NCBI RefSeq assembly: GCF_900167005.1
Contig: NZ_FUXW01000003.1
Span: 77,439 to 141,438, forward strand
Source: Butyricicoccus pullicaecorum DSM 23266
GTDB lineage: Bacteria; Bacillota; Clostridia; Oscillospirales; Butyricicoccaceae
Reading direction: 5' to 3'
DNA length: 64,000 nucleotides
Made by a program: the position numbers and the translations under genes. The notes beneath the pieces are model-generated. The model was not told the origin of the DNA, did not search any database, and saw only the letters and a program-made list of their open reading frames with translations. This document shows positions 1 through 64,000 of the stretch, piece after piece. The number at the start of each line of letters is the position of its first letter. The first letter of the stretch is position 1.

Positions 1-253
<253 letters not shown>

Positions 254-288
254 CTAAAGTCCATTTATAGGTGAATAAATTGATTGCG

Positions 289-765
289 TTATCGGATCAT
301 CGCGGTGACGCCCGAACGGCACATCTCGATGACATCAAAATTGGAAATGACGTCCAGAAAGGCGTCAATGCGGCTGGGCACTTCGGTCAGCTCGACGATC
401 ATCGCGTTGCCGACTGCCTCCACGACATTTGCGTTATAGACCTCAGCCACTTCGCGAATGGCATCACGGCTCAGGCCGTCCGGCGTGGACAGCTTGACGA
501 AGACCAGCTCCTTACAGTAGCTGTCTTCTTCCCAGAGCTGCTCGACCCAGAGTACCTCATAGAGCTTGGACACCTGCTTCATGACCTGCTCGAGGATCTT
601 CTCGTCGCCTGCGACGATGATCGACATACGCGAGATCGACGGGTCGGTCGTCGCGGATACAGTCAGCGAATCGATGTTGAAGGCACGGCGGCCAAACAGG
701 CTGGCGACACGCGCCAGAACGCCCGCATGGTTCTTTACCAGAACCGAAACGATATATTTCTGCAT
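289..765 (-). CDS. ilvN: Acetolactate synthase small (regulatory) subunit
   Basis: Regulatory subunit of acetohydroxyacid synthase. It binds the catalytic IlvB subunit and normally confers feedback inhibition by branched-chain amino acids. The 158-residue protein has the usual family length. It begins with an ACT domain (about residues 1-75) containing the typical NHAGVLARVASLF stretch, followed by the C-terminal ALS small-subunit domain. It begins 12 bases after the ilvB stop and precedes ilvC, so it sits in the middle of the ilv operon. No oddities were seen. Confidence 0.97.
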   Translation of the reverse strand: MQKYIVSVLVKNHAGVLARVASLFGRRAFNIDSLTVSATTDPSISRMSIIVAGDEKILEQVMKQVSKLYEVLWVEQLWEEDSYCKELVFVKLSTPDGLSRDAIREVAEVYNANVVEAVGNAMIVELTEVPSRIDAFLDVISNFDVIEMCRSGVTAMIR

Positions 766-777
766 GTTCTCGCCTCC

Positions 778-2442
778 TTAGTCCGCCACGATATTGCGAA
801 TGTCATCGCCTGCCGCGATCATGGGCAGGACGCGCTCGTCACGGTCGATGACACAGTCGATGATGGTCGGGCCGTTGTGCGCGAGCGCCTTGGTCAGTGC
901 CTCATGCAGCTCTGCCGGTGTCGTGCATCGGAAGCCCTGTGCACCAAACGCCTCGGCCAGCTTGACGTAATCGGTCTTGCGTTCGAGCGTGGTTGACGAG
1001 TAGCGCTTCTCGTAGAACATGGTCTGCCACTGGCGTACCATGCCGAGTACCTGATTGTTCATAATGACCGTGACAACGGGCAGATTATAGGTAACCGTTG
1101 TGCACAGCTCGTTGAGGTTCATGTGGAAGGAGCCGTCACCGGTGATGTGGATGACCGGCTTATCCGGGCAAGCGATCTTTGCACCGATTGCCGCGCCATA
1201 GCCAAAGCCCATGGTACCCAGACCACCAGACGAGATGAACTGGCGGGAGTGACGGCGGCCGCAGTACTGCGCTGCCCACATCTGATGCTGACCAACGTCG
1301 GTTGCGATGATGAGATCGTCGCCGCCCAGCTCTGCACACATCTTAACGATCTGGTGCGGATGCAGGCAATCGTCGGCATCCTTGGGCTTGTAGTCCAGAT
1401 TCTTGACCCAGTCGGCAATCTGTGCGCGCCATGCGTCGTGCTTGGTCTCCTTGACATAGGGCAGAACGCCCGACAGGAAGGTACGTGCATCGGTGACCAG
1501 ATAGTCGTCTGCCGGCATGTTCTTGTTAATCTCGGCTGCATCGATGTCGATGTGGATGATGCGTGCATCGGGTGCAAAGCGGTTGGTGTTGGTTGCAACG
1601 CGATCGGAGAAACGTGCGCCGATGGACAGCAGCAGGTCTGCGCGGTCAACTGCCCAGCCAGCCGATACCTTACCGTGCATACCAATCATGCCCAGATAAA
1701 GCGGATCGTCTGCCGGTACACAGCCCATGCTCATCATGGTGCCGGTTGCCGGGATGTCTGCCTTGTGCATCAGGGCGACCAGCTCCTCGCATGCGTGCGA
1801 GGCTACGATACCGCCGCCGTAGTAGATGACCGGGCACTGTGCCGCGTTGATCTCTTCTGCGATGCGCTTGAAATCTTCCTCGGACACGTCGTAGGTCTCC
1901 TCGATGTCCTGCACCGGCTTGTTCTCAAACTCGCACATAGCCGCCGTGACATCCTTGGGGATATCGATCAGGACCGGTCCGGGACGACCGCTCTGTGCGA
2001 TGCGGAAGGCTTCACGCACGGTGTCTGCCAGATCTTCGACGTGGTTTACCACGAAGTTATGCTTTGTGATGGGCATGGTAATGCCGGCAATATAAACTTC
2101 CTGGAAGGAGTCCTTGCCGATGAGCGGTACGCCGACGTTGCCGGTGATCGCGACCATGGGCACAGAATCCATGTAAGCAGTTGCAATGCCGGTGACCAGA
2201 TTGGTTGCGCCCGGGCCCGAAGTTGCCAGGACGACACCGGTCTTGCCCGTTGCGCGGGCGTACCCATCGGCCGCATGCGACGCGCCCTGTTCGTGCGCGG
2301 TCAGCACATGGCGAATGCGGTCACTATATTGGTAGAGCGCGTCGTAAATATTCAGGACAGCGCCTCCCGGATAGCCGAAAATCGTGTCAACACCCTGTTC
2401 GATCAGGGTCTCGCACAAAATCTGTGATCCATTCAGTCTCAT
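778..2442 (-). CDS. ilvB: Acetolactate synthase large (catalytic) subunit
   Basis: Thiamine-diphosphate enzyme that condenses two pyruvates, or pyruvate plus 2-oxobutyrate, in the first common step of branched-chain amino acid synthesis. The 554-residue product shows the N-terminal ThDP motif GYPGGAVLNIYDAL with the catalytic Glu in HEQGASHAADGYAR, and the C-terminal GDGSFHMNLNE ThDP-binding motif. I use ATG 2442 (MRLNGSQ), preceded by GAAAGG. The open frame extends 31 codons further upstream, but that part lies inside the T-box terminator region. It heads the ilvBNC operon. Confidence 0.96.
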   Translation of the reverse strand: MRLNGSQILCETLIEQGVDTIFGYPGGAVLNIYDALYQYSDRIRHVLTAHEQGASHAADGYARATGKTGVVLATSGPGATNLVTGIATAYMDSVPMVAITGNVGVPLIGKDSFQEVYIAGITMPITKHNFVVNHVEDLADTVREAFRIAQSGRPGPVLIDIPKDVTAAMCEFENKPVQDIEETYDVSEEDFKRIAEEINAAQCPVIYYGGGIVASHACEELVALMHKADIPATGTMMSMGCVPADDPLYLGMIGMHGKVSAGWAVDRADLLLSIGARFSDRVATNTNRFAPDARIIHIDIDAAEINKNMPADDYLVTDARTFLSGVLPYVKETKHDAWRAQIADWVKNLDYKPKDADDCLHPHQIVKMCAELGGDDLIIATDVGQHQMWAAQYCGRRHSRQFISSGGLGTMGFGYGAAIGAKIACPDKPVIHITGDGSFHMNLNELCTTVTYNLPVVTVIMNNQVLGMVRQWQTMFYEKRYSSTTLERKTDYVKLAEAFGAQGFRCTTPAELHEALTKALAHNGPTIIDCVIDRDERVLPMIAAGDDIRNIVAD

Positions 2443-2776
2443 TTGCCGTCTTACCTTTCTTTTGGATATAAAAACAGGGTCTTTGCCTCTTTTGCAAGAG
2501 ACAAAGACCCAAAACTTGGCTCTCTGCGGTACCACTCTGCTTGCCGTCCAAAGTGGGACGACCCCTCGTTGTATACGGCAAGGTGCGCCGTATACAGAGC
2601 CGGTTAACGGTGGCCTGCCGTCTCAAATTACTACCCGAAATTGGGATTCACCGGAGCCGCTCGCGGGCGAGTGTTCGCGCACCTTCCCTCTGCCGCCTTG
2701 CACCGACCGGCGGCTCTCTGAAAGAGATCGGGGGTTACTGTCCCGTTCATTGCGTTTGTCTGTTTGTGTTCCGTTG
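2443..2776 (-). promoter_or_regulatory. T-box leader of the ilv operon
   Basis: The minus-strand leader contains the T-box antiterminator core AGTGGTACCGC (bases 2526-2538 region), which pairs with an uncharged tRNA acceptor end. Upstream is a Stem I-like region with a GACAGTAA (AGTA) motif, and downstream an intrinsic terminator. This is the classic tRNA-sensing antitermination design. In the likely specifier loop the sequence GTGAATCCC offers ATC (isoleucine; plus-strand 2645-2647) as the specifier codon. This assignment is inferred by eye from its position and is not certain. No protein gene is supported here. Confidence 0.9.
2469..2510 (-). terminator. T-box regulated intrinsic terminator upstream of ilvB
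   Basis: On the minus strand GGGTCTTTG and CAAAGACCC form a 9-bp stem, extended by CTCT/AGAG inside, followed by GTTTTTAT. It directly follows the T-box core, so it is the regulated terminator of the leader. Confidence 0.88.
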
Positions 2777-2781
2777 TACCC

Positions 2782-2810
2782 ATTATAGAATTCTTTCACA
2801 CTTTTGTCAA
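2782..2810 (-). promoter_or_regulatory. Sigma-A promoter of the ilv operon
   Basis: Perfect consensus boxes on the minus strand: TTGACA (2805-2810), a 17-nt spacer and TATAAT (2782-2787). Transcription should start near 2775 and read into the T-box leader. Confidence 0.9.
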
Positions 2811-2901
2811 CGAAAATCTTCCGACAATATGCATAATTTTCTGATACACCGGACACAATAAATCGGAAAATGCAGACAAAAAAAAGGAGGCATTCCCTGC
2901 C

Positions 2902-3579
2902 ATGACTGTTTCTCTCGTGCGCACACTTATCCTTTACGTCGCGGTCATCTGCGCCATGCGGCTGATGGGAAAACGGCAGATCGGAGAGCTGGAGCCGTCC
3001 GATTTGGTGATCACGATTTTGATATCCGAACTCGCTGCCATTCCCATGCAGGATCTGGGCGTCCCCTTAACCGCCGGACTGGTGCCCATTGTCACCCTAA
3101 TTTCCATTGAAATCATCGTCTCCTTTCTGTGCCTCAAAAGCCGTCGTCTGCGCCGTCTGGTCAACGGCCGTGCAGCCGTGCTCATCTATAACGGCAAGGT
3201 GGACGAGCGCAAGCTGCACGATCTGCGCATCACCACCGACGAGATCGTGGAAGCGCTGCGGCAGAACAATATCCAGACGGTTGCCGACGTCAAGTACGGC
3301 ATTTTAGAGCCCAATGGTCAGCTGTCCTACGTGCTCAAACCGTCCGCCCAGCCGGTCACCGCAGAGCTGCTCGGCCTGTCTCCCAGCGAAACCGGTGCAC
3401 CCTTTCTGGTCATCACCGACGGCAAACCGGTGCTCGGCAATCTGCGCCGCCTGAACGTCAGCCTGTCCGAACTGGAACACCGGGTCAAAAAATCAGGTGC
3501 CAAGCGCATGGAAGATATCTTCCTGATGACTTTGGATGACTGCGGAAACCAATACATTCAGCGCAAGGAGGGCCTATGA
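2902..3579 (+). CDS. DUF421 membrane protein (YetF/YdfR family)
   Basis: A 225-residue protein of the DUF421 family, whose biochemical role is not established. The N-terminal third has about three hydrophobic segments (residues 1-75), including the family signature AMRLMGKRQIGELEPSDLV. A soluble part follows with NGKVDERKLHDLRITTDEI, typical of YetF-type proteins. The start has an AAAAAGGAGG ribosome binding site. Its stop overlaps the start of the next gene by 4 bases (ATGA), so the two are translationally coupled. DUF421 and DUF4363 genes are commonly neighbours in clostridia. Confidence 0.9.
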   Translation: MTVSLVRTLILYVAVICAMRLMGKRQIGELEPSDLVITILISELAAIPMQDLGVPLTAGLVPIVTLISIEIIVSFLCLKSRRLRRLVNGRAAVLIYNGKVDERKLHDLRITTDEIVEALRQNNIQTVADVKYGILEPNGQLSYVLKPSAQPVTAELLGLSPSETGAPFLVITDGKPVLGNLRRLNVSLSELEHRVKKSGAKRMEDIFLMTLDDCGNQYIQRKEGL

Positions 3580-3926
3580 AACGTCTGATTGCTGCATGCA
3601 CGCTGCTTCTTTTGCTCAGCGTGAGCTGTTTTGCCGAATACCAAGCGGTCGCCCGTACCACCGATGCACTGGCCGACGCAGTCGATGGTCAGACCGATCC
3701 CGCAGTGCTGAGCGAATGCTTTGACGCATGGGCCGATCACAAACCGCTGCTCGCCTCACTCATCCGGCACAACGAGATCGACCAGATTGAAAACCTTTAC
3801 CGCCGCGCCATTCAGGCGGCAAACAACAGAGACCTCAATGAGACCCGTTTGCAGGTTGCAGAACTGACCGGCATGCTGCGCCATCTGCCCGAACTCGAGT
3901 ACCCTTCCCTGCACAACGTCTTTTAA
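3576..3926 (+). CDS. DUF4363 family secreted or membrane-anchored protein
   Basis: A 116-residue protein with an N-terminal hydrophobic segment (MKRLIAACTLLLLLSVSCFA) that looks like a signal peptide or lipoprotein-like anchor, followed by a helical domain of about 90 residues (WADHKPLLASLIRHNEID). It matches the DUF4363 family in length and context. It starts inside the stop codon of the DUF421 gene, implying the two products act together at the membrane. The function is unknown. Confidence 0.85.
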   Translation: MKRLIAACTLLLLLSVSCFAEYQAVARTTDALADAVDGQTDPAVLSECFDAWADHKPLLASLIRHNEIDQIENLYRRAIQAANNRDLNETRLQVAELTGMLRHLPELEYPSLHNVF

Positions 3927-3999
3927 CGATTTTGGAAGAATGGTACAATTTTCTCTTGCATATTTTGTTGCATCCGCCGTTTCCTTTTGATTCCGAATG

Positions 4000-4008
4000 T
4001 GGTATACT
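4000..4008 (+). promoter_or_regulatory. Extended -10 promoter of the flavin reductase-rubredoxin gene
   Basis: TGG followed by TATACT (4003-4008) gives an extended -10 element 48 bases before the start codon. No good -35 box is visible, as is usual for extended -10 promoters. Confidence 0.55.
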
Positions 4009-4055
4009 CTTTTTAAAGGATATTCATTCTCATTTATTATATAGGAGGTGCATCC

Positions 4056-4679
4056 ATGGATCGCGCAATTCTCGATCAATTCGATTACGGTCTCTATCTG
4101 GCTTCAGCCGCTGCTGACGGCAAGTTTTATGGCTGTATTGTCAACTCTTTGTCACAAATCACCTCGTCTACCCCGGAAAAGTTCTCTCTTTCCCTGAGTC
4201 AGTCCAGCGCAACCAAGAAGGCCATCGACAAGGCCGGTGTGCTCTCCATCACGCTGGTCGGCGCTTCCTGCCCGGACAATATTCTCAACGAATTCGGTTA
4301 CAAATCCGGTCGTGCAATCGATAAGTTTTCTAAATTCGATACGCTGACCGATGCACAGGGTTCCCCCTACCTCAAGGAAGGCATGGTGGCACGGATTTCC
4401 TTCCGCGTCCTTGACCAGCTGGATGCCGGCTCTCACACGCTGTACATGCTGGAAGTCATCGACGCCGAAGCGTTCTCGACCGATCCTGTTATGACTGTAC
4501 GTGCATGGAATGCACGCGGCAACGAAGCACCGCTGGCCGCTCCGGTCTTCCGCACGCTGGACAAGAAGATCGGTTGGAAGTGCACGGTTTGCGGCTACAT
4601 CTACCCCAAGGAAGAGCTGCCCGCAGACTACCACTGCCCGATTTGCCGTGCTCCGGCAAGCAAGTTCGAAAAACTTTGA
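4056..4679 (+). CDS. Flavin reductase-like domain fused to rubredoxin (high-molecular-weight rubredoxin type)
   Basis: A 207-residue fusion. Residues 1-150 form an FMN-binding flavin reductase-like split-barrel domain (ASAAADGKFYGCIVNSL). Residues 165-207 are a rubredoxin with the two iron-binding pairs CTVCGYIY and CPICRAP. Known relatives such as the Moorella Hrb pass electrons from NADH-linked donors to flavodiiron proteins in oxygen or NO detoxification, so a role in oxidative-stress electron transfer is inferred. No flavodiiron gene is adjacent. It has its own promoter and terminator, with ribosome binding site TAGGAGGTG. Confidence 0.9.
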   Translation: MDRAILDQFDYGLYLASAAADGKFYGCIVNSLSQITSSTPEKFSLSLSQSSATKKAIDKAGVLSITLVGASCPDNILNEFGYKSGRAIDKFSKFDTLTDAQGSPYLKEGMVARISFRVLDQLDAGSHTLYMLEVIDAEAFSTDPVMTVRAWNARGNEAPLAAPVFRTLDKKIGWKCTVCGYIYPKEELPADYHCPICRAPASKFEKL

Positions 4680-4685
4680 TCTGCT

Positions 4686-4731
4686 CAGCGCATCGCGCTT
4701 CCTCCCTCTCGCGATGCGCTGAATTTTCCTT
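4686..4731 (+). terminator. Intrinsic terminator after the rubredoxin fusion gene
   Basis: A 12-bp perfect stem, CAGCGCATCGCG with CGCGATGCGCTG, separated by 12 bases and followed by AATTTTCCTT. Confidence 0.75.
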
Positions 4732-4742
4732 CCTCCTGAAAG

Positions 4743-4772
4743 CACCGCTGTTCCATTGCAGCGGTGTTTTTT
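4743..4772 (+). terminator. Second plus-strand intrinsic terminator
   Basis: CACCGCTG and CAGCGGTG form an 8-bp stem followed by TTTTTT. It backs up the preceding terminator before the convergent ATP synthase operon. Confidence 0.75.
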
Positions 4773-4791
4773 CATATCCGTCTGTAACAAG

Positions 4792-4821
4792 AAAAAGCAC
4801 CCGGAAAACCGGGTGCTTTTC
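4792..4821 (-). terminator. Terminator of the ATP synthase operon
   Basis: AAAAGCACCCGG and CCGGGTGCTTTT form a strong stem immediately after the atpC stop codon, followed on the minus strand by TTTTTC. Confidence 0.9.
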
Positions 4822-4822
4822 A

Positions 4823-5221
4823 TTACTTCTGTGCAATGTGGATGCGGTTGATCGCCTTTTTGAGCTTGATCTGTGCCACATCCATCTCCTTGGCACTGGC
4901 CTGCGTGTGCAGGCTGGCCTCGGCTTGCCTGCGTGCCTCCTCGGCGCGGTTCAGATCGATCTCATCCGCCCACTCGCAAGTGCGCGCGATGATGGTCATC
5001 TGATTGTCACCGACCTCCAGAAAGCCATGTGCAACCGCCGCGAGGCGCGGCTTGCCATCCTGATAGATGGTCAGACCGCCGATGCCCAGCGGTGCCAGGT
5101 ACGGGGTATGGTTTGGCAGGATGCCGACGTCGCCGGTGGCCGTGCGCACGATGCAGCGATCGACCTCGCCCTCAAAAAAGGACTTCTCGGCGGTCAAAAC
5201 CCGCAGATGAAAGGTAGCCAT
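4823..5221 (-). CDS. atpC: ATP synthase F1 epsilon subunit
   Basis: Central-stalk epsilon subunit, which couples the gamma shaft to the c-ring and regulates ATPase activity. The 132-residue protein has the N-terminal beta-sandwich (FHLRVLTAEKSFFEGEVD, GILPNHTPYLAPL) and the C-terminal helical hairpin (ADEIDLNRAEEARRQAEA), both typical. It is the last gene of the operon, 3 bases after atpD. Confidence 0.97.
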   Translation of the reverse strand: MATFHLRVLTAEKSFFEGEVDRCIVRTATGDVGILPNHTPYLAPLGIGGLTIYQDGKPRLAAVAHGFLEVGDNQMTIIARTCEWADEIDLNRAEEARRQAEASLHTQASAKEMDVAQIKLKKAINRIHIAQK

Positions 5222-5224
5222 AAC

Positions 5225-6637
<1,413 letters not shown>

Positions 6638-6656
6638 CTAATTTCTGTGACTTTAT

Positions 6657-7511
6657 TTAGCTGCCCACGGCGCCGGAACCCGCGACAATCTCGGTGATCT
6701 CCTGCGTGATCGCCGCCTGACGGGCACGGTTGTAGGACAGGTTGAGATCTTCGATCATCTCGTTTGCGTTATCCGATGCCGACTCCATCGCCATACGGCG
6801 AGCCGACTGCTCGGACGCATAAGACTCGACGACCGCGCCGTACAGCGTGCCGCAGAGGTACTCGGGAATGATCGCGTTCAGTACCACCTCGGGCGAGGGG
6901 TCGCACTCGGCCATTGCGCGCTTTTCGCTCTTGCTTCCCTCTTCGGGAGCAACGGGCAGCAGGCGCACCATGCGCGGCTCCTGCGTCATGGGAGATACGA
7001 ACGCCGTGTAGCACAGGCAGATCTCGTCGATCTCTCCCGCACGATAGCGTGCGAGCAGATCCTCGGTAATCGGGTGGGTATCTGCGATGGTCATGTGCTC
7101 GGCAACGCCCGGGTAATCGGCCAGCACGGTGTAATCGCGCTTGCCGAAATACTCCTGTGCCTTCTTGCCGATGGTGATGACCACCGCATCCTTGCCCTCC
7201 ATCTCAGCGGCTGCCAGCTTGAGCACGCCGGAGTTATAGCCGCCTGCGAGGCCGCGGTCGCCCGCGATAACAAGGAACAGACTCTTTTTCACCGTCCGTC
7301 CGCCGGTGTATGCACTCGACAGACGATTCTCACGCAGAATGCGTGCGACGGTCTCCTGGAGCGCGTAGAAATACGGTCTAGCCTGCTCTACGCGTTCCTT
7401 GGCACGGCGCAGCTTGCTCGACGCGACCAGCTCCATCGCCTTGGTGATCTGCATGGTCGATTCGACGCTTCGGATACGCCGCTTGATATCTTTCATGTTG
7501 CCGGAAGCCAT
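6657..7511 (-). CDS. atpG: ATP synthase F1 gamma subunit
   Basis: Rotating central shaft of F1. The 284-residue protein has the conserved N-terminal helix (IKRRIRSVESTMQITKAMEL), the Rossmann-like middle domain (GDRGLAGGYNS) and the C-terminal helix with the signature YNRARQAAITQEITEIV. It sits between atpA and atpD in the standard order. Confidence 0.97.
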   Translation of the reverse strand: MASGNMKDIKRRIRSVESTMQITKAMELVASSKLRRAKERVEQARPYFYALQETVARILRENRLSSAYTGGRTVKKSLFLVIAGDRGLAGGYNSGVLKLAAAEMEGKDAVVITIGKKAQEYFGKRDYTVLADYPGVAEHMTIADTHPITEDLLARYRAGEIDEICLCYTAFVSPMTQEPRMVRLLPVAPEEGSKSEKRAMAECDPSPEVVLNAIIPEYLCGTLYGAVVESYASEQSARRMAMESASDNANEMIEDLNLSYNRARQAAITQEITEIVAGSGAVGS

Positions 7512-7529
7512 TTAAGAACGCCTCCTTTA

Positions 7530-9032
<1,503 letters not shown>

Positions 9033-9048
9033 GAAGTCACCTTCTTCC

Positions 9049-9591
9049 TTACGCAATTATTTGACCCAGACGTGTGGTCAGCTCGTTCAGGCGGTTTTTG
9101 ATCGTGTCGTCGATCTGCTTGTTCTCGACGCGCACGAGCACACCACCCAGAACGCTCGGATCGACCTGATTTTTCAGGACGATCTGCTTTCCGGTCACGC
9201 CGGCCATCTTATTTTTGAGTTTTTCCATCTGTGCCTCATCGAGCGGAATCGCCGTGACAGCGGTCACCGCACAAATGCCGGCTTCCAGATAGTAGAGATC
9301 CCGATAGGCTTCTGCCATCTCGTGGATCAGCCCAATGCGGCGCTTCTCGGTCAGAAGCAGCAGGAAATTGAGCAGATACGGATGCACACGGCCTTCAAAC
9401 ACCGCACGAACGGTCTTCTGCTTGTCCGGCAGGCCGATCGACGGCGTGGTCAGCACCTTGAGATAATCGGGATAGGTTTCAAAGAGATCGGAGACCGTTT
9501 GCAGGGCCTCATACATCTCGGGGGCGATATTCTCCGCCTTCGCCACCTCATAGAGGGACAGCGCATAGCGCTCACTGACAACCGTTGCCAC
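9049..9591 (-). CDS. atpH: ATP synthase F1 delta subunit
   Basis: Peripheral-stalk subunit that holds the F1 head to the b subunits. The 180-residue protein has the family pattern: N-terminal helical domain ([20 protein letters not shown]) and the C-terminal signature [26 protein letters not shown] in parts. Four bases separate it from atpF. Confidence 0.95.
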
Positions 9592-9595
9592 GCGC

Positions 9596-10096
9596 TCACC
9601 CTACCTTATCGATGAAATCCTCGATCAGACGCTTGTGATCGTCCGCCTTAACCTCGCGCTCGACCACCTTGGAGGCGATCATAACGGACAGGTCTGCGAT
9701 TTCATCCTTCATCTGGTTCATCGCCTTCTTGCGCTCGAGCTCAATGCTCTCCTCTGCACGCTGCTTTGCGACAGTAGCCTCACGGTTTGCCTGCTCAAGG
9801 ATCTGCTCGGCATGGCGCTCCGCGCGCTTCTGCGCGTTGGAAACGATGTCAGCCGCTTCCTGCTTGGCATTGGAGATCGATACCGTGTAGTCGCGCTTCA
9901 TAGCCTCTGCCTCACGGCGATCGGTCTCTGCGTGTGCATACAGATCCCGTACCTCCTGCTCGCGTGCTGCGAGCATCTTGCGCAGCGGCTTAAACAGGAA
10001 GTGCTTGACGATCAGGAACGTAATGAGCGTATTGCAGATGGTGACAAACAGCGACCACAGGTTCAGGTCAACAAATGCCCTTGTCAATACTTCCAC
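9596..10096 (-). CDS. atpF: ATP synthase Fo b subunit
   Basis: Peripheral-stalk b subunit. The 166-residue protein has one N-terminal membrane helix (residues about 12-32, FVTICNTLITFLIVKHFLF), followed by a long charged coiled coil rich in Glu, Arg and Ala (AEQILEQANREATVAKQRAE). It lies between atpE and atpH. Confidence 0.96.
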   Translation of the reverse strand: MEVLTRAFVDLNLWSLFVTICNTLITFLIVKHFLFKPLRKMLAAREQEVRDLYAHAETDRREAEAMKRDYTVSISNAKQEAADIVSNAQKRAERHAEQILEQANREATVAKQRAEESIELERKKAMNQMKDEIADLSVMIASKVVEREVKADDHKRLIEDFIDKVG

Positions 10097-10137
10097 TGGT
10101 TTTCCTCCTTCCGTGATGGAAGTTGCTGCTGACGATC

Positions 10138-10446
<309 letters not shown>

Positions 10447-10479
10447 TCATCCCGCATACATGCGAATGTGTTGATCTGC

Positions 10480-11202
10480 CTATGCTTCACGCGCCGAGCC
10501 GACGTAAGCCATGGTCAGCATACTGAAGATAAACGCCTGAATGCATCCCGAGAACAGATCGAAGTACAGGGACAGAACGCCCGGAATACCAATCTGTAAA
10601 AGCGGGATCGGCAGATGCAGGGCAGTGGACAGTGCGCTAAGCGCACCCATCAGCAGGGTCGTAATGACCATACCGCCGGCGATGTTGCCGAAGTGACGGA
10701 AGCTCATGGAAACCGGGGTCGCGATTTCGCTCAGAATGTTGAGCGGCAGCATGACCGGAATGGGTTCCAGGAATCCCTTGAGATATCCGCCCAGGCCCTT
10801 ATACCGAATGTTCGCGTAGATAATCATGCAGAATGTCATGATTGCCCAGCCGAGCGTGGTATTCAGGTCTGCTGTAACCGAGCGCAGGCCGATCAGAGAG
10901 ACGAGCGACCCCAGAACCGAAGAGAGTAGCAGCGTCACGATATACGGCGCGTAGCTCTGGCAGCCCTTGCCCATGTTCTGCTCGATCAGTCCGTCCACCA
11001 TCTCAATGGCCTTTTCGATCAGCGCCTGTTTTCCCTTCGGGATCTTTTGCAGATTGTGGGTGAAGAACAGGCACAGTCCCAGGATGATCAGCATGACCAC
11101 CCAGGCATTGACCATGGTTTCGGTGATGGAAATATGCCCGAACAGCGGAAGCGTGAAGTCGGATTCCCAATAGACTCGAGCGCCAGTGATTTCCGCATTC
11201 AC
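10480..11202 (-). CDS. atpB: ATP synthase Fo a subunit
   Basis: Stator membrane subunit with the ion half-channels next to the c-ring. The 240-residue protein has five or six hydrophobic segments. It carries the essential arginine in SMSFRHFGNIAGG and the conserved PLNILSEIATPVS segment before it, with a C-terminal QAFIFSMLTMAYV. It directly follows the AtpI-like gene with no gap. Confidence 0.96.
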   Translation of the reverse strand: MNAEITGARVYWESDFTLPLFGHISITETMVNAWVVMLIILGLCLFFTHNLQKIPKGKQALIEKAIEMVDGLIEQNMGKGCQSYAPYIVTLLLSSVLGSLVSLIGLRSVTADLNTTLGWAIMTFCMIIYANIRYKGLGGYLKGFLEPIPVMLPLNILSEIATPVSMSFRHFGNIAGGMVITTLLMGALSALSTALHLPIPLLQIGIPGVLSLYFDLFSGCIQAFIFSMLTMAYVGSAREA

Positions 11203-11598
11203 TTATGGTTTTCCTCCTTTCTTCCAATAATGTGAAATCATCAAGGTGATTTTCGGAGAAAACAGCGGCAAAACCGCCGCAGGTACGCTGATGCGGCCAG
11301 TCCAGATGACCGCCAGGAGAAACAGAGCGGTCAGGACATAGCGCATCGCGTATGACCGGGTCACGATTTTACTGGCGCGCCCCGGGTTGGTCTGGCAAGC
11401 TGCACGCACGGCGCTGCGCCCCATGAGGTAAAAATTCCAGAGCGCAAACAGGGTACCGGCCAGAACACCCAGTGCAACCTGCCCGAGTGGCTGCCCAAGC
11501 AGCACGAGCAGGCCAAAGATGACCAGCGCGGCCGGTATGACCCGCACGGTCAGCCGACGCAGTTCATCGGTAACGATGGCATAATCAGGCATCCTCAT
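11203..11598 (-). CDS. atpI: ATP synthase subunit I (AtpI family)
   Basis: A 131-residue membrane protein with four hydrophobic segments (residues about 18-34, 38-56, 88-104 and 108-122). Position directly before atpB and the pattern LGVLAGTLFALWNFYLMGR match the AtpI/UncI family, which assists c-ring assembly and possibly Mg2+ supply. The stop overlaps nothing downstream, and its start overlaps the end of the preceding AtpZ-like gene by 14 bases. Confidence 0.85.
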   Translation of the reverse strand: MRMPDYAIVTDELRRLTVRVIPAALVIFGLLVLLGQPLGQVALGVLAGTLFALWNFYLMGRSAVRAACQTNPGRASKIVTRSYAMRYVLTALFLLAVIWTGRISVPAAVLPLFSPKITLMISHYWKKGGKP

Positions 11599-11833
11599 CC
11601 TCCTGTCTCCGCGCAGCCCGTTGGGCCAGACGCATTACTTTGAGAAAGGACACCGCCGCGCCGCCCAATCCGAGGAAAATGCCCAGAATGACCGGAACCC
11701 CGCCCAGTCCGAACCGCTCAGACAGCCAATAGGCCGCAGCCGTACAGACGACAATCGGGGTGATGAGCGCAAACCCCAGCTGACCGACCAGCGCCAAAAA
11801 GCGCCAGACCGTGTGCGTGTTCCGTTTTTGCAT
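11585..11833 (-). CDS. AtpZ-like small membrane protein, first gene of the ATP synthase operon
   Basis: An 82-residue protein (MQKRNTHTVWRF) with two membrane helices: LALVGQLGFALITPIVVCTA and GGVPVILGIFLGLGGAAVSF. The F0F1-type AtpZ family, often paired with AtpI, has this length and layout. AtpI/AtpZ pairs have been linked to Ca2+/Mg2+ movement in other bacteria. An ATG 20 codons upstream (11893) would sit directly behind the promoter -10 box and give almost no leader, so ATG 11833 is preferred although its ribosome binding site is modest. Confidence 0.8.
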   Translation of the reverse strand: MQKRNTHTVWRFLALVGQLGFALITPIVVCTAAAYWLSERFGLGGVPVILGIFLGLGGAAVSFLKVMRLAQRAARRQEDEDA

Positions 11834-11902
11834 ACGCGTTCCGCGCCGCCTTTCCCAGTTATTTCGATGCACAAAACACTCAGTCCCACACATCTGTTAT
11901 TC

Positions 11903-11931
11903 ATTATACCGAATTTTACAAGAAAACAAAA
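11903..11931 (-). promoter_or_regulatory. Probable promoter of the ATP synthase operon
   Basis: TATAAT (11903-11908) lies on the minus strand 17 bases from a weak -35 box TTTTGT (11926-11931). It is located just before the first gene of the operon. No other good promoter was found upstream. Confidence 0.6.
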
Positions 11932-11992
11932 GCCCTTTTGAATAAAAGCACAAAAAGTTTTCTCGATTTATTCACAAGCAATCCGAAATATA

Positions 11993-12029
11993 CAAAAAAA
12001 TTGACGTAATCTTGTAGATTACGTCAATT
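11993..12029 (-). terminator. Terminator downstream of the P-loop gene
   Basis: A 13-bp perfect palindrome, AATTGACGTAATC with GATTACGTCAATT and a 5-nt loop, runs into TTTTTTT on the minus strand. It lies 135 bases after the stop of the P-loop gene. That 3' stretch shows no gene. Confidence 0.8.
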
Positions 12030-12163
12030 CTTGTAGGTTCAATTTAGTTTCATACGCTAGCATTTTTTTGGAAATGCCATGAAAAAAGATACTTTTTTTA
12101 CCGTATGTATCCAAATAGAATGTTTGCACTGCGCACCGCTTATCGCAGGGGCTGCAACACAAA

Positions 12164-12574
12164 TTAGAGATACTTCTTCATCACGTCGGTAGCCGGGATG
12201 GACTCCTCGCTCAGTGCGATAACGAAATCAACGCTGTGCTTTGCGGAGAATGCATCCAGATCGAGCAGGAACTTCTCTGCGTCGCTGGCATCCTTGGAAT
12301 CAACGATCTTGTAAAGCGCATCTACATATACCTTAGAGATATCGTAGTTGCCTGCGTGCAGGCCGGCAACGAAACCGAGCAGAGTCGGATAGCTGTCAAT
12401 TGCGTAATCCTTGACGTTAATCAGACGAGCGTCATGAGAGATATCAAACTTGAGCTTATCGCCCTTTGCGATGCAGACAACGCTGCCCTTCTCTTCCTTG
12501 ACCGCAGCATTTACCAGATCAATAATCGTCTTGGTCTTGCCGGTGCCGGCAGCGCCCATAATGAGTTTTACCAT
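12164..12574 (-). CDS. P-loop ATP/GTP-binding protein of unknown function
   Basis: A 136-residue protein starting with a clear Walker A loop, MGAAGTGKTKTII (residues 6-18). A beta strand follows (GSVVCIAKGD) and a possible Walker B-like strand near the C-terminus (VDFVIALSEE). It is much shorter than most P-loop NTPases and lacks any recognised partner domain. The pattern looks like a conserved clostridial protein, but I cannot assign a role. It has a strong ribosome binding site (TAGGAGG) and stands alone between its own terminator and dacA. A stable inverted repeat lies in its leader. Confidence 0.8.
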   Translation of the reverse strand: MVKLIMGAAGTGKTKTIIDLVNAAVKEEKGSVVCIAKGDKLKFDISHDARLINVKDYAIDSYPTLLGFVAGLHAGNYDISKVYVDALYKIVDSKDASDAEKFLLDLDAFSAKHSVDFVIALSEESIPATDVMKKYL

Positions 12575-12606
12575 TGTAACTTCCTCCTAGCCTAGTTCAA
12601 ATTCGT

Positions 12607-12624
12607 ACACAGGATAGCCTGTGT
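12607..12624 (-). repeat. Inverted repeat in the leader of the P-loop gene
   Basis: ACACAGG and CCTGTGT are separated by 4 bases, 33 bases before the start codon. It could be a leader hairpin or an operator. It has no T-run, so it is not a terminator. Confidence 0.5.
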
Positions 12625-12667
12625 TCCGAACCCAATGAGGTTGTATTTATGTTACCATACCCTGTAC

Positions 12668-12698
12668 AAAAAAACAACCGCTTCGCGCTGTTTTTTTA
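12668..12698 (-). terminator. Probable terminator downstream of dacA
   Basis: AAAAAAACAACCGC and GCGCTGTTTTTTT form an imperfect A/T-flanked hairpin about 35 bases after the dacA stop. It could work in both directions. Confidence 0.5.
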
Positions 12699-12731
12699 GC
12701 AAATTGCAAAAGTTTTTTTGGTGTCCTTTGT

Positions 12732-13874
12732 TCATCCGCCCCAGCTTGCCGCGCGGCACAGCGCGCCGAGCACATCCAAAAAGCTCTGCTTTTCGACGTC
12801 CTCTGCCGCCCGCAGAGCCACCTCGCGCACCACAGCGCCGTTGCCGTCGATGACCTTGGCCGTTCCGATCTGCTCGCCCTTTGTGACCGGTGCGTCGAGA
12901 GATTCCGGCCGGTCATAGGACACGGTCAGCCCGCTGACCTGGTCTTTCTGCACGGTCATGCTGCCCGGGTCGTCACACATCACACCAACGCTGTCCGCCT
13001 TGCCCAGCACGACCGGCAGGTCACCGCAGGCAGAGGACAGATCGGGTGTGTAAGCGGCATAATTGGCAAAGCCGTAGTTGAGCAGCTGGCTGGCATCGGC
13101 AGTGCGGGTATCCTTATCAGGCGCTGCCATGACCACCGCAATCAGCGTCAGTCCATCCCGCTCGGCCGCTGCTGAGATACAAAATCCGGCTTCCGAGATG
13201 TAGCCGGTCTTGAGTCCGATCATACCATCATACTTGCGCAGCATTTTATTGGTATTGGCCAGTGTGAACGCACCGTCGCGAATGGTATCCATCCAAATGC
13301 TGGTGTAATCAATAATACCCGGATGCCGCAGCAGTTCCACCGAGATGAGCGCCAGATCGTGCGCGGTGGTCAGCGTCTTTTGATCTCCCGTGTCCAGTCC
13401 GTTGGCGTTGACAAAAGTCGTACCCGTGCAGCCCAGCTCTTTGGCGCGTGCGTTCATCTGCTCGACGAATGCCTGCTCACTGCCCGCCAGATGCTCGGCC
13501 ACCGCGACCGCGCAGTCGTTGGCCGATCCGACCGCGATCGCCTTGAGCATCTCGTCGAGCGTGAGCTGCTCCCCCTCTTTGAGCCAGATCTGCGTACCGC
13601 CCATCGATGCCGCGTAGGCCGAACCGGTCACCATGTCACTCAGACTGACCTTTCCGCTGTCCACCGCCTCCATCGCGAGCAGCATGGTCATAATCTTGGT
13701 CACCGACGCGGGCTGCAATTTCTCATCGGCGTGGTAACTATATAATTCGGTACCGTCCGCGGCATACAGTGCTGCCGCCTTGGACTGAATCTCCCCTACC
13801 TCAGCCAGAGCTGCCGCCTGCGTCAGCAGCACACCGCTGCACACAAACCCACACAACATTCGTTTGATCCACAT
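12732..13874 (-). CDS. D-alanyl-D-alanine carboxypeptidase, serine type (peptidase S11)
   Basis: Penicillin-binding protein of low molecular weight that trims the terminal D-Ala from peptidoglycan stem peptides. The 380-residue precursor has a signal peptide (cleavage likely after about residue 24) and all three catalytic motifs: SVTK with Ser57 and Lys60, SAN at 117-119, and KTG at 222-224. The C-terminal beta-rich region follows. The upstream sequence matches a SigE-type sporulation promoter, which would make it functionally closer to the spore-cortex enzyme DacB/DacF than to the vegetative DacA. This is an inference. Confidence 0.93.
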   Translation of the reverse strand: MWIKRMLCGFVCSGVLLTQAAALAEVGEIQSKAAALYAADGTELYSYHADEKLQPASVTKIMTMLLAMEAVDSGKVSLSDMVTGSAYAASMGGTQIWLKEGEQLTLDEMLKAIAVGSANDCAVAVAEHLAGSEQAFVEQMNARAKELGCTGTTFVNANGLDTGDQKTLTTAHDLALISVELLRHPGIIDYTSIWMDTIRDGAFTLANTNKMLRKYDGMIGLKTGYISEAGFCISAAAERDGLTLIAVVMAAPDKDTRTADASQLLNYGFANYAAYTPDLSSACGDLPVVLGKADSVGVMCDDPGSMTVQKDQVSGLTVSYDRPESLDAPVTKGEQIGTAKVIDGNGAVVREVALRAAEDVEKQSFLDVLGALCRAASWGG

Positions 13875-13901
13875 TCTGTTTCGGCCTCCTCTCCTTGCGC
13901 T

Positions 13902-13930
13902 ATCCTATGTGCATTTCTTCCCCGATATGC
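13902..13930 (-). promoter_or_regulatory. SigE-like sporulation promoter before the D,D-carboxypeptidase gene
   Basis: Minus-strand GCATATC (13924-13930), a 14-nt spacer and CATAGGAT (13902-13909). The Bacillus SigE consensus is roughly KMATATT, 14-15, CATACAMT, giving 6 of 7 and 6 of 8 matches. It lies 28 bases from the start codon, with GGAGAGGAGG between. Confidence 0.5.
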
Positions 13931-13947
13931 CTTTTCCAAGCGCCCCA

Positions 13948-13976
13948 TTGACACCCGATGACCGGCGTATTATCAT
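13948..13976 (+). promoter_or_regulatory. Sigma-A promoter of the AEC transporter gene
   Basis: TTGACA (13948-13953), a 17-nt spacer and TATCAT (13971-13976), 41 bases before the start codon. Confidence 0.8.
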
Positions 13977-14017
13977 AAAAGTAATGCATTTTTGATCTCC
14001 GAGGAGGATTTCCCAAC

Positions 14018-14950
14018 ATGTCCATACTGGAAAACAGTATTATCGTCTTTCATCAGATTCTTATTATGTTCCTGCTGATGGTGGTCGGCTATATTCTATT
14101 CAAAACCGGAATTTTTGACAATCATACCACCACGCACCTGTCCACTCTGCTCAACACCATCGTCATTCCCTGCTGTGTGCTGGCCTCCTTCAACCGGGAC
14201 TTTGACCCAGCACTTGCCGGTACGCTCGGCTTGACCATGCTCAGTGCCTGTGGAGTTTTCGTGGTATCCATTGCGCTTTCCAACGCACTGTATCGCAAAG
14301 GACACCCGGAAAACTATCGTGACTGCCGCATGTGCGCGGTCTTTTCCAACAACGGTTTTATGTCGCTGCCGCTTTTAAGCGCTATGTTCGGTGAGACCGG
14401 CGTGTTTCTGGGTTCGGCGCATATCGTCGTGATGGCAGTCGTCCTCTGGACGTACGGCGTCATGCAGGTCAACCGTGATTACCGCTTTTCTCCCATGCGC
14501 ATTCTGCTCAATCCCGGCATTATCGCGGCTGTCCTCGGTATGCTGCTCTTCCTCTCGCCCGTCAACCTGCCGACCGATGTCGCCAGCGCACTGACTCACA
14601 TCACAAACCTCAACACCCCGCTCGCTATGCTGGTTCTGGGCGGCTATCTGGCACAGACCAACCTCGCGTCCTGCTTTACCGAAGCGCGTATCTGGCGTGT
14701 CGGTGCGGTTCGTCTGCTGGTCATCCCGGCACTGACCATGGCACTTCTCTACTTCATGCCGCTCGACAACACGGCAAAACTGACGCTTCTGGTCGGCACC
14801 TCGGCACCGACCGCCATCGCCTCGGCGATGTTCGCCCAGATGTACGGCTCGGACTACCTCTATTCGACCAAGGTTGTGGCGCTGACCACCATTTTGTCCC
14901 TAGTCACCCTGCCCGCTGTCATCGCCGCCATGAGCTTCCTGCTCGCCTAA
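14018..14950 (+). CDS. AEC family transporter (auxin efflux carrier type permease)
   Basis: A 310-residue integral membrane protein with about ten hydrophobic segments in two repeats. The N-terminal repeat begins FLLMVVGYILFKTGIF with STLLNTIVIPCC, and the second half contains NPGIIAAVLGMLLFL and a C-terminal repeat ending LPAVIAAMSFLLA. This is the layout of the AEC/membrane transport protein family, whose bacterial members move organic acids such as malate or malonate. The substrate cannot be told. It is a single gene with its own promoter and a GAGGAGG ribosome binding site. Confidence 0.88.
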   Translation: MSILENSIIVFHQILIMFLLMVVGYILFKTGIFDNHTTTHLSTLLNTIVIPCCVLASFNRDFDPALAGTLGLTMLSACGVFVVSIALSNALYRKGHPENYRDCRMCAVFSNNGFMSLPLLSAMFGETGVFLGSAHIVVMAVVLWTYGVMQVNRDYRFSPMRILLNPGIIAAVLGMLLFLSPVNLPTDVASALTHITNLNTPLAMLVLGGYLAQTNLASCFTEARIWRVGAVRLLVIPALTMALLYFMPLDNTAKLTLLVGTSAPTAIASAMFAQMYGSDYLYSTKVVALTTILSLVTLPAVIAAMSFLLA

Positions 14951-14960
14951 AGCAGCGCTT

Positions 14961-14989
14961 TTGCTTTGCCGCTTTGTCCATGCTATAAT
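14961..14989 (+). promoter_or_regulatory. Sigma-A promoter of aroQ-pepP
   Basis: TTGCTT (14961-14966), a 17-nt spacer and TATAAT (14984-14989), 38 bases before the aroQ start. Confidence 0.75.
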
Positions 14990-15027
14990 AAAGTCATTCT
15001 ATCTCAACGCAAACGGAGGGAACCGCA

Positions 15028-15462
15028 ATGAAAAAAATTCTGCTGATCCACGGCCCCAACCTCAACCTGCTCGGTGAGCGCGAACCGGGTATTTACGGCC
15101 GTGACTCCATGGCTTCGATCAACGCCGAAGTCGTCGACAAGTGCCAGAAAAATGGTATGGAGTGCGTGGTCTTCCAGTCCAACTCCGAGGGTGCCATCAT
15201 TGACCGCATCCACGCGGCACGCGAGGACTGCGACGCCATCATCTTAAACGCCGGTGCTTACACCCACTATTCCATCGCCATCCGCGACGCGATTGCCGCT
15301 GTTCGTCTGCCGGTCGTCGAGGTACATCTGTCCAACGTCTACGCCCGCGAAGAATTCCGCCATGTGTCGGTCATCGGCCCGGTCTGCGCCGGTGTCATCG
15401 CAGGCTTTGGCAAAAACAGCTATTTGCTGGCTGTTGACGCGGTAAAGGGGCTGCTTGCATGA
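15028..15462 (+). CDS. aroQ: 3-Dehydroquinate dehydratase, type II
   Basis: Removes water from 3-dehydroquinate in the shikimate pathway. The 144-residue protein is a textbook type II enzyme: GPNLNLLGEREPGIYG with the catalytic Tyr, the EGAIIDRIHAA segment, NAGAYTHYSIAIRDAI, EVHLSN, and the catalytic His in FRHVSV. It is the first gene of a two-gene operon, overlapping the next gene by 4 bases. No other aro genes lie nearby. Confidence 0.97.
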   Translation: MKKILLIHGPNLNLLGEREPGIYGRDSMASINAEVVDKCQKNGMECVVFQSNSEGAIIDRIHAAREDCDAIILNAGAYTHYSIAIRDAIAAVRLPVVEVHLSNVYAREEFRHVSVIGPVCAGVIAGFGKNSYLLAVDAVKGLLA

Positions 15463-16523
15463 AGATTCAAGCCATCCGCGAGGCACTCACTGCACGGAAT
15501 CTGGATGCCATCGTCCTGACCGACGAGAAGAATCGCCGCTACGCGACCGGTTTTCACTCGACTGCCGGTGCGCTCTATGTCTCGCACAAGCAGGCGGTGT
15601 TCTACACCGATTTCCGATATATCGAAGCGGCAAAGGCACAAATTACCGATGCCGAAGTGCGCGAGATCGGCCCCGGCCGCTCGTATGTCGGCGTTGCCAA
15701 CACGCTGCTTCGAGAGGACGGCGCGGCAAAGGTCGCACTGGAGGACGATTGCCTGACCCATGCCGACTATCTGCGCTGGTCGGATAGTCTGTGTGCCGAG
15801 GCTGTCGCACAGGGTGATTTGATGAACACGCTGCGCACGGTGAAAACACAGGACGAGCTGGACAAGATCGTCTGCGCACAGCGCATCGCTGAGCGTGCCT
15901 TTGAGGAAATCCTGTCCGAGATCAAGCCCGGTGTGTCCGAGCGCGAGATTGCTGCCCGTCTGACCTACTTAATGCTGCACTATGGTGCGGAAAATATGTC
16001 CTTCGACCCGATTGTCGTGTCGGGTGCCAACTCGTCCAAGCCGCACGGCGTACCATCGGACAAGCTGATCGAATCTGGTGATTTCGTGACCATGGACTTC
16101 GGCTGCATCTGCGACGGCTACTGCTCGGACATGACCCGCACGGTTGCGGTCGGTTCAGTCACCGACGAGATGCGCCGGGTCTATCAGACCGTTCTGGACG
16201 CGCAGCTTGCCGGTATCCAGACCGCACGCGCCGGTGTGACCGGTCAGGCGGTGGACGGCGCTGCCCGTCAGATCATCACCGATGCCGGATACGGTGACTG
16301 CTTCGGTCACGGTTTTGGTCATGGTGTGGGACTGTTCATCCACGAAGCACCGAATGCATCCACCCGCAGCGAACAGCCGCTGCCCGCCGGTGCTGTTCTG
16401 ACCGCCGAGCCTGGAATCTATCTGCCCGGTCGGTTCGGTGTCCGCATTGAGGACATGCTGTTTTTGACCGACGACGGCAACCGCAATCTAACCCTTGCGC
16501 CCAAGGAACTGATTGTGCTGTAA
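15459..16523 (+). CDS. Xaa-Pro aminopeptidase (M24 family)
   Basis: Dimetal peptidase that cleaves N-terminal residues preceding proline. The 354-residue protein has an N-terminal creatinase-like domain (residues 1-125) and the pita-bread catalytic domain. Metal ligands are visible in FVTMDFGCICDGYCSDMTRT, GHGVGLFIHE, LTAEPGIYL and GVRIEDMLFL. The aroQ-pepP order resembles the aroQ-pepP-efp arrangement of Bacillus, but efp is not present here. Confidence 0.93.
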   Translation: MKIQAIREALTARNLDAIVLTDEKNRRYATGFHSTAGALYVSHKQAVFYTDFRYIEAAKAQITDAEVREIGPGRSYVGVANTLLREDGAAKVALEDDCLTHADYLRWSDSLCAEAVAQGDLMNTLRTVKTQDELDKIVCAQRIAERAFEEILSEIKPGVSEREIAARLTYLMLHYGAENMSFDPIVVSGANSSKPHGVPSDKLIESGDFVTMDFGCICDGYCSDMTRTVAVGSVTDEMRRVYQTVLDAQLAGIQTARAGVTGQAVDGAARQIITDAGYGDCFGHGFGHGVGLFIHEAPNASTRSEQPLPAGAVLTAEPGIYLPGRFGVRIEDMLFLTDDGNRNLTLAPKELIVL

Positions 16524-16531
16524 GACAGAAA

Positions 16532-16556
16532 AAAACCGCCCAATTTGGGCGGTTTT
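16532..16556 (+). terminator. Bidirectional terminator between pepP and the small-gene cluster
   Basis: AAAACCGCCC and GGGCGGTTTT form a 10-bp stem with a short loop. It is flanked by A and T runs, so it serves both convergent units. Confidence 0.85.
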
Positions 16557-16561
16557 CTTGT

Positions 16562-16765
16562 TTACAGCTTTTGATATCCCATTGCGTTGAGCGTCAGCTC
16601 AATACGCAGCGGTGTAATCTGCGTATCTTCCCAGTCCACGATCACACCCGCGTTCTGCGGATCGATCGCCATGGCGGTCACACCATGCAGCATGGATATC
16701 TGCTCGCGCAGCATCCCGTAATCGGGTGTGCCCGTGCATCGAAACCGTGCTTCACGAATGGCCAT
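16562..16765 (-). CDS. Small HMA-fold-like protein lacking the CxxC metal site
   Basis: A 67-residue protein whose pattern (MLHGVTAMAIDPQNAGVIVDWED, ending ALNAMGY-like LNAMGYQKL) resembles the heavy-metal-associated fold of CopZ-like chaperones. The CxxC metal-binding pair is missing; its only cysteine is at position 10. It may keep the fold without metal transfer. It has an AGAGGTGA ribosome binding site and overlaps the end of the preceding small gene by 14 bases. It is the last of three overlapping tiny genes behind a forespore-type promoter. Confidence 0.7.
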   Translation of the reverse strand: MAIREARFRCTGTPDYGMLREQISMLHGVTAMAIDPQNAGVIVDWEDTQITPLRIELTLNAMGYQKL

Positions 16766-16940
16766 TGCCGTTCACCTCTTTTTGTCGCCGCACTGCGCGA
16801 TGCATGTCCGCTTCGCACTGTGCTGCCAGCAAATCGGCATAGGCGCAGCCGATGGCCTGCAATGCCCGACCGCTTTCAGCCTGCGCGGCAACGCGCAGCC
16901 AGTGCGCTGCCTGCTTACTTTGCGCGTCTGGGCGGCTCAT
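16752..16940 (-). CDS. Small hypothetical protein, second of the overlapping tiny-gene cluster
   Basis: A 62-residue Ala-rich helical protein (MSRPDAQSKQAAHWLRVAAQ) with two cysteines. Three in-frame ATGs are possible (16958, 16949 and 16940), none with a clear ribosome binding site, so translation probably depends on coupling to the upstream gene, which it overlaps. It overlaps the downstream gene too. It was not recognised as any family. The reading frame is supported mainly by its place in the tight cluster. Confidence 0.5.
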   Translation of the reverse strand: MSRPDAQSKQAAHWLRVAAQAESGRALQAIGCAYADLLAAQCEADMHRAVRRQKEVNGNGHS

Positions 16941-17097
16941 GGGGTACATTGTAGACATCGGTGTAGGTCTCTACCTCGTCGAGCCCGGTCGGATCCATAC
17001 GACCCGGTCGGTGGCAGCTCTCCAAGCGGCCGTAATCATCGTATTCGCACGTCGTCTCTTCGCGGTCTCCTCTGCGTTTTGGGTAGATGTGTGCCAT
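16915..17097 (-). CDS. Small charged hypothetical protein, first gene of the putative forespore cluster
   Basis: A 60-residue, strongly charged and Pro/Tyr-containing protein (MAHIYPKRRGDREETTCEYD; later GLDEVETYTDVYNVPHEPPR) with no hydrophobic segment. It has an excellent ribosome binding site (AAGGAGG, 8 bases before the ATG), and a SigF/SigG-type promoter lies just upstream. It is not a classical alpha/beta-type small acid-soluble spore protein. A spore role is inferred only from the promoter. Confidence 0.7.
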   Translation of the reverse strand: MAHIYPKRRGDREETTCEYDDYGRLESCHRPGRMDPTGLDEVETYTDVYNVPHEPPRRAK

Positions 17098-17130
17098 AGG
17101 AAAAACCTCCTTGATCGGTGGATTTTCCTC

Positions 17131-17160
17131 TAGTTTGTCCCAAATCCCGCGAAATCATAC
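17131..17160 (-). promoter_or_regulatory. Forespore-type (SigF/SigG-like) promoter of the tiny-gene cluster
   Basis: Minus-strand GTATG (17156-17160), 15 nt, then GGACAAACTA (17131-17140). Read as SigG, it is GTATG, an 18-nt spacer and CAAACTA. Read as SigF, the -10 region matches GGNRANAMTA at 9 of 10 positions. No sigma-A promoter was seen in this leader. Confidence 0.55.
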
Positions 17161-17171
17161 GCGCAAATTCT

Positions 17172-17291
17172 TTAATACTCGTTTCTGTCCCGCGCACCCA
17201 TGCCGCACGCGCCGAGAATCATCACCGTCAGGCTCAGTCCGGTCATCAAAAGACCCAGAATGAATACACCGATCGACAAACCCTTATTCAT
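17172..17291 (-). CDS. 39-residue single-pass membrane peptide
   Basis: An ATG at 17291 opens a 39-codon frame: MNKGLSIGVFILGLLMTG, then SLTVMILGACGMGARDRNEY. One membrane helix (about residues 6-29) is followed by a short charged tail. Supports are an AGAGGTGA ribosome binding site 7 bases before the ATG and an extended -10 promoter 54 bases upstream. The function is unknown. It resembles small regulatory membrane peptides only in general layout. Confidence 0.6.
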   Translation of the reverse strand: MNKGLSIGVFILGLLMTGLSLTVMILGACGMGARDRNEY

Positions 17292-17344
17292 ACCATATTC
17301 ACCTCTCATTTTGATGAAAAAGCATACGCAAAACGCTTTTCTCT

Positions 17345-17353
17345 ATTATACCA
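17345..17353 (-). promoter_or_regulatory. Extended -10 promoter of the 39-residue membrane peptide
   Basis: Minus-strand TGG directly before TATAAT (17345-17350). It is divergent to the YbaK promoter. Confidence 0.6.
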
Positions 17354-17479
17354 CACCTGATACGGCTTTTAAAACCCGAACTTCTCCGAAAACCGGCACC
17401 TTTTCCACAATTCGTCGGTCTGTCAGCCATTCTTCTTGAAAATTTCGTGATTTCATCTCTTTTCGCAGCTCGTAAATCG

Positions 17480-17488
17480 TGATATAAT
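17480..17488 (+). promoter_or_regulatory. Extended -10 promoter of the YbaK-like gene
   Basis: TGA immediately before TATAAT (17483-17488), 23 bases upstream of the start codon, with AGGAGATGA-like ribosome binding site TAGGAGA between. Confidence 0.7.
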
Positions 17489-17511
17489 ACCATTTTAGGA
17501 GATGATACAGC

Positions 17512-17985
17512 ATGGAAAAAACCAATGTAATGCGTATTCTCGAACAGCACGGGATATCCTATACGCCGCACAGCTATCCGCACGGCAAAGAAGCCGTGGA
17601 CGGTGTTTCGGTTGCGGAAATGTTGGGACAGGACCCCGAATGTGTCTATAAAACACTGGTTGCACGCGGCAAAAGCGGCGGCTATTTTGTGTTTGATATT
17701 CCGGTGAATGCCGAACTGGATTTGAAGAAAGCGGCTAAGGCCGTCGGAGAAAAGGCCATCGAACTGGTGCACGTCAAGGAACTGCTGGGTCTGACCGGCT
17801 ATGTTCGCGGCGGCTGTTCGCCGGTCGGTATGAAAAAGCAGTTCCCCACCGTTTTTCACGAGATCGCAGAAATTTTACCCACGATTATGGTGTCCGCCGG
17901 TAAGATCGGCTGGCAGATTGAGTGCGCCCCGGATGACCTCATCGCTCTGGTCGGCGCCAAGACCGCTGACCTCGTCAAGGACTGA
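17512..17985 (+). CDS. ybaK: Cys-tRNA(Pro)/Cys-tRNA(Cys) deacylase (YbaK/EbsC family)
   Basis: Trans-editing enzyme that hydrolyses mischarged aminoacyl-tRNA. The 157-residue protein has the typical length and motifs: EQHGISYTPHSYPHG near the N-terminus, CVYKTLVARG with the catalytic Lys, and GYVRGGCSPVGMKK. It is a single gene with its own promoter. Its 3' end overlaps the convergent neighbouring gene by 11 bases. Confidence 0.92.
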   Translation: MEKTNVMRILEQHGISYTPHSYPHGKEAVDGVSVAEMLGQDPECVYKTLVARGKSGGYFVFDIPVNAELDLKKAAKAVGEKAIELVHVKELLGLTGYVRGGCSPVGMKKQFPTVFHEIAEILPTIMVSAGKIGWQIECAPDDLIALVGAKTADLVKD

Positions 17986-18724
17986 TCAGCGATTTGACAT
18001 CAGGATAGCGCGCAAAAAACGGATGCACGCCCAAATCGGTCAGGCATCTGCACTTTTCCCGCATGGTATCCGAGTCGTCGAACAGGACAAAGTGCCCGTT
18101 CTCGGCCTCGTCCATGTAGGTAAAGTAACGTGCGCACAGTTCGCGCGAGAAAAATGTCTGCGCACCCGTGCGCATGCGCAGGGCTTCCCGCTCGGATGCA
18201 TGCAGCACCGTGCCGTCACTGTTTGGCGACGGCAGCGTGAAATCGCAGGACACTGGCCGCAAGTCGGCTGCGATGCGTCCGGGATAGCGCTGCACGAGTT
18301 CCTGAAACCGATCGAGCAGACTGCCGCCCGAAATCGCAGTATCTGCAATCAGATGAGCGGTCCGTACGCAGTCTGCCTGCACAAGCGGAACGTAAAACGG
18401 CAGATGACGGTCTGCGCACTGTGCATCCAGTGCAGATAAAAACGCCTGCACCGGCTCGGTCCCACGCTCGCAGTCAGCCACCAATCCAATCGCTCCCATA
18501 CGCTCGGCTTCACTGATGAGCTGCTCGCAGACCGCCGGAGAAAATCGTTCCATCCCTCGGTCACACACGCCCAGATAACAGCCCGCCATCCGCGCGGGCA
18601 GGGTCAGGCGCTGCAATCCTCCATTTGGCCGCAGCCCCAGACACAGGTGCAAGAGCGGCAGTCCGCTCGCTTTCGCCGGACGCTCATCGGCTCCGGCACA
18701 CACCAAAACCAGCTCGTGCTCCAT
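17975..18724 (-). CDS. Conserved hypothetical protein, possible TIM-barrel fold
   Basis: A 249-residue protein with no signal peptide or membrane helix. Repeating alternation of helices and strands (AERMGAIGLVADCERG, HLPFYVPLVQAD, GRIAADLRPVSCDFTLP) suggests an alpha/beta barrel. The C-terminal half has a distinctive stretch: CARYFTYMDEAENGHFVLFD and later DLGVHPFFARYPDV. I do not recognise a characterised family; my impression is of a protein confined to Oscillospirales. Its end overlaps ybaK convergently. Confidence 0.75.
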   Translation of the reverse strand: MEHELVLVCAGADERPAKASGLPLLHLCLGLRPNGGLQRLTLPARMAGCYLGVCDRGMERFSPAVCEQLISEAERMGAIGLVADCERGTEPVQAFLSALDAQCADRHLPFYVPLVQADCVRTAHLIADTAISGGSLLDRFQELVQRYPGRIAADLRPVSCDFTLPSPNSDGTVLHASEREALRMRTGAQTFFSRELCARYFTYMDEAENGHFVLFDDSDTMREKCRCLTDLGVHPFFARYPDVKSLISP

Positions 18725-18819
18725 ACTCTTATCGCTTCCCTTCCCGTTTTTTATGCGTCGCTGTTCTGACGCTTCTATTTGTATGCATCCGTTTTGAATT
18801 TTACGACAGGAGAAATCCC

Positions 18820-19329
18820 ATGAGACATTTGTTGACCCCTCGTTATGTATTTGACGCGGCGACCGACATCACGCCCGCGTTTTTGCTGGAACACGGCATC
18901 CGCGGCTGTCTGATCGATCTGGACGGTACGCTGGTGTCCCGTCATCAGCCCACCGGAAACGATCACCTCGTTCAGTGGCTGGACAGCCTGCGCGCCGCCG
19001 GTATCCGTCCCATGCTGCTGTCCAACAACAATGGCAACCGGGTACGCATTTTCGCCGAGTCCATCGGTGTCGAGTGGCAGGGACGTGCCCTCAAACCCCT
19101 TGCGCGCGGATTCCGTCAGGGTGCGGCACGTTTGGGTCTGCCGTTCTCGCAGATTGCGGTCATTGGCGACCAGATTTACACCGATACGCTGGGCGGCAAC
19201 CGTCTGGGCGCTCTGACCTGTTACGTCGAGACCATCGACCGCGGTGATTTCTGGATTGGCGCACGTTATCACCTGCTGGAAAGCGCCTTCATCCGCCGCG
19301 CCAGAAGGAGAAATGAACATGGAAATTAA
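18820..19329 (+). CDS. yqeG: YqeG family HAD IIIA-type phosphatase
   Basis: A 169-residue haloacid dehalogenase-type hydrolase with motif I DLDGTLV, motif II SNNNGNRV, the motif III Lys in RALKPLARGF, and motif IV GDQIYTDTLGGN. Relatives act as phosphatases; mitochondrial GEP4 dephosphorylates phosphatidylglycerol phosphate, though the bacterial substrate is not settled. Start ATG 18820 follows CAGGAGAAA. The open frame upstream of this lacks support. Its end overlaps the next gene by 11 bases. Confidence 0.9.
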   Translation: MRHLLTPRYVFDAATDITPAFLLEHGIRGCLIDLDGTLVSRHQPTGNDHLVQWLDSLRAAGIRPMLLSNNNGNRVRIFAESIGVEWQGRALKPLARGFRQGAARLGLPFSQIAVIGDQIYTDTLGGNRLGALTCYVETIDRGDFWIGARYHLLESAFIRRARRRNEHGN

Positions 19330-20173
19330 ATTCGGCCCCGCTGGCAACGCGCAGTCGTTCGCCGAGGCAGGGTTTAAAGCCACCGTGGACGCACCGCGCT
19401 GGCTGCACGAAATGGGACTCAATGCCTATGAGTACCAGTGCGGCCGCGGTGTGAATATCGGTGAGGAAACTGCACGCAAAATTGCGGCTCAGGCCGCTCT
19501 GCATGACATTGCCATGTCGCTGCACGCGCCGTACTACATCAATCTGTCCAACCGTGACGAAGAGCGTGTGCAGAAAAACATCGGCTATGTGCTGGCTTCC
19601 TGTCAGGCTGCGACCTGGCTGGGTGCCGACCGCATTGTTGTGCATACCGGCGGCGTGGGCAAACAGTCCCGCACCAAAGCGTTTGAAAATACCAAGGAAA
19701 ATGTACGGGATATTTTAAACGCCGTCGAGCAGGCCGGATATACGACCACTATCTGCCTGGAAACCATGGGCAAACAGAGCGTCATCGGCTCGGCTGAGGA
19801 GATTTTTGAACTGGTCGCACTGGACGACCGTCTGCTCCCCTGTATCGATTTCGGTCACCTCAACGCCCGCACCTGCGGCAAATGCTCGACCGAAGAGGAA
19901 TTTGCACAGGTGCTGGATTTGATGGAAAATACCATCGGAACCGAACGTGCCCGCGTATTCCACAGCCATTTTTCGCATATTGAATACGGCCCCAAGGGTG
20001 AAGTACGACATCTGACATTTGCCGATGAACAGTACGGCCCGGATTTTGCCCCGCTTGCGAAATTGATCGCACAGCGCGGCTGGACGCCCAGATTCATCTG
20101 TGAATCGGCAGGAACGCAGGCGGAAGATGCCAAACAGATGATGGACATATATCTTGCATCGCAGAATAGATAA
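19319..20173 (+). CDS. Endonuclease IV-like TIM-barrel protein
   Basis: A 284-residue member of the AP endonuclease 2 superfamily. Metal-ligand-like motifs of Nfo are present: SLHAPYYINL, IVVHTGGVG, CLETMGKQS, CIDFGHLNAR, FHSHFSHIEYG, and FICESAG. These correspond to the zinc-binding His, Glu and Asp of deoxyribonuclease IV, so it may repair abasic sites. Start ATG 19319 lies 8 bases after AAGGAG. An ATG six bases earlier is too close to that site. It is co-transcribed with yqeG. Confidence 0.85.
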   Translation: MEIKFGPAGNAQSFAEAGFKATVDAPRWLHEMGLNAYEYQCGRGVNIGEETARKIAAQAALHDIAMSLHAPYYINLSNRDEERVQKNIGYVLASCQAATWLGADRIVVHTGGVGKQSRTKAFENTKENVRDILNAVEQAGYTTTICLETMGKQSVIGSAEEIFELVALDDRLLPCIDFGHLNARTCGKCSTEEEFAQVLDLMENTIGTERARVFHSHFSHIEYGPKGEVRHLTFADEQYGPDFAPLAKLIAQRGWTPRFICESAGTQAEDAKQMMDIYLASQNR

Positions 20174-20199
20174 CGAATTCCCGCCCGTAGGGCAAAATG

Positions 20200-20319
20200 A
20201 AGTTTTCGGTCAAGCCTTTTTCAAAAGGCTTGCGGAGTCTTGAGGCAGCGCCTCAAGTCGCCATCCGCTGATGGCGAAACTCCCCTTTTGAAACCCGGTG
20301 TCCGTCCCGGGTTTCAATC
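20200..20319 (+). repeat. Multi-hairpin intergenic element, copy L
   Basis: About 120 bases holding four consecutive perfect hairpins: 20212-20231 (AAGCCTTTT arms), 20239-20257 (CTTGAGGC arms), 20258-20277 (TCGCCATC arms) and 20289-20316 (TGAAACCCGG arms). Copy R at 20411-20521 on the other strand repeats the same backbone (AAGTTTTCG, CCCCTTTTGA) and hairpin order, but with changed arms that still pair. It sits in the 3' region of the endonuclease IV-like gene. Confidence 0.85.
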
Positions 20320-20328
20320 TAAACATAC

Positions 20329-20364
20329 AAAAAAGGAAAGACCAACCAAATGGTTGGTCTTTCC
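20329..20364 (-). terminator. Terminator of the M42 peptidase operon
   Basis: GGAAAGACCAACC and GGTTGGTCTTTCC form a 13-bp stem with loop AAAT, followed by TTTTTT on the minus strand. Confidence 0.85.
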
Positions 20365-20373
20365 AAAGATTTT

Positions 20374-20400
20374 GCGCATCCTGCGGGATGCGCTTTTGTT
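20374..20400 (+). terminator. Terminator of the yqeG/endonuclease IV-like unit
   Basis: GCGCATCC and GGATGCGC form an 8-bp stem followed by TTTTGTT on the plus strand, about 200 bases past the stop codon. Confidence 0.75.
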
Positions 20401-20410
20401 TTGGTTCTGG

Positions 20411-20521
20411 TTGATTCCGGTCATTGACCGGAATCAAAAGGGGATTTCGCCCGTTGCGACGGGCGACTCAGGGCTCTGCCCTGAGAACCCGCGGCCTTTT
20501 GAAAAAGGCCGGCGAAAACTT
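20411..20521 (-). repeat. Multi-hairpin intergenic element, copy R (inverted)
   Basis: Minus-strand mirror of copy L. Its hairpins are 20493-20510 (GGCCTTTT arms), 20467-20485 (CTCAGGGC arms), 20447-20466 (TCGCCCGT arms) and 20411-20437 (TTGATTCCGGTC arms). It begins inside the stop codon of the M42 gene, so it forms that transcript's 3' region. Stem sequences differ from copy L but remain fully complementary. Confidence 0.85.
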
Positions 20522-21522
20522 TATTTAGAGGCAACTGCGGCGAGCAGTTTGGCTGCGTTCTCCACATCGGCTTCACTGCACATCTCACTCGGCGAATGGA
20601 TATAACGGGTCGGAATGGATACCGCGCCAGCCAGCGCACCCATACGGGTCTTTTGCAGCATCGCGGTATCCGTACCGCCAAACTTCAAGATCTCATGCTG
20701 AGTCGGAATATCCAGTGCCTTTGCGGTATCGTCCAGCAGCTTGACAACCTCCGGACTGCAAATGACCGACGAGTCCATGATCTTGACCGCCGGGCCCTTG
20801 CCCATCTCGCACGCCATCGGATATTTCTGTTCGGGCAGATCACCGGTATCGGTCACATCGACCGCGATTGCAAGATCGGGCTGAATCGCATAGGCTGCCG
20901 GGCCTGCACCACGCAGGCCGACTTCTTCCTGTGCGGTAAAGACAAAATACACGTCGCTCGGCACGGTCTCGGGCAGCTGCTCCATTGCCAGAAGCAGCGT
21001 TACGCAGCCGATGCGGTTGTCCAGATACGGACCGCACAGCACGCCGTTCTGAGTGAAGGGCTGCGCCTCAAAGATGGCAAAATCACCCACGCGCACCATG
21101 CGCTCGGCGTCTTCCTTATCCTTCACACCGATATCAATAAACAGATTGCCCTGGGTCATCTCTCTCCATGGGGTCTTTTCCTCGACCGAGATCACACCGC
21201 GTGTGCCGTTTGCAAAGCGAATCTGAATGTTGATCAGATCCGACCACGACAGGCCGCCGACCTGCGAAAAGCGGATAAACCCCTTCTCGTCGATGAACGT
21301 CGCAACCACACCGATCGAGTCCATGTGCGCGGCAAACATGATTTTTTTCTTGTCTTCCGCCGTGCCCTTCTTGCGGCAGATCAGATTGCCCAGTGCGTCG
21401 GTCTGGATATCGTCGCACAAATCGCCTGCCATCGCGCCGATGACCTCGCGCACATCGTCTTCCCGTCCGGACGGGCCGAACGCGCCGCCGACCTGCTTAA
21501 AATATTCAAAAACCTTAGACAT
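20521..21522 (-). CDS. M42 family metallopeptidase, paralogue 1
   Basis: Cytosolic dimetal aminopeptidase of the M42 (glutamyl aminopeptidase/TET) family. Length is 333 residues. Ligands are visible in AAHMDSIGVVA, GPYLDNRIGCV, the catalytic pair AQEEVGLRGA, VDVTDTGD, and the C-terminal TRYIHSPSE. Its start overlaps the end of paralogue 2 by 8 bases. It is the last gene of a three-gene tandem operon and runs directly into the hairpin element. Confidence 0.93.
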   Translation of the reverse strand: MSKVFEYFKQVGGAFGPSGREDDVREVIGAMAGDLCDDIQTDALGNLICRKKGTAEDKKKIMFAAHMDSIGVVATFIDEKGFIRFSQVGGLSWSDLINIQIRFANGTRGVISVEEKTPWREMTQGNLFIDIGVKDKEDAERMVRVGDFAIFEAQPFTQNGVLCGPYLDNRIGCVTLLLAMEQLPETVPSDVYFVFTAQEEVGLRGAGPAAYAIQPDLAIAVDVTDTGDLPEQKYPMACEMGKGPAVKIMDSSVICSPEVVKLLDDTAKALDIPTQHEILKFGGTDTAMLQKTRMGALAGAVSIPTRYIHSPSEMCSEADVENAAKLLAAVASK

Positions 21523-22576
21523 CCTGGTCTCCTCCGATTTCCTCTAAAAATGCCTTTGCTGCGCGGTAGACCGCGATGATATCGCTCTCTGCTGCAACCG
21601 ACGAGGGCGAATGAATATAGCGCAGCGGTGCCGCCACGCCCACGGTGCGCACACCCTGCACGCTCTTATGGATGCGTCCGGCATCCGTGCCGCCTGCGAC
21701 CATGTGCTTAGTCTGCCATGCGATACCGCGTGCCTCACAGACATCGCGCATCATCTCGAACAGCTCTGCGTCGTAGATCGTACCGCGATCCATGAACGGC
21801 AGCACCGCACCCTTGCGCAGTGCGCAGACCTGCTTGTGCGGCGGTACATCGGCCAGATCAGCCGCCGTCGTGCCCTCAACGACCAGGCAAAACGCCGGCT
21901 GGATGGCAAATGCAGTCGTAGCTGCACCGCGCAGGCCGACTTCCTCCTGCACGTGGAAGCAGAACCAGGTATCGACCGCAGGCTGTTCGCGCATGAGCAG
22001 CAGCAGAACCGCGCAGCCCAGACGGTCATCGAGCGCCTTGGCCTTGAGCATGCCGTCGCCAAACGAGACGATCTCAGGTGCAAACGTGCCGCAATCGCCC
22101 AGCGACAGCTTGGCCTCGGCCTGCTTTTTGCTCGTGCAGCCGATATCGATATACAGATCACGGGTTTTGGGTGCGTGCTGACGCTCGCTGGCCGTGGTCA
22201 GGTGCACGGCCTTGATGCCGATAATACCCTCAACCGTGTCGCCCTCCTCGGTGCGGAACTGGATGCGTCGTCCGATGACCACACGCGGGTCGACACCGCC
22301 GACAAAGCCAAACTTGACCATGCCGTCCTCGGTGAACGACTTGACAATCACACCGACCTCGTCCATGTGCGCGCACAGCATGATCGGCTGCTCGGTCAGA
22401 TTACGTCCCTTGCGGAACACCATGAGGTTGCCCATCGGGTCGGTCTCAATGCGGTCAGCATAAGGCATCGCCGCTTGCAGAATATACTCGCGCACTTCAT
22501 CTTCCCAGCCCGACGGGCCGAATTTTGCACACAGGGTGCGCGTCAATGTCAGAAGTTCTTCATATTCCCGCTCCAT
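21515..22576 (-). CDS. M42 family metallopeptidase, paralogue 2
   Basis: A 353-residue M42 peptidase with CAHMDEVGVIV, KALDDRLGCA, VQEEVGLRGA, VVEGTTAADL (Glu replaces the usual Asp of the fourth ligand) and LRYIHSPSS. It clearly differs from its two neighbours, so the tandem is an old duplication rather than a recent copy. The start codon overlaps the stop of paralogue 3 (TAATG). Confidence 0.93.
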   Translation of the reverse strand: MEREYEELLTLTRTLCAKFGPSGWEDEVREYILQAAMPYADRIETDPMGNLMVFRKGRNLTEQPIMLCAHMDEVGVIVKSFTEDGMVKFGFVGGVDPRVVIGRRIQFRTEEGDTVEGIIGIKAVHLTTASERQHAPKTRDLYIDIGCTSKKQAEAKLSLGDCGTFAPEIVSFGDGMLKAKALDDRLGCAVLLLLMREQPAVDTWFCFHVQEEVGLRGAATTAFAIQPAFCLVVEGTTAADLADVPPHKQVCALRKGAVLPFMDRGTIYDAELFEMMRDVCEARGIAWQTKHMVAGGTDAGRIHKSVQGVRTVGVAAPLRYIHSPSSVAAESDIIAVYRAAKAFLEEIGGDQDV

Positions 22577-23643
22577 TACAGGCGCACCTCCCCGTCAAAC
22601 TGGCGTAAAAAGTGGTACATCAAATCACCGACCGACTCGGCATCGGACAGCTTGATGGTCTCGATGGGCGTGTGCATATAGCGCAGCGGGATGGACAGGA
22701 TGGCCTGCGCGGTACCCGTGCCGATAATCTGCATCTCCCAGGCATTCGTGCCCGTATTACCCTCCATGACCTCGATCTGATAATCCATGTCCTCAGCCTT
22801 TGCCGTGCGGATGAGCGCACGGGTCAGCGCGCGGTTCATGTTCGGGCCCATGCCGATCATCACACCGCCGCCGTACTCAAACTGATCGGATGCGTCCGGG
22901 GTCTTGGCGTGGCTCACATCGACCGCGATGGCGTAATCCGGTCGGATGTGGAAGGTGCCAAGCGTCGCACCCAGCGAAGTAACCTCCTCCTGTACCGACA
23001 GCAGGACAGCAACATCGACCGCCAGGTCAACCTTGCGCAGCTTTTGCAGGGCGTATGCGATGGCAGCCGCGCCTGCGCGGTCGTCCAAGCTGGGGCCAGT
23101 GATGGAATCCTTGGACAGCTTGGGCATGTGTGCCTTGTCTGCTGGGAACCAGATGGGCGTACCAACCGGAATTCTGGACTTTGCGTCCAGCAAACCGGTA
23201 TCGATGACCATTTCGTGAATGGGGACGGCCTTGTCCGACTCGTTGGCCGCCAGCAGGTGCGGCGGCTTGCAGGCAACAATACCGTACAGTTCCCCCTCCG
23301 GTGCGCCGATCGTAACCTCTGCGCCCAGCAGCATACGCGGGTCGACACCGCCGACCGACTGAAATCTCAAAAATCCATCGTCGAGCGTCTCGGTGACAAC
23401 AAAGCCGATCTGGTCGAGGTGCGCATCCAGCAAGACGGTCTTTGCGTCCGGTTTTCCCGAGCGGATACGACCGATGACGTTGCCAAAGCGGTCGACCTCG
23501 ATCTCGTCGCACAGCGGTGCGAACAGCTCGCGCACGCGCTCGGACTGCGCACGTTCAAAGCCGCAGACCATCGGAATGGCGGTCAGCTGCTCGATCCAGG
23601 TGCGCATCGATGCCTCAGGCATCGCTTGTTCTATCTCGTGCAA
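22576..23643 (-). CDS. M42 family metallopeptidase, paralogue 3
   Basis: A 355-residue M42 peptidase and first gene of the tandem. Ligand motifs are LDAHLDQIGFVV, PSLDDRAGAAA, VQEEVTSLGA, VDVSHAKTPD and LRYMHTPIE. The likely start is a TTG at 23643, 8 bases after AAAGGAG. The first in-frame ATG is eight codons later and has no better ribosome binding site. It is driven by a sigma-A promoter that overlaps the divergent promoter of the pseudouridine synthase gene. Confidence 0.9.
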   Translation of the reverse strand: MHEIEQAMPEASMRTWIEQLTAIPMVCGFERAQSERVRELFAPLCDEIEVDRFGNVIGRIRSGKPDAKTVLLDAHLDQIGFVVTETLDDGFLRFQSVGGVDPRMLLGAEVTIGAPEGELYGIVACKPPHLLAANESDKAVPIHEMVIDTGLLDAKSRIPVGTPIWFPADKAHMPKLSKDSITGPSLDDRAGAAAIAYALQKLRKVDLAVDVAVLLSVQEEVTSLGATLGTFHIRPDYAIAVDVSHAKTPDASDQFEYGGGVMIGMGPNMNRALTRALIRTAKAEDMDYQIEVMEGNTGTNAWEMQIIGTGTAQAILSIPLRYMHTPIETIKLSDAESVGDLMYHFLRQFDGEVRL

Positions 23644-23679
23644 GGCAAATTCTCCTTTAGTGGTAAAATTTCTATCCTT

Positions 23680-23708
23680 ATTATAGTCGTTTTGTGCTTG
23701 CGATACAA
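23680..23708 (-). promoter_or_regulatory. Sigma-A promoter of the M42 operon
   Basis: Minus-strand TTGTAT (23703-23708), a 17-nt spacer and TATAAT (23680-23685). Confidence 0.8.
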
Positions 23709-23726
23709 TTAGAAATCTTGTAAGAT
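23698..23726 (+). promoter_or_regulatory. Divergent promoter of the pseudouridine synthase gene, possible leaderless start
   Basis: TTGCGA (23698-23703), a 17-nt spacer and TAAGAT (23721-23726). The -10 box ends 8 bases before the ATG at 23735, and no ribosome binding site is visible. Its -35 box overlaps the -35 box of the opposite promoter. Confidence 0.55.
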
Positions 23727-23734
23727 GTATAGAT

Positions 23735-24622
23735 ATGGAAAGAATCGTATTTTATGAATGCAGCCAAAGCTGCGCAGGCACGACGGTCGAGCGATTTCTG
23801 CGCCGGCAGGGCGTGTCCCATCGGGTTCTGGTCGACCTCAAAAACACGCCGAACGGCCTGACACTGAACGGAAAACCGGTGCGCACGATCGACCGCCTGC
23901 CGCCGGAAGGCAAACTGCGTCTGTGTCTGCCCGAGACCGACCGCAGTGACACCATCCCACAGGCGGACATTGCGCTCGACATCGTCTATGAGGACGACGA
24001 CCTGTTTGTCGTCAACAAACCGGCCGGTCTGGCCGTCCATCCCTCCCCGCAAAATCGGGAAAACACGGTCGCAAACGGTCTGGCTGCGCTGTACGCCGCA
24101 CGCAAAGAACCTTTTGTCTTTCGTGCCATCGGCAGACTGGACAAAAACACTTCCGGGCTGATCGTTCTGGCTAAAAATGCGCTGTCTGCCGGTCTTTTGA
24201 CCACCCAAGCCGCGCAAAAGGTCATGCATCATGACTATCTGGCGATATGCACCGGTATGCTGCCCGACGAGGGCACGATCGACGCGCCCATCGGCCGCGC
24301 GGACGGCTCGGTCATCCGCCGCGAGGTGCGACCGGACGGCGACCGTGCGGTCACGCACTTTACACGCCTCGCCTATCGGGACGGGTTCTCGCTGGCGCGG
24401 GTGTGGCTGGACACTGGACGCACCCATCAGATTCGCGTACACTTCGCCCATCTGGGCTATCCCCTGCCCGGTGACTTTCTCTACCACCCGGATTTTTCGC
24501 GCATCCAGCGCCATGCCCTGCACGCCGGTGCGCTCTGGCTGCGCCAGCCGGTGACCGGTCAGCCGCTGCACTTCACCGCCCCATTGCCGGACGATATGCG
24601 CGTCTTTTTCCCCGATGCATAA
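23735..24622 (+). CDS. RluA/RluD-family pseudouridine synthase
   Basis: Isomerises uridines in rRNA or tRNA. The 295-residue protein has the family core: DDLFVVNKPAGLAVHPS, the catalytic Asp in GRLDKNTSGL, HHDYLAICTG, and RTHQIRVHFAHLGYPLPGD. An N-terminal S4-like part (residues 1-70) is present but weakly conserved. The ATG at 23735 has no recognisable ribosome binding site, while a promoter -10 box lies just upstream, so its mRNA may be leaderless. It ends at a bidirectional terminator. Confidence 0.93.
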   Translation: MERIVFYECSQSCAGTTVERFLRRQGVSHRVLVDLKNTPNGLTLNGKPVRTIDRLPPEGKLRLCLPETDRSDTIPQADIALDIVYEDDDLFVVNKPAGLAVHPSPQNRENTVANGLAALYAARKEPFVFRAIGRLDKNTSGLIVLAKNALSAGLLTTQAAQKVMHHDYLAICTGMLPDEGTIDAPIGRADGSVIRREVRPDGDRAVTHFTRLAYRDGFSLARVWLDTGRTHQIRVHFAHLGYPLPGDFLYHPDFSRIQRHALHAGALWLRQPVTGQPLHFTAPLPDDMRVFFPDA

Positions 24623-24624
24623 TC

Positions 24625-24661
24625 AAAAAGCTCCCTCGGATGATCTCCGAGAGAGCTTTTT
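24625..24661 (+). terminator. Bidirectional terminator between the pseudouridine synthase and P1 peptidase genes
   Basis: AAAAAGCTC and GAGCTTTTT, extended by CTCGGA/TCCGAG, form a long A/T-flanked stem usable in both directions. Confidence 0.88.
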
Positions 24662-24664
24662 CTC

Positions 24665-25633
24665 TTATACGAGTCCCAAGTCGCGCATGGCCGGGAAACC
24701 GCACATGCCGTGCGCCGCGCGCACCGCGCGTCCGACCGCCTTACCCATGACGTAAGCGGCCAGCGTACCCACGACATCAATGTTTGCCTCCACCGTACCG
24801 AGCGACAGCGCATAGATCGAATCGCCATCGTTCGAGGTGTGTACCGGGCGAATGGTACGCGCAAAACCGTTGTGCGCCATGGCTGCAATCTTGCCCATCT
24901 TGGACTTGTCAAACGCCGCATTGGTCACAATTGCGCCGATGGTCGTGTTGGCTGCATAGCCGGCTGCCTTCTGCGCCTCCATCGCGTAAATGAATTCCTC
25001 ACTCGAGCGCAGACCGGTTCCGTCCTCGCCACGCAGACCGGCAAGCTGCTTTCCGGTATCGATATCGTAGATATCGCCCATCGCATTGACCGCGACAATC
25101 GCGCCCACGCACAGGTCACCATTGCGCACCGCATAGGTACCCAGACCACTCTTCATCGCAAAGTCCGCACCGCCGCACTTGCCCACCGTGCAGCCCGTAC
25201 CGGCTCCCACACAGCCTTCCTCGACCGTGTCACGCCGTGCATTCAGGCATGCCTGATAGGCCATTGCAGCGTCCGGGCGCACGTCCTTGCGTCCAATCGC
25301 CAGATCGAACACGCACGACTGGCAAACCAGCGGGACACGGGTCACGCCCACGTCAAAACCAATGTCTCGCTCTTCCAAATAGCGCATGACACCGCCTGCC
25401 GCGTCCAGTGCGAACGCCGAACCGCCCGAGAGCACCAGTGCATGAATGCCGGTCGATGCCGCACGCGGATCGAGCAGCGGTGTCTCACGCGAAGCCGGGC
25501 CGCCGCCGCGGATATCCACGCCGGTCGGTGCGCAGGTGTCGCACAGCAGTACGGTGATGCCGGTCGCGGCCTCCATGTCCTGCGCCTGTCCAATCTGAAA
25601 TCCGCCTACTTCCAGAATGCCGATCTCTTCCAT
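24665..25633 (-). CDS. P1 family peptidase (DmpA/BapA type, N-terminal nucleophile)
   Basis: Self-processing aminopeptidase family S58. The 322-residue protein has the P1 signature: ATGITVLLCDTCAPTGVDIRGG in parts, LVLSGGSAFALDAAGGVM, and the autocleavage site NTTIGAIVTNA, where the Thr/Ser following Asn becomes the N-terminal nucleophile. Known members release N-terminal D- or beta-amino acids. It has an AAGGAGG ribosome binding site. It stands 76 bases after the ECF S-component gene with a hairpin between. Confidence 0.92.
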   Translation of the reverse strand: MEEIGILEVGGFQIGQAQDMEAATGITVLLCDTCAPTGVDIRGGGPASRETPLLDPRAASTGIHALVLSGGSAFALDAAGGVMRYLEERDIGFDVGVTRVPLVCQSCVFDLAIGRKDVRPDAAMAYQACLNARRDTVEEGCVGAGTGCTVGKCGGADFAMKSGLGTYAVRNGDLCVGAIVAVNAMGDIYDIDTGKQLAGLRGEDGTGLRSSEEFIYAMEAQKAAGYAANTTIGAIVTNAAFDKSKMGKIAAMAHNGFARTIRPVHTSNDGDSIYALSLGTVEANIDVVGTLAAYVMGKAVGRAVRAAHGMCGFPAMRDLGLV

Positions 25634-25666
25634 CTGTCAAACCTCCTTGTTTTCTTGTCATAAAGC

Positions 25667-25692
25667 AACTGGCCGGCGTTTGCCGACCAGTT
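25667..25692. terminator. Hairpin between the ECF S-component and P1 peptidase genes
   Basis: AACTGG and CCAGTT with inner CGGC/GCCG form an interrupted stem. The T-run (TTTTTT) is on the plus strand only, so efficiency on the minus strand, where the genes run, is doubtful; some read-through is likely. Confidence 0.5.
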
Positions 25693-25709
25693 TTTTCTAT
25701 TCCATGTTG

Positions 25710-26342
25710 TTATGCGCGGCTTGCCTGTCTGCCAACGGCCAGAACTGCCTTGCTGACCGCTGCGGTCAGAACGGCTGCAATGATTGCCTCGGGCACACCG
25801 TTGAGTCCGACAACGCCCATGATGACGCCGAGCAGCAGGCTCGGATCGGTGCCGCCGGCTGCGGCATACTGCTCGCCGAAGAGCAGATAAATCAAACCCA
25901 TAACGCCGATGGTGTTGACCATCGATCCGACAAAGCCGGATACTGCCAGCGAAATGGTCTCGTTATGAATGAGCTTTTTCAGTGCCATGAACACCAGGCC
26001 AGCGCACACACCGATCAGGATACGCGGTACGATCGCAACGATCAGGCTGGTCCAGCTGCCGTGGAATTCCGGACTGAAGCTATAAAACGGGGTAAAAACG
26101 AAAGAAGTCAGGTTGGGCGAGATCGTCGCACGCACAACACTTGTGATACCGAACAGGCCGCCCAGCACGCCGCCCATCTTGGGGCCAAGCAGACACGCAC
26201 CGATGATGACCGGGATGTGCATGGTGGTCGCATTCATAAAGGGCAGCGGGATATAACCCAGCGGCGTGAATGCCATGACCAGCATGAGCGCGGTCAGCAG
26301 CGCCATTTGCGTCAGCAGACGCACGTTCGTTTTCTTTTGCAT
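25710..26342 (-). CDS. ECF transporter substrate-binding (S) component, PanT-like
   Basis: A 210-residue integral membrane S-component with about six helices. The N-terminal motif QMALLTALMLVMAF and the following MHIPVIIGACLLGPKMGGVL resemble the pantothenate-type S-components (COG4684/PanT). These work with a shared EcfAA'T module encoded elsewhere. Position right after a type III pantothenate kinase gene supports pantothenate uptake followed by phosphorylation. Substrate assignment is an inference. Confidence 0.82.
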   Translation of the reverse strand: MQKKTNVRLLTQMALLTALMLVMAFTPLGYIPLPFMNATTMHIPVIIGACLLGPKMGGVLGGLFGITSVVRATISPNLTSFVFTPFYSFSPEFHGSWTSLIVAIVPRILIGVCAGLVFMALKKLIHNETISLAVSGFVGSMVNTIGVMGLIYLLFGEQYAAAGGTDPSLLLGVIMGVVGLNGVPEAIIAAVLTAAVSKAVLAVGRQASRA

Positions 26343-26393
26343 GATGATAAAACCTCCTGCTGCCGTCCCGTTTTCGGGTACAGCGCAAATTTT

Positions 26394-27176
26394 TTACTTG
26401 GCTTCCCTGCCGTGATTTCGCCGCCAGATGTCGGCCAATCCCAAGAGTGCAAGCGTGGGCGCATGAATGGTGGGAATGCGCAGATACGGACGCACCACCT
26501 CGGCCATACCGCCGGTCAGCACCACGGTCGGCGTACCGCCCAGTGCTGCCGCGTATCGCTCGGTCATGCCCTCGATCATCGCCGCTGTTCCGTACACCGC
26601 ACCGATGCACAGTGCCTCGGCGGTGTTCCGTCCGAGCACGTTCTGCGGTACGTCGTCCAGTCCCACGGTTGGCAGCTGCGCGGTGTGCTCATTGAGCGCA
26701 GTCAGTGACAGCTGCACGCCCGGCGCGATGGCCGAGCCTACCAGTGCTCCGGTGTGGTCGAGTGCGGTGAACGTCGTCGCCGTTCCCAGATCCACCACCA
26801 CGCACGGCATGGGATAGGTATGGCTTGCATGTACGGCGGTTGCCACGCGGTCGGTGCCCAGTGAGCGCGGTTCCGCGATCTTGAGATTGAGTCCGGTTTT
26901 GACGCCGGTGCCGACGACCAGTACCGGTCCGTCGGTCAGAAAGCGCAATGCACGCGCCATGGTATGCGCCATGCCGGGTACAACCGAGCAGATGGCCGCA
27001 CCTGTGACAGGCAGGCTGTCCGCGTGATGGAGCGCCAGCACATTTTTGAGCGTACAGGCGTACTCCTCTCCGGTCTGTTTGCGGTCGGTTGCGATCGAGG
27101 CGACAAAACGGATGTCGTCCCCGTCAAAACCACCGATGGTGACATGGTTATTTCCAATATCCAGCGCGATGAGCAT
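26394..27176 (-). CDS. coaX: Type III pantothenate kinase, copy 1 (linked to PanT-like transporter)
   Basis: Phosphorylates pantothenate, the first step of coenzyme A synthesis. The 260-residue ASKHA-fold protein has DIGNNHVTIGGF (the family usually has DxGNT), LGTDRVATAVHA, VVDLGTATTFTALD and GVQLSLTALNEHTAQLP. Start ATG 27176 (MLIALDIGN) follows GAGAGGAAG. A second, clearly diverged CoaX is encoded at 33479-34303. Copy 1 has Asn where the Thr/Ser of the phosphate-1 loop is normally found. Confidence 0.88.
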   Translation of the reverse strand: MLIALDIGNNHVTIGGFDGDDIRFVASIATDRKQTGEEYACTLKNVLALHHADSLPVTGAAICSVVPGMAHTMARALRFLTDGPVLVVGTGVKTGLNLKIAEPRSLGTDRVATAVHASHTYPMPCVVVDLGTATTFTALDHTGALVGSAIAPGVQLSLTALNEHTAQLPTVGLDDVPQNVLGRNTAEALCIGAVYGTAAMIEGMTERYAAALGGTPTVVLTGGMAEVVRPYLRIPTIHAPTLALLGLADIWRRNHGREAK

Positions 27177-27248
27177 AATCTTCCTCTCTCCCTGGCAGGA
27201 TGCCTTTTCCATTATACTGCCGAAGGGTGCTGTTTGCAAGAAAAATGA

Positions 27249-28079
27249 TTAGCTTTTATCCTGCATTCCGGGCTGATGACCGCTCTTTCCCAGATCGTTT
27301 GCGATATCGCGCAGCAGCGGATTCGAGGGCGGGCCGGATACTTCCTCGGGCTGCTCCTCATCATTGAGCCGCTCGACAATCCAGCCAATTCCGGACATCA
27401 GTGGGAATGGCGCATAAAACATCTTGAATACCAGCAAGGCAAAGTGGATGCCCAGACCGACCGGCTGCAGCATAGCGACCACAAGGCTGATAATCAGGTT
27501 GGGAAGATTCACAACAAACAGCATGCACAGCAGATTGCCGACCTGCCCTGACATGCGGAAGAAGGAATCTTTAATCGCCTCTGTCGCGCTCATAGCCTCC
27601 TCGCTGACAAACAGCACCTCACACATATACAGGCGCAGAAACAGCCAAGTGATGACAACCACACAGACAATCAGAGCCAGCACAATCAGGCCGGTATGAA
27701 AAAGCAATATGGTAATCGACATGGACATTGCAAGCGGAATGAAGAGAGGCAGAACAATCGTGGCGCACTGAATGAGATAGAGCACAATCGCACCGCCCCA
27801 GCCATCTATTGACCGGTAAAACGCCGTCAAATCCGCATAATTGGGCTTGTTCTCGGTTCTCCACAAATGCGTCAGGCACAGCGCCGCGCCCAGCGTCAGC
27901 GGCGACAGCAGCAGCCAAGCCACCAGTACAAACAATCCTTGATTCCATCCCAAGACCTGTTCCCAGACAAATTGGATGATACTTTGCAGGGTTGTGTAAC
28001 CCAGCGCGAGAATCAACAGTCCCACCACATTCTCACGATACAGCCGCCATGCCTTACACCGAATTTCATGGTTACTCAT
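27249..28079 (-). CDS. Multi-pass membrane protein of unknown function
   Basis: A 276-residue protein with about six hydrophobic segments (for example VVGLLILALGYTTL, LFVLVAWLLLSPLTLGAALC, GLIVLALIVCVVVITWLFLR). Its C-terminal tail of about 45 residues is charged and Pro/Glu-rich. The cytosolic segment with SEEAMSATEAIKDSFFRMSG resembles DUF975 or glycerophosphodiesterase membrane-domain proteins in layout. I cannot name the family with confidence. It has an AAGGAGG ribosome binding site and is followed 72 bases later by coaX. Confidence 0.8.
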   Translation of the reverse strand: MSNHEIRCKAWRLYRENVVGLLILALGYTTLQSIIQFVWEQVLGWNQGLFVLVAWLLLSPLTLGAALCLTHLWRTENKPNYADLTAFYRSIDGWGGAIVLYLIQCATIVLPLFIPLAMSMSITILLFHTGLIVLALIVCVVVITWLFLRLYMCEVLFVSEEAMSATEAIKDSFFRMSGQVGNLLCMLFVVNLPNLIISLVVAMLQPVGLGIHFALLVFKMFYAPFPLMSGIGWIVERLNDEEQPEEVSGPPSNPLLRDIANDLGKSGHQPGMQDKS

Positions 28080-28099
28080 ATTCTTACGCCTCCTTCCCG

Positions 28100-28138
28100 A
28101 AAAAACAGCAAGGCGGGAACGCCTCTTGCGCTCCCGCC
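28100..28138 (-). terminator. Terminator of pgi
   Basis: GGCGGGA and TCCCGCC enclose a 13-base loop. The minus-strand flank then reads TTGCTGTTTTTT. Confidence 0.75.
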
Positions 28139-28151
28139 TGATTTCCGTGCC

Positions 28152-29480
28152 TTACAGTCTAGCTTCCAGAGCTTCCTTTTCCTTCTCAAATCCGGGCTTA
28201 CCGAGCAGCGCGAACATATTCTTCTTGTATGCCTCAACGCCCGGCTGATCGAACGGATTGATGCCCAGCAGGTAACCGGACAGACCGCATGCCTTCTCGA
28301 AGAAGTAGATCAGGTAGCCGAGGTGGTACTCATCGTTGCGATCGATCTCGAGCACGATGTTGGGGGTGCCGCCGTCGCAGTGTGCCAGCAGCGTGCCAGC
28401 GTATGCCTTGGAGTTAACAAACTGCATGCTCTTGCCAGCCAGGTAGTTCAGACCGTCCAGATCGTCCGGATCAGCCTCGATGAACAGATCTTCCTTCTGC
28501 TCGCGTACCCATACAACGGTCTCGAACAGATTGCGGGTACCGTCCTGAATGAACTGACCGATCGAGTGCAGGTCGGTGGAGAAGTTTGCCGATACCGGGA
28601 AAATACCCTTGTGGTCCTTGCCCTCAGACTCTGCAAACAGCTGCTTGAACCACTCGCCCAGCATAACCAGAGAGGGTTCGTAGTTAACCAGAATCTCGGT
28701 CTGCTTGCCCTTGCGGTACAGGATGTTGCGCAGAGCTGCGTACTTTGCACAGATGTTGTCCTTCTTCTTGAAGTCAGCCAGTGCGTCCTGTGCACCCTTC
28801 ATAACAGCTTCCAGATCCAGACCAGCAACAGCCATCGGCAGCAGGCCAACAGCGGTCAGGACAGAGAAACGGCCGCCGACATCATCCGGTACCACGAAGG
28901 ACTCATAGCCCTCAGCGTCTGCCAGACCCTTGAGCGCACCCTTTGCCTTATCGGTGGTTGCATAGATGCGATCCTTTGCGCCTTCCTTGCCGTACTTATC
29001 TTCTACCAGCTTCTTGAAGATGCGGAATGCGATTGCAGGCTCGGTGGTCTTACCAGACTTGGAAATTACATTGACCGAGAAGTCACGGTCGCCGATGATC
29101 TTAATGATATTGGACAGATAGCTCGACGAAATGTTGTTGCCCACGAAGTAGATTTCCGGGATGCCTTCCGGACGAACGCCGTTGTACTGCTGGCCGTTGA
29201 TGAACTCAATGGCAGCGCGTGCGCCGAGGTAGGAACCGCCGATACCGATAACGACCAGAACCTCGCTCGACTGCTGAATCTTCTTGGCAGCCTTCTGGAT
29301 GCGGGCAAACTCTTCCTTGTCGTAATCGTTGGGCAGATCGACCCATCCGAGGAAATCATTACCGGCTGCGGTCTTGCTCTCGAGCATTTCCGTGCAGGTA
29401 TCCATCAGCGGTGCCAGGCACTCGACTTCCCACGGACGAACAAATGCGTCAATACCAGTCAGTTTCAATTCCATAGACAT
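28152..29480 (-). CDS. pgi: Glucose-6-phosphate isomerase
   Basis: Interconverts glucose-6-phosphate and fructose-6-phosphate in glycolysis. The 442-residue length fits the short bacterial form. Motifs are [55 protein letters not shown] and [17 protein letters not shown] 29480 (MSMELKL) lies 8 bases after GAGG. A GTG three codons upstream is too close to that site. It is a monocistronic unit. Confidence 0.97.
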
Positions 29481-29543
29481 TTCAAACACCTCAATATTTA
29501 TACTTTCTCATACCATGGCAGTCCTGGGACTGCCTTTAGTCAT

Positions 29544-29572
29544 AGTTTACTACCATATCCGAACCTGCGCAA
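29544..29572 (-). promoter_or_regulatory. Probable promoter of pgi
   Basis: Minus-strand TTGCGC (29567-29572), a 17-nt spacer and TAAACT (29544-29549). The leader contains an 8-bp palindrome, GGCAGTCC with GGACTGCC (29517-29534). The rest of 29573-29716 shows no gene. Confidence 0.5.
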
Positions 29573-29718
29573 TACCTTTTGTGTAAAACACCAATACTTC
29601 CCCATTTTTTACACGATTGTTCCAAAAACGACACATTTTCCACCATATCCCAGGGCATCCTTCGCTGTACCATGGTGTTTCTCTCCTCCGGTTTCAAACC
29701 ATATGGTTACATTTTGAC

Positions 29719-29759
29719 ACAAAAAGAGTCCCTATCCGCACTTTGGACAGGGACTCTTT
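29719..29759 (-). terminator. Terminator of glyA
   Basis: AAAGAGTCCCT and AGGGACTCTTT form an 11-bp stem, followed on the minus strand by TTGTG. Confidence 0.82.
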
Positions 29760-29774
29760 GTATTTCAGCAAAAC

Positions 29775-31025
29775 TTATGCACCGTAGATCGGGAACTGTG
29801 CAACCATCTCACAAACGCTGCGGCGGATCTCGTCAGCCTTTGCGTCAAAATCGGTTGCTGCCTGCCAGATAAACTGTGCAATGCGTACCATTTCGGGCTC
29901 GCCAAAGCCGCGGGTGGTGACAGCCGGGGTACCAACACGCATACCGGAGGTAACAAACGGACCTTCGGGATCGTTGGGAATGGCATTCTTGTTGGCGGTG
30001 ATATAGACTTCATCCAGACGGCGCTGGAGCTCCTTACCGGTCACGCCTGCCTTGCGCAGATCGATCAGTGCAAGGTGGTTGTCGGTGCCGCCCGATACCA
30101 GATCAAAGCCCTGCTTCTGCAGTGCCTCAGCCAGTGCACGCGCATTGTTTACGACGCGGGTCTGGTATGCCTTGAACTCGGGCTTGAGTGCCTCACCAAA
30201 GCAAACAGCCTTTGCTGCGATGATGTGCATGAGCGGGCCGCCCTGGGTGCCCGGGAAGATTGCCTTGTTGATCTTCTTTGCGATCTCCTCGTTGTTGGTG
30301 AGGATAACGCCGCCGCGCGGACCGCGCAGGGTCTTGTGCGTCGTGGTGGTGACGACATCGGCGTACGGTACCGGATTCTGGTGCAGACCAGCAGCAACCA
30401 GACCAGCGATATGCGCCATGTCGACAAAGAGGTAAGCGCCGACGCTGTGTGCGATCTCTGCGAACTTCTCGAAATCGATGGCACGCGGATATGCAGAAGC
30501 GCCTGCGATGATCATGCGGGGCTTGTGCTCCTCAGCCAGCTTGCGAACGCCCTCGTAATCGATGCGGCCGTCATCATCAACGCCGTAAGGAATGATGTTG
30601 TAGAGAATACCGGACTGATTGACCGGAGAACCGTGGGTCAGGTGACCACCATTGTCCAGGCTCATGCCCAGAACGACATCGCCCGGCTTGCACAGTGCCT
30701 GATAAACTGCCATATTTGCCTGTGCGCCCGAGTGCGGCTGTACATTGGCAAACTGTGCCCCAAACAGCTTGCATACACGCGCGATTGCCAGGTTTTCTAC
30801 CTCATCGACGCACTCACAGCCACCGTAGTAGCGCTTGCCCGGGTAACCCTCGGCGTACTTATTGGTCAGAACCGAACCCATTGCAGCCAGAACTGCTTCG
30901 CTGACAATATTCTCCGAAGCGATGAGCTCAATATTACGCACCTGACGGTCGTACTCTTTTCGAATCATCGCACCTACTTCAGGATCGAATTTGCCGACCA
31001 AGTTCATTGCGTCCTGCATCACCAT
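29775..31025 (-). CDS. glyA: Serine hydroxymethyltransferase
   Basis: PLP enzyme that converts serine and tetrahydrofolate to glycine and methylene-tetrahydrofolate. The 416-residue protein shows [30 protein letters not shown], the PLP-binding Lys in [15 protein letters not shown], and the C-terminal TRGFGEPEM. It has a strong AGGAGG ribosome binding site. It is a single gene with its own upstream region and terminator. Confidence 0.98.
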
Positions 31026-31102
31026 ACAACTTCCTCCTCAAAACAGCTAAGAATAGTAGAAATCGGCGACATGCCGACCGAATTCAACTCATATAATGAT
31101 TA

Positions 31103-31126
31103 TTGCATATTTCCTAGAAAATGCAA
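31103..31126 (-). promoter_or_regulatory. Candidate glyA promoter with inverted repeat
   Basis: TTGCAT and ATGCAA form an inverted repeat separated by 12 bases. On the minus strand TTGCAT can act as a -35 box with AATAAT 16 bases further on. The remaining A/T-rich stretch 31127-31371 contains no supportable gene or structured RNA. Confidence 0.4.
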
Positions 31127-31373
31127 CTATGATTCGTGTTATTCGGTTATTTTTGTCACTTTATACGTTTCCAAACCATACAGCTGCATTATTTTTGGGA
31201 ATTTCCCCGATTCCATTTTCTCGTTTCTTCTGTGCATACACAAGGCATCGGTGTGTCCGCGAAACACTACACCATATATTGTGCATCCCACATGGACATT
31301 AGACGACTTCCTCCGCGTATATTCGACCATGTTTTTCGCTCGATTTCATACATTCCCGCTTACTTTGCCGTCA

Positions 31374-31408
31374 ATCAAAAAAAAGCACAGCCAGGCGGCT
31401 GTGCTTTT
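31374..31408 (-). terminator. Terminator of the permease/unknown-protein unit
   Basis: AAAAGCACAGCC and GGCTGTGCTTTT form a 12-bp stem followed by TTTTTTT on the minus strand. Confidence 0.9.
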
Positions 31409-31420
31409 CTCGATGGTTTT

Positions 31421-31885
31421 TTACTTAATCTCGATGCGCTCAGAGGACTCGTTGAGGTCTGAAATGCGGGCGATGATGACCTGCAGGACATCGTAAATCT
31501 CTTCCAGCTTCTGCGGATCGGTATTGTGCGTCAGGAACAGGCGCTCGATCTGACGAGATACCTCGCTGCCCGCCTGGAACGTCTTAACGAATGCCGGGAA
31601 GTTCGAACTCTTAACCGCATTGCGGAACATCGCGATGTCCTTGCGGATGAAGTCTACAATTTCGTCCGCAGTGCCAAACTTGCCGTGTACGATCGCATAG
31701 GGACGCATACGCTGCAAGAAGAACTTGTCACCCTTGGTGATATTGAACACGTACGACACCTTGGTACCGTCATCCAGTTCAAAGTCCACAAAGTACATGT
31801 TGCTGCGAATCATTCGGATATCCTTGGTCTGGAGCTGACGCAGCTTCAGCGCAATAATATCACCAGTCACCGTGTTCTGATTCAT
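31421..31885 (-). CDS. Conserved hypothetical protein
   Basis: A 154-residue soluble protein. The first half has a compact beta pattern (DIRMIRSNMYFVDFELDDGT, KVSYVFNITKGD). The second half is helical (EIVDFIRKDIAMFRNAVKSS; PQKLEEIYDVLQVIIARISD). No catalytic motif, signal peptide or membrane helix is visible, and I do not recognise it. It follows the permease gene by 35 bases, so it is probably co-transcribed with it. Ribosome binding site is AAGGAGG. Confidence 0.8.
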   Translation of the reverse strand: MNQNTVTGDIIALKLRQLQTKDIRMIRSNMYFVDFELDDGTKVSYVFNITKGDKFFLQRMRPYAIVHGKFGTADEIVDFIRKDIAMFRNAVKSSNFPAFVKTFQAGSEVSRQIERLFLTHNTDPQKLEEIYDVLQVIIARISDLNESSERIEIK

Positions 31886-31920
31886 ACATTTTCCTCCTTC
31901 TCAGATGGCCGCAGCCATAC

Positions 31921-33192
31921 TTATGCAAAACGGAGCAGCAGATACACCATGGAAATGGCAACCGACAGAATCATCATCGGGAAGCCAACCTTCAGATAGC
32001 TCATGAAGGTAATGGGGTATCCATTCTTGTTGGAAATACCAGACAGAACGACGTTTGCGGAGGCGCCGATGAGCGTACCGTTGCCGCCGAGGCATGCGCC
32101 AAGCGACAGAGCCCACCAAAGCGGAGTCACATCCATGCCGCTCTCGGCCTGGATTGCTAAAATCATAGGAATAAGGGTTGCAACGAACGGAATGTTGTCC
32201 AGGAAGGACGATACAATCGCGGAAACCCACAGGATAATGAGCATGGTCAGCACCATATTGCCGCCCGTCATACCAATCAGCAGCGTTGCCAGCTGATCGA
32301 TAACGCCGTTCTCTTCCATACCGCCGACGACAACAAACAAACCGATGAAGAACAGGATGGTCGACCACTCGACACCCATGATGACATCTTCAACGTCCTG
32401 CTTGCCAACGATCATCATGATCACTGCGGCCAGCAGTGCAATGGTGCACGATTCCATACCCAGCGAGGAGTGAAACATAAAGCCGATGACAACCAGACCG
32501 ATCATGACAACGCTCTTGATGAGCAGCGATTTGTCCTTAATGGCACGGTTTTCATCCAGCTCCATGACCGCCTGCATGGCGTCATTCGACACCTTGAGCT
32601 TGCGGCCAAACATCAGGTAGAAGCACAGCAACGAAGCTGCCATGATGATGACAATGACCGGAGCCGTGTTCAGAATAAAGTCGGCAAAGCCCAGACCTGC
32701 TTCCGAACCAATCATAATGTTCGGAGGGTCACCGATGAGGGTCGCCGTACCGCCCATGTTGCTGGCTAAGATCTGGGTCAGCAGGAAGGGCACCGGATTG
32801 ACCTTCAAAATCGAGGTGATTGCCAGCGTCATCGGGCCGACCAGAAGAACGGTGGTAACGTTATCCAGGAAGGCCGACAGCGCAGCCGTAATGATGGCGA
32901 ATACTGCCATGATCGCCCACGGCTTACCGTGGGTCAGCTTGGCAGACTTGATCGCAATGTATTCAAACAATCCTGAGTTCTTGACGACGGCTACAAAGAG
33001 CATCATGCCGACCAGCACACCAATGGTGTTGACGTCCACGTGCTCAATCGCACTGTCAACCGTCAATACGTGGGTGACCAGCAGGATGACTGCGCCTGCA
33101 AGCGATGCCGCCGCGCGATGAACCTTCTCCGAAACAATCGCGACCATGACCAAAAGGAAGATCACAATGGAAATAATTTCATTGGGGCTCAT
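31921..33192 (-). CDS. SLC13/ArsB/NhaD-type permease (ion transporter superfamily)
   Basis: A 423-residue integral membrane protein with about eleven helices in two inverted repeats. Repeat landmarks are AALSAFLDNVTTVLLVGP and SSFLDNIPFVATLIP (re-entrant loops with Asn-Val/Ile-Pro). Also present are MGGTATLIGDPPNIMIG and LGGNGTLIGASANVVL, which are typical of the ArsB/NhaD and P-protein branch. It may exchange Na+ and H+ or export an anion. ATG 33192 lies 8 bases after AGGAG, better than ATG 33198. Confidence 0.9.
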   Translation of the reverse strand: MSPNEIISIVIFLLVMVAIVSEKVHRAAASLAGAVILLVTHVLTVDSAIEHVDVNTIGVLVGMMLFVAVVKNSGLFEYIAIKSAKLTHGKPWAIMAVFAIITAALSAFLDNVTTVLLVGPMTLAITSILKVNPVPFLLTQILASNMGGTATLIGDPPNIMIGSEAGLGFADFILNTAPVIVIIMAASLLCFYLMFGRKLKVSNDAMQAVMELDENRAIKDKSLLIKSVVMIGLVVIGFMFHSSLGMESCTIALLAAVIMMIVGKQDVEDVIMGVEWSTILFFIGLFVVVGGMEENGVIDQLATLLIGMTGGNMVLTMLIILWVSAIVSSFLDNIPFVATLIPMILAIQAESGMDVTPLWWALSLGACLGGNGTLIGASANVVLSGISNKNGYPITFMSYLKVGFPMMILSVAISMVYLLLRFA

Positions 33193-33236
33193 TTTCATTT
33201 CTCCTATCTGTCAAAGACTTTTTTTAGGCCTCGTAC

Positions 33237-33265
33237 ATATTAGCACTTGGACTGCAAAAAGTCAA
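33237..33265 (-). promoter_or_regulatory. Sigma-A promoter of the permease unit
   Basis: Minus-strand TTGACT (33260-33265), a 17-nt spacer and TAATAT (33237-33242). The stretch from here to 33420 shows no gene. Confidence 0.8.
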
Positions 33266-33421
33266 AGTAAGAGATCACAAAAGTAACCCGTATTTGACAA
33301 TAAATTTCTATCAATATCACAATATAGTTGGAGATTCATCTATTTTACACTGGATGTTCCATCGCTTACGCTTTGGTCAATCTGCTCAAAATAATTTTCT
33401 GAAACTTGTATACAGGAACCA

Positions 33422-33445
33422 AAAGCCCAGCATGCGCCGGGCTTT
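33422..33445 (-). terminator. Terminator downstream of the second coaX
   Basis: AAAGCCC and GGGCTTT enclose a 10-base loop, with TTTTGG following on the minus strand; moderate strength. Confidence 0.6.
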
Positions 33446-33478
33446 GTGTATGAAAAAGTATCCAGTCTCGAAAAGCGG

Positions 33479-34303
33479 TCAGCCCTCTTCGGTCGCTTCT
33501 ACCGTACCGTTCTCCGCAATTCGACGGTTTTTGAACGCCTCGCGGTTGTTCTCATAGATGCGGCGCAAACCGTCCATGGTCAGATTGGGGTCAACGTCGT
33601 CAATCAGGCCGCAGTGCTCAGCCATCATACGACCCATACCGCCGGTTGCAACTACGCGCGCGTCTCCCTCGAGTTCCTTCTGCATGTCCAGAATGATACC
33701 GGTCAGCGCACCCACATAGCCGCGTACCGCACCCGACTGCATGGACTGCACGGTCGTGCGGCCGATGGCCTTCTCGGTGCGTGCGATATCGACGCGCGGC
33801 AGCTTGGATGCCTTCATAAACAGCGCTTCCATCGCGATCTTGATACCCGGGAAGATGGCACCGCCCAGATATGCGCCGTCCTTATCGATGCAGTCAAAGG
33901 TAATCGCCGTGCCGATGTCCACGATGATCAGCGGCGTGCCGTACTTCTCGATGGCAGACACCGCATTGACCAGTCGATCCACACCGACTTCACGCGGGTT
34001 TGCGTAATGGTTTACGATGCCCGTGGGCACATCGGTGCCGACAATCATGGGCTTGAGCGAAAAATACTTGCGAATCGCATTGGTCAGCGAGTACATCACC
34101 GGCGGCACAACCGACGCGATGATGACCGCGGTGGTGTCCTCGGGCTTATAACCCTTAAAGTGATAATATTGCAGAATCATCATACCGATCTCGTCCGAAG
34201 TAGACGAGGCATTGGTCGAAATACGGAAGGAACCGCGCAGTTCCTCTCCCTCAAATAGGCCGAACACCATATTGGTATTGCCTACGTCAATGGCTAACAG
34301 CAT
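33479..34303 (-). CDS. coaX: Type III pantothenate kinase, copy 2
   Basis: A 274-residue CoaX with the fully canonical motifs DVGNTNMVFGLF, VGVDRLVNAVSA, IVDIGTAITFDCID and FPGIKIAMEALF. It therefore looks like the housekeeping enzyme, while copy 1 is diverged and linked to a transporter. It lies 3 bases after a phosphoesterase gene and is probably co-transcribed with it. Confidence 0.95.
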   Translation of the reverse strand: MLLAIDVGNTNMVFGLFEGEELRGSFRISTNASSTSDEIGMMILQYYHFKGYKPEDTTAVIIASVVPPVMYSLTNAIRKYFSLKPMIVGTDVPTGIVNHYANPREVGVDRLVNAVSAIEKYGTPLIIVDIGTAITFDCIDKDGAYLGGAIFPGIKIAMEALFMKASKLPRVDIARTEKAIGRTTVQSMQSGAVRGYVGALTGIILDMQKELEGDARVVATGGMGRMMAEHCGLIDDVDPNLTMDGLRRIYENNREAFKNRRIAENGTVEATEEG

Positions 34304-34306
34304 GTT

Positions 34307-34837
34307 TTAGAACCATCCCCACTTTTTTTGCTTCTTTTTTTCCGGATCCCAAAGACCACCCTGGGTATCGTGCAGCGTAATGCACTCCACACGGCCCTCG
34401 TTCAGCGTCAGCACCGCGTACGAGGCGACCCCGCGGCGCGGCAGGCTGATCGAGCCAGGATTGAGCACCTCAACCGTTCCGTGCTTCGCATGGTAAACGA
34501 TATGGGTATGACCAAACAGGGCCAGCTGACAATCCTGCTCGGCAGCGTGCGCCGGTACATTGCCCGGAGACGAGAAGCAGGCGCCATCGCGATGGCCATG
34601 GGTCAGATAAATTCGCACACCTTCCAAGGTAACAACCGACTGCAGCGGTACATCTGCGCCCCAGTCATTATTGCCCAGTACGGCATAGACCGGCAAATCG
34701 GGATAGCTGTGCCGCAGTTCACAGGCATCCTCGTAACAATCTCCCAAATGGATGACCGCGTCCGGGCACTCACGCTCAACCGCGTCGTACACGTCCAGCA
34801 TTCGTCCGTGAGAATCGGAAATCACCACTATTTTCAC
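34307..34837 (-). CDS. YfcE/MJ0936-type metallophosphoesterase
   Basis: A 176-residue calcineurin-like phosphodiesterase. Metal ligands are seen in ISDSHGRM, HLGDCYEDA, LGNNDWG, THGHRDG and FGHTHIVYH. The physiological substrate is unknown. The start is a GTG at 34837, placed 9 bases after AGGAGG. The C-terminus is unusually Lys/Trp-rich (KKKQKKWGWF). Confidence 0.92.
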   Translation of the reverse strand: MKIVVISDSHGRMLDVYDAVERECPDAVIHLGDCYEDACELRHSYPDLPVYAVLGNNDWGADVPLQSVVTLEGVRIYLTHGHRDGACFSSPGNVPAHAAEQDCQLALFGHTHIVYHAKHGTVEVLNPGSISLPRRGVASYAVLTLNEGRVECITLHDTQGGLWDPEKKKQKKWGWF

Positions 34838-34926
34838 TGCGCACCGCCTCCTGTCTGTCGGAAAAAATCCCCTTGGAATCTACGCTACACTATACACGAA
34901 TTTTTTGTCTCTGTAAAGTACCCCGT

Positions 34927-34955
34927 GCACATTTTGCCTCACAGGCGCATAGACT
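34927..34955 (+). promoter_or_regulatory. SigE-like sporulation promoter of the three-gene unknown cluster
   Basis: GCACATT (34927-34933), a 14-nt spacer and CATAGACT (34948-34955). Against KMATATT and CATACAMT this gives 6 of 7 and 7 of 8 matches. No sigma-A promoter was recognised nearby. Confidence 0.6.
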
Positions 34956-34988
34956 GAAGCAAAGAATTTGCGCAGGGAGGCACATGAC

Positions 34989-35255
34989 ATGAACAATCTG
35001 GAACAGATCTTAAATCAGCTCAATTTACAAGCAAACGACCCGCGTTTGGTCGCTTTGACCCAGTTTTTGCAGACCGAACAGGGCAAATCGCTCGCGCAGA
35101 GCGTCAGCCCGCAGACCGCCGGACACATCACCCAAGCAGCACAGGCGGCAGGACGCGGCGATCAGGCCGCTGCACGGCAGGCCATACAGGAAGTCCTGCG
35201 CTCACCCGAGGGCGCCGCGCTCGCCAATCGCCTGCGTTCCATGCTCGGGCAGTAA
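34989..35255 (+). CDS. Hypothetical helical protein, first gene of the putative SigE cluster
   Basis: An 88-residue, all-helical, Gln/Ala-rich protein (MNNLEQILNQLNLQANDPRL; later AAARQAIQEVLRSPEGAALA). No cysteines, signal peptide or membrane helix. ATG 34989 lies 8 bases after GGGAGG. A TTG seven codons upstream would overlap that site. The family was not recognised. The SigE-like promoter makes a mother-cell sporulation role plausible. Confidence 0.75.
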   Translation: MNNLEQILNQLNLQANDPRLVALTQFLQTEQGKSLAQSVSPQTAGHITQAAQAAGRGDQAAARQAIQEVLRSPEGAALANRLRSMLGQ

Positions 35256-35273
35256 CCAAAAGGAGGTTTCGCA

Positions 35274-35675
35274 ATGGCCGAAAGTGACATGCTATCCGCT
35301 CTGCTGAACGATCCGCACGCGCTCGAACAGGCTTTATCGACCGCGAGCGCTCTGCTGGGCGGTTCCGATCCGCCCGCCATGCCGTCAATGTCCGAACCGT
35401 CCGGGATGCCCTCCGCTTCCCCGTCGGCCTCGGCAAACGATGCCTATGACCCGTCCGCCGATCTCATGCGCCGTGCCATGCCCGTCCTCGGACGCATCGC
35501 CCAGCGCGGTCAGGCCGCGGTCACACCGCAGAAGCGTGCGCTGCTCAACGCGGTCAAACCCTTCGTCGGCGCGCCCATCCGCTCGCAGATCGACCGCGGC
35601 ATGCGGCTGGTCTCGCTGGCCTACATGGCAACCGCCGTCTTAGGCTCGCCCGATGAGGACACGCGCCATGTATAA
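35274..35675 (+). CDS. Hypothetical protein with low-complexity linker, second gene of the putative SigE cluster
   Basis: A 133-residue protein in three parts: a short helical start (MLSALLNDPHALEQALSTA), a Pro/Ser/Met-rich linker (residues about 30-58), and a conserved-looking basic helical end (KRALLNAVKPFVGAPIRSQI, GMRLVSLAYMATAVLG). The last segment resembles a motif I associate with uncharacterised clostridial proteins. AAAGGAGG ribosome binding site. It overlaps the next gene by 8 bases. Confidence 0.72.
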   Translation: MAESDMLSALLNDPHALEQALSTASALLGGSDPPAMPSMSEPSGMPSASPSASANDAYDPSADLMRRAMPVLGRIAQRGQAAVTPQKRALLNAVKPFVGAPIRSQIDRGMRLVSLAYMATAVLGSPDEDTRHV

Positions 35676-35922
35676 TGAATATTTACAGCAGGCCGCACCC
35701 GATGAATTCTCGGAACCCATGCGGGAACAAACAACACCCGCCTCCGGTCTGTCTTCCGGCGGCGGGCTCATGCAGCTGCTGACCGATCGGCTGGGCGGTG
35801 CCAAACTGGACGCCGACACCCTGGTCGCCATCGCGGTCATCTGGTTTCTGTTGTCTGACGGCAAAGCGGTGGACACCGATCTGCTCATTATCATCGGTGT
35901 CCTGCTTCTGCTCGGGATTTAG
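35668..35922 (+). CDS. Hypothetical protein with two C-terminal hydrophobic segments, third gene of the putative SigE cluster
   Basis: An 84-residue protein (MYNEYLQQAAPDEFSEPM). A polar first half is followed by DTLVAIAVIWFLLSDGKAVD and DLLIIIGVLLLLGI, two short hydrophobic stretches that end exactly at the C-terminus. ATG 35668 follows GAGG by 9 bases, and the gene overlaps both its upstream partner and, convergently by 4 bases, rsmA. A membrane-linked spore protein is plausible but unproven. Confidence 0.72.
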   Translation: MYNEYLQQAAPDEFSEPMREQTTPASGLSSGGGLMQLLTDRLGGAKLDADTLVAIAVIWFLLSDGKAVDTDLLIIIGVLLLLGI

Positions 35923-36797
35923 CACATACCCTTGGCACGCATGAGTGCACAAGCTGCGCTGGTCAGACGGGCGTAGTCCTCGAGCGACAGGCGCTCACCA
36001 CGTACACGTGCGTCCAGTCCACAATAGGTCACCATCTCGGTCAGCTGTTCCTTGTCAAACTTACCGCCAAATACCGTACCCATGGCGTTGACCAGCGTCT
36101 TGCGGCGCTGACCAAAGGCCGCACGCACCAAATCAAAAAACAGTTTCTCGTTTTCCACCTGTACGGCAGGCTGTGCAAGCGGCGTCAGGCGAATGACTGC
36201 CGAGTCGACCTTGGGCTGCGGGACAAAGCAGTCACGCGGCACGTCAAAAAGGTACTCTGCGCGCGCGTGGTACTGAATGTAGATGGAAAACGCCGAGGAA
36301 TCCCCGGTTCCTGCCGGTGCGCAGATGCGCTCGGCCACTTCCTTCTGCACCATGACTGTGATTCCGGCAAACGCACCGCTGTCGAGCAGTGCCGAGATGG
36401 CCGGACTGGTGATATAATACGGCAGGTTTGCGCAGGCATAGACGGTCTTTCCCGGGAACTTCTCCTCGCACAGTGCCTTGAGGTCGGTCTTGAGCACGTC
36501 GCCCTGTACCACCTCGACATTATCGCAGTCCGCGAGCGTCTCCCCGAGTACCGGAAACAGCGCGCGGTCAATCTCAATCGCCGCGACCTTCTCAGCACGC
36601 TTAGACAACTCGACAGTCAGGCAGCCCATACCCGGACCGACTTCTACCGCGCAGCTGTTTTCATCCACACCGCACTCAGCCGCGATGCGTTCGGGTACCC
36701 ATTGCTCGGTCAGGAAGTTCTGTCCGAGCGATTTGGAAAAGCGAAAGCCATGACGGGCTAAAATCGTTTTGATCTCCTGTATATCACAAAGTCCCAT
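35919..36797 (-). CDS. rsmA: 16S rRNA dimethyladenosine transferase
   Basis: KsgA-type enzyme that dimethylates two adjacent adenosines near the 3' end of 16S rRNA. The 292-residue protein has FSKSLGQNFLTEQ, the SAM-binding VEVGPGMGCLT, the catalytic NLPYYITSP and VQKEVAERI motifs. AGGAG ribosome binding site. It is a single gene convergent to the three-gene cluster. Confidence 0.96.
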   Translation of the reverse strand: MGLCDIQEIKTILARHGFRFSKSLGQNFLTEQWVPERIAAECGVDENSCAVEVGPGMGCLTVELSKRAEKVAAIEIDRALFPVLGETLADCDNVEVVQGDVLKTDLKALCEEKFPGKTVYACANLPYYITSPAISALLDSGAFAGITVMVQKEVAERICAPAGTGDSSAFSIYIQYHARAEYLFDVPRDCFVPQPKVDSAVIRLTPLAQPAVQVENEKLFFDLVRAAFGQRRKTLVNAMGTVFGGKFDKEQLTEMVTYCGLDARVRGERLSLEDYARLTSAACALMRAKGMC

Positions 36798-36909
36798 GCA
36801 TATCTCCTATCTTTGTTCTGATCTCATCTATTTTTCTGTTGTTCTATTATATCACAAAGGTTCCGGTTGCTTGTACTGACTTCTGTCACAAATTTCAGCG
36901 CACCGGCGC

Positions 36910-36939
36910 GTATGCTTTGGGCATAAGGCGGAAATACTG
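36910..36939 (+). promoter_or_regulatory. Forespore-type (SigF/SigG-like) promoter of the 52-residue gene
   Basis: GTATG (36910-36914), 15 nt, then GGAAATACTG (36930-36939). This is the same layout and spacing as the promoter at 17131-17160. Read as SigG, it is GTATG, 18 nt and AATACTG. Confidence 0.5.
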
Positions 36940-36960
36940 GATGACAGAGGTGATGGTTCT

Positions 36961-37119
36961 ATGCGAATTGGATACGGAGCACTGGGCAGTGACCTGGGAC
37001 GGTACTTCCGCAGCCTGCCCAAAAACGTGCAGGAAAACATCATGCAGTCCGGTGTCGTCTTTCACACCGAACAGGACATGCGCAGATGTGTCGAGTACCT
37101 GATGGAAAGTAAGAACTGA
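36961..37119 (+). CDS. 52-residue hypothetical protein
   Basis: ATG 36961 opens a 52-codon frame, MRIGYGALGSDLGRYFRSLP followed by KNVQENIMQSGVVFHTEQDM and RRCVEYLMESKN. It lies 7 bases after AGAGGTGA, a forespore-type promoter is just upstream and a strong terminator begins 3 bases after the stop. It looks soluble and mainly helical, with one cysteine. The family was not recognised. The combination of ribosome binding site, promoter and terminator argues for a real gene. Confidence 0.68.
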   Translation: MRIGYGALGSDLGRYFRSLPKNVQENIMQSGVVFHTEQDMRRCVEYLMESKN

Positions 37120-37122
37120 CGA

Positions 37123-37148
37123 AAAACGCGGCCGTGAGGCCGCGTTTT
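37123..37148 (+). terminator. Bidirectional terminator between the 52-residue gene and vanW-like gene
   Basis: AAAACGCGGCC and GGCCGCGTTTT form an 11-bp stem with loop GTGA. Confidence 0.88.
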
Positions 37149-37157
37149 CTCATGTAC

Positions 37158-37955
37158 TCAGTGGGAACCGTAGGTACTGGTCGTGGTATAATTGACCTTG
37201 CCGTTTACCGTACGGGTCAGGGTGTAGACACCGTTTTTCTCGGTGACCTTGATGGTCGGCTTTGCGATCTTAGCGTCTGCCGGGCCCAAAATGGACATGG
37301 TCAGCTTACCGCTCTTATCGTAGTATGTGCCGATCATGACCGGATAGTCATAGGGGTTCTTGAACTTGAACTCAGGACCGCCCCAAGAGACCGTCGCATC
37401 GCGTCCGCGCGGCAGATAGCTGACCGGCAGGCTGTGTGCACGACGGGAAACAATGGTCATGTTGGACTCGAGTGCTGCGTTAAACAGGGTCGACGATACC
37501 TGGCAGATACCGCCGCCAACACCAGTATCGGTCTGGCCGTTGACGTAAACACCGGCCTCCTTGTAACCGCGCTCCTTGGTGCGCTGTCCGACGACCGTGT
37601 TGAACGAGAAGGTCGCACCCGGCTGGATGACGTAACCGTTGCAGGCCTTGGTCGCCAGCTGGATGTTGGTGTTTCGGTTGGTATTGCTGCGGGCAAACTT
37701 GGTGGTGCAGGTGCCCAGCGTCTGGCCGTACGGATTGACCCACGGCTTGGTCTCGGTGGGTTTCTGCGGCTCGGTCGGCTTTTCTTCCTTGGGCGGTTCG
37801 GGATCGGGCTCCACAACCGGCGGTACATAGGGGGCAAACTCCTGGGTAAACTGCTGCGCCTGCTCTACAATCGCGGTCTGAGAATCGACCGGAGGTGCAG
37901 GTGCCGCATTGGTGCCGACGCTCAGTGCCAGCAGTAAAGCTGCGGTTTCCAGCAT
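37158..37955 (-). CDS. VanW family protein
   Basis: A 265-residue protein with an N-terminal hydrophobic segment (ETAALLLALSVGTNA) suggesting export or anchoring. A Pro/Glu/Lys-rich linker (residues about 42-70) follows, then a VanW domain with TKACNGYVIQPGATFSFN, GVGGGICQVSSTLFNAALE and YPVMIGTYYD. VanW proteins occur in some vancomycin-resistance clusters and widely in spore-formers. Their activity is unknown, and no van genes lie here. AAAGGAG ribosome binding site. Confidence 0.9.
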   Translation of the reverse strand: MLETAALLLALSVGTNAAPAPPVDSQTAIVEQAQQFTQEFAPYVPPVVEPDPEPPKEEKPTEPQKPTETKPWVNPYGQTLGTCTTKFARSNTNRNTNIQLATKACNGYVIQPGATFSFNTVVGQRTKERGYKEAGVYVNGQTDTGVGGGICQVSSTLFNAALESNMTIVSRRAHSLPVSYLPRGRDATVSWGGPEFKFKNPYDYPVMIGTYYDKSGKLTMSILGPADAKIAKPTIKVTEKNGVYTLTRTVNGKVNYTTTSTYGSH

Positions 37956-38012
37956 AATACTTCTCTCCTTTTATTTCTAATTCGATAATACGATATAAAA
38001 TCGGTGAATCCA

Positions 38013-38051
38013 GAAAAAGATCGGGCGAACGGAAAATACTTCCGTTCGCCC
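38013..38051 (-). terminator. Terminator downstream of hpf
   Basis: GGGCGAACGGAA and TTCCGTTCGCCC form a 12-bp stem, followed on the minus strand by GATCTTTTTCT. Confidence 0.8.
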
Positions 38052-38110
38052 GTTATTATAGCACGCTTTAAATCACCTTACAAGTAACAAGGGGATGACA
38101 AACAACGCCT

Positions 38111-38632
38111 TTAATCGCCTTCAATCAGGCCATAACCGCCGTTTGCGCGCTTATACAGCACCGCATAGCCGCCGCCCTCGTCTGCATTCTTAAAGAAGAA
38201 GAACTGGTGATCGAGCAGGTTCATCTGCAGGATCGCCTCTTCCACACTCATTGCCTCGACATCAAAGTGCTTGCGGCGAACGACCTCAAACGGCTCTTCC
38301 ATCTCAGCTGCATGTGCCGCAGCCTTTTCAAAAGCGCCCTGACGCAGTCTCTTTTCCAGACGCGTTTTATTTTTGCGGATCTGACGCTCGATGCGATTGA
38401 TCGCGCCGTCCACCGACGCAAACATGTCGGTCGTGGTCTCCTCAGCACGGACGACCAGAGCGCCCTGTTTTACGGTCAGCTCAACGGTCTGGCGACCCTT
38501 CAGCTCGGAAAAAGTCAATACCGAAGAAGAATCCGTGCTGAAATAGCGATCGAGCTTCTCGACCTTCTTCATCGCATAATTGCGCAGATCATCGGAAATT
38601 TTCGTTTTCCTTTCGACGATGGTGAACTTCAT
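38111..38632 (-). CDS. hpf: Ribosome hibernation promoting factor, long form
   Basis: Binds 70S ribosomes and drives 100S dimer formation in slow growth. The 173-residue long form has the N-terminal HPF/YfiA domain (MKFTIVERKTKISDDLRNYA) and a C-terminal dimerisation domain (VRRKHFDVEAMSVEEAILQM, LDHQFFFFKNADEGG). It is monocistronic, with a good sigma-A promoter. Confidence 0.96.
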   Translation of the reverse strand: MKFTIVERKTKISDDLRNYAMKKVEKLDRYFSTDSSSVLTFSELKGRQTVELTVKQGALVVRAEETTTDMFASVDGAINRIERQIRKNKTRLEKRLRQGAFEKAAAHAAEMEEPFEVVRRKHFDVEAMSVEEAILQMNLLDHQFFFFKNADEGGGYAVLYKRANGGYGLIEGD

Positions 38633-38702
38633 AACATCATCTCCTATCAGGGCTGTGATGCCCCAAATTCTTGTGCAATCTTAAGGGGAATTGCTTGTAC
38701 AT

Positions 38703-38731
38703 ATTATACTGCGCCCCCTATCGAATTACAA
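38703..38731 (-). promoter_or_regulatory. Sigma-A promoter of hpf
   Basis: Minus-strand TTGTAA (38726-38731), a 17-nt spacer and TATAAT (38703-38708). Confidence 0.82.
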
Positions 38732-38790
38732 GAGTTTTTAGGAAGTTTATATAAAATTCATATTTCCGTCATCAGAAGGACACCGTTGTT

Positions 38791-39633
38791 TCAGATACGT
38801 CCTGCCGCGTGTCGGGTGATGTGGCAGCCGATGGAAATGGCGCACGGCAGGCTTGCGATGTGGGTCGGATAGGGCTCGATGGCGCAGGCCAGCGCGGTGA
38901 CCGTTCCGCCCAGTCCCTGCGGGCCGACGCCCGACTTGTTGACGCGCTCCAGAATGTCGCGCTCCATCTCTGCGTAAAATTCGTCCGCGCTGTGCACGTC
39001 GACCGGGCGCAGCAGTGCCTTTTTTGCCAGCTCGCTGGCCTTGTCTGCCGTACCGCCCAGGCCAACGCCAATGATGACCGGTGGGCAGGGATTGGAACCG
39101 GCTGCGATGACGGTATCCGCGATGTAAGCGACGATCTGGTCACGGGTTGCAGCCGGCGTGAACATCTTGAGTGCGCTCATGTTCTCGCTTCCGCCGCCCT
39201 TGGGTGCAACAATGATCTCGATTTCCTCGCCCGGTACCAGACGGGTATGCAGCACAGCCGGGGTGTTATCGTTGGTGTTGACGCGGCGCAGCGGGTCGGA
39301 CACGATGGACTTGCGCAGGTAGCCGTCGGTATAGCCCTGACGCACGCCTTCGTTGACTGCGTCCTCAAACGCACCGCCCACGAGGTGCACGTCCTGACCG
39401 ACCGAGGCGAAGATCACCGCGGTTCCGGTGTCCTGACAGATCGGGACTTCCTGATCGCAGGCCAGACGGCAGTTTCGGATCATCTCGTCAAAGATGGTCT
39501 TGCCGAGCGGCGACTGCTCGGTCTCCTTGCCGCGGACGAACGACTGCTGGATATCCTCCGGCAGATGGTAATTGGCCTCCATGCACAGGCGGCGTACCAG
39601 CGCCGTCACCTCAGAAACATGCACTTCTCTCAT
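38791..39633 (-). CDS. Class I fumarate hydratase, alpha subunit (no beta subunit adjacent)
   Basis: N-terminal (catalytic iron-sulfur) half of a two-subunit class I fumarase or tartrate dehydratase. The 280-residue protein has the cluster-ligand motifs VPICQDTGTAVIF, GSNPCPPVIIGVGLGG and GPQGLGGTVTALA. The beta subunit gene normally follows directly, but here only the hpf promoter region lies downstream. The partner must therefore be elsewhere or absent. It lies 26 bases after the amidohydrolase gene. Confidence 0.92.
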   Translation of the reverse strand: MREVHVSEVTALVRRLCMEANYHLPEDIQQSFVRGKETEQSPLGKTIFDEMIRNCRLACDQEVPICQDTGTAVIFASVGQDVHLVGGAFEDAVNEGVRQGYTDGYLRKSIVSDPLRRVNTNDNTPAVLHTRLVPGEEIEIIVAPKGGGSENMSALKMFTPAATRDQIVAYIADTVIAAGSNPCPPVIIGVGLGGTADKASELAKKALLRPVDVHSADEFYAEMERDILERVNKSGVGPQGLGGTVTALACAIEPYPTHIASLPCAISIGCHITRHAAGRI

Positions 39634-39659
39634 TTCGATATTCCTCCCTGTGAAAATAG

Positions 39660-40841
39660 TTACCGCTCAGCCTCAAAAACAATGTTGCCGCCGCATACGG
39701 TCAGCACCGTGTGCGAGCGGAATGCAAACGGGTGATCGGAAAAGAGCGCCAGATCGGCGTCCAGTCCTACTTTAAGCGCACCAATGCGATCGGACAGACC
39801 GAGAATCTCAGCCGGATAGCAGGTGATGGCGCGCAGCGCTTCGTTCTCATCCATGCCCTGCTCGGCTGCCACTGCCGCGCAGCGGCGCAGGTACTTGACC
39901 GGGGTTTCGGGGTGGTCGGTCGTGATGGCGACCTTGACCCCGGCTGCCGACAGCAGACCGGGCGAACGCTCGGTCAGGTCACGCAGTTCGGGCTTGGAAC
40001 GGTCGGTCAGGAACGGGCCGCTCAGTACGGGTACACCCAGCTCGGCCAGATCTTCGGCAATCTTATGACCCTCGGTGCCGTGCACGATGACCGGACGGAT
40101 GCCGAACTCTTTGCAGATGCGCAGACCGGTGAAAATGTCGTCGGCGCGGTGCGCATGGATGTGTGCCGGAATCTCACCGTGCAGCAGCGGCAGCAGTGCA
40201 TCGTACTTGATCTCGTAGTCGGGTGCGTCCTCGTCGGGGTCTTCCTGCGCACGGCGGCAGCGCTCGTCATATTCCTGCGCTTTTTTGAGCGTCTCGCGCA
40301 AGATGGCAGCAGTCGCCATGCGCGTGACCGGGGTTTCGTCCTTATCGTGATAGACCGCCTTGGGGTTCTCACCCAATGCGCACTTAATAGCCGCGGGCTG
40401 CTGGACGATCATGCGATCGACCCAGTGGCCGCTGGTCTTGATGACCGCAATCTGACCGCCCATGGGATTGGCCGATCCCGGGCTGACCGCACAGCAGGTC
40501 ACACCAGCCGCTCTGGCCTCCTCAAACGAGCGCTCCATCGGGTTGATGCCGTCGATGACACGCATCTGCGGGGTTGCCGGGTCGGTGTCCTCGTTGCCGT
40601 CCGCGCCCTCAAAGCCCAGACCGTCCTCGTACAGACCGAGGTGGGTGTGGGCATCGATCAGACCAGGCATGAGATAGCCGCCTGCCGCGTCCACGCAGAC
40701 ATCAAAGCCGTCCTGCGCCGGGCAGTCGGACATCTCGCCGAGAGACGCGATCTTGCCATCCTCTGCGGCAAGAAAACCGCAGGCGATTGCAGCGTCCGTC
40801 ATGGGCATCAGGTGTGCGTTATAAATTAAAACTTTTTTCAT
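39660..40841 (-). CDS. Amidohydrolase (imidazolonepropionase-like)
   Basis: A 393-residue member of the metal-dependent amidohydrolase superfamily. It shows the N-terminal metal motif GLIDAHTHLGLYEDG, HIHAHRADDI, VIVHGTEGHK and the catalytic Asp in ITTDHPETP, followed by the C-terminal GLDADLALFSDHPF. The substrate is not evident; no hut or purine genes are near. It is probably co-transcribed with the fumarase alpha gene. Confidence 0.88.
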   Translation of the reverse strand: MKKVLIYNAHLMPMTDAAIACGFLAAEDGKIASLGEMSDCPAQDGFDVCVDAAGGYLMPGLIDAHTHLGLYEDGLGFEGADGNEDTDPATPQMRVIDGINPMERSFEEARAAGVTCCAVSPGSANPMGGQIAVIKTSGHWVDRMIVQQPAAIKCALGENPKAVYHDKDETPVTRMATAAILRETLKKAQEYDERCRRAQEDPDEDAPDYEIKYDALLPLLHGEIPAHIHAHRADDIFTGLRICKEFGIRPVIVHGTEGHKIAEDLAELGVPVLSGPFLTDRSKPELRDLTERSPGLLSAAGVKVAITTDHPETPVKYLRRCAAVAAEQGMDENEALRAITCYPAEILGLSDRIGALKVGLDADLALFSDHPFAFRSHTVLTVCGGNIVFEAER

Positions 40842-40874
40842 GCAAAACCTTTCATAAATCGACTTTTTTCATTG

Positions 40875-40903
40875 TTGACAAGACTTTTTGACGGTGTTAT
40901 CAT
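40875..40903 (+). promoter_or_regulatory. Sigma-A promoter of the candidate small RNA
   Basis: Plus-strand TTGACA (40875-40880), a 17-nt spacer and TATCAT (40898-40903). No plus-strand protein gene follows before the terminator at 40969-40999. Confidence 0.75.
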
Positions 40904-40909
40904 AATATC

Positions 40910-40999
40910 GGTGATCGGAAAGATCACCGTGCACCGTTCATATCTTTATCCCCACAATCCTAAACATGTGCGTCCTCTGTCGGAGGGCGCAATTTTTTT
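40910..40999 (+). ncRNA. Candidate 90-nt small RNA
   Basis: The predicted start (about 40910) coincides with a hairpin, CGGTGATC with GATCACCG (40909-40929). It is followed by an unpaired pyrimidine-rich stretch with TTATCCCCACAATCC (about 40945-40960). An intrinsic terminator comes next: TGCGTCCTC with GAGGGCGCA-type arms (40969-40991), then TTTTTTT (40993-40999). No ribosome binding site or good ORF is present. The layout is that of a trans-acting sRNA with a C-rich seed. It matches no RNA family I recognise. Confidence 0.6.
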
Positions 41000-41017
41000 G
41001 CCATTTTGGGGATCAAT

Positions 41018-41048
41018 TAAAAAATGCCAGGGCACGGCAGCCCTGGCA
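41018..41048 (-). terminator. Terminator of the yabP-yabQ-divIC-yabR unit
   Basis: TGCCAGGG and CCCTGGCA form an 8-bp stem, followed by TTTTTTAA on the minus strand. Confidence 0.85.
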
Positions 41049-41071
41049 CACAAAAAACAGGGGGTTCGCGG

Positions 41072-41545
41072 TCATTTACGTCGGCGCGAACCGCTCTTGC
41101 GGTCGGTATTATGACGAATATCCGCCATGCGGCTCTCGCTGTCAGCCATGAACATCTTGAGCTTATCCTCAAAAGTCAGGCTTGCCGGGTCACGCGGCTG
41201 CTTGCCCTGCTGGGGGCGTCCACCCTGGAACTGACCCTGACGCGGACGGGGCGCACGACGCTCAAAACCGCCGGAGCGCGGTGCAGCCTGCTGCTCACGC
41301 TGCGCCGGATTTTCCTGCGCACGCTTGATGGACAGGTTAATACGACCCGCATCGTCAATACCAATCACCTTGACGCGAACGGTATCGCCTTCCTTGATGA
41401 ATTCCTTAATGTCGCTGACAAAGGAATTCGCCACTTCCGAAATGTGTACCATTCCGGACTTTCCTTCCGGCAGGGAAACAAATGCACCGAAGCCGGTAAT
41501 GCCGGTGACTTTTCCTTCCAGAACTGCTCCTACGACCAAACCCAT
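41072..41545 (-). CDS. yabR: S1-domain RNA-binding protein (YabR-like)
   Basis: A 157-residue protein with one S1/OB RNA-binding domain (residues 5-75, GKVTGITGFGAFVSLPEGKSG, split; VHISEVANSFVSDI) and a basic Gln/Arg/Pro-rich tail. It is last in the yabP-yabQ-divIC-yabR order known from Bacillus subtilis. ATG 41545 is only one base after GAGGG. An in-frame TTG at codon 3 has better spacing, so the true protein may be two residues shorter. Confidence 0.9.
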   Translation of the reverse strand: MGLVVGAVLEGKVTGITGFGAFVSLPEGKSGMVHISEVANSFVSDIKEFIKEGDTVRVKVIGIDDAGRINLSIKRAQENPAQREQQAAPRSGGFERRAPRPRQGQFQGGRPQQGKQPRDPASLTFEDKLKMFMADSESRMADIRHNTDRKSGSRRRK

Positions 41546-41606
41546 ACCCTCTTGTCTTGTCCTCCGTGTTAAAAATTACGCAATATCCTGCGTTTGGATT
41601 ACACCA

Positions 41607-41927
41607 TTATTTGCTGGAAGAATCGGCAAACACGCGTTCCGAAGGCATGATATAGCCCTGTTCGCGAGCCATCGCCGCGATCTGCTCATCGGTCAGACCT
41701 TCTTCCACCTGTTTGCGCAAAGCATCGTTTTCTTCCTGCTGCTGCGCAATGCGCGTTTCCATCTGTGCGACCTCATCCTGTTTTGCCCGGATGCGGCCCT
41801 GCATCTGTACGATGGAGATGACGCCATAGAATGCCAGACAGACCAGTGCGATGCGCCAAATGACGCGGTTGCGCTTTTTTGCCTGCTCTTCCGAAGGCGG
41901 TTTCCGTCTGCTCTTTTTTTGCTGCAC
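41607..41927 (-). CDS. divIC: Septum formation initiator, DivIC/FtsB family
   Basis: Bitopic division protein that works with DivIB and FtsL at the septum. The 106-residue product has a basic cytosolic start, one membrane helix (VIWRIALVCLAFYGVISIV) and a coiled coil (RIRAKQDEVAQMETRIAQQQ). It starts at GTG 41927, 8 bases after AGGAGG. The longer upstream frame would bury this site. It follows yabQ as in Bacillus. Confidence 0.9.
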   Translation of the reverse strand: MQQKKSRRKPPSEEQAKKRNRVIWRIALVCLAFYGVISIVQMQGRIRAKQDEVAQMETRIAQQQEENDALRKQVEEGLTDEQIAAMAREQGYIMPSERVFADSSSK

Positions 41928-41978
41928 GGTACTCCCCTCCTCGGACTCGATACACACAAACAACGATATACGTTGTAA

Positions 41979-42425
41979 TTATAGCTTCTTTTTGTCAGAA
42001 ATGGAAGTCTTTTTTGCGATTTTTTCTAAGTTTTTTTGTACCAATCGTCCGAGTGAGCAGACAGGACGGATGAAAATCCGTATGAGACGGACGATGCCGC
42101 GGGTAATATAACGCAGGAGAGTGCATACCATGCGGGTGACTGCACGCACGATGCCTCCGAGCAGAACATGTGCGCCGACGGCGCCAGCTAACATACCAAT
42201 CAGGACAAAGCCGCGCACCTGTCCCCCGCTCAGTGTGACGGTAAATACGAAATATGCACCCAGCGTAATCAGCCAGAACAGCGCGTCGCGCAAGGCGGTT
42301 TGCCAGGTCGGGCAGGTTTCCGCCGTGTGCAGCAGGTCGTACACCAGTCCCAGAACTGCGCCCAGCAGTACCGCCTGAAAGAAACACAAAGTGAGGCTGC
42401 TGAGCGGCTGATAGAGCGCGATCAT
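41979..42425 (-). CDS. yabQ: Spore cortex biosynthesis protein YabQ
   Basis: Membrane protein needed for spore cortex formation in Bacillus, where it is made in the mother cell. The 148-residue protein has about four hydrophobic segments (SLTLCFFQAVLLGAVLGLVYD; DALFWLITLGAYFVFTVTL) and a basic tail. It overlaps yabP by 4 bases and precedes divIC, as in Bacillus. Confidence 0.9.
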   Translation of the reverse strand: MIALYQPLSSLTLCFFQAVLLGAVLGLVYDLLHTAETCPTWQTALRDALFWLITLGAYFVFTVTLSGGQVRGFVLIGMLAGAVGAHVLLGGIVRAVTRMVCTLLRYITRGIVRLIRIFIRPVCSLGRLVQKNLEKIAKKTSISDKKKL

Positions 42426-42697
42426 CCGAACAGGCGGCTCAGCAGTCCGCCGCGGGCTGCGGGTGTATCGTCATAGTCAAGTGACTGGATCTCTCCGGTC
42501 AGGGTCAGTTCTCCGCGGTCGAGCGACAGCTTTTCCACATGCAGGCGCTCACCGCGCACGGTTAGCGTGCCCTGACTGGTTTCCATCGCGATTTCGGCCT
42601 CGTCAAAGGCTGACACGTCGGTCACTCCGGTCACTGACAGGGCCTGCCGTCCGGTCAGGGTCAAGCCGTGGGATAAATTGCGTTCTTCGTTCGGCAT
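42422..42697 (-). CDS. yabP: Sporulation protein YabP
   Basis: A 91-residue YabP/YqfC-fold protein (HGLTLTGRQALSVTGVTDVS; RGELTLTGEIQSLDY). In Bacillus it is produced early in the mother cell under SigE. Here a SigE-like promoter lies just upstream, and the AGGAGG ribosome binding site is strong. It heads the yabP-yabQ-divIC-yabR unit, separated from rqcP by a terminator and hairpin array. Confidence 0.92.
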   Translation of the reverse strand: MPNEERNLSHGLTLTGRQALSVTGVTDVSAFDEAEIAMETSQGTLTVRGERLHVEKLSLDRGELTLTGEIQSLDYDDTPAARGGLLSRLFG

Positions 42698-42721
42698 TCC
42701 GGCATTCCTCCTTTTGTTTTC

Positions 42722-42750
42722 ACTCTATGCGGGAGGGGCTTGGGGTATGT
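42722..42750 (-). promoter_or_regulatory. SigE-like promoter of yabP-yabQ
   Basis: Minus-strand ACATACC (42744-42750), a 14-nt spacer and CATAGAGT (42722-42729). The -10 matches CATACAMT at 6 of 8 positions and the -35 keeps the central ATA. It agrees with SigE control of yabP in Bacillus. Confidence 0.5.
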
Positions 42751-42751
42751 C

Positions 42752-42789
42752 ACAAAACAAAAAGCCATACCGGTAAGCGGTATGGCTTT
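42752..42789 (-). terminator. Terminator at the end of the recJ-to-rqcP gene run
   Basis: AAAGCCATACCG and CGGTATGGCTTT form a 12-bp stem with a 5-nt loop, followed by TTGTTTTG on the minus strand. Confidence 0.88.
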
Positions 42790-42807
42790 GGGGGTGTAAG
42801 TTTTGGT

Positions 42808-42931
42808 GGATTCCCGGGGCGAACACCGGGAATCCATAAGAAATTCCGGACTCTGCGGAGTCCGGCCAGCCTACGCGGCTGGACTGCGCCAGGGAACTCG
42901 TCCCCTGGACCCCGATTATCGCCTGCGGGCG
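42808..42931 (-). repeat. Multi-hairpin intergenic array downstream of rqcP
   Basis: Five successive hairpins: 42808-42835 (GGATTCCCGG arms), 42846-42865 (CCGGACTC arms), 42866-42882 (CCAGCC arms), 42889-42908 (CCAGGG arms) and 42920-42931 (CGCC arms). Like the elements at 20200-20521 it lies between a stop codon and a terminator, but its order and arm sequences differ, suggesting a related but distinct subfamily. Confidence 0.75.
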
Positions 42932-42951
42932 GGAACGAGTGCGGTGGTAGA

Positions 42952-43194
42952 TTAAAGAATCTCGCGGTACAGGGTTGCCGCGTCGTCCTTACGGACGTGT
43001 TCGGCAACGTCGAGCACCTCAACCTTCATGGTACGCTGACCGAAGGCGATCTCGATGACGTCCCCGACCTTGACCTGATACGAGGCCTTGGCCTGACGGC
43101 CATTGACCACGATGCGCTCACCGTCACAGGCATCATTTGCCACGGTGCGGCGCTTAATCAGGCGAGAAACCTTTAAAAATTTGTCTAAACGCAT
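42952..43194 (-). CDS. rqcP: S4-domain protein RqcP (YabO)
   Basis: An 80-residue protein that is essentially one S4 RNA-binding domain (MRLDKFLKVSRLIKRRTVAN; RIVVNGRQAKASYQVKVGD). YabO/RqcP stabilises peptidyl-tRNA during RqcH-driven alanine tailing in ribosome quality control. Its start overlaps the end of the HU gene by 10 bases. Confidence 0.92.
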   Translation of the reverse strand: MRLDKFLKVSRLIKRRTVANDACDGERIVVNGRQAKASYQVKVGDVIEIAFGQRTMKVEVLDVAEHVRKDDAATLYREIL

Positions 43195-43466
43195 TGGTCT
43201 ACTCTCTCCTTGAGTGTCTTTGCAGGTTTAAACACCGGCACTCTGGCCTCTGCGACCTCGATCGGTGCGCCGGTGTGGATATTGCGGCAGGTGCGCGGCG
43301 GACGGATGCGTGTCTCAAAGGCACCGAAGCCGGGCAGGTTCAGCTTGTCCCCGGTTTCGAGCACCGAAGCGATGGTTTCAAACACTGCGTCGGCTGCCTT
43401 CTCCGCGTCTTTCTTGGTCATTCCGCTGCGCTGCGCGACCTGCGCGATAAATTCTGCTTTGTTCAT
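43185..43466 (-). CDS. hup: HU family DNA-binding protein
   Basis: A 93-residue histone-like protein with the HU fold: MNKAEFIAQVAQRSGMTKKD, then LPGFGAFETRIRPPRTCRNI and VPVFKPAKTLKERV. It overlaps mazG by 4 bases and rqcP by 10. Insertion of an HU gene between mazG and yabO departs from the Bacillus order. Bacillus HBsu is encoded elsewhere. Confidence 0.95.
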   Translation of the reverse strand: MNKAEFIAQVAQRSGMTKKDAEKAADAVFETIASVLETGDKLNLPGFGAFETRIRPPRTCRNIHTGAPIEVAEARVPVFKPAKTLKERVDQCV

Positions 43467-44260
43467 TCGTGCTCCTTCTGCTTGGCAGCGTCCCAGAGCG
43501 CGTCCATTTCGGCAAGGCTCATCTCGGACAGGCTGCGGCCTGCATCCTTGGCGGCCTGTTCAACCTGCGCAAACCGACGGATAAACTTATCGGTCGTGCG
43601 GTTAATGGCATCCTCGGGATCGGTCTTGAGGAAGCGTGCGACGTTGACCACCGCGAACAGCAGGTCACCCAGCTCCTCGGACGGGTCGCCGTCTCCATCG
43701 ATGGCACGTGCGACCTCTGCGGTCTCCTCGCGCACCTTGTCCAGTGCACCCGAAATCTCGTCCCAATCAAAGCCGACCTTTGCCGCCTTGTGCTGCACCT
43801 TCTCGGCGCGAATCAGACCGGGCAGGCTGCGTGCGACGCTCTCCAGCGTCTCGGTAGTGGATTTCTGGTGTTTCTCCTTCTGCTTGAGGGCATCCCAGTT
43901 GGTCAGAACTTCGTCCGAGTTCTTGACCTCAACCGAGCCAAACACATGCGGATGACGATAGATCATCTTCTTGCAAATGCCGTCGGCCACATCGTCCATG
44001 GTGAACCGTCCAGCCTCGGCCTCGATCTGCGCATGGAACACGACTTGCAGCAGCACGTCGCCCAATTCCTCCTGAAGCAGTACCGGGTCATCGTTGTCGA
44101 TGGCTTCGACTGCCTCGTAGGTCTCCTCGATGAAGCTGCGGCGGATGGACTTGTGATCCTGCTCACGATCCCAGACACAGCCCTCCGGGCAGCGCAGAAT
44201 GCGCATGATCTCCAGCAGATCTTCATACGTATATTTTTCTTTGAATGTAAAATCTACCAT
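43463..44260 (-). CDS. mazG: Nucleoside triphosphate pyrophosphohydrolase MazG
   Basis: Hydrolyses (d)NTPs to monophosphates, cleaning damaged nucleotides and affecting ppGpp levels in E. coli. The 265-residue protein has two MazG domains: EETYEAVEAI with EELGDVLLQVVF, and EETAEVARAI with EELGDLLFAVVN. In Bacillus the homologue YabN carries an extra methylase domain that is absent here. Confidence 0.95.
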   Translation of the reverse strand: MVDFTFKEKYTYEDLLEIMRILRCPEGCVWDREQDHKSIRRSFIEETYEAVEAIDNDDPVLLQEELGDVLLQVVFHAQIEAEAGRFTMDDVADGICKKMIYRHPHVFGSVEVKNSDEVLTNWDALKQKEKHQKSTTETLESVARSLPGLIRAEKVQHKAAKVGFDWDEISGALDKVREETAEVARAIDGDGDPSEELGDLLFAVVNVARFLKTDPEDAINRTTDKFIRRFAQVEQAAKDAGRSLSEMSLAEMDALWDAAKQKEHE

Positions 44261-44299
44261 GATTGTTTTCCTTCTTTTCCGGGCAAAGACCGGTGATTT

Positions 44300-45934
44300 T
44301 TACTTCAGGCGCAGCAGTTTGACCAGCTTGTCGCCCTTGGGCATCATCATGATGTCATCCCGCTCGAGCGCATGCAGCGCCAACAGCAGCACGACGTAAA
44401 TCGCAGCCGCTACACAGATGGCCAGAACAACACCAATCATATTGCTCATCATCTGTACAACCTCTTCTTTTCCTCCCGCCATAATTCCACTGACCAGACT
44501 GTATACTGCGCGATAAGTAATGTATGCGCCTGCACCCATGCCCAGACATGCCGCCATGGGACGCACGAACAGCTTACCGATACCGGGCAGACGGACATAC
44601 TTGCGCAAAATGACCAGGTTTACGATGGTGATAAAGGCATAGCATACGACCGTGCCGAACGGTGCACCGTAAATGTTGATCTGCGGCATGCCGACCAGCG
44701 TATAATTGACTACAACCTTGATGACGCCACCGAGCAGCATGGAGATAACCGGCACGCGGACACGGCCTGCGGCCTGCAAGACTGCGTTGGTCAGGCTGAC
44801 CAGTGCGACAAAGGGAATGGCGAAACACAGGACACGCAGACAAGCCGCACCAACCTCCGGTTCACCCTTGAACAGCATCCGGATGATCGGTTCAGACAGG
44901 ACAAAGTAGCCCGTAGCGGCAGGCAGCGCGATCAGCATAGAAATACGCATCGCAGAGCCCAGATTCTTTGAGGTCAGTTCCTTATCATGCTTTGCCATCG
45001 CGCTGGCGATTGCCGGAACGATGGAGATCGCAAGCGCCGCAATCAGCGTCTGCGGCAGGTTGTACATGGTAAATGCCTTGGTATTGTACATACCAAACAG
45101 CTCATTGGACTCGGACAGGCTGTATCCGATCGATTGCAGACGGGATACGACCATGGTGGTATCGACCAGTGTGGTCAGGCTGGTAACCGAGTTGGTCAGC
45201 GTGATCGGGATGACCAGCCACAGCAGGCCATGCACGAGCTGACCGGTCGAGCGACATTCCCGGCTGGTCGAACGCGCATGACGCGCCGGGTCACGCATGT
45301 AATAGACCCAAATACCGACTGCAGCCACGGCTTCACCGATGGTGATACCCAGAATGGCCAGCGCCGTGCACACCTCGACCGGCAGATTGCGGAACATACC
45401 GACGGCGGCAAAACCCAGACCCAGGAACAGCTTGCCCAGGGCCTCGACCAGCTGGCTCATTGCGGTGGGCAGCATGTTGGACTTACCCTGATAGTAGCCG
45501 CGCACGACCGAGATGCAGGCGACAAAGAATACCGACGGTGCGACCGCCTTCATGGACAGAACGGCAGCCGGGTTTTTGATGAGGTCACCCAGCCACGACG
45601 CACCGAAGAACAGGAACGCCGAGCACAACGCACCCAGCGTGATAAAGACCAGTCCGGCGATACGAACGACCGAACGAATCTCGCGATTGCGTCCGAGGGT
45701 ATAGGACTCGGAAATCATCTTGGACAGCGCGACCGGTACGCCGGCTGTCGAGATAACGAACATCGCGGTGTAGAACTGATAGGCGACGTTGAAAACGCCC
45801 ATGCCCTCGTCCAACAGCAGATGCTGTAAGGGGATCTTAAACAGCGCACCGATCACCTTGACCAGCATATTGGCCACGATCAGGATGATGGCACCCTGTA
45901 AAAATGTTTGCTTTTTATTGTTTTGCTGCGGCAA
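44300..45934 (-). CDS. SpoVB/YabM-type polysaccharide or lipid flippase
   Basis: A 544-residue MATE/MOP-superfamily membrane protein with about 14 helices (QGAIILIVANMLVKVIGALF; LISIVPAIASAMAKHD-type segments). SpoVB relatives are needed for cortex peptidoglycan, and YabM is its paralogue located before mazG in Bacillus, as here. The start is a TTG at 45934, 9 bases after AAAGGG. No early in-frame ATG exists before residue 23. Confidence 0.9.
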   Translation of the reverse strand: MPQQNNKKQTFLQGAIILIVANMLVKVIGALFKIPLQHLLLDEGMGVFNVAYQFYTAMFVISTAGVPVALSKMISESYTLGRNREIRSVVRIAGLVFITLGALCSAFLFFGASWLGDLIKNPAAVLSMKAVAPSVFFVACISVVRGYYQGKSNMLPTAMSQLVEALGKLFLGLGFAAVGMFRNLPVEVCTALAILGITIGEAVAAVGIWVYYMRDPARHARSTSRECRSTGQLVHGLLWLVIPITLTNSVTSLTTLVDTTMVVSRLQSIGYSLSESNELFGMYNTKAFTMYNLPQTLIAALAISIVPAIASAMAKHDKELTSKNLGSAMRISMLIALPAATGYFVLSEPIIRMLFKGEPEVGAACLRVLCFAIPFVALVSLTNAVLQAAGRVRVPVISMLLGGVIKVVVNYTLVGMPQINIYGAPFGTVVCYAFITIVNLVILRKYVRLPGIGKLFVRPMAACLGMGAGAYITYRAVYSLVSGIMAGGKEEVVQMMSNMIGVVLAICVAAAIYVVLLLALHALERDDIMMMPKGDKLVKLLRLK

Positions 45935-45975
45935 TGTTGCACGCCCTTTCTGTTACGATTTTCTGGTTTCCGGGC

Positions 45976-46368
45976 TTACAGCGGACTGCCGCAGCCCGCG
46001 CAGTAAGCATCGTCCCGGCTGCACTGACGGCCGCAGCGCGCACAGGTGCACACGGTCTTGAGCGCACCGAGCTCGTCACGCAGCTCGCTGATCTCACCCT
46101 GAAGCACATCGAGCTGTGCAAGCTTGCGCTCGATCACGTCCTCGTCGGTCTCTGCACCCTGATGGATGTCATAGATGACCTTGCCGATCTCCTTGTACAG
46201 CACTTCACACTCGGTCGTACGGTCAAAGATCTGCAAATTCAGGCGGGTTGCCTGTGCCATCTCTCCCGCTTTCTTGCCTGCACGATCGGCAGCCTTAACT
46301 GCACCCGTGCGTGTCTGTTCGGCGACAACCTTGATTTTTTCAAGCAGCATCGAAACGTTATGATCCAT
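45976..46368 (-). CDS. Coiled-coil protein with C-terminal zinc ribbon
   Basis: A 130-residue protein. Residues 1-100 are helical (MDHNVSMLLEKIKVVAEQTR; AQLDVLQGEISELRDELGAL), and the end is a zinc ribbon with two CxxC knuckles, CARCGRQC and CAGCGSPL. Role unknown. ATG 46368 follows AAAGGAG. The 20-residue upstream extension of the open frame lacks support. It sits between the kinase-like gene and the flippase gene. Confidence 0.85.
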   Translation of the reverse strand: MDHNVSMLLEKIKVVAEQTRTGAVKAADRAGKKAGEMAQATRLNLQIFDRTTECEVLYKEIGKVIYDIHQGAETDEDVIERKLAQLDVLQGEISELRDELGALKTVCTCARCGRQCSRDDAYCAGCGSPL

Positions 46369-46442
46369 TTTTGACTTCTCCTTTCGCAGGGCCCTTTCGG
46401 CCCGTCTCAGGCCATGGCATCCCATTGGGATACCCGTTTGAT

Positions 46443-47369
46443 TTATCCGATAAACTCGTGCAGCACCGATGCCTCCGGAATGTACGGCAGGTAATCGATC
46501 GGTTCAAACAGCGTCGCTGCGCGGTATGCTTCGCGCAGGTCGGCCTTTTCCAGTGCATCGAGATGTTCGGTCAAGGTCTCCCGCAATGCAGGATACAGGA
46601 TATTGCTCTCATAGGGCAGATAGGTGTCGATGGTGAACTCGGCATGATGGCGGTAAGGCGCGATATACAGCCGCTCGCCGCGACGGATGGACAGCCACTG
46701 TCTGATGGTCTCGACCACCGATGCACTGCGGAAATGCGCGTCGCGCAGCGCACGGCGTGCAAAGCGCAGCACCTCGGGCGTAAACCGTCCGCCCTGTCCG
46801 TCCTGCACCTGTGCTTCGATCGACAGGTACACACAGCTCGACTGCTCTTCCAGGCCGCCTGTAATAACATCATTGAGCGAGTGAATGCCCTCAATGATGA
46901 CGATTTCGTCCTTGGAAAGGCGCATGGGGGTCACGTTCAGCGTCTGCCGTCCGGTCACAAAATCAAATGCCGGGACGAGGATCTCCTCACCCTTGGCCAG
47001 TCGGTGCAGATGATCGCTCAAAAGCTGCAAATCCATGCAGAGCGGCGATTCCAGGTCAACCACGTCGTTTTCCTCGTCGTAGGGCATGGAATAGCTGTCG
47101 CGACTGAGGTAGTAATCGTCCATGGAAATGCGCTGGCTGCGAATGCCCCGGCGCTCAATCGCACGGCACAGACGGTCAGCGGTCGTAGTCTTGCCAGCCG
47201 ACGACGGGCCGTTGAGCAGCAGAATGGGACGATCGGCCAGCCGTTCCCCGAGCAGCTCGGCGGTGTCGTCGATCTGCTTTAAGTACGCGGCTTCGCTCTC
47301 CTCGATGAATCCCTTGGGGTCGTTCTTTGCGCGGGCATTCAGCGTCGCGAGGTCGTAGGTTTTCAGCAT
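46443..47369 (-). CDS. Uridine kinase-like P-loop nucleoside kinase
   Basis: A 308-residue protein with an N-terminal extension of about 45 residues followed by a kinase domain: Walker A LNGPSSAGKTTTADRL, ISMDDYYLSRD, and the strand/lid region IVIIEGIHSLND. It resembles the Udk/phosphoribulokinase family but has a long N-terminal part. Substrate unknown. It lies 3 bases after hemZ. Confidence 0.88.
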   Translation of the reverse strand: MLKTYDLATLNARAKNDPKGFIEESEAAYLKQIDDTAELLGERLADRPILLLNGPSSAGKTTTADRLCRAIERRGIRSQRISMDDYYLSRDSYSMPYDEENDVVDLESPLCMDLQLLSDHLHRLAKGEEILVPAFDFVTGRQTLNVTPMRLSKDEIVIIEGIHSLNDVITGGLEEQSSCVYLSIEAQVQDGQGGRFTPEVLRFARRALRDAHFRSASVVETIRQWLSIRRGERLYIAPYRHHAEFTIDTYLPYESNILYPALRETLTEHLDALEKADLREAYRAATLFEPIDYLPYIPEASVLHEFIG

Positions 47370-47372
47370 GTG

Positions 47373-48839
47373 TTAGTCCTCACTTTCGCGGAGTAACCGG
47401 CGTTTTCCGGCTTGGATGCGCTCGCCGGCTTCCAGATATTCCCGCGGGTACTTGGGCGGTGTAAATCGTGTGATGCGTCCGGTGTCCCGGTCTACGCGCT
47501 TGGATACCCCGCCTGCGCCGCAGGACAGGATGGTCTGGATTTCTTCCATCATCGCAATGTTGTAAAAGCTCTCGGTGTCCGGCTTGCACCAGCCCACGTT
47601 CTCAAATCCACCAGCCGAAAACTTTTGGCGGTAGAGGTAGTACGGGCCGTATCCTGCACGCGGCAGGTGCTCCATGGCAAAGTCCAGCATCTGGCGCACT
47701 GCGTCATGCTGTGCGGCATTGCCTGCCCGGTCGGACAGGTCTGCGCCGCGCTTGATTGCCAAAGTATGCACAGTGATGTTCTCCGGGTCGAGCGCGATCA
47801 GTTTGGTGATGGTCTCAGCAAAGCTCTCGGGTGTGTCGCCGTCCAGTCCGGCAATCGTATCCATATTGATGACCCGGAAACCAGCACTTCTCGCCTGCTC
47901 ATAGGCGCGCACCACATCGTCCGCCGAGTGTCTGCGGCCAATGCGTGCAAGCACTTCGTCGTTCATGGTCTGGGGATTGATGGACACGCGATCTGCACCG
48001 CCTGCACGGATGGCGTGCAGCTTTTCCGGGGTGATGGTATCCGGACGTCCTGCTTCCACAGTATATTCACGCAGCGCGGAAAAATCCATTGCTTTTGCTG
48101 TCACGTCCATCAGACGCGCCAGCTGGTCGGCCGACAGCGTGGTGGGCGTGCCGCCGCCAATATAAATCGAGGTGACCTTCTTGCCCATCTCACGCAGCAG
48201 CGCACCGGTGCCCTGTACGTCGGCGCACAGCGCATCGACATAGGGTTCGATCAGTCCGGCAGACTTTTCGATCGAGCTGGACACGAACGAGCAATAGGCA
48301 CAGCGCGACGGACAGAACGGAATGCCCAGATAGAGCGAGACCTCGTCCTCTCCCAGTCCGTCCAGCGCCTGTTCGGCATACGCGGCACAGCGTACCGCCA
48401 GTGCAGTACGCGCAGGCGAGACAAAATAGCGGTCACGGAACTGCTCTGCGACCTGTCCGCGGGTCATGCCGCGGTGCAGCAGCGAGCGCACCAGCTTAGC
48501 CGGTCGTACACCGGTCAATGCGCCCCAGTCGGGCGGTGTCTGCAAGCCGGGTGCGACCGTGTCGTAAATGCCCAGCTTGACGATCTCGGACAGCGCACGC
48601 TTACGCGCCATCTCGTCCAAGCCAGTGCTCTCAGCCGTGCGCGTGCTCGTGCGCGTCACGCCTGCCAGCCGGGTCTCTGTCTGCACGGTCATCACGCCGT
48701 CCCGCTCGGTCAGCGCCGAGCAGCAGAAATCGTCCGTGCCGTCATCCTCCTGACGGCGTAACAGCGCCGCCGGGAGCAGCTGAAAAAGCATCTCCTCAGC
48801 GGCGTGTATGAGGTCATGTCCGATCAGCGTGTAATTCAT
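47373..48839 (-). CDS. hemZ: Coproporphyrinogen dehydrogenase-like radical SAM protein HemZ
   Basis: A 488-residue radical SAM enzyme with the cluster motif CPSRCAYCSF (CxxxCxxC) and SIYIGGGTPTTLS, typical of the HemN/HemZ/HemW group. The N-terminal 160 residues match the HemZ layout. Its actual substrate in anaerobes is uncertain. The ATG overlaps the stop of the MBL gene (ATGA). Confidence 0.92.
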   Translation of the reverse strand: MNYTLIGHDLIHAAEEMLFQLLPAALLRRQEDDGTDDFCCSALTERDGVMTVQTETRLAGVTRTSTRTAESTGLDEMARKRALSEIVKLGIYDTVAPGLQTPPDWGALTGVRPAKLVRSLLHRGMTRGQVAEQFRDRYFVSPARTALAVRCAAYAEQALDGLGEDEVSLYLGIPFCPSRCAYCSFVSSSIEKSAGLIEPYVDALCADVQGTGALLREMGKKVTSIYIGGGTPTTLSADQLARLMDVTAKAMDFSALREYTVEAGRPDTITPEKLHAIRAGGADRVSINPQTMNDEVLARIGRRHSADDVVRAYEQARSAGFRVINMDTIAGLDGDTPESFAETITKLIALDPENITVHTLAIKRGADLSDRAGNAAQHDAVRQMLDFAMEHLPRAGYGPYYLYRQKFSAGGFENVGWCKPDTESFYNIAMMEEIQTILSCGAGGVSKRVDRDTGRITRFTPPKYPREYLEAGERIQAGKRRLLRESED

Positions 48840-49480
48840 TTGCCGACCGCCTGACGCATATACGGGTTCATGCGGCGTTCTTCTTCCAGCGTGGAAGCGC
48901 CCTCGTGTCCGGGCAGCACATGCATGTCACCGGGCAGGTCATGCAGACGCTTGAGCGACTTGAGCATGAGCGAAAAGTCACCGCCCTCAAGGTCACAGCG
49001 TCCGCACTCGTGGCGGAACAGGGTGTCGCCGGTAAACAGCACGTCACCGACGCGCAGGCAGCTGGAACCTGGGGTATGACCGGGCGTGTGCAGCCAGGTG
49101 ACGGTCAGGCCGCCCACCTGAATCTGGGTGCCCTCCTTGGCTAAGATGTCCGGTTTGATTCCCTCGTATGCAGTGCTGGGCAGGCCAAAGCGGCGCAGCG
49201 AGGCGGACAGCGCCTCCGGGGTGAGCATCCACAGGTCATCCTCATGGATGGCAAGCTTAGCGCCGGTCTCACGCAGAACGTCCTTAACGCCCAGAATATG
49301 GTCAAAATGACCGTGGGTGAGCAGCACCCAGGTGATCTTGACCCCATGTTCCTTGGCAGCGTTCACGATGGCCGGGCCGTTATCGCCCGGATCGACGACC
49401 GCACCCTCCATGGTGTTTTCATCGTAAAAAATATAGCAATTTGTGCCGACCATGCCGACACACAGTTGTAAAATCTTCAT
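48836..49480 (-). CDS. MBL-fold metallo-hydrolase (glyoxalase II-like)
   Basis: A 214-residue protein with the metallo-beta-lactamase motif LLTHGHFDHILG, then TPGHTPGSSCL, FTGDTLFRHECGR and VLPGHEG. These are the zinc ligands of YcbL/hydroxyacylglutathione hydrolase-type enzymes. ATG 49480 (MKILQLCVG) follows GGAGGAAAAC. The longer open frame upstream overlaps dtd and is not supported. Confidence 0.92.
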   Translation of the reverse strand: MKILQLCVGMVGTNCYIFYDENTMEGAVVDPGDNGPAIVNAAKEHGVKITWVLLTHGHFDHILGVKDVLRETGAKLAIHEDDLWMLTPEALSASLRRFGLPSTAYEGIKPDILAKEGTQIQVGGLTVTWLHTPGHTPGSSCLRVGDVLFTGDTLFRHECGRCDLEGGDFSLMLKSLKRLHDLPGDMHVLPGHEGASTLEEERRMNPYMRQAVGK

Positions 49481-49508
49481 GTTTTCCTCCAGCTCGCGGG
49501 GTGTTCGA

Positions 49509-49961
49509 TCAGCCGCGCATTTCAGCGGTATCCATCCAGATAGTGACCGGGCCGTCATTGATCAGGCTGACCTTCATATCTGCGCCGAACTCGCCGGTCT
49601 CGACCGGCAGCCCGCTCGCGCGGCAGCGCTCCAGAAAGCGCTCATAGAGCGGAATCGCGGTCTCCGGACGGGCTGCACGCATAAAGTTCGGGCGCTTGCC
49701 CTTGCGGCAGTCGCCGTACAGGGTAAACTGGGATACGACCAACAGTCCGCCGCCGACATTGGCACAGGAAAGGTTCATTTTATCGTTTTCATCGGTAAAG
49801 ATACGCAGTCCGACACACTTGTCAGCCAGATAATCGGCCTCGGCCTCGGTGTCGCCCTCGCACACGCCCAGCAAAATCAGCAGGCCGTGCGAAATACTGC
49901 CGTGCACTGCGCCGTCAATCGTGACCGACGCGTCTTTTGCACGCTGAATGAGTGCTCGCAT
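49509..49961 (-). CDS. dtd: D-aminoacyl-tRNA deacylase
   Basis: Removes D-amino acids from mischarged tRNA. The 150-residue protein has the two diagnostic motifs, [14 protein letters not shown] and [10 protein letters not shown] (usual Gly-cisPro motif as NxGPVT). It lies between relA and the MBL gene, as in many Firmicutes. Confidence 0.97.
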
Positions 49962-49978
49962 GGTATTTGGTTTCCTCC

Positions 49979-52192
49979 TCAGCGTCCGGTATCGCTCGCA
50001 ATACGTGCGACATCAACGACGCCCTTTGTGTTCTTGATACGGGTCATAATGTGCTTGAGCTGACGCACGCCGCTGACGTCGATGACCGCATTGATCACGC
50101 CGTAGCCATCTTCCAGATCGCGTGCGTTGAGGTCACGTACATTGACCTTGGCCTGTGCCAGCAGCACGGCAATGTCAGCCAGCACGCCGGTGCGGCTGCG
50201 GGTAGAAATTTGCAGCGCGGTCGAGAACTTGTTGTTGCGCTCGAGCAAATCCTCATCCCACCAACAGTTGACCCAGCGGCTGCGGTCCTTGTCTTCCTCG
50301 TTGATGCGCACGTTGACGCAGTCACGGCGGTGAATGGACACGCCGTAGCCGCGCGTGATAAAGCCGATGATGTCATCGCCCGGAATCGGGGTACAGCAGC
50401 GAGCAAACTTAATCAGGCAGTTGTCAATGCCCTCAACGATAACGCCCGAATCGCTGTGCTTATTCTTCTTCTGCGGCTGCTGTTGGGTCTGGTTTGCCAT
50501 CTGCTCGGCCTTCTCCAGACGTTCGGCAGCACGGCGTACCCGTCCGACCTCATCCTTGACCTTATTGAGCACCTTGGTCAGCGTGATACCGCCGTAGCCC
50601 AGCGCTGCATACATCTCGTCGATGGTCTGATAGCTGAACTTATTCAGGGTATTCTGAATGACTTCCTCATTCTCATAAAAACCGTTATACAGCAGGTTTG
50701 CGCGCAGTTCGCGGTCCAGGTCTTCCTTGCCCTTGATGATATTTTCCTCACGGCATTCCTTTTTGAACCACTGTTTAATCTTGTTACGTGCCTCGGTCGT
50801 GCGGACGATCTTGAGCCAGTCACGGCTGGGGCCGTGCGCTTCCTTGCTGGTCAGAATCTCGACGATATCGCCATTTTTAAGCTGGCTGTCGATAGGTGCA
50901 ATGCGTCCGTTGACCTTGGCACCGGTCATACGATTGCCGACTGCCGAGTGGATGGCGTACGCCAGATCGATCGGGGTTGCACCGGCAGGCATGTTGACGA
51001 CGTCACCCTTGGGCGTAAAGACGAATACCTCGTCAGCGAACAAATCGACCTTGATGGCCTTGATGAAGTCCTCTGCCTCGGTGTCCTGCTGGGCTTCGAG
51101 CAGCTGGCGAATCCACGAGAACGCCTGCTCGTTGCCTACCTTATCCAATCCCTGCTTGTACTTCCAGTGCGCCGCGACACCGTACTCTGCCATCTTGTGC
51201 ATTTCCTCGGTGCGAATCTGGATTTCAAACGGGATACCATCGCGGCCAATAACCGTGGTGTGCAGCGACTGGTAGCCGTTGGGCTTGGGTGTGGAAATAT
51301 AGTCCTTAAATCGTCCCGGAATGGGCTTATACAGGTCATGCACATAGCCCAGGACGTTATAGCAGTCGGCCACGGTATCTACGATGACGCGCACGGCGCA
51401 GATGTCGTAGATTTCGTTCATGGTCTTGTGCTGGGAGTACATCTTGCGATAAATCGAGTAGATATGCTTAACGCGCGCCGAGATATCATGACGGATACCA
51501 GCCTCGTTGAGCTTGAGCGAGATGCTCTCCTTGATGTGATCGAGGAAATCCTCGTATCGCTCGGACTGCTGTTCCAGTCCGTCCACAATTTCCTGATAGC
51601 CAATCGGGTCAAGGATACGCAGACACAGGTCTTCCAGCTCCCACTTGATGCGGCTCATGCCCAGTCGGTGCGCGATGGGCGCGTAGATCTCCATGGTTTC
51701 GAGTGCCTTGTCGCGCTGCTTGCGCTCGGGCAGATACTGGAAAGTGCGTGCATTGTGCAGGCGGTCGGCCAGCTTGATGAGGATGACGCGGATGTCCTTG
51801 GCCATCGCCATGAACATTTTGCGCAGATCTTCAAACTGCTCCTGCTCCTTGGAATAGCGCAGCATACCCAGTCGGGTAACGCCGTCTACCAACTCGGCAA
51901 CCGAAGTGCCGAACTTATTCTCAATTTCACGATAGCCGAACTCGGTGTCCTCGATGCAGTCGTGCAGCAGGCCGGCACAGATCGAGTCGGTATCCAGTCC
52001 CATCTCCACGATGATCTCAGCCACCGCGACCGGATGGATGATGTAGGGTTCGCCGTTGCGGCGCTTCTGACCTTCATGCGCCTGTGCCGCGCACTCGTAG
52101 GCGGCACGGATCTTCTTGACATTGGCCGAGGGGTTCTGCTTTTCCACCCGCTCGATCAGAAAATCAATCCTGTTTTTCATCGGAGCGCTCAT
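49979..52192 (-). CDS. relA: Bifunctional (p)ppGpp synthetase/hydrolase (RelA/SpoT)
   Basis: Stringent-response enzyme. The 737-residue protein has the HD hydrolase domain ([28 protein letters not shown]), the synthetase domain ([20 protein letters not shown]), TGS ([20 protein letters not shown]) and a C-terminal ACT domain ([20 protein letters not shown]). The dual domain set is that of Firmicute Rel. recJ-relA-dtd order is conserved in this phylum. Confidence 0.97.
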
Positions 52193-52214
52193 AACTTTGA
52201 CACTTCCTTTATTC

Positions 52215-54323
52215 TCAAATCACACTGCCCTGCATCGTATTGCAGTCCTTGCTCATGGATTGCAGGGTCTTGAGGACAACCGACTTGGAAATATCGGCCT
52301 TGCCCTCGATATGTTTTAGCACAATATTCAGCTGTCCTTCCCGGAAGTGATAGCTGAGCAGACGGCTCTCGCTGAACACGTCCAGGCAGACCAGCAGCTT
52401 GCCGATGTTGATCTCGCGGCGGCTCTCCCACGATACCCGGCGCGACAGTGCACCGTCGGGCACCGACAGCCAGCCATCTTCGCTGCGGCTCAAAATATGT
52501 CTCCAGACCGCGACCAGATCACGACGCTCAGGCAGCAGCACGCGGGCTTCGCGTGCGGTCAGCGCACCGTCAGACATGAACCGATTGTACAGGTTCAAAA
52601 TCTTCTGGTCGGCCATGACCTCGCAGGTGCTCAGCTGAATATCACGGATGACCAGCTGCACGCTGCACCGTCCGCGGTACTCATTGATCTCCAGACAGAA
52701 TGCCGCGTCTACATAGTTGCCCTGTGCAAATCCGCATCCGCCCTGTCCGGTACCGAACAGCATGGCCGTGTAGGTCTGACCATCCTTGGACAGCGTCAGC
52801 CGCACATGGCGGTCGGACGAAATGGGCGTAATCTCCTCGACCAGCAGATCGCACATGGAAAAGACCGGCTGCGGGTTGCCCATGCCAAACGGCTCGAGCA
52901 CATCCAGCCCACGGGTTGCCTCGGTTGAGATAAACTCAGGTGCAATCGGGCAGTCAATGTGCAAAATGGGCATGAGTTCCTGCGGGTTGACATGCTCCCG
53001 CGCCCAAGCCTCCATATTCTCATGGAACTGCTGAATATTTTCCTCGCGGATGGTCAGTCCGGCGGCCAATTCGTGTCCGCCGAAGCGCTCGAGCAGCGGT
53101 GCGCTGTCGCACAGCGCTTCGTACAGGTTAAAGCCCTTGACCGACCGTCCCGAACCCTTGCCGATGCCGTCTTCCAGTGCAATCAGCACGGTTGGGCAGG
53201 CGTAGCGATCACAGATGCGCGACGAGACAATGCCGATCACGCCATGATGCCAGTCCTCTCCGGCCAGCACGATGACCTGATCTTCCAGCGGGTCATACTC
53301 CAGGCGCAGCTTCTGCAAGGCCTGTTCCAAAATCTGGTTCTCGGTCGCCTGCCGCTGCTTGTTCTGCTCGCACAGCGCCATCGCCAAGGTCTGTGCACGG
53401 CGCGGATCGTCGGTCAGGAACAGCTCTGCGGCCATGTCCGCATGACCCAGACGGCCTGCGGCATTGATACGCGGCGCTAAAATAAAGCTGATGGTCGAAG
53501 CGGTCAGGCGCTTGCCCTGCTGTCCGGACTCGTGCAGCAGCATGGACAGACCAACGTTTTGCGTCTCTGCCATGCGGCGCAGACCTGCTGCGACAATAAT
53601 ACGATTTTCCCCGACCAGAAGCATGACATCAGCCACCGTGCCCAGTGCGACCAGGTCGGCGTACTGTTCGAGTACGGCGCGCTGCTGGCCGTCTCCCGCC
53701 AGTGCGCATGCCAGCTTGAACGCCACACCGACGCCTGCCAGTTCGGCAAACGGGTAGGTGCTGTCGGCACGCTTGGGGTTGACGACCGCGTTGGCGTCGG
53801 GCAGTTCTTCCCGGCATTCGTGATGATCGGTCACGACCACTTCCATGCCGAGTTCACGTGCGCGGGCGATCTCCTCGAACGCCGAAACGCCCGAGTCCAC
53901 CGTGACAATCAGTCCGATGCCGTCCTGTGCCAGACGATCCATCGCACCCATGCTCAGGCCATAACCCTCGCTCAGGCGGTCGGGAATGTAATGGCGCACA
54001 TCCGCGCCCAGACTGCGCAGCACACGCGTCATCACACAAGTGGAAGTCACGCCGTCCACGTCGTAGTCGCCGAATACTGCGATCTTCTTTCCCTGTTCGA
54101 TCGCTCGGCGGATGGTATCCCGCGCTTTGGCCATATCAGGCAGCAGCATTGGATCATGCAGCTTTGCGGGATCGGTTTCCAGAAAGGCGCGGGCAGCCTC
54201 AGGGGTGTCAATCCCGCGCGCGCATAAAGCGGCGGCAGCAAGCGGCGTAAAACCACAGCTGCGTGCCAGTGACCGCACAGTTTCCAGGTTGGGTTTGGCG
54301 GTCACCCATCGTTTCATTTTCAT
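52215..54323 (-). CDS. recJ: Single-stranded-DNA-specific exonuclease RecJ
   Basis: 5'-3' exonuclease used in recombination and mismatch repair. The 702-residue protein has the DHH-family motifs VFGDYDVDGVTSTC, TVDSGVSAFEE, VVTDHHECREELP and LAPRINAAGRLGHAD, plus a long C-terminal OB-like region. GAGGG ribosome binding site and a strong promoter; it appears to head the long minus-strand gene run. Confidence 0.96.
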   Translation of the reverse strand: MKMKRWVTAKPNLETVRSLARSCGFTPLAAAALCARGIDTPEAARAFLETDPAKLHDPMLLPDMAKARDTIRRAIEQGKKIAVFGDYDVDGVTSTCVMTRVLRSLGADVRHYIPDRLSEGYGLSMGAMDRLAQDGIGLIVTVDSGVSAFEEIARARELGMEVVVTDHHECREELPDANAVVNPKRADSTYPFAELAGVGVAFKLACALAGDGQQRAVLEQYADLVALGTVADVMLLVGENRIIVAAGLRRMAETQNVGLSMLLHESGQQGKRLTASTISFILAPRINAAGRLGHADMAAELFLTDDPRRAQTLAMALCEQNKQRQATENQILEQALQKLRLEYDPLEDQVIVLAGEDWHHGVIGIVSSRICDRYACPTVLIALEDGIGKGSGRSVKGFNLYEALCDSAPLLERFGGHELAAGLTIREENIQQFHENMEAWAREHVNPQELMPILHIDCPIAPEFISTEATRGLDVLEPFGMGNPQPVFSMCDLLVEEITPISSDRHVRLTLSKDGQTYTAMLFGTGQGGCGFAQGNYVDAAFCLEINEYRGRCSVQLVIRDIQLSTCEVMADQKILNLYNRFMSDGALTAREARVLLPERRDLVAVWRHILSRSEDGWLSVPDGALSRRVSWESRREINIGKLLVCLDVFSESRLLSYHFREGQLNIVLKHIEGKADISKSVVLKTLQSMSKDCNTMQGSVI

Positions 54324-54355
54324 GGTTATCCCTCGAAGTATTCTTATTCAGACTT

Positions 54356-54384
54356 ATCATAGCAGAAAACACATGAAATCTCAA
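54356..54384 (-). promoter_or_regulatory. Sigma-A promoter of the recJ gene run
   Basis: Minus-strand TTGAGA (54379-54384), a 17-nt spacer and TATGAT (54356-54361), also preceded by TGC as an extended -10. The stretch 54385-54529 shows no gene. Confidence 0.8.
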
Positions 54385-54529
54385 CATATTTTGCCGTCCT
54401 TTCTTGCCCTGTATCCATGAAACGCAGAAAAGACGTCTGAAAGTCTGTCTTTATATGCTGTAAGCACGAACACGCAGTCCGCATGCGTTCCCGTAAACTG
54501 CACACATTTTTTAGAGCTTTTGGCACTCC

Positions 54530-54561
54530 AAAGAAAAAGACCGCTTCAAAAAGCGGTCTTT
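54530..54561 (-). terminator. Terminator of the uvrA operon
   Basis: AAAGACCGCTT and AAGCGGTCTTT form an 11-bp stem, followed on the minus strand by TTCTTTGG. Confidence 0.85.
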
Positions 54562-54578
54562 GACATAGAACTGATATT

Positions 54579-57425
54579 TTATTCGGCTTCGCGGCGTTTG
54601 CGGTCGCGTTCGAGTATCTTTTTGAGATATCTACCGGTGTAAGACGTTTCGCACGCGGCAACGTCCTCCGGTGTTCCGGCAACAACCACCTCACCGCCGC
54701 CGTCACCGCCCTCTGGGCCGAGGTCAATGATATAGTCAGCGGTCTTGATGACATCCAGATTGTGCTCGATGACCACAACCGTATTTCCAGTATCAACCAG
54801 CTTTTGCAGCACGTCTACCAGACGGTGCACATCGGCAATGTGCAGGCCGGTGGTCGGCTCGTCCAGAATGTAGATGGTCTTGCCGGTCGCACGCTTGGAC
54901 AGCTCGGTCGCCAGCTTGGCACGCTGTGCCTCACCGCCCGACAGCGTGGTCGACGACTGGCCGAGCTTGATGTAGCCCAGACCAACGTCCTGCATGGTTT
55001 GCAGCCGACGTGCGATCTTGGGCACATTTTCAAAGAAGATCAGTGCCTCATCCACGGTCATATCCAGCACTTCATAGATGTTTTTGCCCTTGTAGCGCAC
55101 TTCAAGGGTTTCCTTATTGTATCGCTTGCCCTTGCACACGTCACAGGGCACGTAGATATCGGGCAAAAAGTGCATCTCGATTTTGAGCAGGCCGTCGCCC
55201 GTGCACGCCTCGCATCGACCGCCCTTGACGTTAAACGAGAATCGTCCGGGGCCGTAGCCGCGCATCTTGGCATCCTGCGTCGAGGCGAACAGGTCACGGA
55301 TGTCGTTGAATACGCCGGTATAGGTTGCCGGGTTGGAACGCGGCGTGCGTCCGATGGGCGACTGGTCGATATCGATGACCTTGTCCAGATTTTCCATGCC
55401 CTCAATGGAGTCGAATGCACCCGGTCGGGTCTTTGCACCGTTCAAATCAGCAGCCAGCTTCTTGTACAGAATCTCGTTGATGAACGACGACTTGCCCGAA
55501 CCAGACACACCGGTCACACAGGTCAGCGTGCCGAGCGGGATGGAGAAATCGGTATGCTTTAAGTTGTTGACCGCCGCACCGCGCACGGTCAGCCACTTGC
55601 CGCTTCCCTTTCTGTGCACCTCGGGCACCGGAATGAACCGTCTGCCCGACAAGTATGCGCCGGTGATGGACTTTTCATCCTCAAGCATCTCGTCGACCGT
55701 ACCCTGGAACACGACTTCACCGCCATGTACACCTGCACCCGGACCGATATCGACGATATGGTCGGCAGCGTACATGGTATCCTCATCGTGCTCGACCACA
55801 ATCAATGTGTTGCCCAGATCGCGCAGACGCTTGAGCGTATCGAGCAGCTTATCGTTGTCGCGCTGGTGCAGACCGATGGACGGCTCGTCCAGAATATACA
55901 GCACGCCCATGAGCGACGAACCGATCTGCGTCGCCAGACGGATGCGCTGGCTCTCACCGCCCGACAGCGTACCCGAAGCACGCGACAGGGTCAGGTATTC
56001 CAGACCGACCGACTGCAAAAATCCCAGACGGTCCAAGATTTCCTTGATGACACGATCACCGATCTTGTGCTGCATCTCGGTCAGTTCCAAATTATGCATG
56101 AAATCCAATGCCTTGGTGACCGACAGTTCACAGTACTGGGCGATGTTCAGACCGCCCACCGTGACCGCAAGAATCTCTTTTTTGAGGCGATGGCCGTGAC
56201 AGTCCGGGCAGAGGATCTCACTCATGCAGTCCTCGATCTCGGCACGCATGTAATCGCTGTTCGTCTCGTGGTAGCGGCGTTCCAGATTGTTGATGATGCC
56301 CTCGAACGGCTGGCTCATCGTACTGCCCGAAAAGCGCTTGACCGACAGTTCCAGCGGTTCTCCCTTGGTACCGTACAGCAGCGCGTCCAGCGCATCTTCG
56401 GAGAAGTCGCACAGCGGGGTATCCATGGTGAACCCAAAACGCTTGCCCAATGCATCATAGTACATGCGCGAAATCGAGCCAGGTTCGGCGTTCGACCAGC
56501 CCGATGCCCGGATGGCACCCTCGGCAATGGACAGCTTGCGGTTGGGAATGATGCGGTCGGGGTCAATCTTCATCTGGATGCCCAGACCGGTACAGGTCGG
56601 GCAGGCACCATAGGGATTGTTAAACGAGAACATGCGCGGCGTCAGCTCTTCGATCGAGATGCCGCAGTCCTCACAGGCATAGTTCTGGGAGAAAGTCAGC
56701 GTTTCCCCGCCGATGACATCGGCCAGTACCAAACCGCCCGACAGTGCGGACGCGGTCTCGACCGAGTCGGTGATACGCGAGCGCGCGTCCGGGCGCACGA
56801 CCACGCGGTCGACCACGACTTCGATCGAGTGCTTTTTATTCTTCTCCAGCTTGATTTCTTCGGACAGATCGTACAGATTGCCGTCCACTCGCACGCGGAC
56901 ATAGCCCGACTTGCGGGCATCATTCAAAATCTTGACGTGTTCGCCCTTGCGCTGGCGCACGACCGGTGCCAGAATCTGCATTTTGGTGCCTTCGGGCAGG
57001 CTCATCAGCTGGTCAATGATCTGGTCAATGGTCTGCTGGTGAATTTCCTTGCCGCACTTGGGACAGTGCGGCGTGCCGATACGCGCCCAGAGCAGACGCA
57101 AATAATCATAAATCTCGGTAACCGTGCCCACCGTCGAGCGCGGGTTCTTGGAGGTGGTTTTCTGGTCGATGGAAATCGCCGGGGACAGACCGTCGATATA
57201 ATCTACATCGGGTTTTTCCATCTGTCCGAGGAACTGACGTGCATAGGAGGACAGCGACTCGACATAGCGGCGCTGTCCCTCGGCGTAAATGGTATCGAAC
57301 GCCAGTGAGGATTTACCCGAACCGGACAGTCCGGTAAAAACCACCAGCTTATCACGCGGGATGGCGATATCCACATTCTTGAGGTTGTGTTCTCGCGCTC
57401 CCTTGATATAAATTTGCTCTTGCAT
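54579..57425 (-). CDS. uvrA: UvrABC system protein A
   Basis: Damage-recognition ATPase of nucleotide excision repair. The 948-residue protein has two ABC modules with Walker A loops [11 protein letters not shown] and [11 protein letters not shown], signature motifs [13 protein letters not shown] and [13 protein letters not shown], and zinc-binding cysteines (CPKC, CEDC, CPTC, CEAC, CDVC). It is the last gene of the GNAT-radC-uvrB-MBL-EFR1-uvrA unit. Confidence 0.98.
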
Positions 57426-57452
57426 AGATCTTCCTTTCGCACCGATATCCGC

Positions 57453-58265
57453 TCACACAAAGGTGGCGTTGTCCGCTCTGCGGGCGTAGCCAAGTTCCAG
57501 CTCTTCCTTGTGGTACAGATATCCGGGATCGTCGTAATATTTCGCGCCGGTGGGACATTTCTTCACACAGGCGCAGCACTTGATACAGACACCGGGAACC
57601 AGCGACGGGTCGCTCTTGTCAATCGAGCCCATCGGGCAAACGTTCACACAGATACCGCAGCCATCGCACTTATCCGGGTCGGTTTTGGGTTTCACTTTTA
57701 AAATGTTGATGGGATTTCCCGCACGGTCACGGGGTGTATAGTATGGACGGACGGGGTCTTGACCACCAACCTGTGCCGGCGTGACATAGGTTCCTGCGGT
57801 CAGTTTCTCCCAGACTGCGCCCGCAAATGCACGCGCCTCGACAAGGTCATCCGCATCCGGCCGTCCAGCTGCGAGGGTACGCGAAAAAGCGTGTTCTCCG
57901 ACAAAGGCCGCACCCGCGATGGTATGAAATCCATCTTGCTCCAAAATGTTGCGCAGTTCCATCAAACCGTCGTCGTAATTGCGGTTGCCGAACAGCACGA
58001 CCGGCACGGCCAGCGCACCGCCGCCCACGACCGTATGTAAATACTTGACCAGCAGATTGGGTACACGTCCGGCGTAGACCGGTGTGCCAAAGACGACCAG
58101 ATCATCCGGGCCAAAGGTCTTGACCGTCTCGCGGGACGCGGGCAGGGTAAAATCGAAAACTTGGTAATCGGTTCCGGCGTGCTGCGCCAGCGTCTGCGCA
58201 ATCGTGCGCACGACCATCTTGGTCGTATCAGTCGCACTCCAGTACATCGCGTGAATGGTTCTCAT
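57453..58265 (-). CDS. EFR1 family flavodoxin-ferredoxin protein
   Basis: A 270-residue redox protein. Residues 1-160 form a flavodoxin-like domain (MYWSATDTTKMVVRTIAQTL, VFGTPVYAGRVPNLL). The C-terminal part has two [4Fe-4S] motifs, CDGCGICVNVCP and CIKCCACVKKCP. This matches the EFR1 (flavodoxin-like plus ferredoxin) family; partner unknown. ATG 58265 lies after AGGGGAG; the longer frame overlaps the MBL gene. It sits inside the uvr operon. Confidence 0.9.
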   Translation of the reverse strand: MRTIHAMYWSATDTTKMVVRTIAQTLAQHAGTDYQVFDFTLPASRETVKTFGPDDLVVFGTPVYAGRVPNLLVKYLHTVVGGGALAVPVVLFGNRNYDDGLMELRNILEQDGFHTIAGAAFVGEHAFSRTLAAGRPDADDLVEARAFAGAVWEKLTAGTYVTPAQVGGQDPVRPYYTPRDRAGNPINILKVKPKTDPDKCDGCGICVNVCPMGSIDKSDPSLVPGVCIKCCACVKKCPTGAKYYDDPGYLYHKEELELGYARRADNATFV

Positions 58266-58282
58266 CTGTCTCTCCCCTCTCG

Positions 58283-59104
58283 TCATAGGTCGACCTGACT
58301 GCCTGCGGGCAGATATCCGATCTGATCGCCCAGCATATCGTGCAGTACCGCGTAAGCATGCTCACCGGTACAGTGTCCGGTCAGATAGCGTGCGCCCGTT
58401 TTGCCCAGCCGCTCACCTACCGCACGAATCAGTTCGTCCGGTTCGCTCTTCTTCTGACTGGGACTGTACAGATGCATGCCGCCCACCACGACATCGGGCA
58501 TCCGTCCGGCGTGCTCAGCCGCACGCTGCACCAGATTGACCACACCGCGATGCGCACAGCCGGTAAACAGGATGCACTTGCCCTTGTCGTACACAATCAG
58601 GCTCTGTTCGTGGGCAAAAGCATCAGGTACATAGGTATCGCCCACCCGCTCGAGCAGGTTTTTGCCGCCTTCAGACTGGCATTCGGTGCCGGTCACGTCG
58701 GAAAACAGCAGCAGATTGGGGCTGACCTCGTACACGTCCCCGGTAGGAACCAGACGCGGATGATGTTCCAGTTCAGGGTCCAAGCCGATTGGCCGCACGC
58801 CCTCAGGTTTGCGTGAAAAATGCGGCTCAAACGCCCGGGAATGGACGTAGACCGGCGCGTGATCGTTCTCTCTCAGAAAGGCGGACAGTCCACCGCCGTG
58901 GTCATAGTGTCCATGGGACAAAAACGCGCGGTCAACACGGGCAATGTCCAGCCCCAGCGCATGCGCGTTGCGCAAAAACAGTTCACTCTGTCCGAGGTCG
59001 AACAGCAGGTGCTCGCGCTCGGTCTCAAGATAAAAACTCAGTCCATGCTCACAGCCGAATGCCGGATCGGCTGCATGCTCCTCGACCAGCGTATACAAGC
59101 GCAT
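58283..59104 (-). CDS. MBL-fold metallo-hydrolase within the uvr operon
   Basis: A 273-residue metallo-beta-lactamase-fold protein with FLSHGHYDHGGGL and a C-terminal half including LFTGCAHRGVVNLV and YLTGHCTGEHAY. It resembles the archaeal-type dihydropterin-(RFA-P synthase-like) MBL group. The substrate is unknown. It is located between uvrB and the EFR1 gene, 18 bases after uvrB. AGGAGG ribosome binding site. Confidence 0.9.
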   Translation of the reverse strand: MRLYTLVEEHAADPAFGCEHGLSFYLETEREHLLFDLGQSELFLRNAHALGLDIARVDRAFLSHGHYDHGGGLSAFLRENDHAPVYVHSRAFEPHFSRKPEGVRPIGLDPELEHHPRLVPTGDVYEVSPNLLLFSDVTGTECQSEGGKNLLERVGDTYVPDAFAHEQSLIVYDKGKCILFTGCAHRGVVNLVQRAAEHAGRMPDVVVGGMHLYSPSQKKSEPDELIRAVGERLGKTGARYLTGHCTGEHAYAVLHDMLGDQIGYLPAGSQVDL

Positions 59105-59121
59105 ATCTGCGCCTCCTCTCT

Positions 59122-61077
59122 CTATTTCCCGCTCTCGAGTGCCTTGATCTGGTCACGCAGCTCGGCTGCCAGCTCGAACTCGAGCAGCTTTGCCGCCTCC
59201 TTCATCTGGCGGGTCAGACGGGCGATCTCGGCCGTGCGCTCGGTCTTGCTCATGCGCTTTTTGCCGGGCGTCTTGCTCTCGGACGAAATCTCGATGATCT
59301 CGTGGACGTTCTTCTGGATGGTCTTGGGCACGATACCGTGCGCCTTGTTGAACGCCATCTGCTTTTCTCTGCGACGTGCGGTCTCGTCGATGGCACGGCG
59401 CATAGAATTTGTGATGGTATCCGCGTACATGACGACACGACCCTCGGCATTTCGCGCCGCACGGCCAATGGTCTGGATGAGCGAGGTTTCCGAGCGCAGG
59501 AAGCCCTCCTTGTCCGCATCCAGAATGGCAACCAGCGAGACTTCGGGCAAGTCCAGACCCTCACGCAGCAGGTTGATGCCGACCAGCACGTCGTACAGAC
59601 CCAGACGCAGATCGCGGATGAGCTCCATGCGCTCGATGGTCTTGACATCGTGGTGCAGATAGCGCACGCGCACGCCGGCATTTTCCAGATAATCGGTCAG
59701 ATCTTCGGCCATCTTTTTGGTCAGCGTCGTGACCAATACGCGCTCCTTGCGTGCGGTGACCGCGTGAATCTCACCCAGCAGGTCGTCGATCTGACCCTCA
59801 ACCGGGCGCACCTCGATGATGGGGTCAAGCAGACCGGTCGGCCTGATGACCTGCTCGACGATCTGACCCGAGCGCTCGCGCTCGTAGTCGCCCGGCGTTG
59901 CCGAGACGTAAATGACCTGGTTGATGCGGTCGTTAAATTCCTCGAAGTTCAAAGGACGGTTATCAAAGGCCGACGGCAGACGGAAACCGTTGTCAATCAG
60001 GCTCTTTTTGCGTGCGTAGTCGCCGTGATACATGGCGCGCACCTGCGGCAGAGTCACGTGACTCTCGTCGACGATGAGCAGGAAGTCCTTGGGGAAATAG
60101 TCGATAAGGGTAAAAGGTGCCGAACCGGGTTCACGTCCGGAAATAACGCGGGAATAGTTCTCGATACCGCTGCAAAAGCCGATTTCCTGCATCATTTCGA
60201 TATCATAGCGGGTGCGCTGGGCAATGCGCTGGGCTTCGACCAGCTTGCCATGCTCCTCAAACCACTTGACCCGCTCGTCCAGTTCACGTTCCAGTTCCTC
60301 GACCGCGCGTGCCATCTTCTCTTTGGTCGTGACGTAGTGGCTTGCCGGGTAGATGGCGACGTGCTGCACGTCGCGGGTGGCTGCGCCGGTCAGCGGGTTG
60401 ATCTCGCACAGGCGGTCAATCTCATCTCCAAAGAACTCCACGCGGAAGGCCATATTCTCCGCGTATGCTGGCCAGATCTCGACCACGTCGCCGCGCACAC
60501 GGAAACGGTTACGCTCGAATGCGATGTCATTGCGCTCGTACTGAATCTCGATGAGCTTGCGCAGCAGCTCGTCGCGATCGCGTGTCATGCCCGGACGCAG
60601 CGAAATGACCATGTTCTTGTAATCGATCGGGTCACCGAGCGAGTAGATGCACGAGACCGAGGCCACGATGATGACGTCTTCCCGCTCGAACAGTGCACTC
60701 GTCGCCGAGTGGCGCAGGCGGTCAATCTCCTCGTTGATGGCCGAATCCTTCTCAATGTAGGTATCAGTCGAGGCAATATAAGCCTCAGGCTGGTAGTAAT
60801 CGTAGTAAGAAACGAAAAATTCCACCGCATTATGCGGGAAAAACTCGCGCAGCTCGGAACAAAGCTGCGCTGCAAGGGTCTTATTGTGAGCAAGCACCAA
60901 CGTCGGGCGCTGGGTGCGCTCGATGATGTTTGCCATGGTGAAGGTCTTACCCGAACCGGTAACGCCGAGCAGTGTCTGCTCGGTCAGACCGTTTTCCACA
61001 CCGGCAGACAGGGCTGCAACCGCCGTGGGCTGATCGCCCGCCATCTGGTACGGGCTGACTACCTGAAATTTTGGCAT
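59122..61077 (-). CDS. uvrB: UvrABC system protein B
   Basis: Helicase-like damage-verification subunit. The 651-residue protein has Walker [16 protein letters not shown], the beta-hairpin region [21 protein letters not shown], helicase motif [14 protein letters not shown] and a C-terminal UVR domain ([20 protein letters not shown]). ATG 61077 (MPKFQVVS) is preceded by AGGAGG. The 13-residue upstream extension lacks support. Confidence 0.98.
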
Positions 61078-61091
61078 AGGGGATGTTCCTC

Positions 61092-61841
61092 CTAGTATTT
61101 TGCAAAAAATCCGCACTCGGACAGGGAGACAAAGTCATGTTCTCCGAAAATCAGGTGCTCGATCAGATCGATACCGACACCGCGTAGCAAGGTCCAAAGC
61201 TGTTCGGTCGTGCGGATATCGGCCTGTGACGGACGCGCCGGACCGCGTGGATGATTGTGCGCGAGCACAACGCTGTCAGCCTTATGGCGCATGGCCAGTT
61301 CGTTGATGGCCTGCACACTGACTTCGCTTGCGCTGACCGCACCGTGACACAGCAAATCACAGCTGATGGGACGGCGTGCCGCATCCAGACAAAGTAAAAC
61401 CGCGATCTCCTGCCGCAGTCCCTTGAACTGCGGACGCAGGTAATCGGCCATGCGCTCGACCGTATCCAGCTGCGCACGGGAGTTTTGCTGAATGGTGCGG
61501 CTGCGGTCGCAGCGGCGCTCATGTGCACCCAGGGTATACAGATAGAGTGCAACCTGATCGCCCACACCATCCACCTTTTTGAGTTCCTCGATCGAAGCCT
61601 CGAACACGCGATGATACCCGCCAAAGGTGCGAATCAAGCGATGCGCCAAGGGGTTGACATCGCGTCTGGGCACGGCATAGTACAGCAAGACCTCGAGCGC
61701 CTCATGCGGCTGCAAACTGTCAAATCCCTGCTGTACCAGACGCTCACGCATGCGCGTGCGGTGGTCAGTGTGCACGGGCACATCTTTCTTCTTTTCCTGT
61801 TTTGTGCTTTTCTTCGGTTTCTCCGCCGATGACTTGGACAT
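61092..61841 (-). CDS. radC: RadC/JAB-domain protein
   Basis: A 249-residue RadC-family protein. An N-terminal basic stretch ([13 protein letters not shown]) and a helix-hairpin-helix-like part ([15 protein letters not shown]) precede the JAMM metal motif [18 protein letters not shown]. The biochemical role of RadC is unresolved despite its DNA-repair name. It is co-transcribed with uvrB, 14 bases upstream of it. Confidence 0.92.
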
Positions 61842-61873
61842 CGCGGTCTCACCTCCTGCCTGTTACGCCTGCA

Positions 61874-62500
61874 TCACGCACCGTGTACGCGGACGGTCTC
61901 GTCCAGACGCACGGTCTTGGCCTGCGCCTCGAGCACAGCCTTGGTCTGCGCTTCATCCCGAATCTCCGGAAAGGGTACGGTCGGCACCGGTGCCATCTCA
62001 TGCGGACGCAGGCTCTTGGCCATCCAGAGCACATCGCGCCACTGTCCAAACTTGTACATGCTGTTCTGATACGCACCCGAGATGGTAAATCCCATCGCGG
62101 TATGGAACTTGATGCTGCGCTCGTTGGGCGAAGTGATACCGACAAAGATATTGTAATAGCCCTGACGCACGAGCAGCGAAAAGAGTGCACGATAGAGCGC
62201 TGCCGCGACCCCCTGACGGTGAAAATCAGGGGCAACATAGATCGAAGTCTCGACCGACCACTGATATCCTGCACGGGAGCGATGGGGCGAGGCGTAGCCA
62301 TACCCAGCGATCCGTCCATCGATCCGGCAGACCAGCCAGGGCAGGGTCTTGGTATAGGTTTCGATGCGTCGGCAGAATTCCTCATGGGAAGGTGCTTCAT
62401 ATTCGCTGGAAACCGTGGTGTTGGTCACATATGGGCCATAAATTGCAAGCATTTCGTCAGCGTCTGCCAGTGTGGCAGGCTGAATGGTGACTTGGGACAT
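61874..62500 (-). CDS. GNAT family N-acetyltransferase
   Basis: A 208-residue acetyltransferase of the phosphinothricin acetyltransferase-like (Pat/YncA) group: IRPATLADADEM-type start (TIQPATLADADEMLAIYGPY), acetyl-CoA loop APDFHRQGVAAALY, and NERSIKFHTAMGF. The substrate is unknown. It has an extra C-terminal tail of about 30 residues. It is the first gene of the uvr unit, 32 bases before radC. Confidence 0.9.
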   Translation of the reverse strand: MSQVTIQPATLADADEMLAIYGPYVTNTTVSSEYEAPSHEEFCRRIETYTKTLPWLVCRIDGRIAGYGYASPHRSRAGYQWSVETSIYVAPDFHRQGVAAALYRALFSLLVRQGYYNIFVGITSPNERSIKFHTAMGFTISGAYQNSMYKFGQWRDVLWMAKSLRPHEMAPVPTVPFPEIRDEAQTKAVLEAQAKTVRLDETVRVHGA

Positions 62501-62554
62501 ATCGTTTTCTTCCCCTTTGCGCGCAGATGCGCCAGATGTTCTTTTTCATCCTAT

Positions 62555-62584
62555 ATCATAGCACAAACGAACGTCTGTTTGCAA
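62555..62584 (-). promoter_or_regulatory. Promoter of the GNAT-radC-uvrB-MBL-EFR1-uvrA unit
   Basis: Minus-strand TTGCAA (62579-62584), an 18-nt spacer and TATGAT (62555-62560), with TGC directly before the -10. No LexA (CGAACNNNNGTTCG-like) box was found in the immediate leader. Overlapping CGTTCGTTTG is only a half-site. Confidence 0.7.
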
Positions 62585-62640
62585 CCGTTTTTTCCCCTTC
62601 TCTTTTTGTCATTCTGCCCGTTTCCCTGTCCGATAAAACG

Positions 62641-62649
62641 TGGTATACT
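62641..62649 (+). promoter_or_regulatory. Extended -10 promoter of the DUF4364 gene
   Basis: TGG followed by TATACT (62644-62649), 33 bases before the start codon. Confidence 0.6.
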
Positions 62650-62681
62650 GTATTTGACTATGAGCGCAAGGAGGACACGCC

Positions 62682-63221
62682 ATGGCCCGCTATGGTTTTA
62701 TCAAAACAAAAGAGGACGTCAAGTTCCTTATTCTATATTCGATGTGTTATCTGCCCGATCCCGCAACTTTCGAGATCATGCTCGACGTATGCACCTGGTG
62801 TGATGACGGCTTTACCTGGTTTGACTTCAAAGAGGCATTCGACGAGCTGGTTGCGACCGGTCACATCACAGTCGCCGACCCCTGTGCCGACACCACCTAC
62901 CAGATCAGCGAAAAAGGCCGGGAAGCGCTGGCAGCGTTCGAAAACCGCCTTCCCTACACCGTCCGCGAGGCCGCACAGCGTTCTGCGCTGCGTGTCGTAC
63001 GGCAGGCGCACCGCGATGCGGTCATCTCGACCCACAGCGAAGCCGTGCAGGAAAATGATTATCTGGTGCGCATGGGCATCGACGAGGTATTTGCACTGGA
63101 AATGCACGCAGCAAACGCCGAGCAGGCATCTCTGCTGGAAAAGACTTTCCGCGCACACGCCGAGGAAATCTATCAGACGCTGCTGCACGCCATGACCCGC
63201 GACTACGAAACCAAAGAATAA
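62682..63221 (+). CDS. DUF4364 family protein
   Basis: A 179-residue protein of a Firmicute family of unknown function. The N-terminal half looks like a winged-helix module (KEDVKFLILYSMCYLPDPAT; FKEAFDELVATGHITVAD). The C-terminal half is alpha/beta. A regulatory role is possible but unproven. CAAGGAGG ribosome binding site; monocistronic. Confidence 0.88.
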   Translation: MARYGFIKTKEDVKFLILYSMCYLPDPATFEIMLDVCTWCDDGFTWFDFKEAFDELVATGHITVADPCADTTYQISEKGREALAAFENRLPYTVREAAQRSALRVVRQAHRDAVISTHSEAVQENDYLVRMGIDEVFALEMHAANAEQASLLEKTFRAHAEEIYQTLLHAMTRDYETKE

Positions 63222-63226
63222 ACAGA

Positions 63227-63254
63227 AAAGACCACCCTTTCGGGTGGTCTTTTT
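63227..63254 (+). terminator. Bidirectional terminator between the DUF4364 gene and ridA
   Basis: AAAGACCACCC and GGGTGGTCTTT form an 11-bp stem with loop TTTC and flanking A/T runs. Confidence 0.88.
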
Positions 63255-63267
63255 ATATTGCGCGATT

Positions 63268-63648
63268 TTACTTAACTGCGACGCACTCAACTTCCAGCTT
63301 TGCGCCCATCGGCAGCGCTGTAACCTGGAAGCAGGAACGAGCCGGTGCACCTTCGGGGAAGTACTTGCCGTAAACCTCGTTGAATGCTGCGAAATCAGCC
63401 AGGTCAGCCAGGAAGCAGGTGGTCTTGACGATGCGGTCCATGCCGACACCGCCCTCAGCCAGAACAGCCTTCAGGTTCTGCATCACCTGCTCAGCCTGCT
63501 CCTCAATGGTGGTACCCTCGATCTTGCCGGTCTTGGGGTTCAGCGGAATCTGACCAGAAGTAAAGATAAACTGCTCGGTCTCGATGGCCTGAGAGTAGGG
63601 GCCGATCGCAGCCGGTGCGTGCGCAGACGAAATAACATTCTTTTTCAT
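63268..63648 (-). CDS. ridA: RidA family enamine/imine deaminase
   Basis: Hydrolyses reactive 2-aminoacrylate and related imines formed by PLP enzymes. The 126-residue protein has APAAIGPYSQAIE, FTSGQIPLNPKTG, the Arg-containing GVGMDRIVKTTCFL and PARSCFQVTALP motifs. ATG 63648 (MKKNVISS) follows AGGAAAGGAA. The 12-residue upstream extension lies in a leader hairpin. Confidence 0.96.
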   Translation of the reverse strand: MKKNVISSAHAPAAIGPYSQAIETEQFIFTSGQIPLNPKTGKIEGTTIEEQAEQVMQNLKAVLAEGGVGMDRIVKTTCFLADLADFAAFNEVYGKYFPEGAPARSCFQVTALPMGAKLEVECVAVK

Positions 63649-63669
63649 AATGAACAAGTTCCTTTCCTG

Positions 63670-63692
63670 GACCATTTGACTCACAAATGGTC
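63670..63692 (-). repeat. Perfect hairpin in the ridA leader
   Basis: GACCATTTG and CAAATGGTC form a 9-bp perfect palindrome with a 5-nt centre, immediately before the ribosome binding site and about 20 bases after the -10 box. It may be an operator or an mRNA hairpin. Confidence 0.6.
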
Positions 63693-63711
63693 GGATTTAT
63701 TTGCTCTTATG

Positions 63712-63740
63712 ATGATACCGGAAATGTGCTCATTTTTCAA
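63712..63740 (-). promoter_or_regulatory. Sigma-A promoter of ridA
   Basis: Minus-strand TTGAAA (63735-63740), a 17-nt spacer and TATCAT (63712-63717). Confidence 0.8.
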
Positions 63741-63775
63741 GCTTAATCTGCGCACAATTTAACCAAAATTTATCC

Positions 63776-64000
63776 TCAGCTATGCAGCTTTTTCATACGC
63801 AGCTGATTCGAAAGGATCTTTTTGCGGATGCGGAGGTTGTTCGGGGTAACTTCGAGCAGCTCGTCCTCGCCCAGGAACTCCAGTGCAGCCTCGATGGACA
63901 TCTGGCGCGGCGGAATCAGACGCAGTGCGTCATCCGAACCGGATGCACGGGTGTTGGTCAGCTGCTTCTTCTTGCAGACGTTGACCGAAATGTCCTCGCT
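63776..64000 (-). CDS. typA: GTP-binding protein TypA/BipA, C-terminal end (cut by window edge)
   Basis: The last 74 residues of the ribosome-binding translational GTPase TypA/BipA. The fragment reads [20 protein letters not shown], then [20 protein letters not shown] and [20 protein letters not shown], which is the conserved C-terminal domain. The gene continues beyond 64000. No terminator is visible between its stop and the ridA promoter. Confidence 0.95.

Follow-up and report, generated by a model that had tools for sequence, protein, structure and literature searches.

A mirrored pair of four-hairpin arms in Butyricicoccus pullicaecorum as a probable member of a modular gene-end repeat family around predicted crossing terminators

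We analyzed a 64,000-nucleotide stretch of the Butyricicoccus pullicaecorum DSM 23266 genome, referred to here as the window, which contains a junction between two convergent genes. The gene at 19286-20173 (+) encodes an AP_endonuc_2/xylose-isomerase-like TIM barrel protein (Pfam PF01261, E 4e-31), and the gene at 20521-21522 (-) encodes a member of the M42 glutamyl aminopeptidase family (Pfam PF05343, E 2.7e-80). Between them, two class A arms of ~115 nt, each made of four hairpins, face each other at 20200-20317 (+) and 20411-20522 (-), matching a covariance model of the family with 125 and 112 bits, respectively. The first-pass annotation of this DNA had described two such elements in opposite orientation, starting at or near stop codons, and the arms were confirmed at these positions. 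The leader of the + arm, of the CCCGCCCGTAGGGC type, lies at 20179-20199 (+) and starts 5 bases past the stop codon at 20171-20173, and it is followed on the same strand by the hairpins H1 (CAAGCC type, 20211-20232), H2 (CTTGAGGC type, 20239-20257), H3 (20258-20277) and H4 (AAACCCGG type, 20288-20317). On the opposite strand, the AAAG of the - arm leader overlaps the TAA of the M42 peptidase gene at 20521, and the hairpins are H1 (CGGCC type, 20511-20492), H2 (CTCAGGGC type, 20485-20467), H3 (20466-20447) and H4 (ATTCCGG type, 20437-20411).

The folds of the two arms were compared with those of 200 dinucleotide shuffles each. The + arm gave z = -7.28 and the - arm z = -8.26, and 0/200 shuffles folded equally well in either case. 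The main stems of both arms pair perfectly throughout, in agreement with the earlier observation that the arms differ and still pair. Two segments of the common backbone that had been taken as single-stranded, AGTCGCC and CCCCTTTTGA, are both partly contained in stems (H3, H4). A riboswitch or other known RNA was rejected at the locus, where no Rfam 15 family exceeded the gathering threshold and matches were sub-threshold only.

Two central hairpins separate the arms. The GACC-type hairpin (20335-20364, -) resembles an intrinsic terminator for the - strand, with a T-run at 20334-20329, and the GCGC-type hairpin (20374-20393, +) resembles one for the + strand and is followed by TTTTGTTTT. One terminator per strand had been proposed between the arms, and a U-tract hairpin was indeed found on each strand, but the layout had to be corrected, as the predicted terminators cross: the U-tract hairpin of each strand is the one more distant from its own arm. 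Since each U-tract follows the farther hairpin, the predicted 3' ends of the two strands overlap by ~75 nt at this locus. Where convergent genes are separated by bidirectional or overlapping intrinsic terminators, two U-tract hairpins, one for each strand, produce 3' ends that overlap, and the locus shares with such terminators a GC-rich hairpin and a U-tract on each strand. It differs from ordinary bidirectional terminators in the four extra hairpins on each side, which are absent at plain orthologous junctions. A-rich/T-rich flanks were found in 52 pairs of the host genome.

A blastn search of the host genome returned ~50 near copies, and a covariance model built from 60 copies of this genome matched at least 150 places with at least 99 bits (E <= 1.2e-22), establishing that further copies exist, as had been predicted. 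Among the matches listed, all 34 neighbors less than 500 bp apart were in '+-' order, and their gaps were mostly 91-95 or 110-114 bp. Arms were parsed, and their gene context read, from the sequence stretches around copies; regular expressions served to assign alleles and junction types, and a simple codon-score finder to call genes. The 185 arms parsed in this way fall into class A (158, plus 4 that carry inserts) and two further classes (23 together), in which H3, H4 and the center are shared with class A and the 5' hairpins are different; 124 of the 185 belong to 62 mirrored pairs. The usual unit is ~345 bp long and runs leader-H1-H2-H3-H4, two to three central hairpins, and H4'-H3'-H2'-H1'-leader', with a gap between the mirrored arms that is mostly fixed at 87-94 or 109-114 bp. 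The window holds a third copy, a single class B arm at 42807-42919 (-) (covariance model 52 bits, E 5.7e-11), which is located 3' of the gene 42952-43194 (-) and upstream of a codirectional gene, and is followed by a terminator-like hairpin of its own.

The arms are assembled from a limited set of interchangeable hairpins. H1 occurs as four alleles (CAAGCC, CAAACC, CAGCC and CGGCC), H2 as CTTGAGGC or CTCAGGGC with a rare third allele, H3 as many alleles and H4 as five, and at least two leader alleles exist, other copies having CCCGCCCGCAGGCG or CACCGCACCC. Among the 158 arms of class A, 118 different H1-H2-H3-H4 combinations occur, and most modules of an arm are no more than weakly or moderately associated, so that hairpin alleles assort almost freely within the arm. 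The unit as a whole is polar, with the GACC-type central hairpin next to one arm and the GCGC-type hairpin next to the other in 49/62 pairs, and the type of H4 tracks the side: AAACCCGG or ATTCCCGG by the GACC hairpin, ATTTTCGC or ATTCCGG by the GCGC hairpin. Some arms carry a nested insert of ~52 nt (CCCGTAGGTCACTATCC...CGCGCTGTGCGCG...ATGAGTG) in the loop of H3, a central hairpin or the leader hairpin; it was seen in 10 places (including L036, L070, L109, L027, L014 and L026) and appears to be a second small repeat inserting into hairpin loops. A longer common insert (GGCCCCTGTGGGGC plus TCGGCCA hairpins) splits H1 from H2 at L064:1230-1410, L083:1705-1888 and L026:5084-5269, and is apparently another repeat family.

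The proposed compensatory base changes were assessed among the copies of the host genome and in a comparison across families. Among the host copies, 97.9% of cells pair, with a covariation of 0.430 compared to 0.166 for shuffled and at most 0.111 for slid controls. In a cross-family alignment of 23 sequences, 97.8% pair, with a covariation of 0.539 compared to 0.202 for shuffled and at most 0.145 for slid controls, and both sides had changed in 17/26 pairs. Covariation is far above both controls at either scale. The first-pass annotation had also taken it as the mark of a conserved RNA structure, and this part is to be qualified: within the genome, the covariation is between a few discrete hairpin alleles, for which a palindrome or repeat process at the DNA level is possible. 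G-U pairs account for 5 of ~960 cells of H2 and H3 within the genome, and because of their near-absence these data are compatible with RNA function and with palindrome maintenance at the DNA level alike. A multi-branch stem (GGAG/CTCC) enclosing H2 and H3 was considered and dropped on account of weak covariation. Repeats of this kind resemble conserved RNAs in covariation screens, which calls for caution in reading such screens.

Facing arms avoid carrying the same hairpins. The same H1 allele was found in facing arms in 1/42 pairs (10.9 expected from shuffles), the same H2 allele in 18/42 (24.4 expected), the same H3 allele in 1/50 (5.9 expected) and the same H4 allele in 2/62 (14.2 expected). 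A regional effect was rejected as the source of this difference, since the closest arms other than partners had alleles in common as often as is usual: sharing of H1 was 0.02 for partners and 0.31 for nearest non-partners, and sharing of H4 was 0.03 and 0.28, respectively. Nor is it purely an effect of polarity. When random pairing was stratified by side (GACC-side with GCGC-side arms), avoidance persisted for H1 (1/31 shared, 8.8 expected), H2 (10/31 shared, 17.1 expected) and H3 (0/40 shared, 5.2 expected); the partner difference in H4 and H5 is largely accounted for by the polarity of the unit. A palindromic hairpin is, apart from its loop, equal to its own reverse complement, so that identical facing hairpins would be repeated in direct and in inverted orientation simultaneously. 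The difference between partners would be explained if such identical copies tended to be deleted or to mispair.

The position of the arms relative to genes was examined with respect to the claim that each copy would lie in the 3' region of its own mRNA. A same-strand gene lies upstream in 139/176 arms with a called upstream neighbor, the distance from stop codon to H1 is mostly 15-30 nt, and 1/185 arms falls within a called gene; the genes ahead of the arms are unrelated to one another. Both flanking genes were called for 57 pairs, of which 35 lie at convergent, 20 at codirectional and 2 at divergent junctions, compared to 6 convergent, 53 codirectional and 6 divergent among 65 junctions of the window. 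Convergent junctions are therefore strongly preferred by the pairs. In the 20 codirectional and 2 divergent pairs one or both arms are antisense, and about one third of pairs have an arm that precedes a gene or is antisense to it. The claim is thus supported by the 139 arms after a same-strand stop codon and not by the 22/57 non-convergent pairs, which also weaken a strict model of one 3' element for each gene.

Copies are very unevenly distributed over the contigs of the host genome (chi2 277, 16 df). The contig carrying dnaA (C24) is the densest among contigs longer than 25 kb, with RecF-like, rsmG and mnmE genes adjoining copies, which suggests that copies are enriched near the replication origin. 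For placing contigs relative to the origin, a 16S search was performed, and SSU rRNA had no match in the draft assembly. Copy density differs ~50-fold between host contigs (G000 C24, C32, C7 and C14 vs. C33 and C17), and several contig ends of the assembly lie close to copies.

Outside the host, the covariance model detected 8 copies in one species of the genus, 11 in another, 17 in a third and 0 in a further two. This contrast in copy number may be inflated, because the two relatives compared junction by junction (G002 and G003) are MAGs and MAGs lose repeats. A wider H1-H3 model matched in 36/247 genomes of the order, representing 25 genera and including Oscillospiraceae and Ruminococcus MAGs, and in none of the genomes outside the order among 348 sampled from the phylum. 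In sequences from other families of the order (L148-L167), the H1-H3 core is followed by different common hairpins (e.g., CAGTCCGGTGGACTG and GGGGAACCCTCGCCGGGGGTTCCCC), and the 3' modules therefore vary by lineage. The junction of the window could be followed in two relatives. In Ca. B. avicola (G002), the nearer of the two, the M42-side arm is kept, although a C-G pair of H3 has become T-A by compensatory change, and the opposite arm has different 5' hairpins, i.e., it has been partly replaced; in an uncultured Butyricicoccus (G003), the junction holds a plain terminator and no element. Of the 28 arms mapped to G003 junctions, the element is absent at 22 and present at 6. Both the number and the positions of copies thus vary strongly among congeneric species, as expected of an interspersed repeat. 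At three filled/empty junctions aligned with a rather diverged relative, the intergenic sequence has been replaced, and no clear target duplication is visible. Simple insertion would not appear to explain such junctions, since the arms closely abut stop codons and the old terminator is wholly gone at the resolved empty sites.

Taken together, the evidence points to a structured gene-end or terminator repeat family rather than a single special RNA. The interpretation that we favor, with a probability of about 0.6, is that the locus belongs to a family of modular interspersed repeats in the order containing Butyricicoccus as well as gut Clostridia of the Oscillospiraceae/Ruminococcus type, and that its transcripts would carry a chain of 3' hairpins around bidirectional terminators that cross. 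On transcription, the end of each mRNA would be a four-hairpin chain, after which both central hairpins would be crossed before termination, and the convergent transcripts would overlap over the predicted ~75 nt. The unit would terminate transcription in both directions and give a 3' end resistant to exonucleases, which neighboring genes would tolerate or profit from; we infer these terminator and 3'-end roles from sequence. Recombination or gene conversion between copies is the most likely route by which they would spread and swap modules.

An unlikely alternative is that the mirrored pair is a MITE, i.e., a non-autonomous DNA transposon with the leaders and H1 as terminal inverted repeats and a transposase encoded elsewhere. 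The fixed size of the unit with its inverted ends, the pairs between non-convergent genes and the many sites that are empty in a relative are as a MITE would predict. However, the outer ends are not conserved, as the leader has at least two alleles and H1 has four, and two further arm classes exist; no clean insertion or target duplication is visible at the three junctions aligned to the rather diverged, element-free relative; and a transposase search covering Y1_Tnp found no Y1_Tnp/RAYT-type transposase in the genome. A RAYT-driven REP was rejected on the same search, in which PF01797 (Y1_Tnp) had no match in the host genome and the controls were positive. A phage origin was likewise rejected, as the locus has no blastn match in a phage collection and only 2 matching stretches were found in viral contigs.

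It is also unlikely that the H1-H2-H3 core is a dedicated regulatory RNA domain with a protein partner or a role in trans, of which the repeats would be the functional copies. Such a domain would be consistent with the backbone of the core and its covariation, kept across families of one order, and with arms that are mostly in sense after stop codons, but it is at odds with the unrelated genes ahead of the arms, with a copy number ranging from none to more than 150 within one genus, and with arms that are equivalent except that class B or C hairpins have taken the place of the entire core. The strong sense-side bias right after stop codons and the central U-tract terminators, which point to transcription, argue in turn against a rather improbable reading in which the arms are DNA-level palindromes, serving as cruciform or protein-binding sites in chromosome organization with stems kept by template-switch correction of quasi-palindromes; the scarcity of G-U pairs in H2 and H3 and the uneven distribution of copies, densest on the dnaA contig, speak for it. 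Of similarly low probability is the proposal that the mirrored units are a genome-wide near-origin system, diversified by active module exchange, in which the non-identical arms would be transcription-unit insulators or chromosome-organizing sites.

Repeats dispersed at the ends of genes are a familiar feature of Proteobacteria and streptococci. The BIME/REP elements of E. coli and other bacteria are high-copy palindromes in opposite orientation, enriched downstream of genes and between convergent genes, and have been proposed to influence termination and mRNA stability (PMC3733652), and the family described here resembles them in its opposite-orientation pairs downstream of genes. A REP, however, is a single 20-40 bp palindrome with a GTAG or CGTC tag, often linked to a RAYT (PMC3733652), whereas the arms here are ~115 nt long with four different hairpins, have no Y1_Tnp gene, and differ between partners by rule. 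The BOX elements of Streptococcus pneumoniae are modular, interspersed and over-represented between convergent genes, with a predicted stem-loop RNA, and like the present family they are without an identified mobilizing enzyme (PMC3049150). BOX is described as boxA-(boxB)n-boxC, with one module in variable number (PMC3049150), which sets it apart from the present units, where the order of positions is fixed, every position has several alleles and the arms are mirrored around terminators, in a host of another class of bacteria. The Efa and Ype stem-loop repeats are larger than REPs, lie near the 3' ends of coding sequences and have been suggested to change mRNA stability; they come from other hosts, and the accessible part of that report does not describe modular alleles or a mirrored-pair rule (PMC1590033). 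The accessible part of a survey of candidate structured RNAs from the human microbiome lists 250 palindromic candidates, most of them predicted terminators (PMC8040213), and members of the present family could be among them. The best reading is that the family behaves like BIME or BOX, yet belongs to neither. In the open-access literature, we found no named repeat of this kind in butyrate-producing gut Clostridia; a paywalled description is possible.

The family offers a natural experiment, in which discrete hairpin modules are combined nearly freely under a measurable rule that facing partners differ. It allows tests of the spread, module exchange and stability of palindromic repeats, as well as of any effect of a 3' hairpin chain on termination or mRNA lifetime.

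Two further features of the window were noted. The M42 peptidase gene at the locus is one of three M42-like genes in a row (20521-23643, -), which are distantly related, with ~33-38% mutual identity; three such matches are likewise adjacent to one another in further species of the genus. A T-box leader at 2494-2759 (-), scoring 104.6 bits, is the sole Rfam match in the window.
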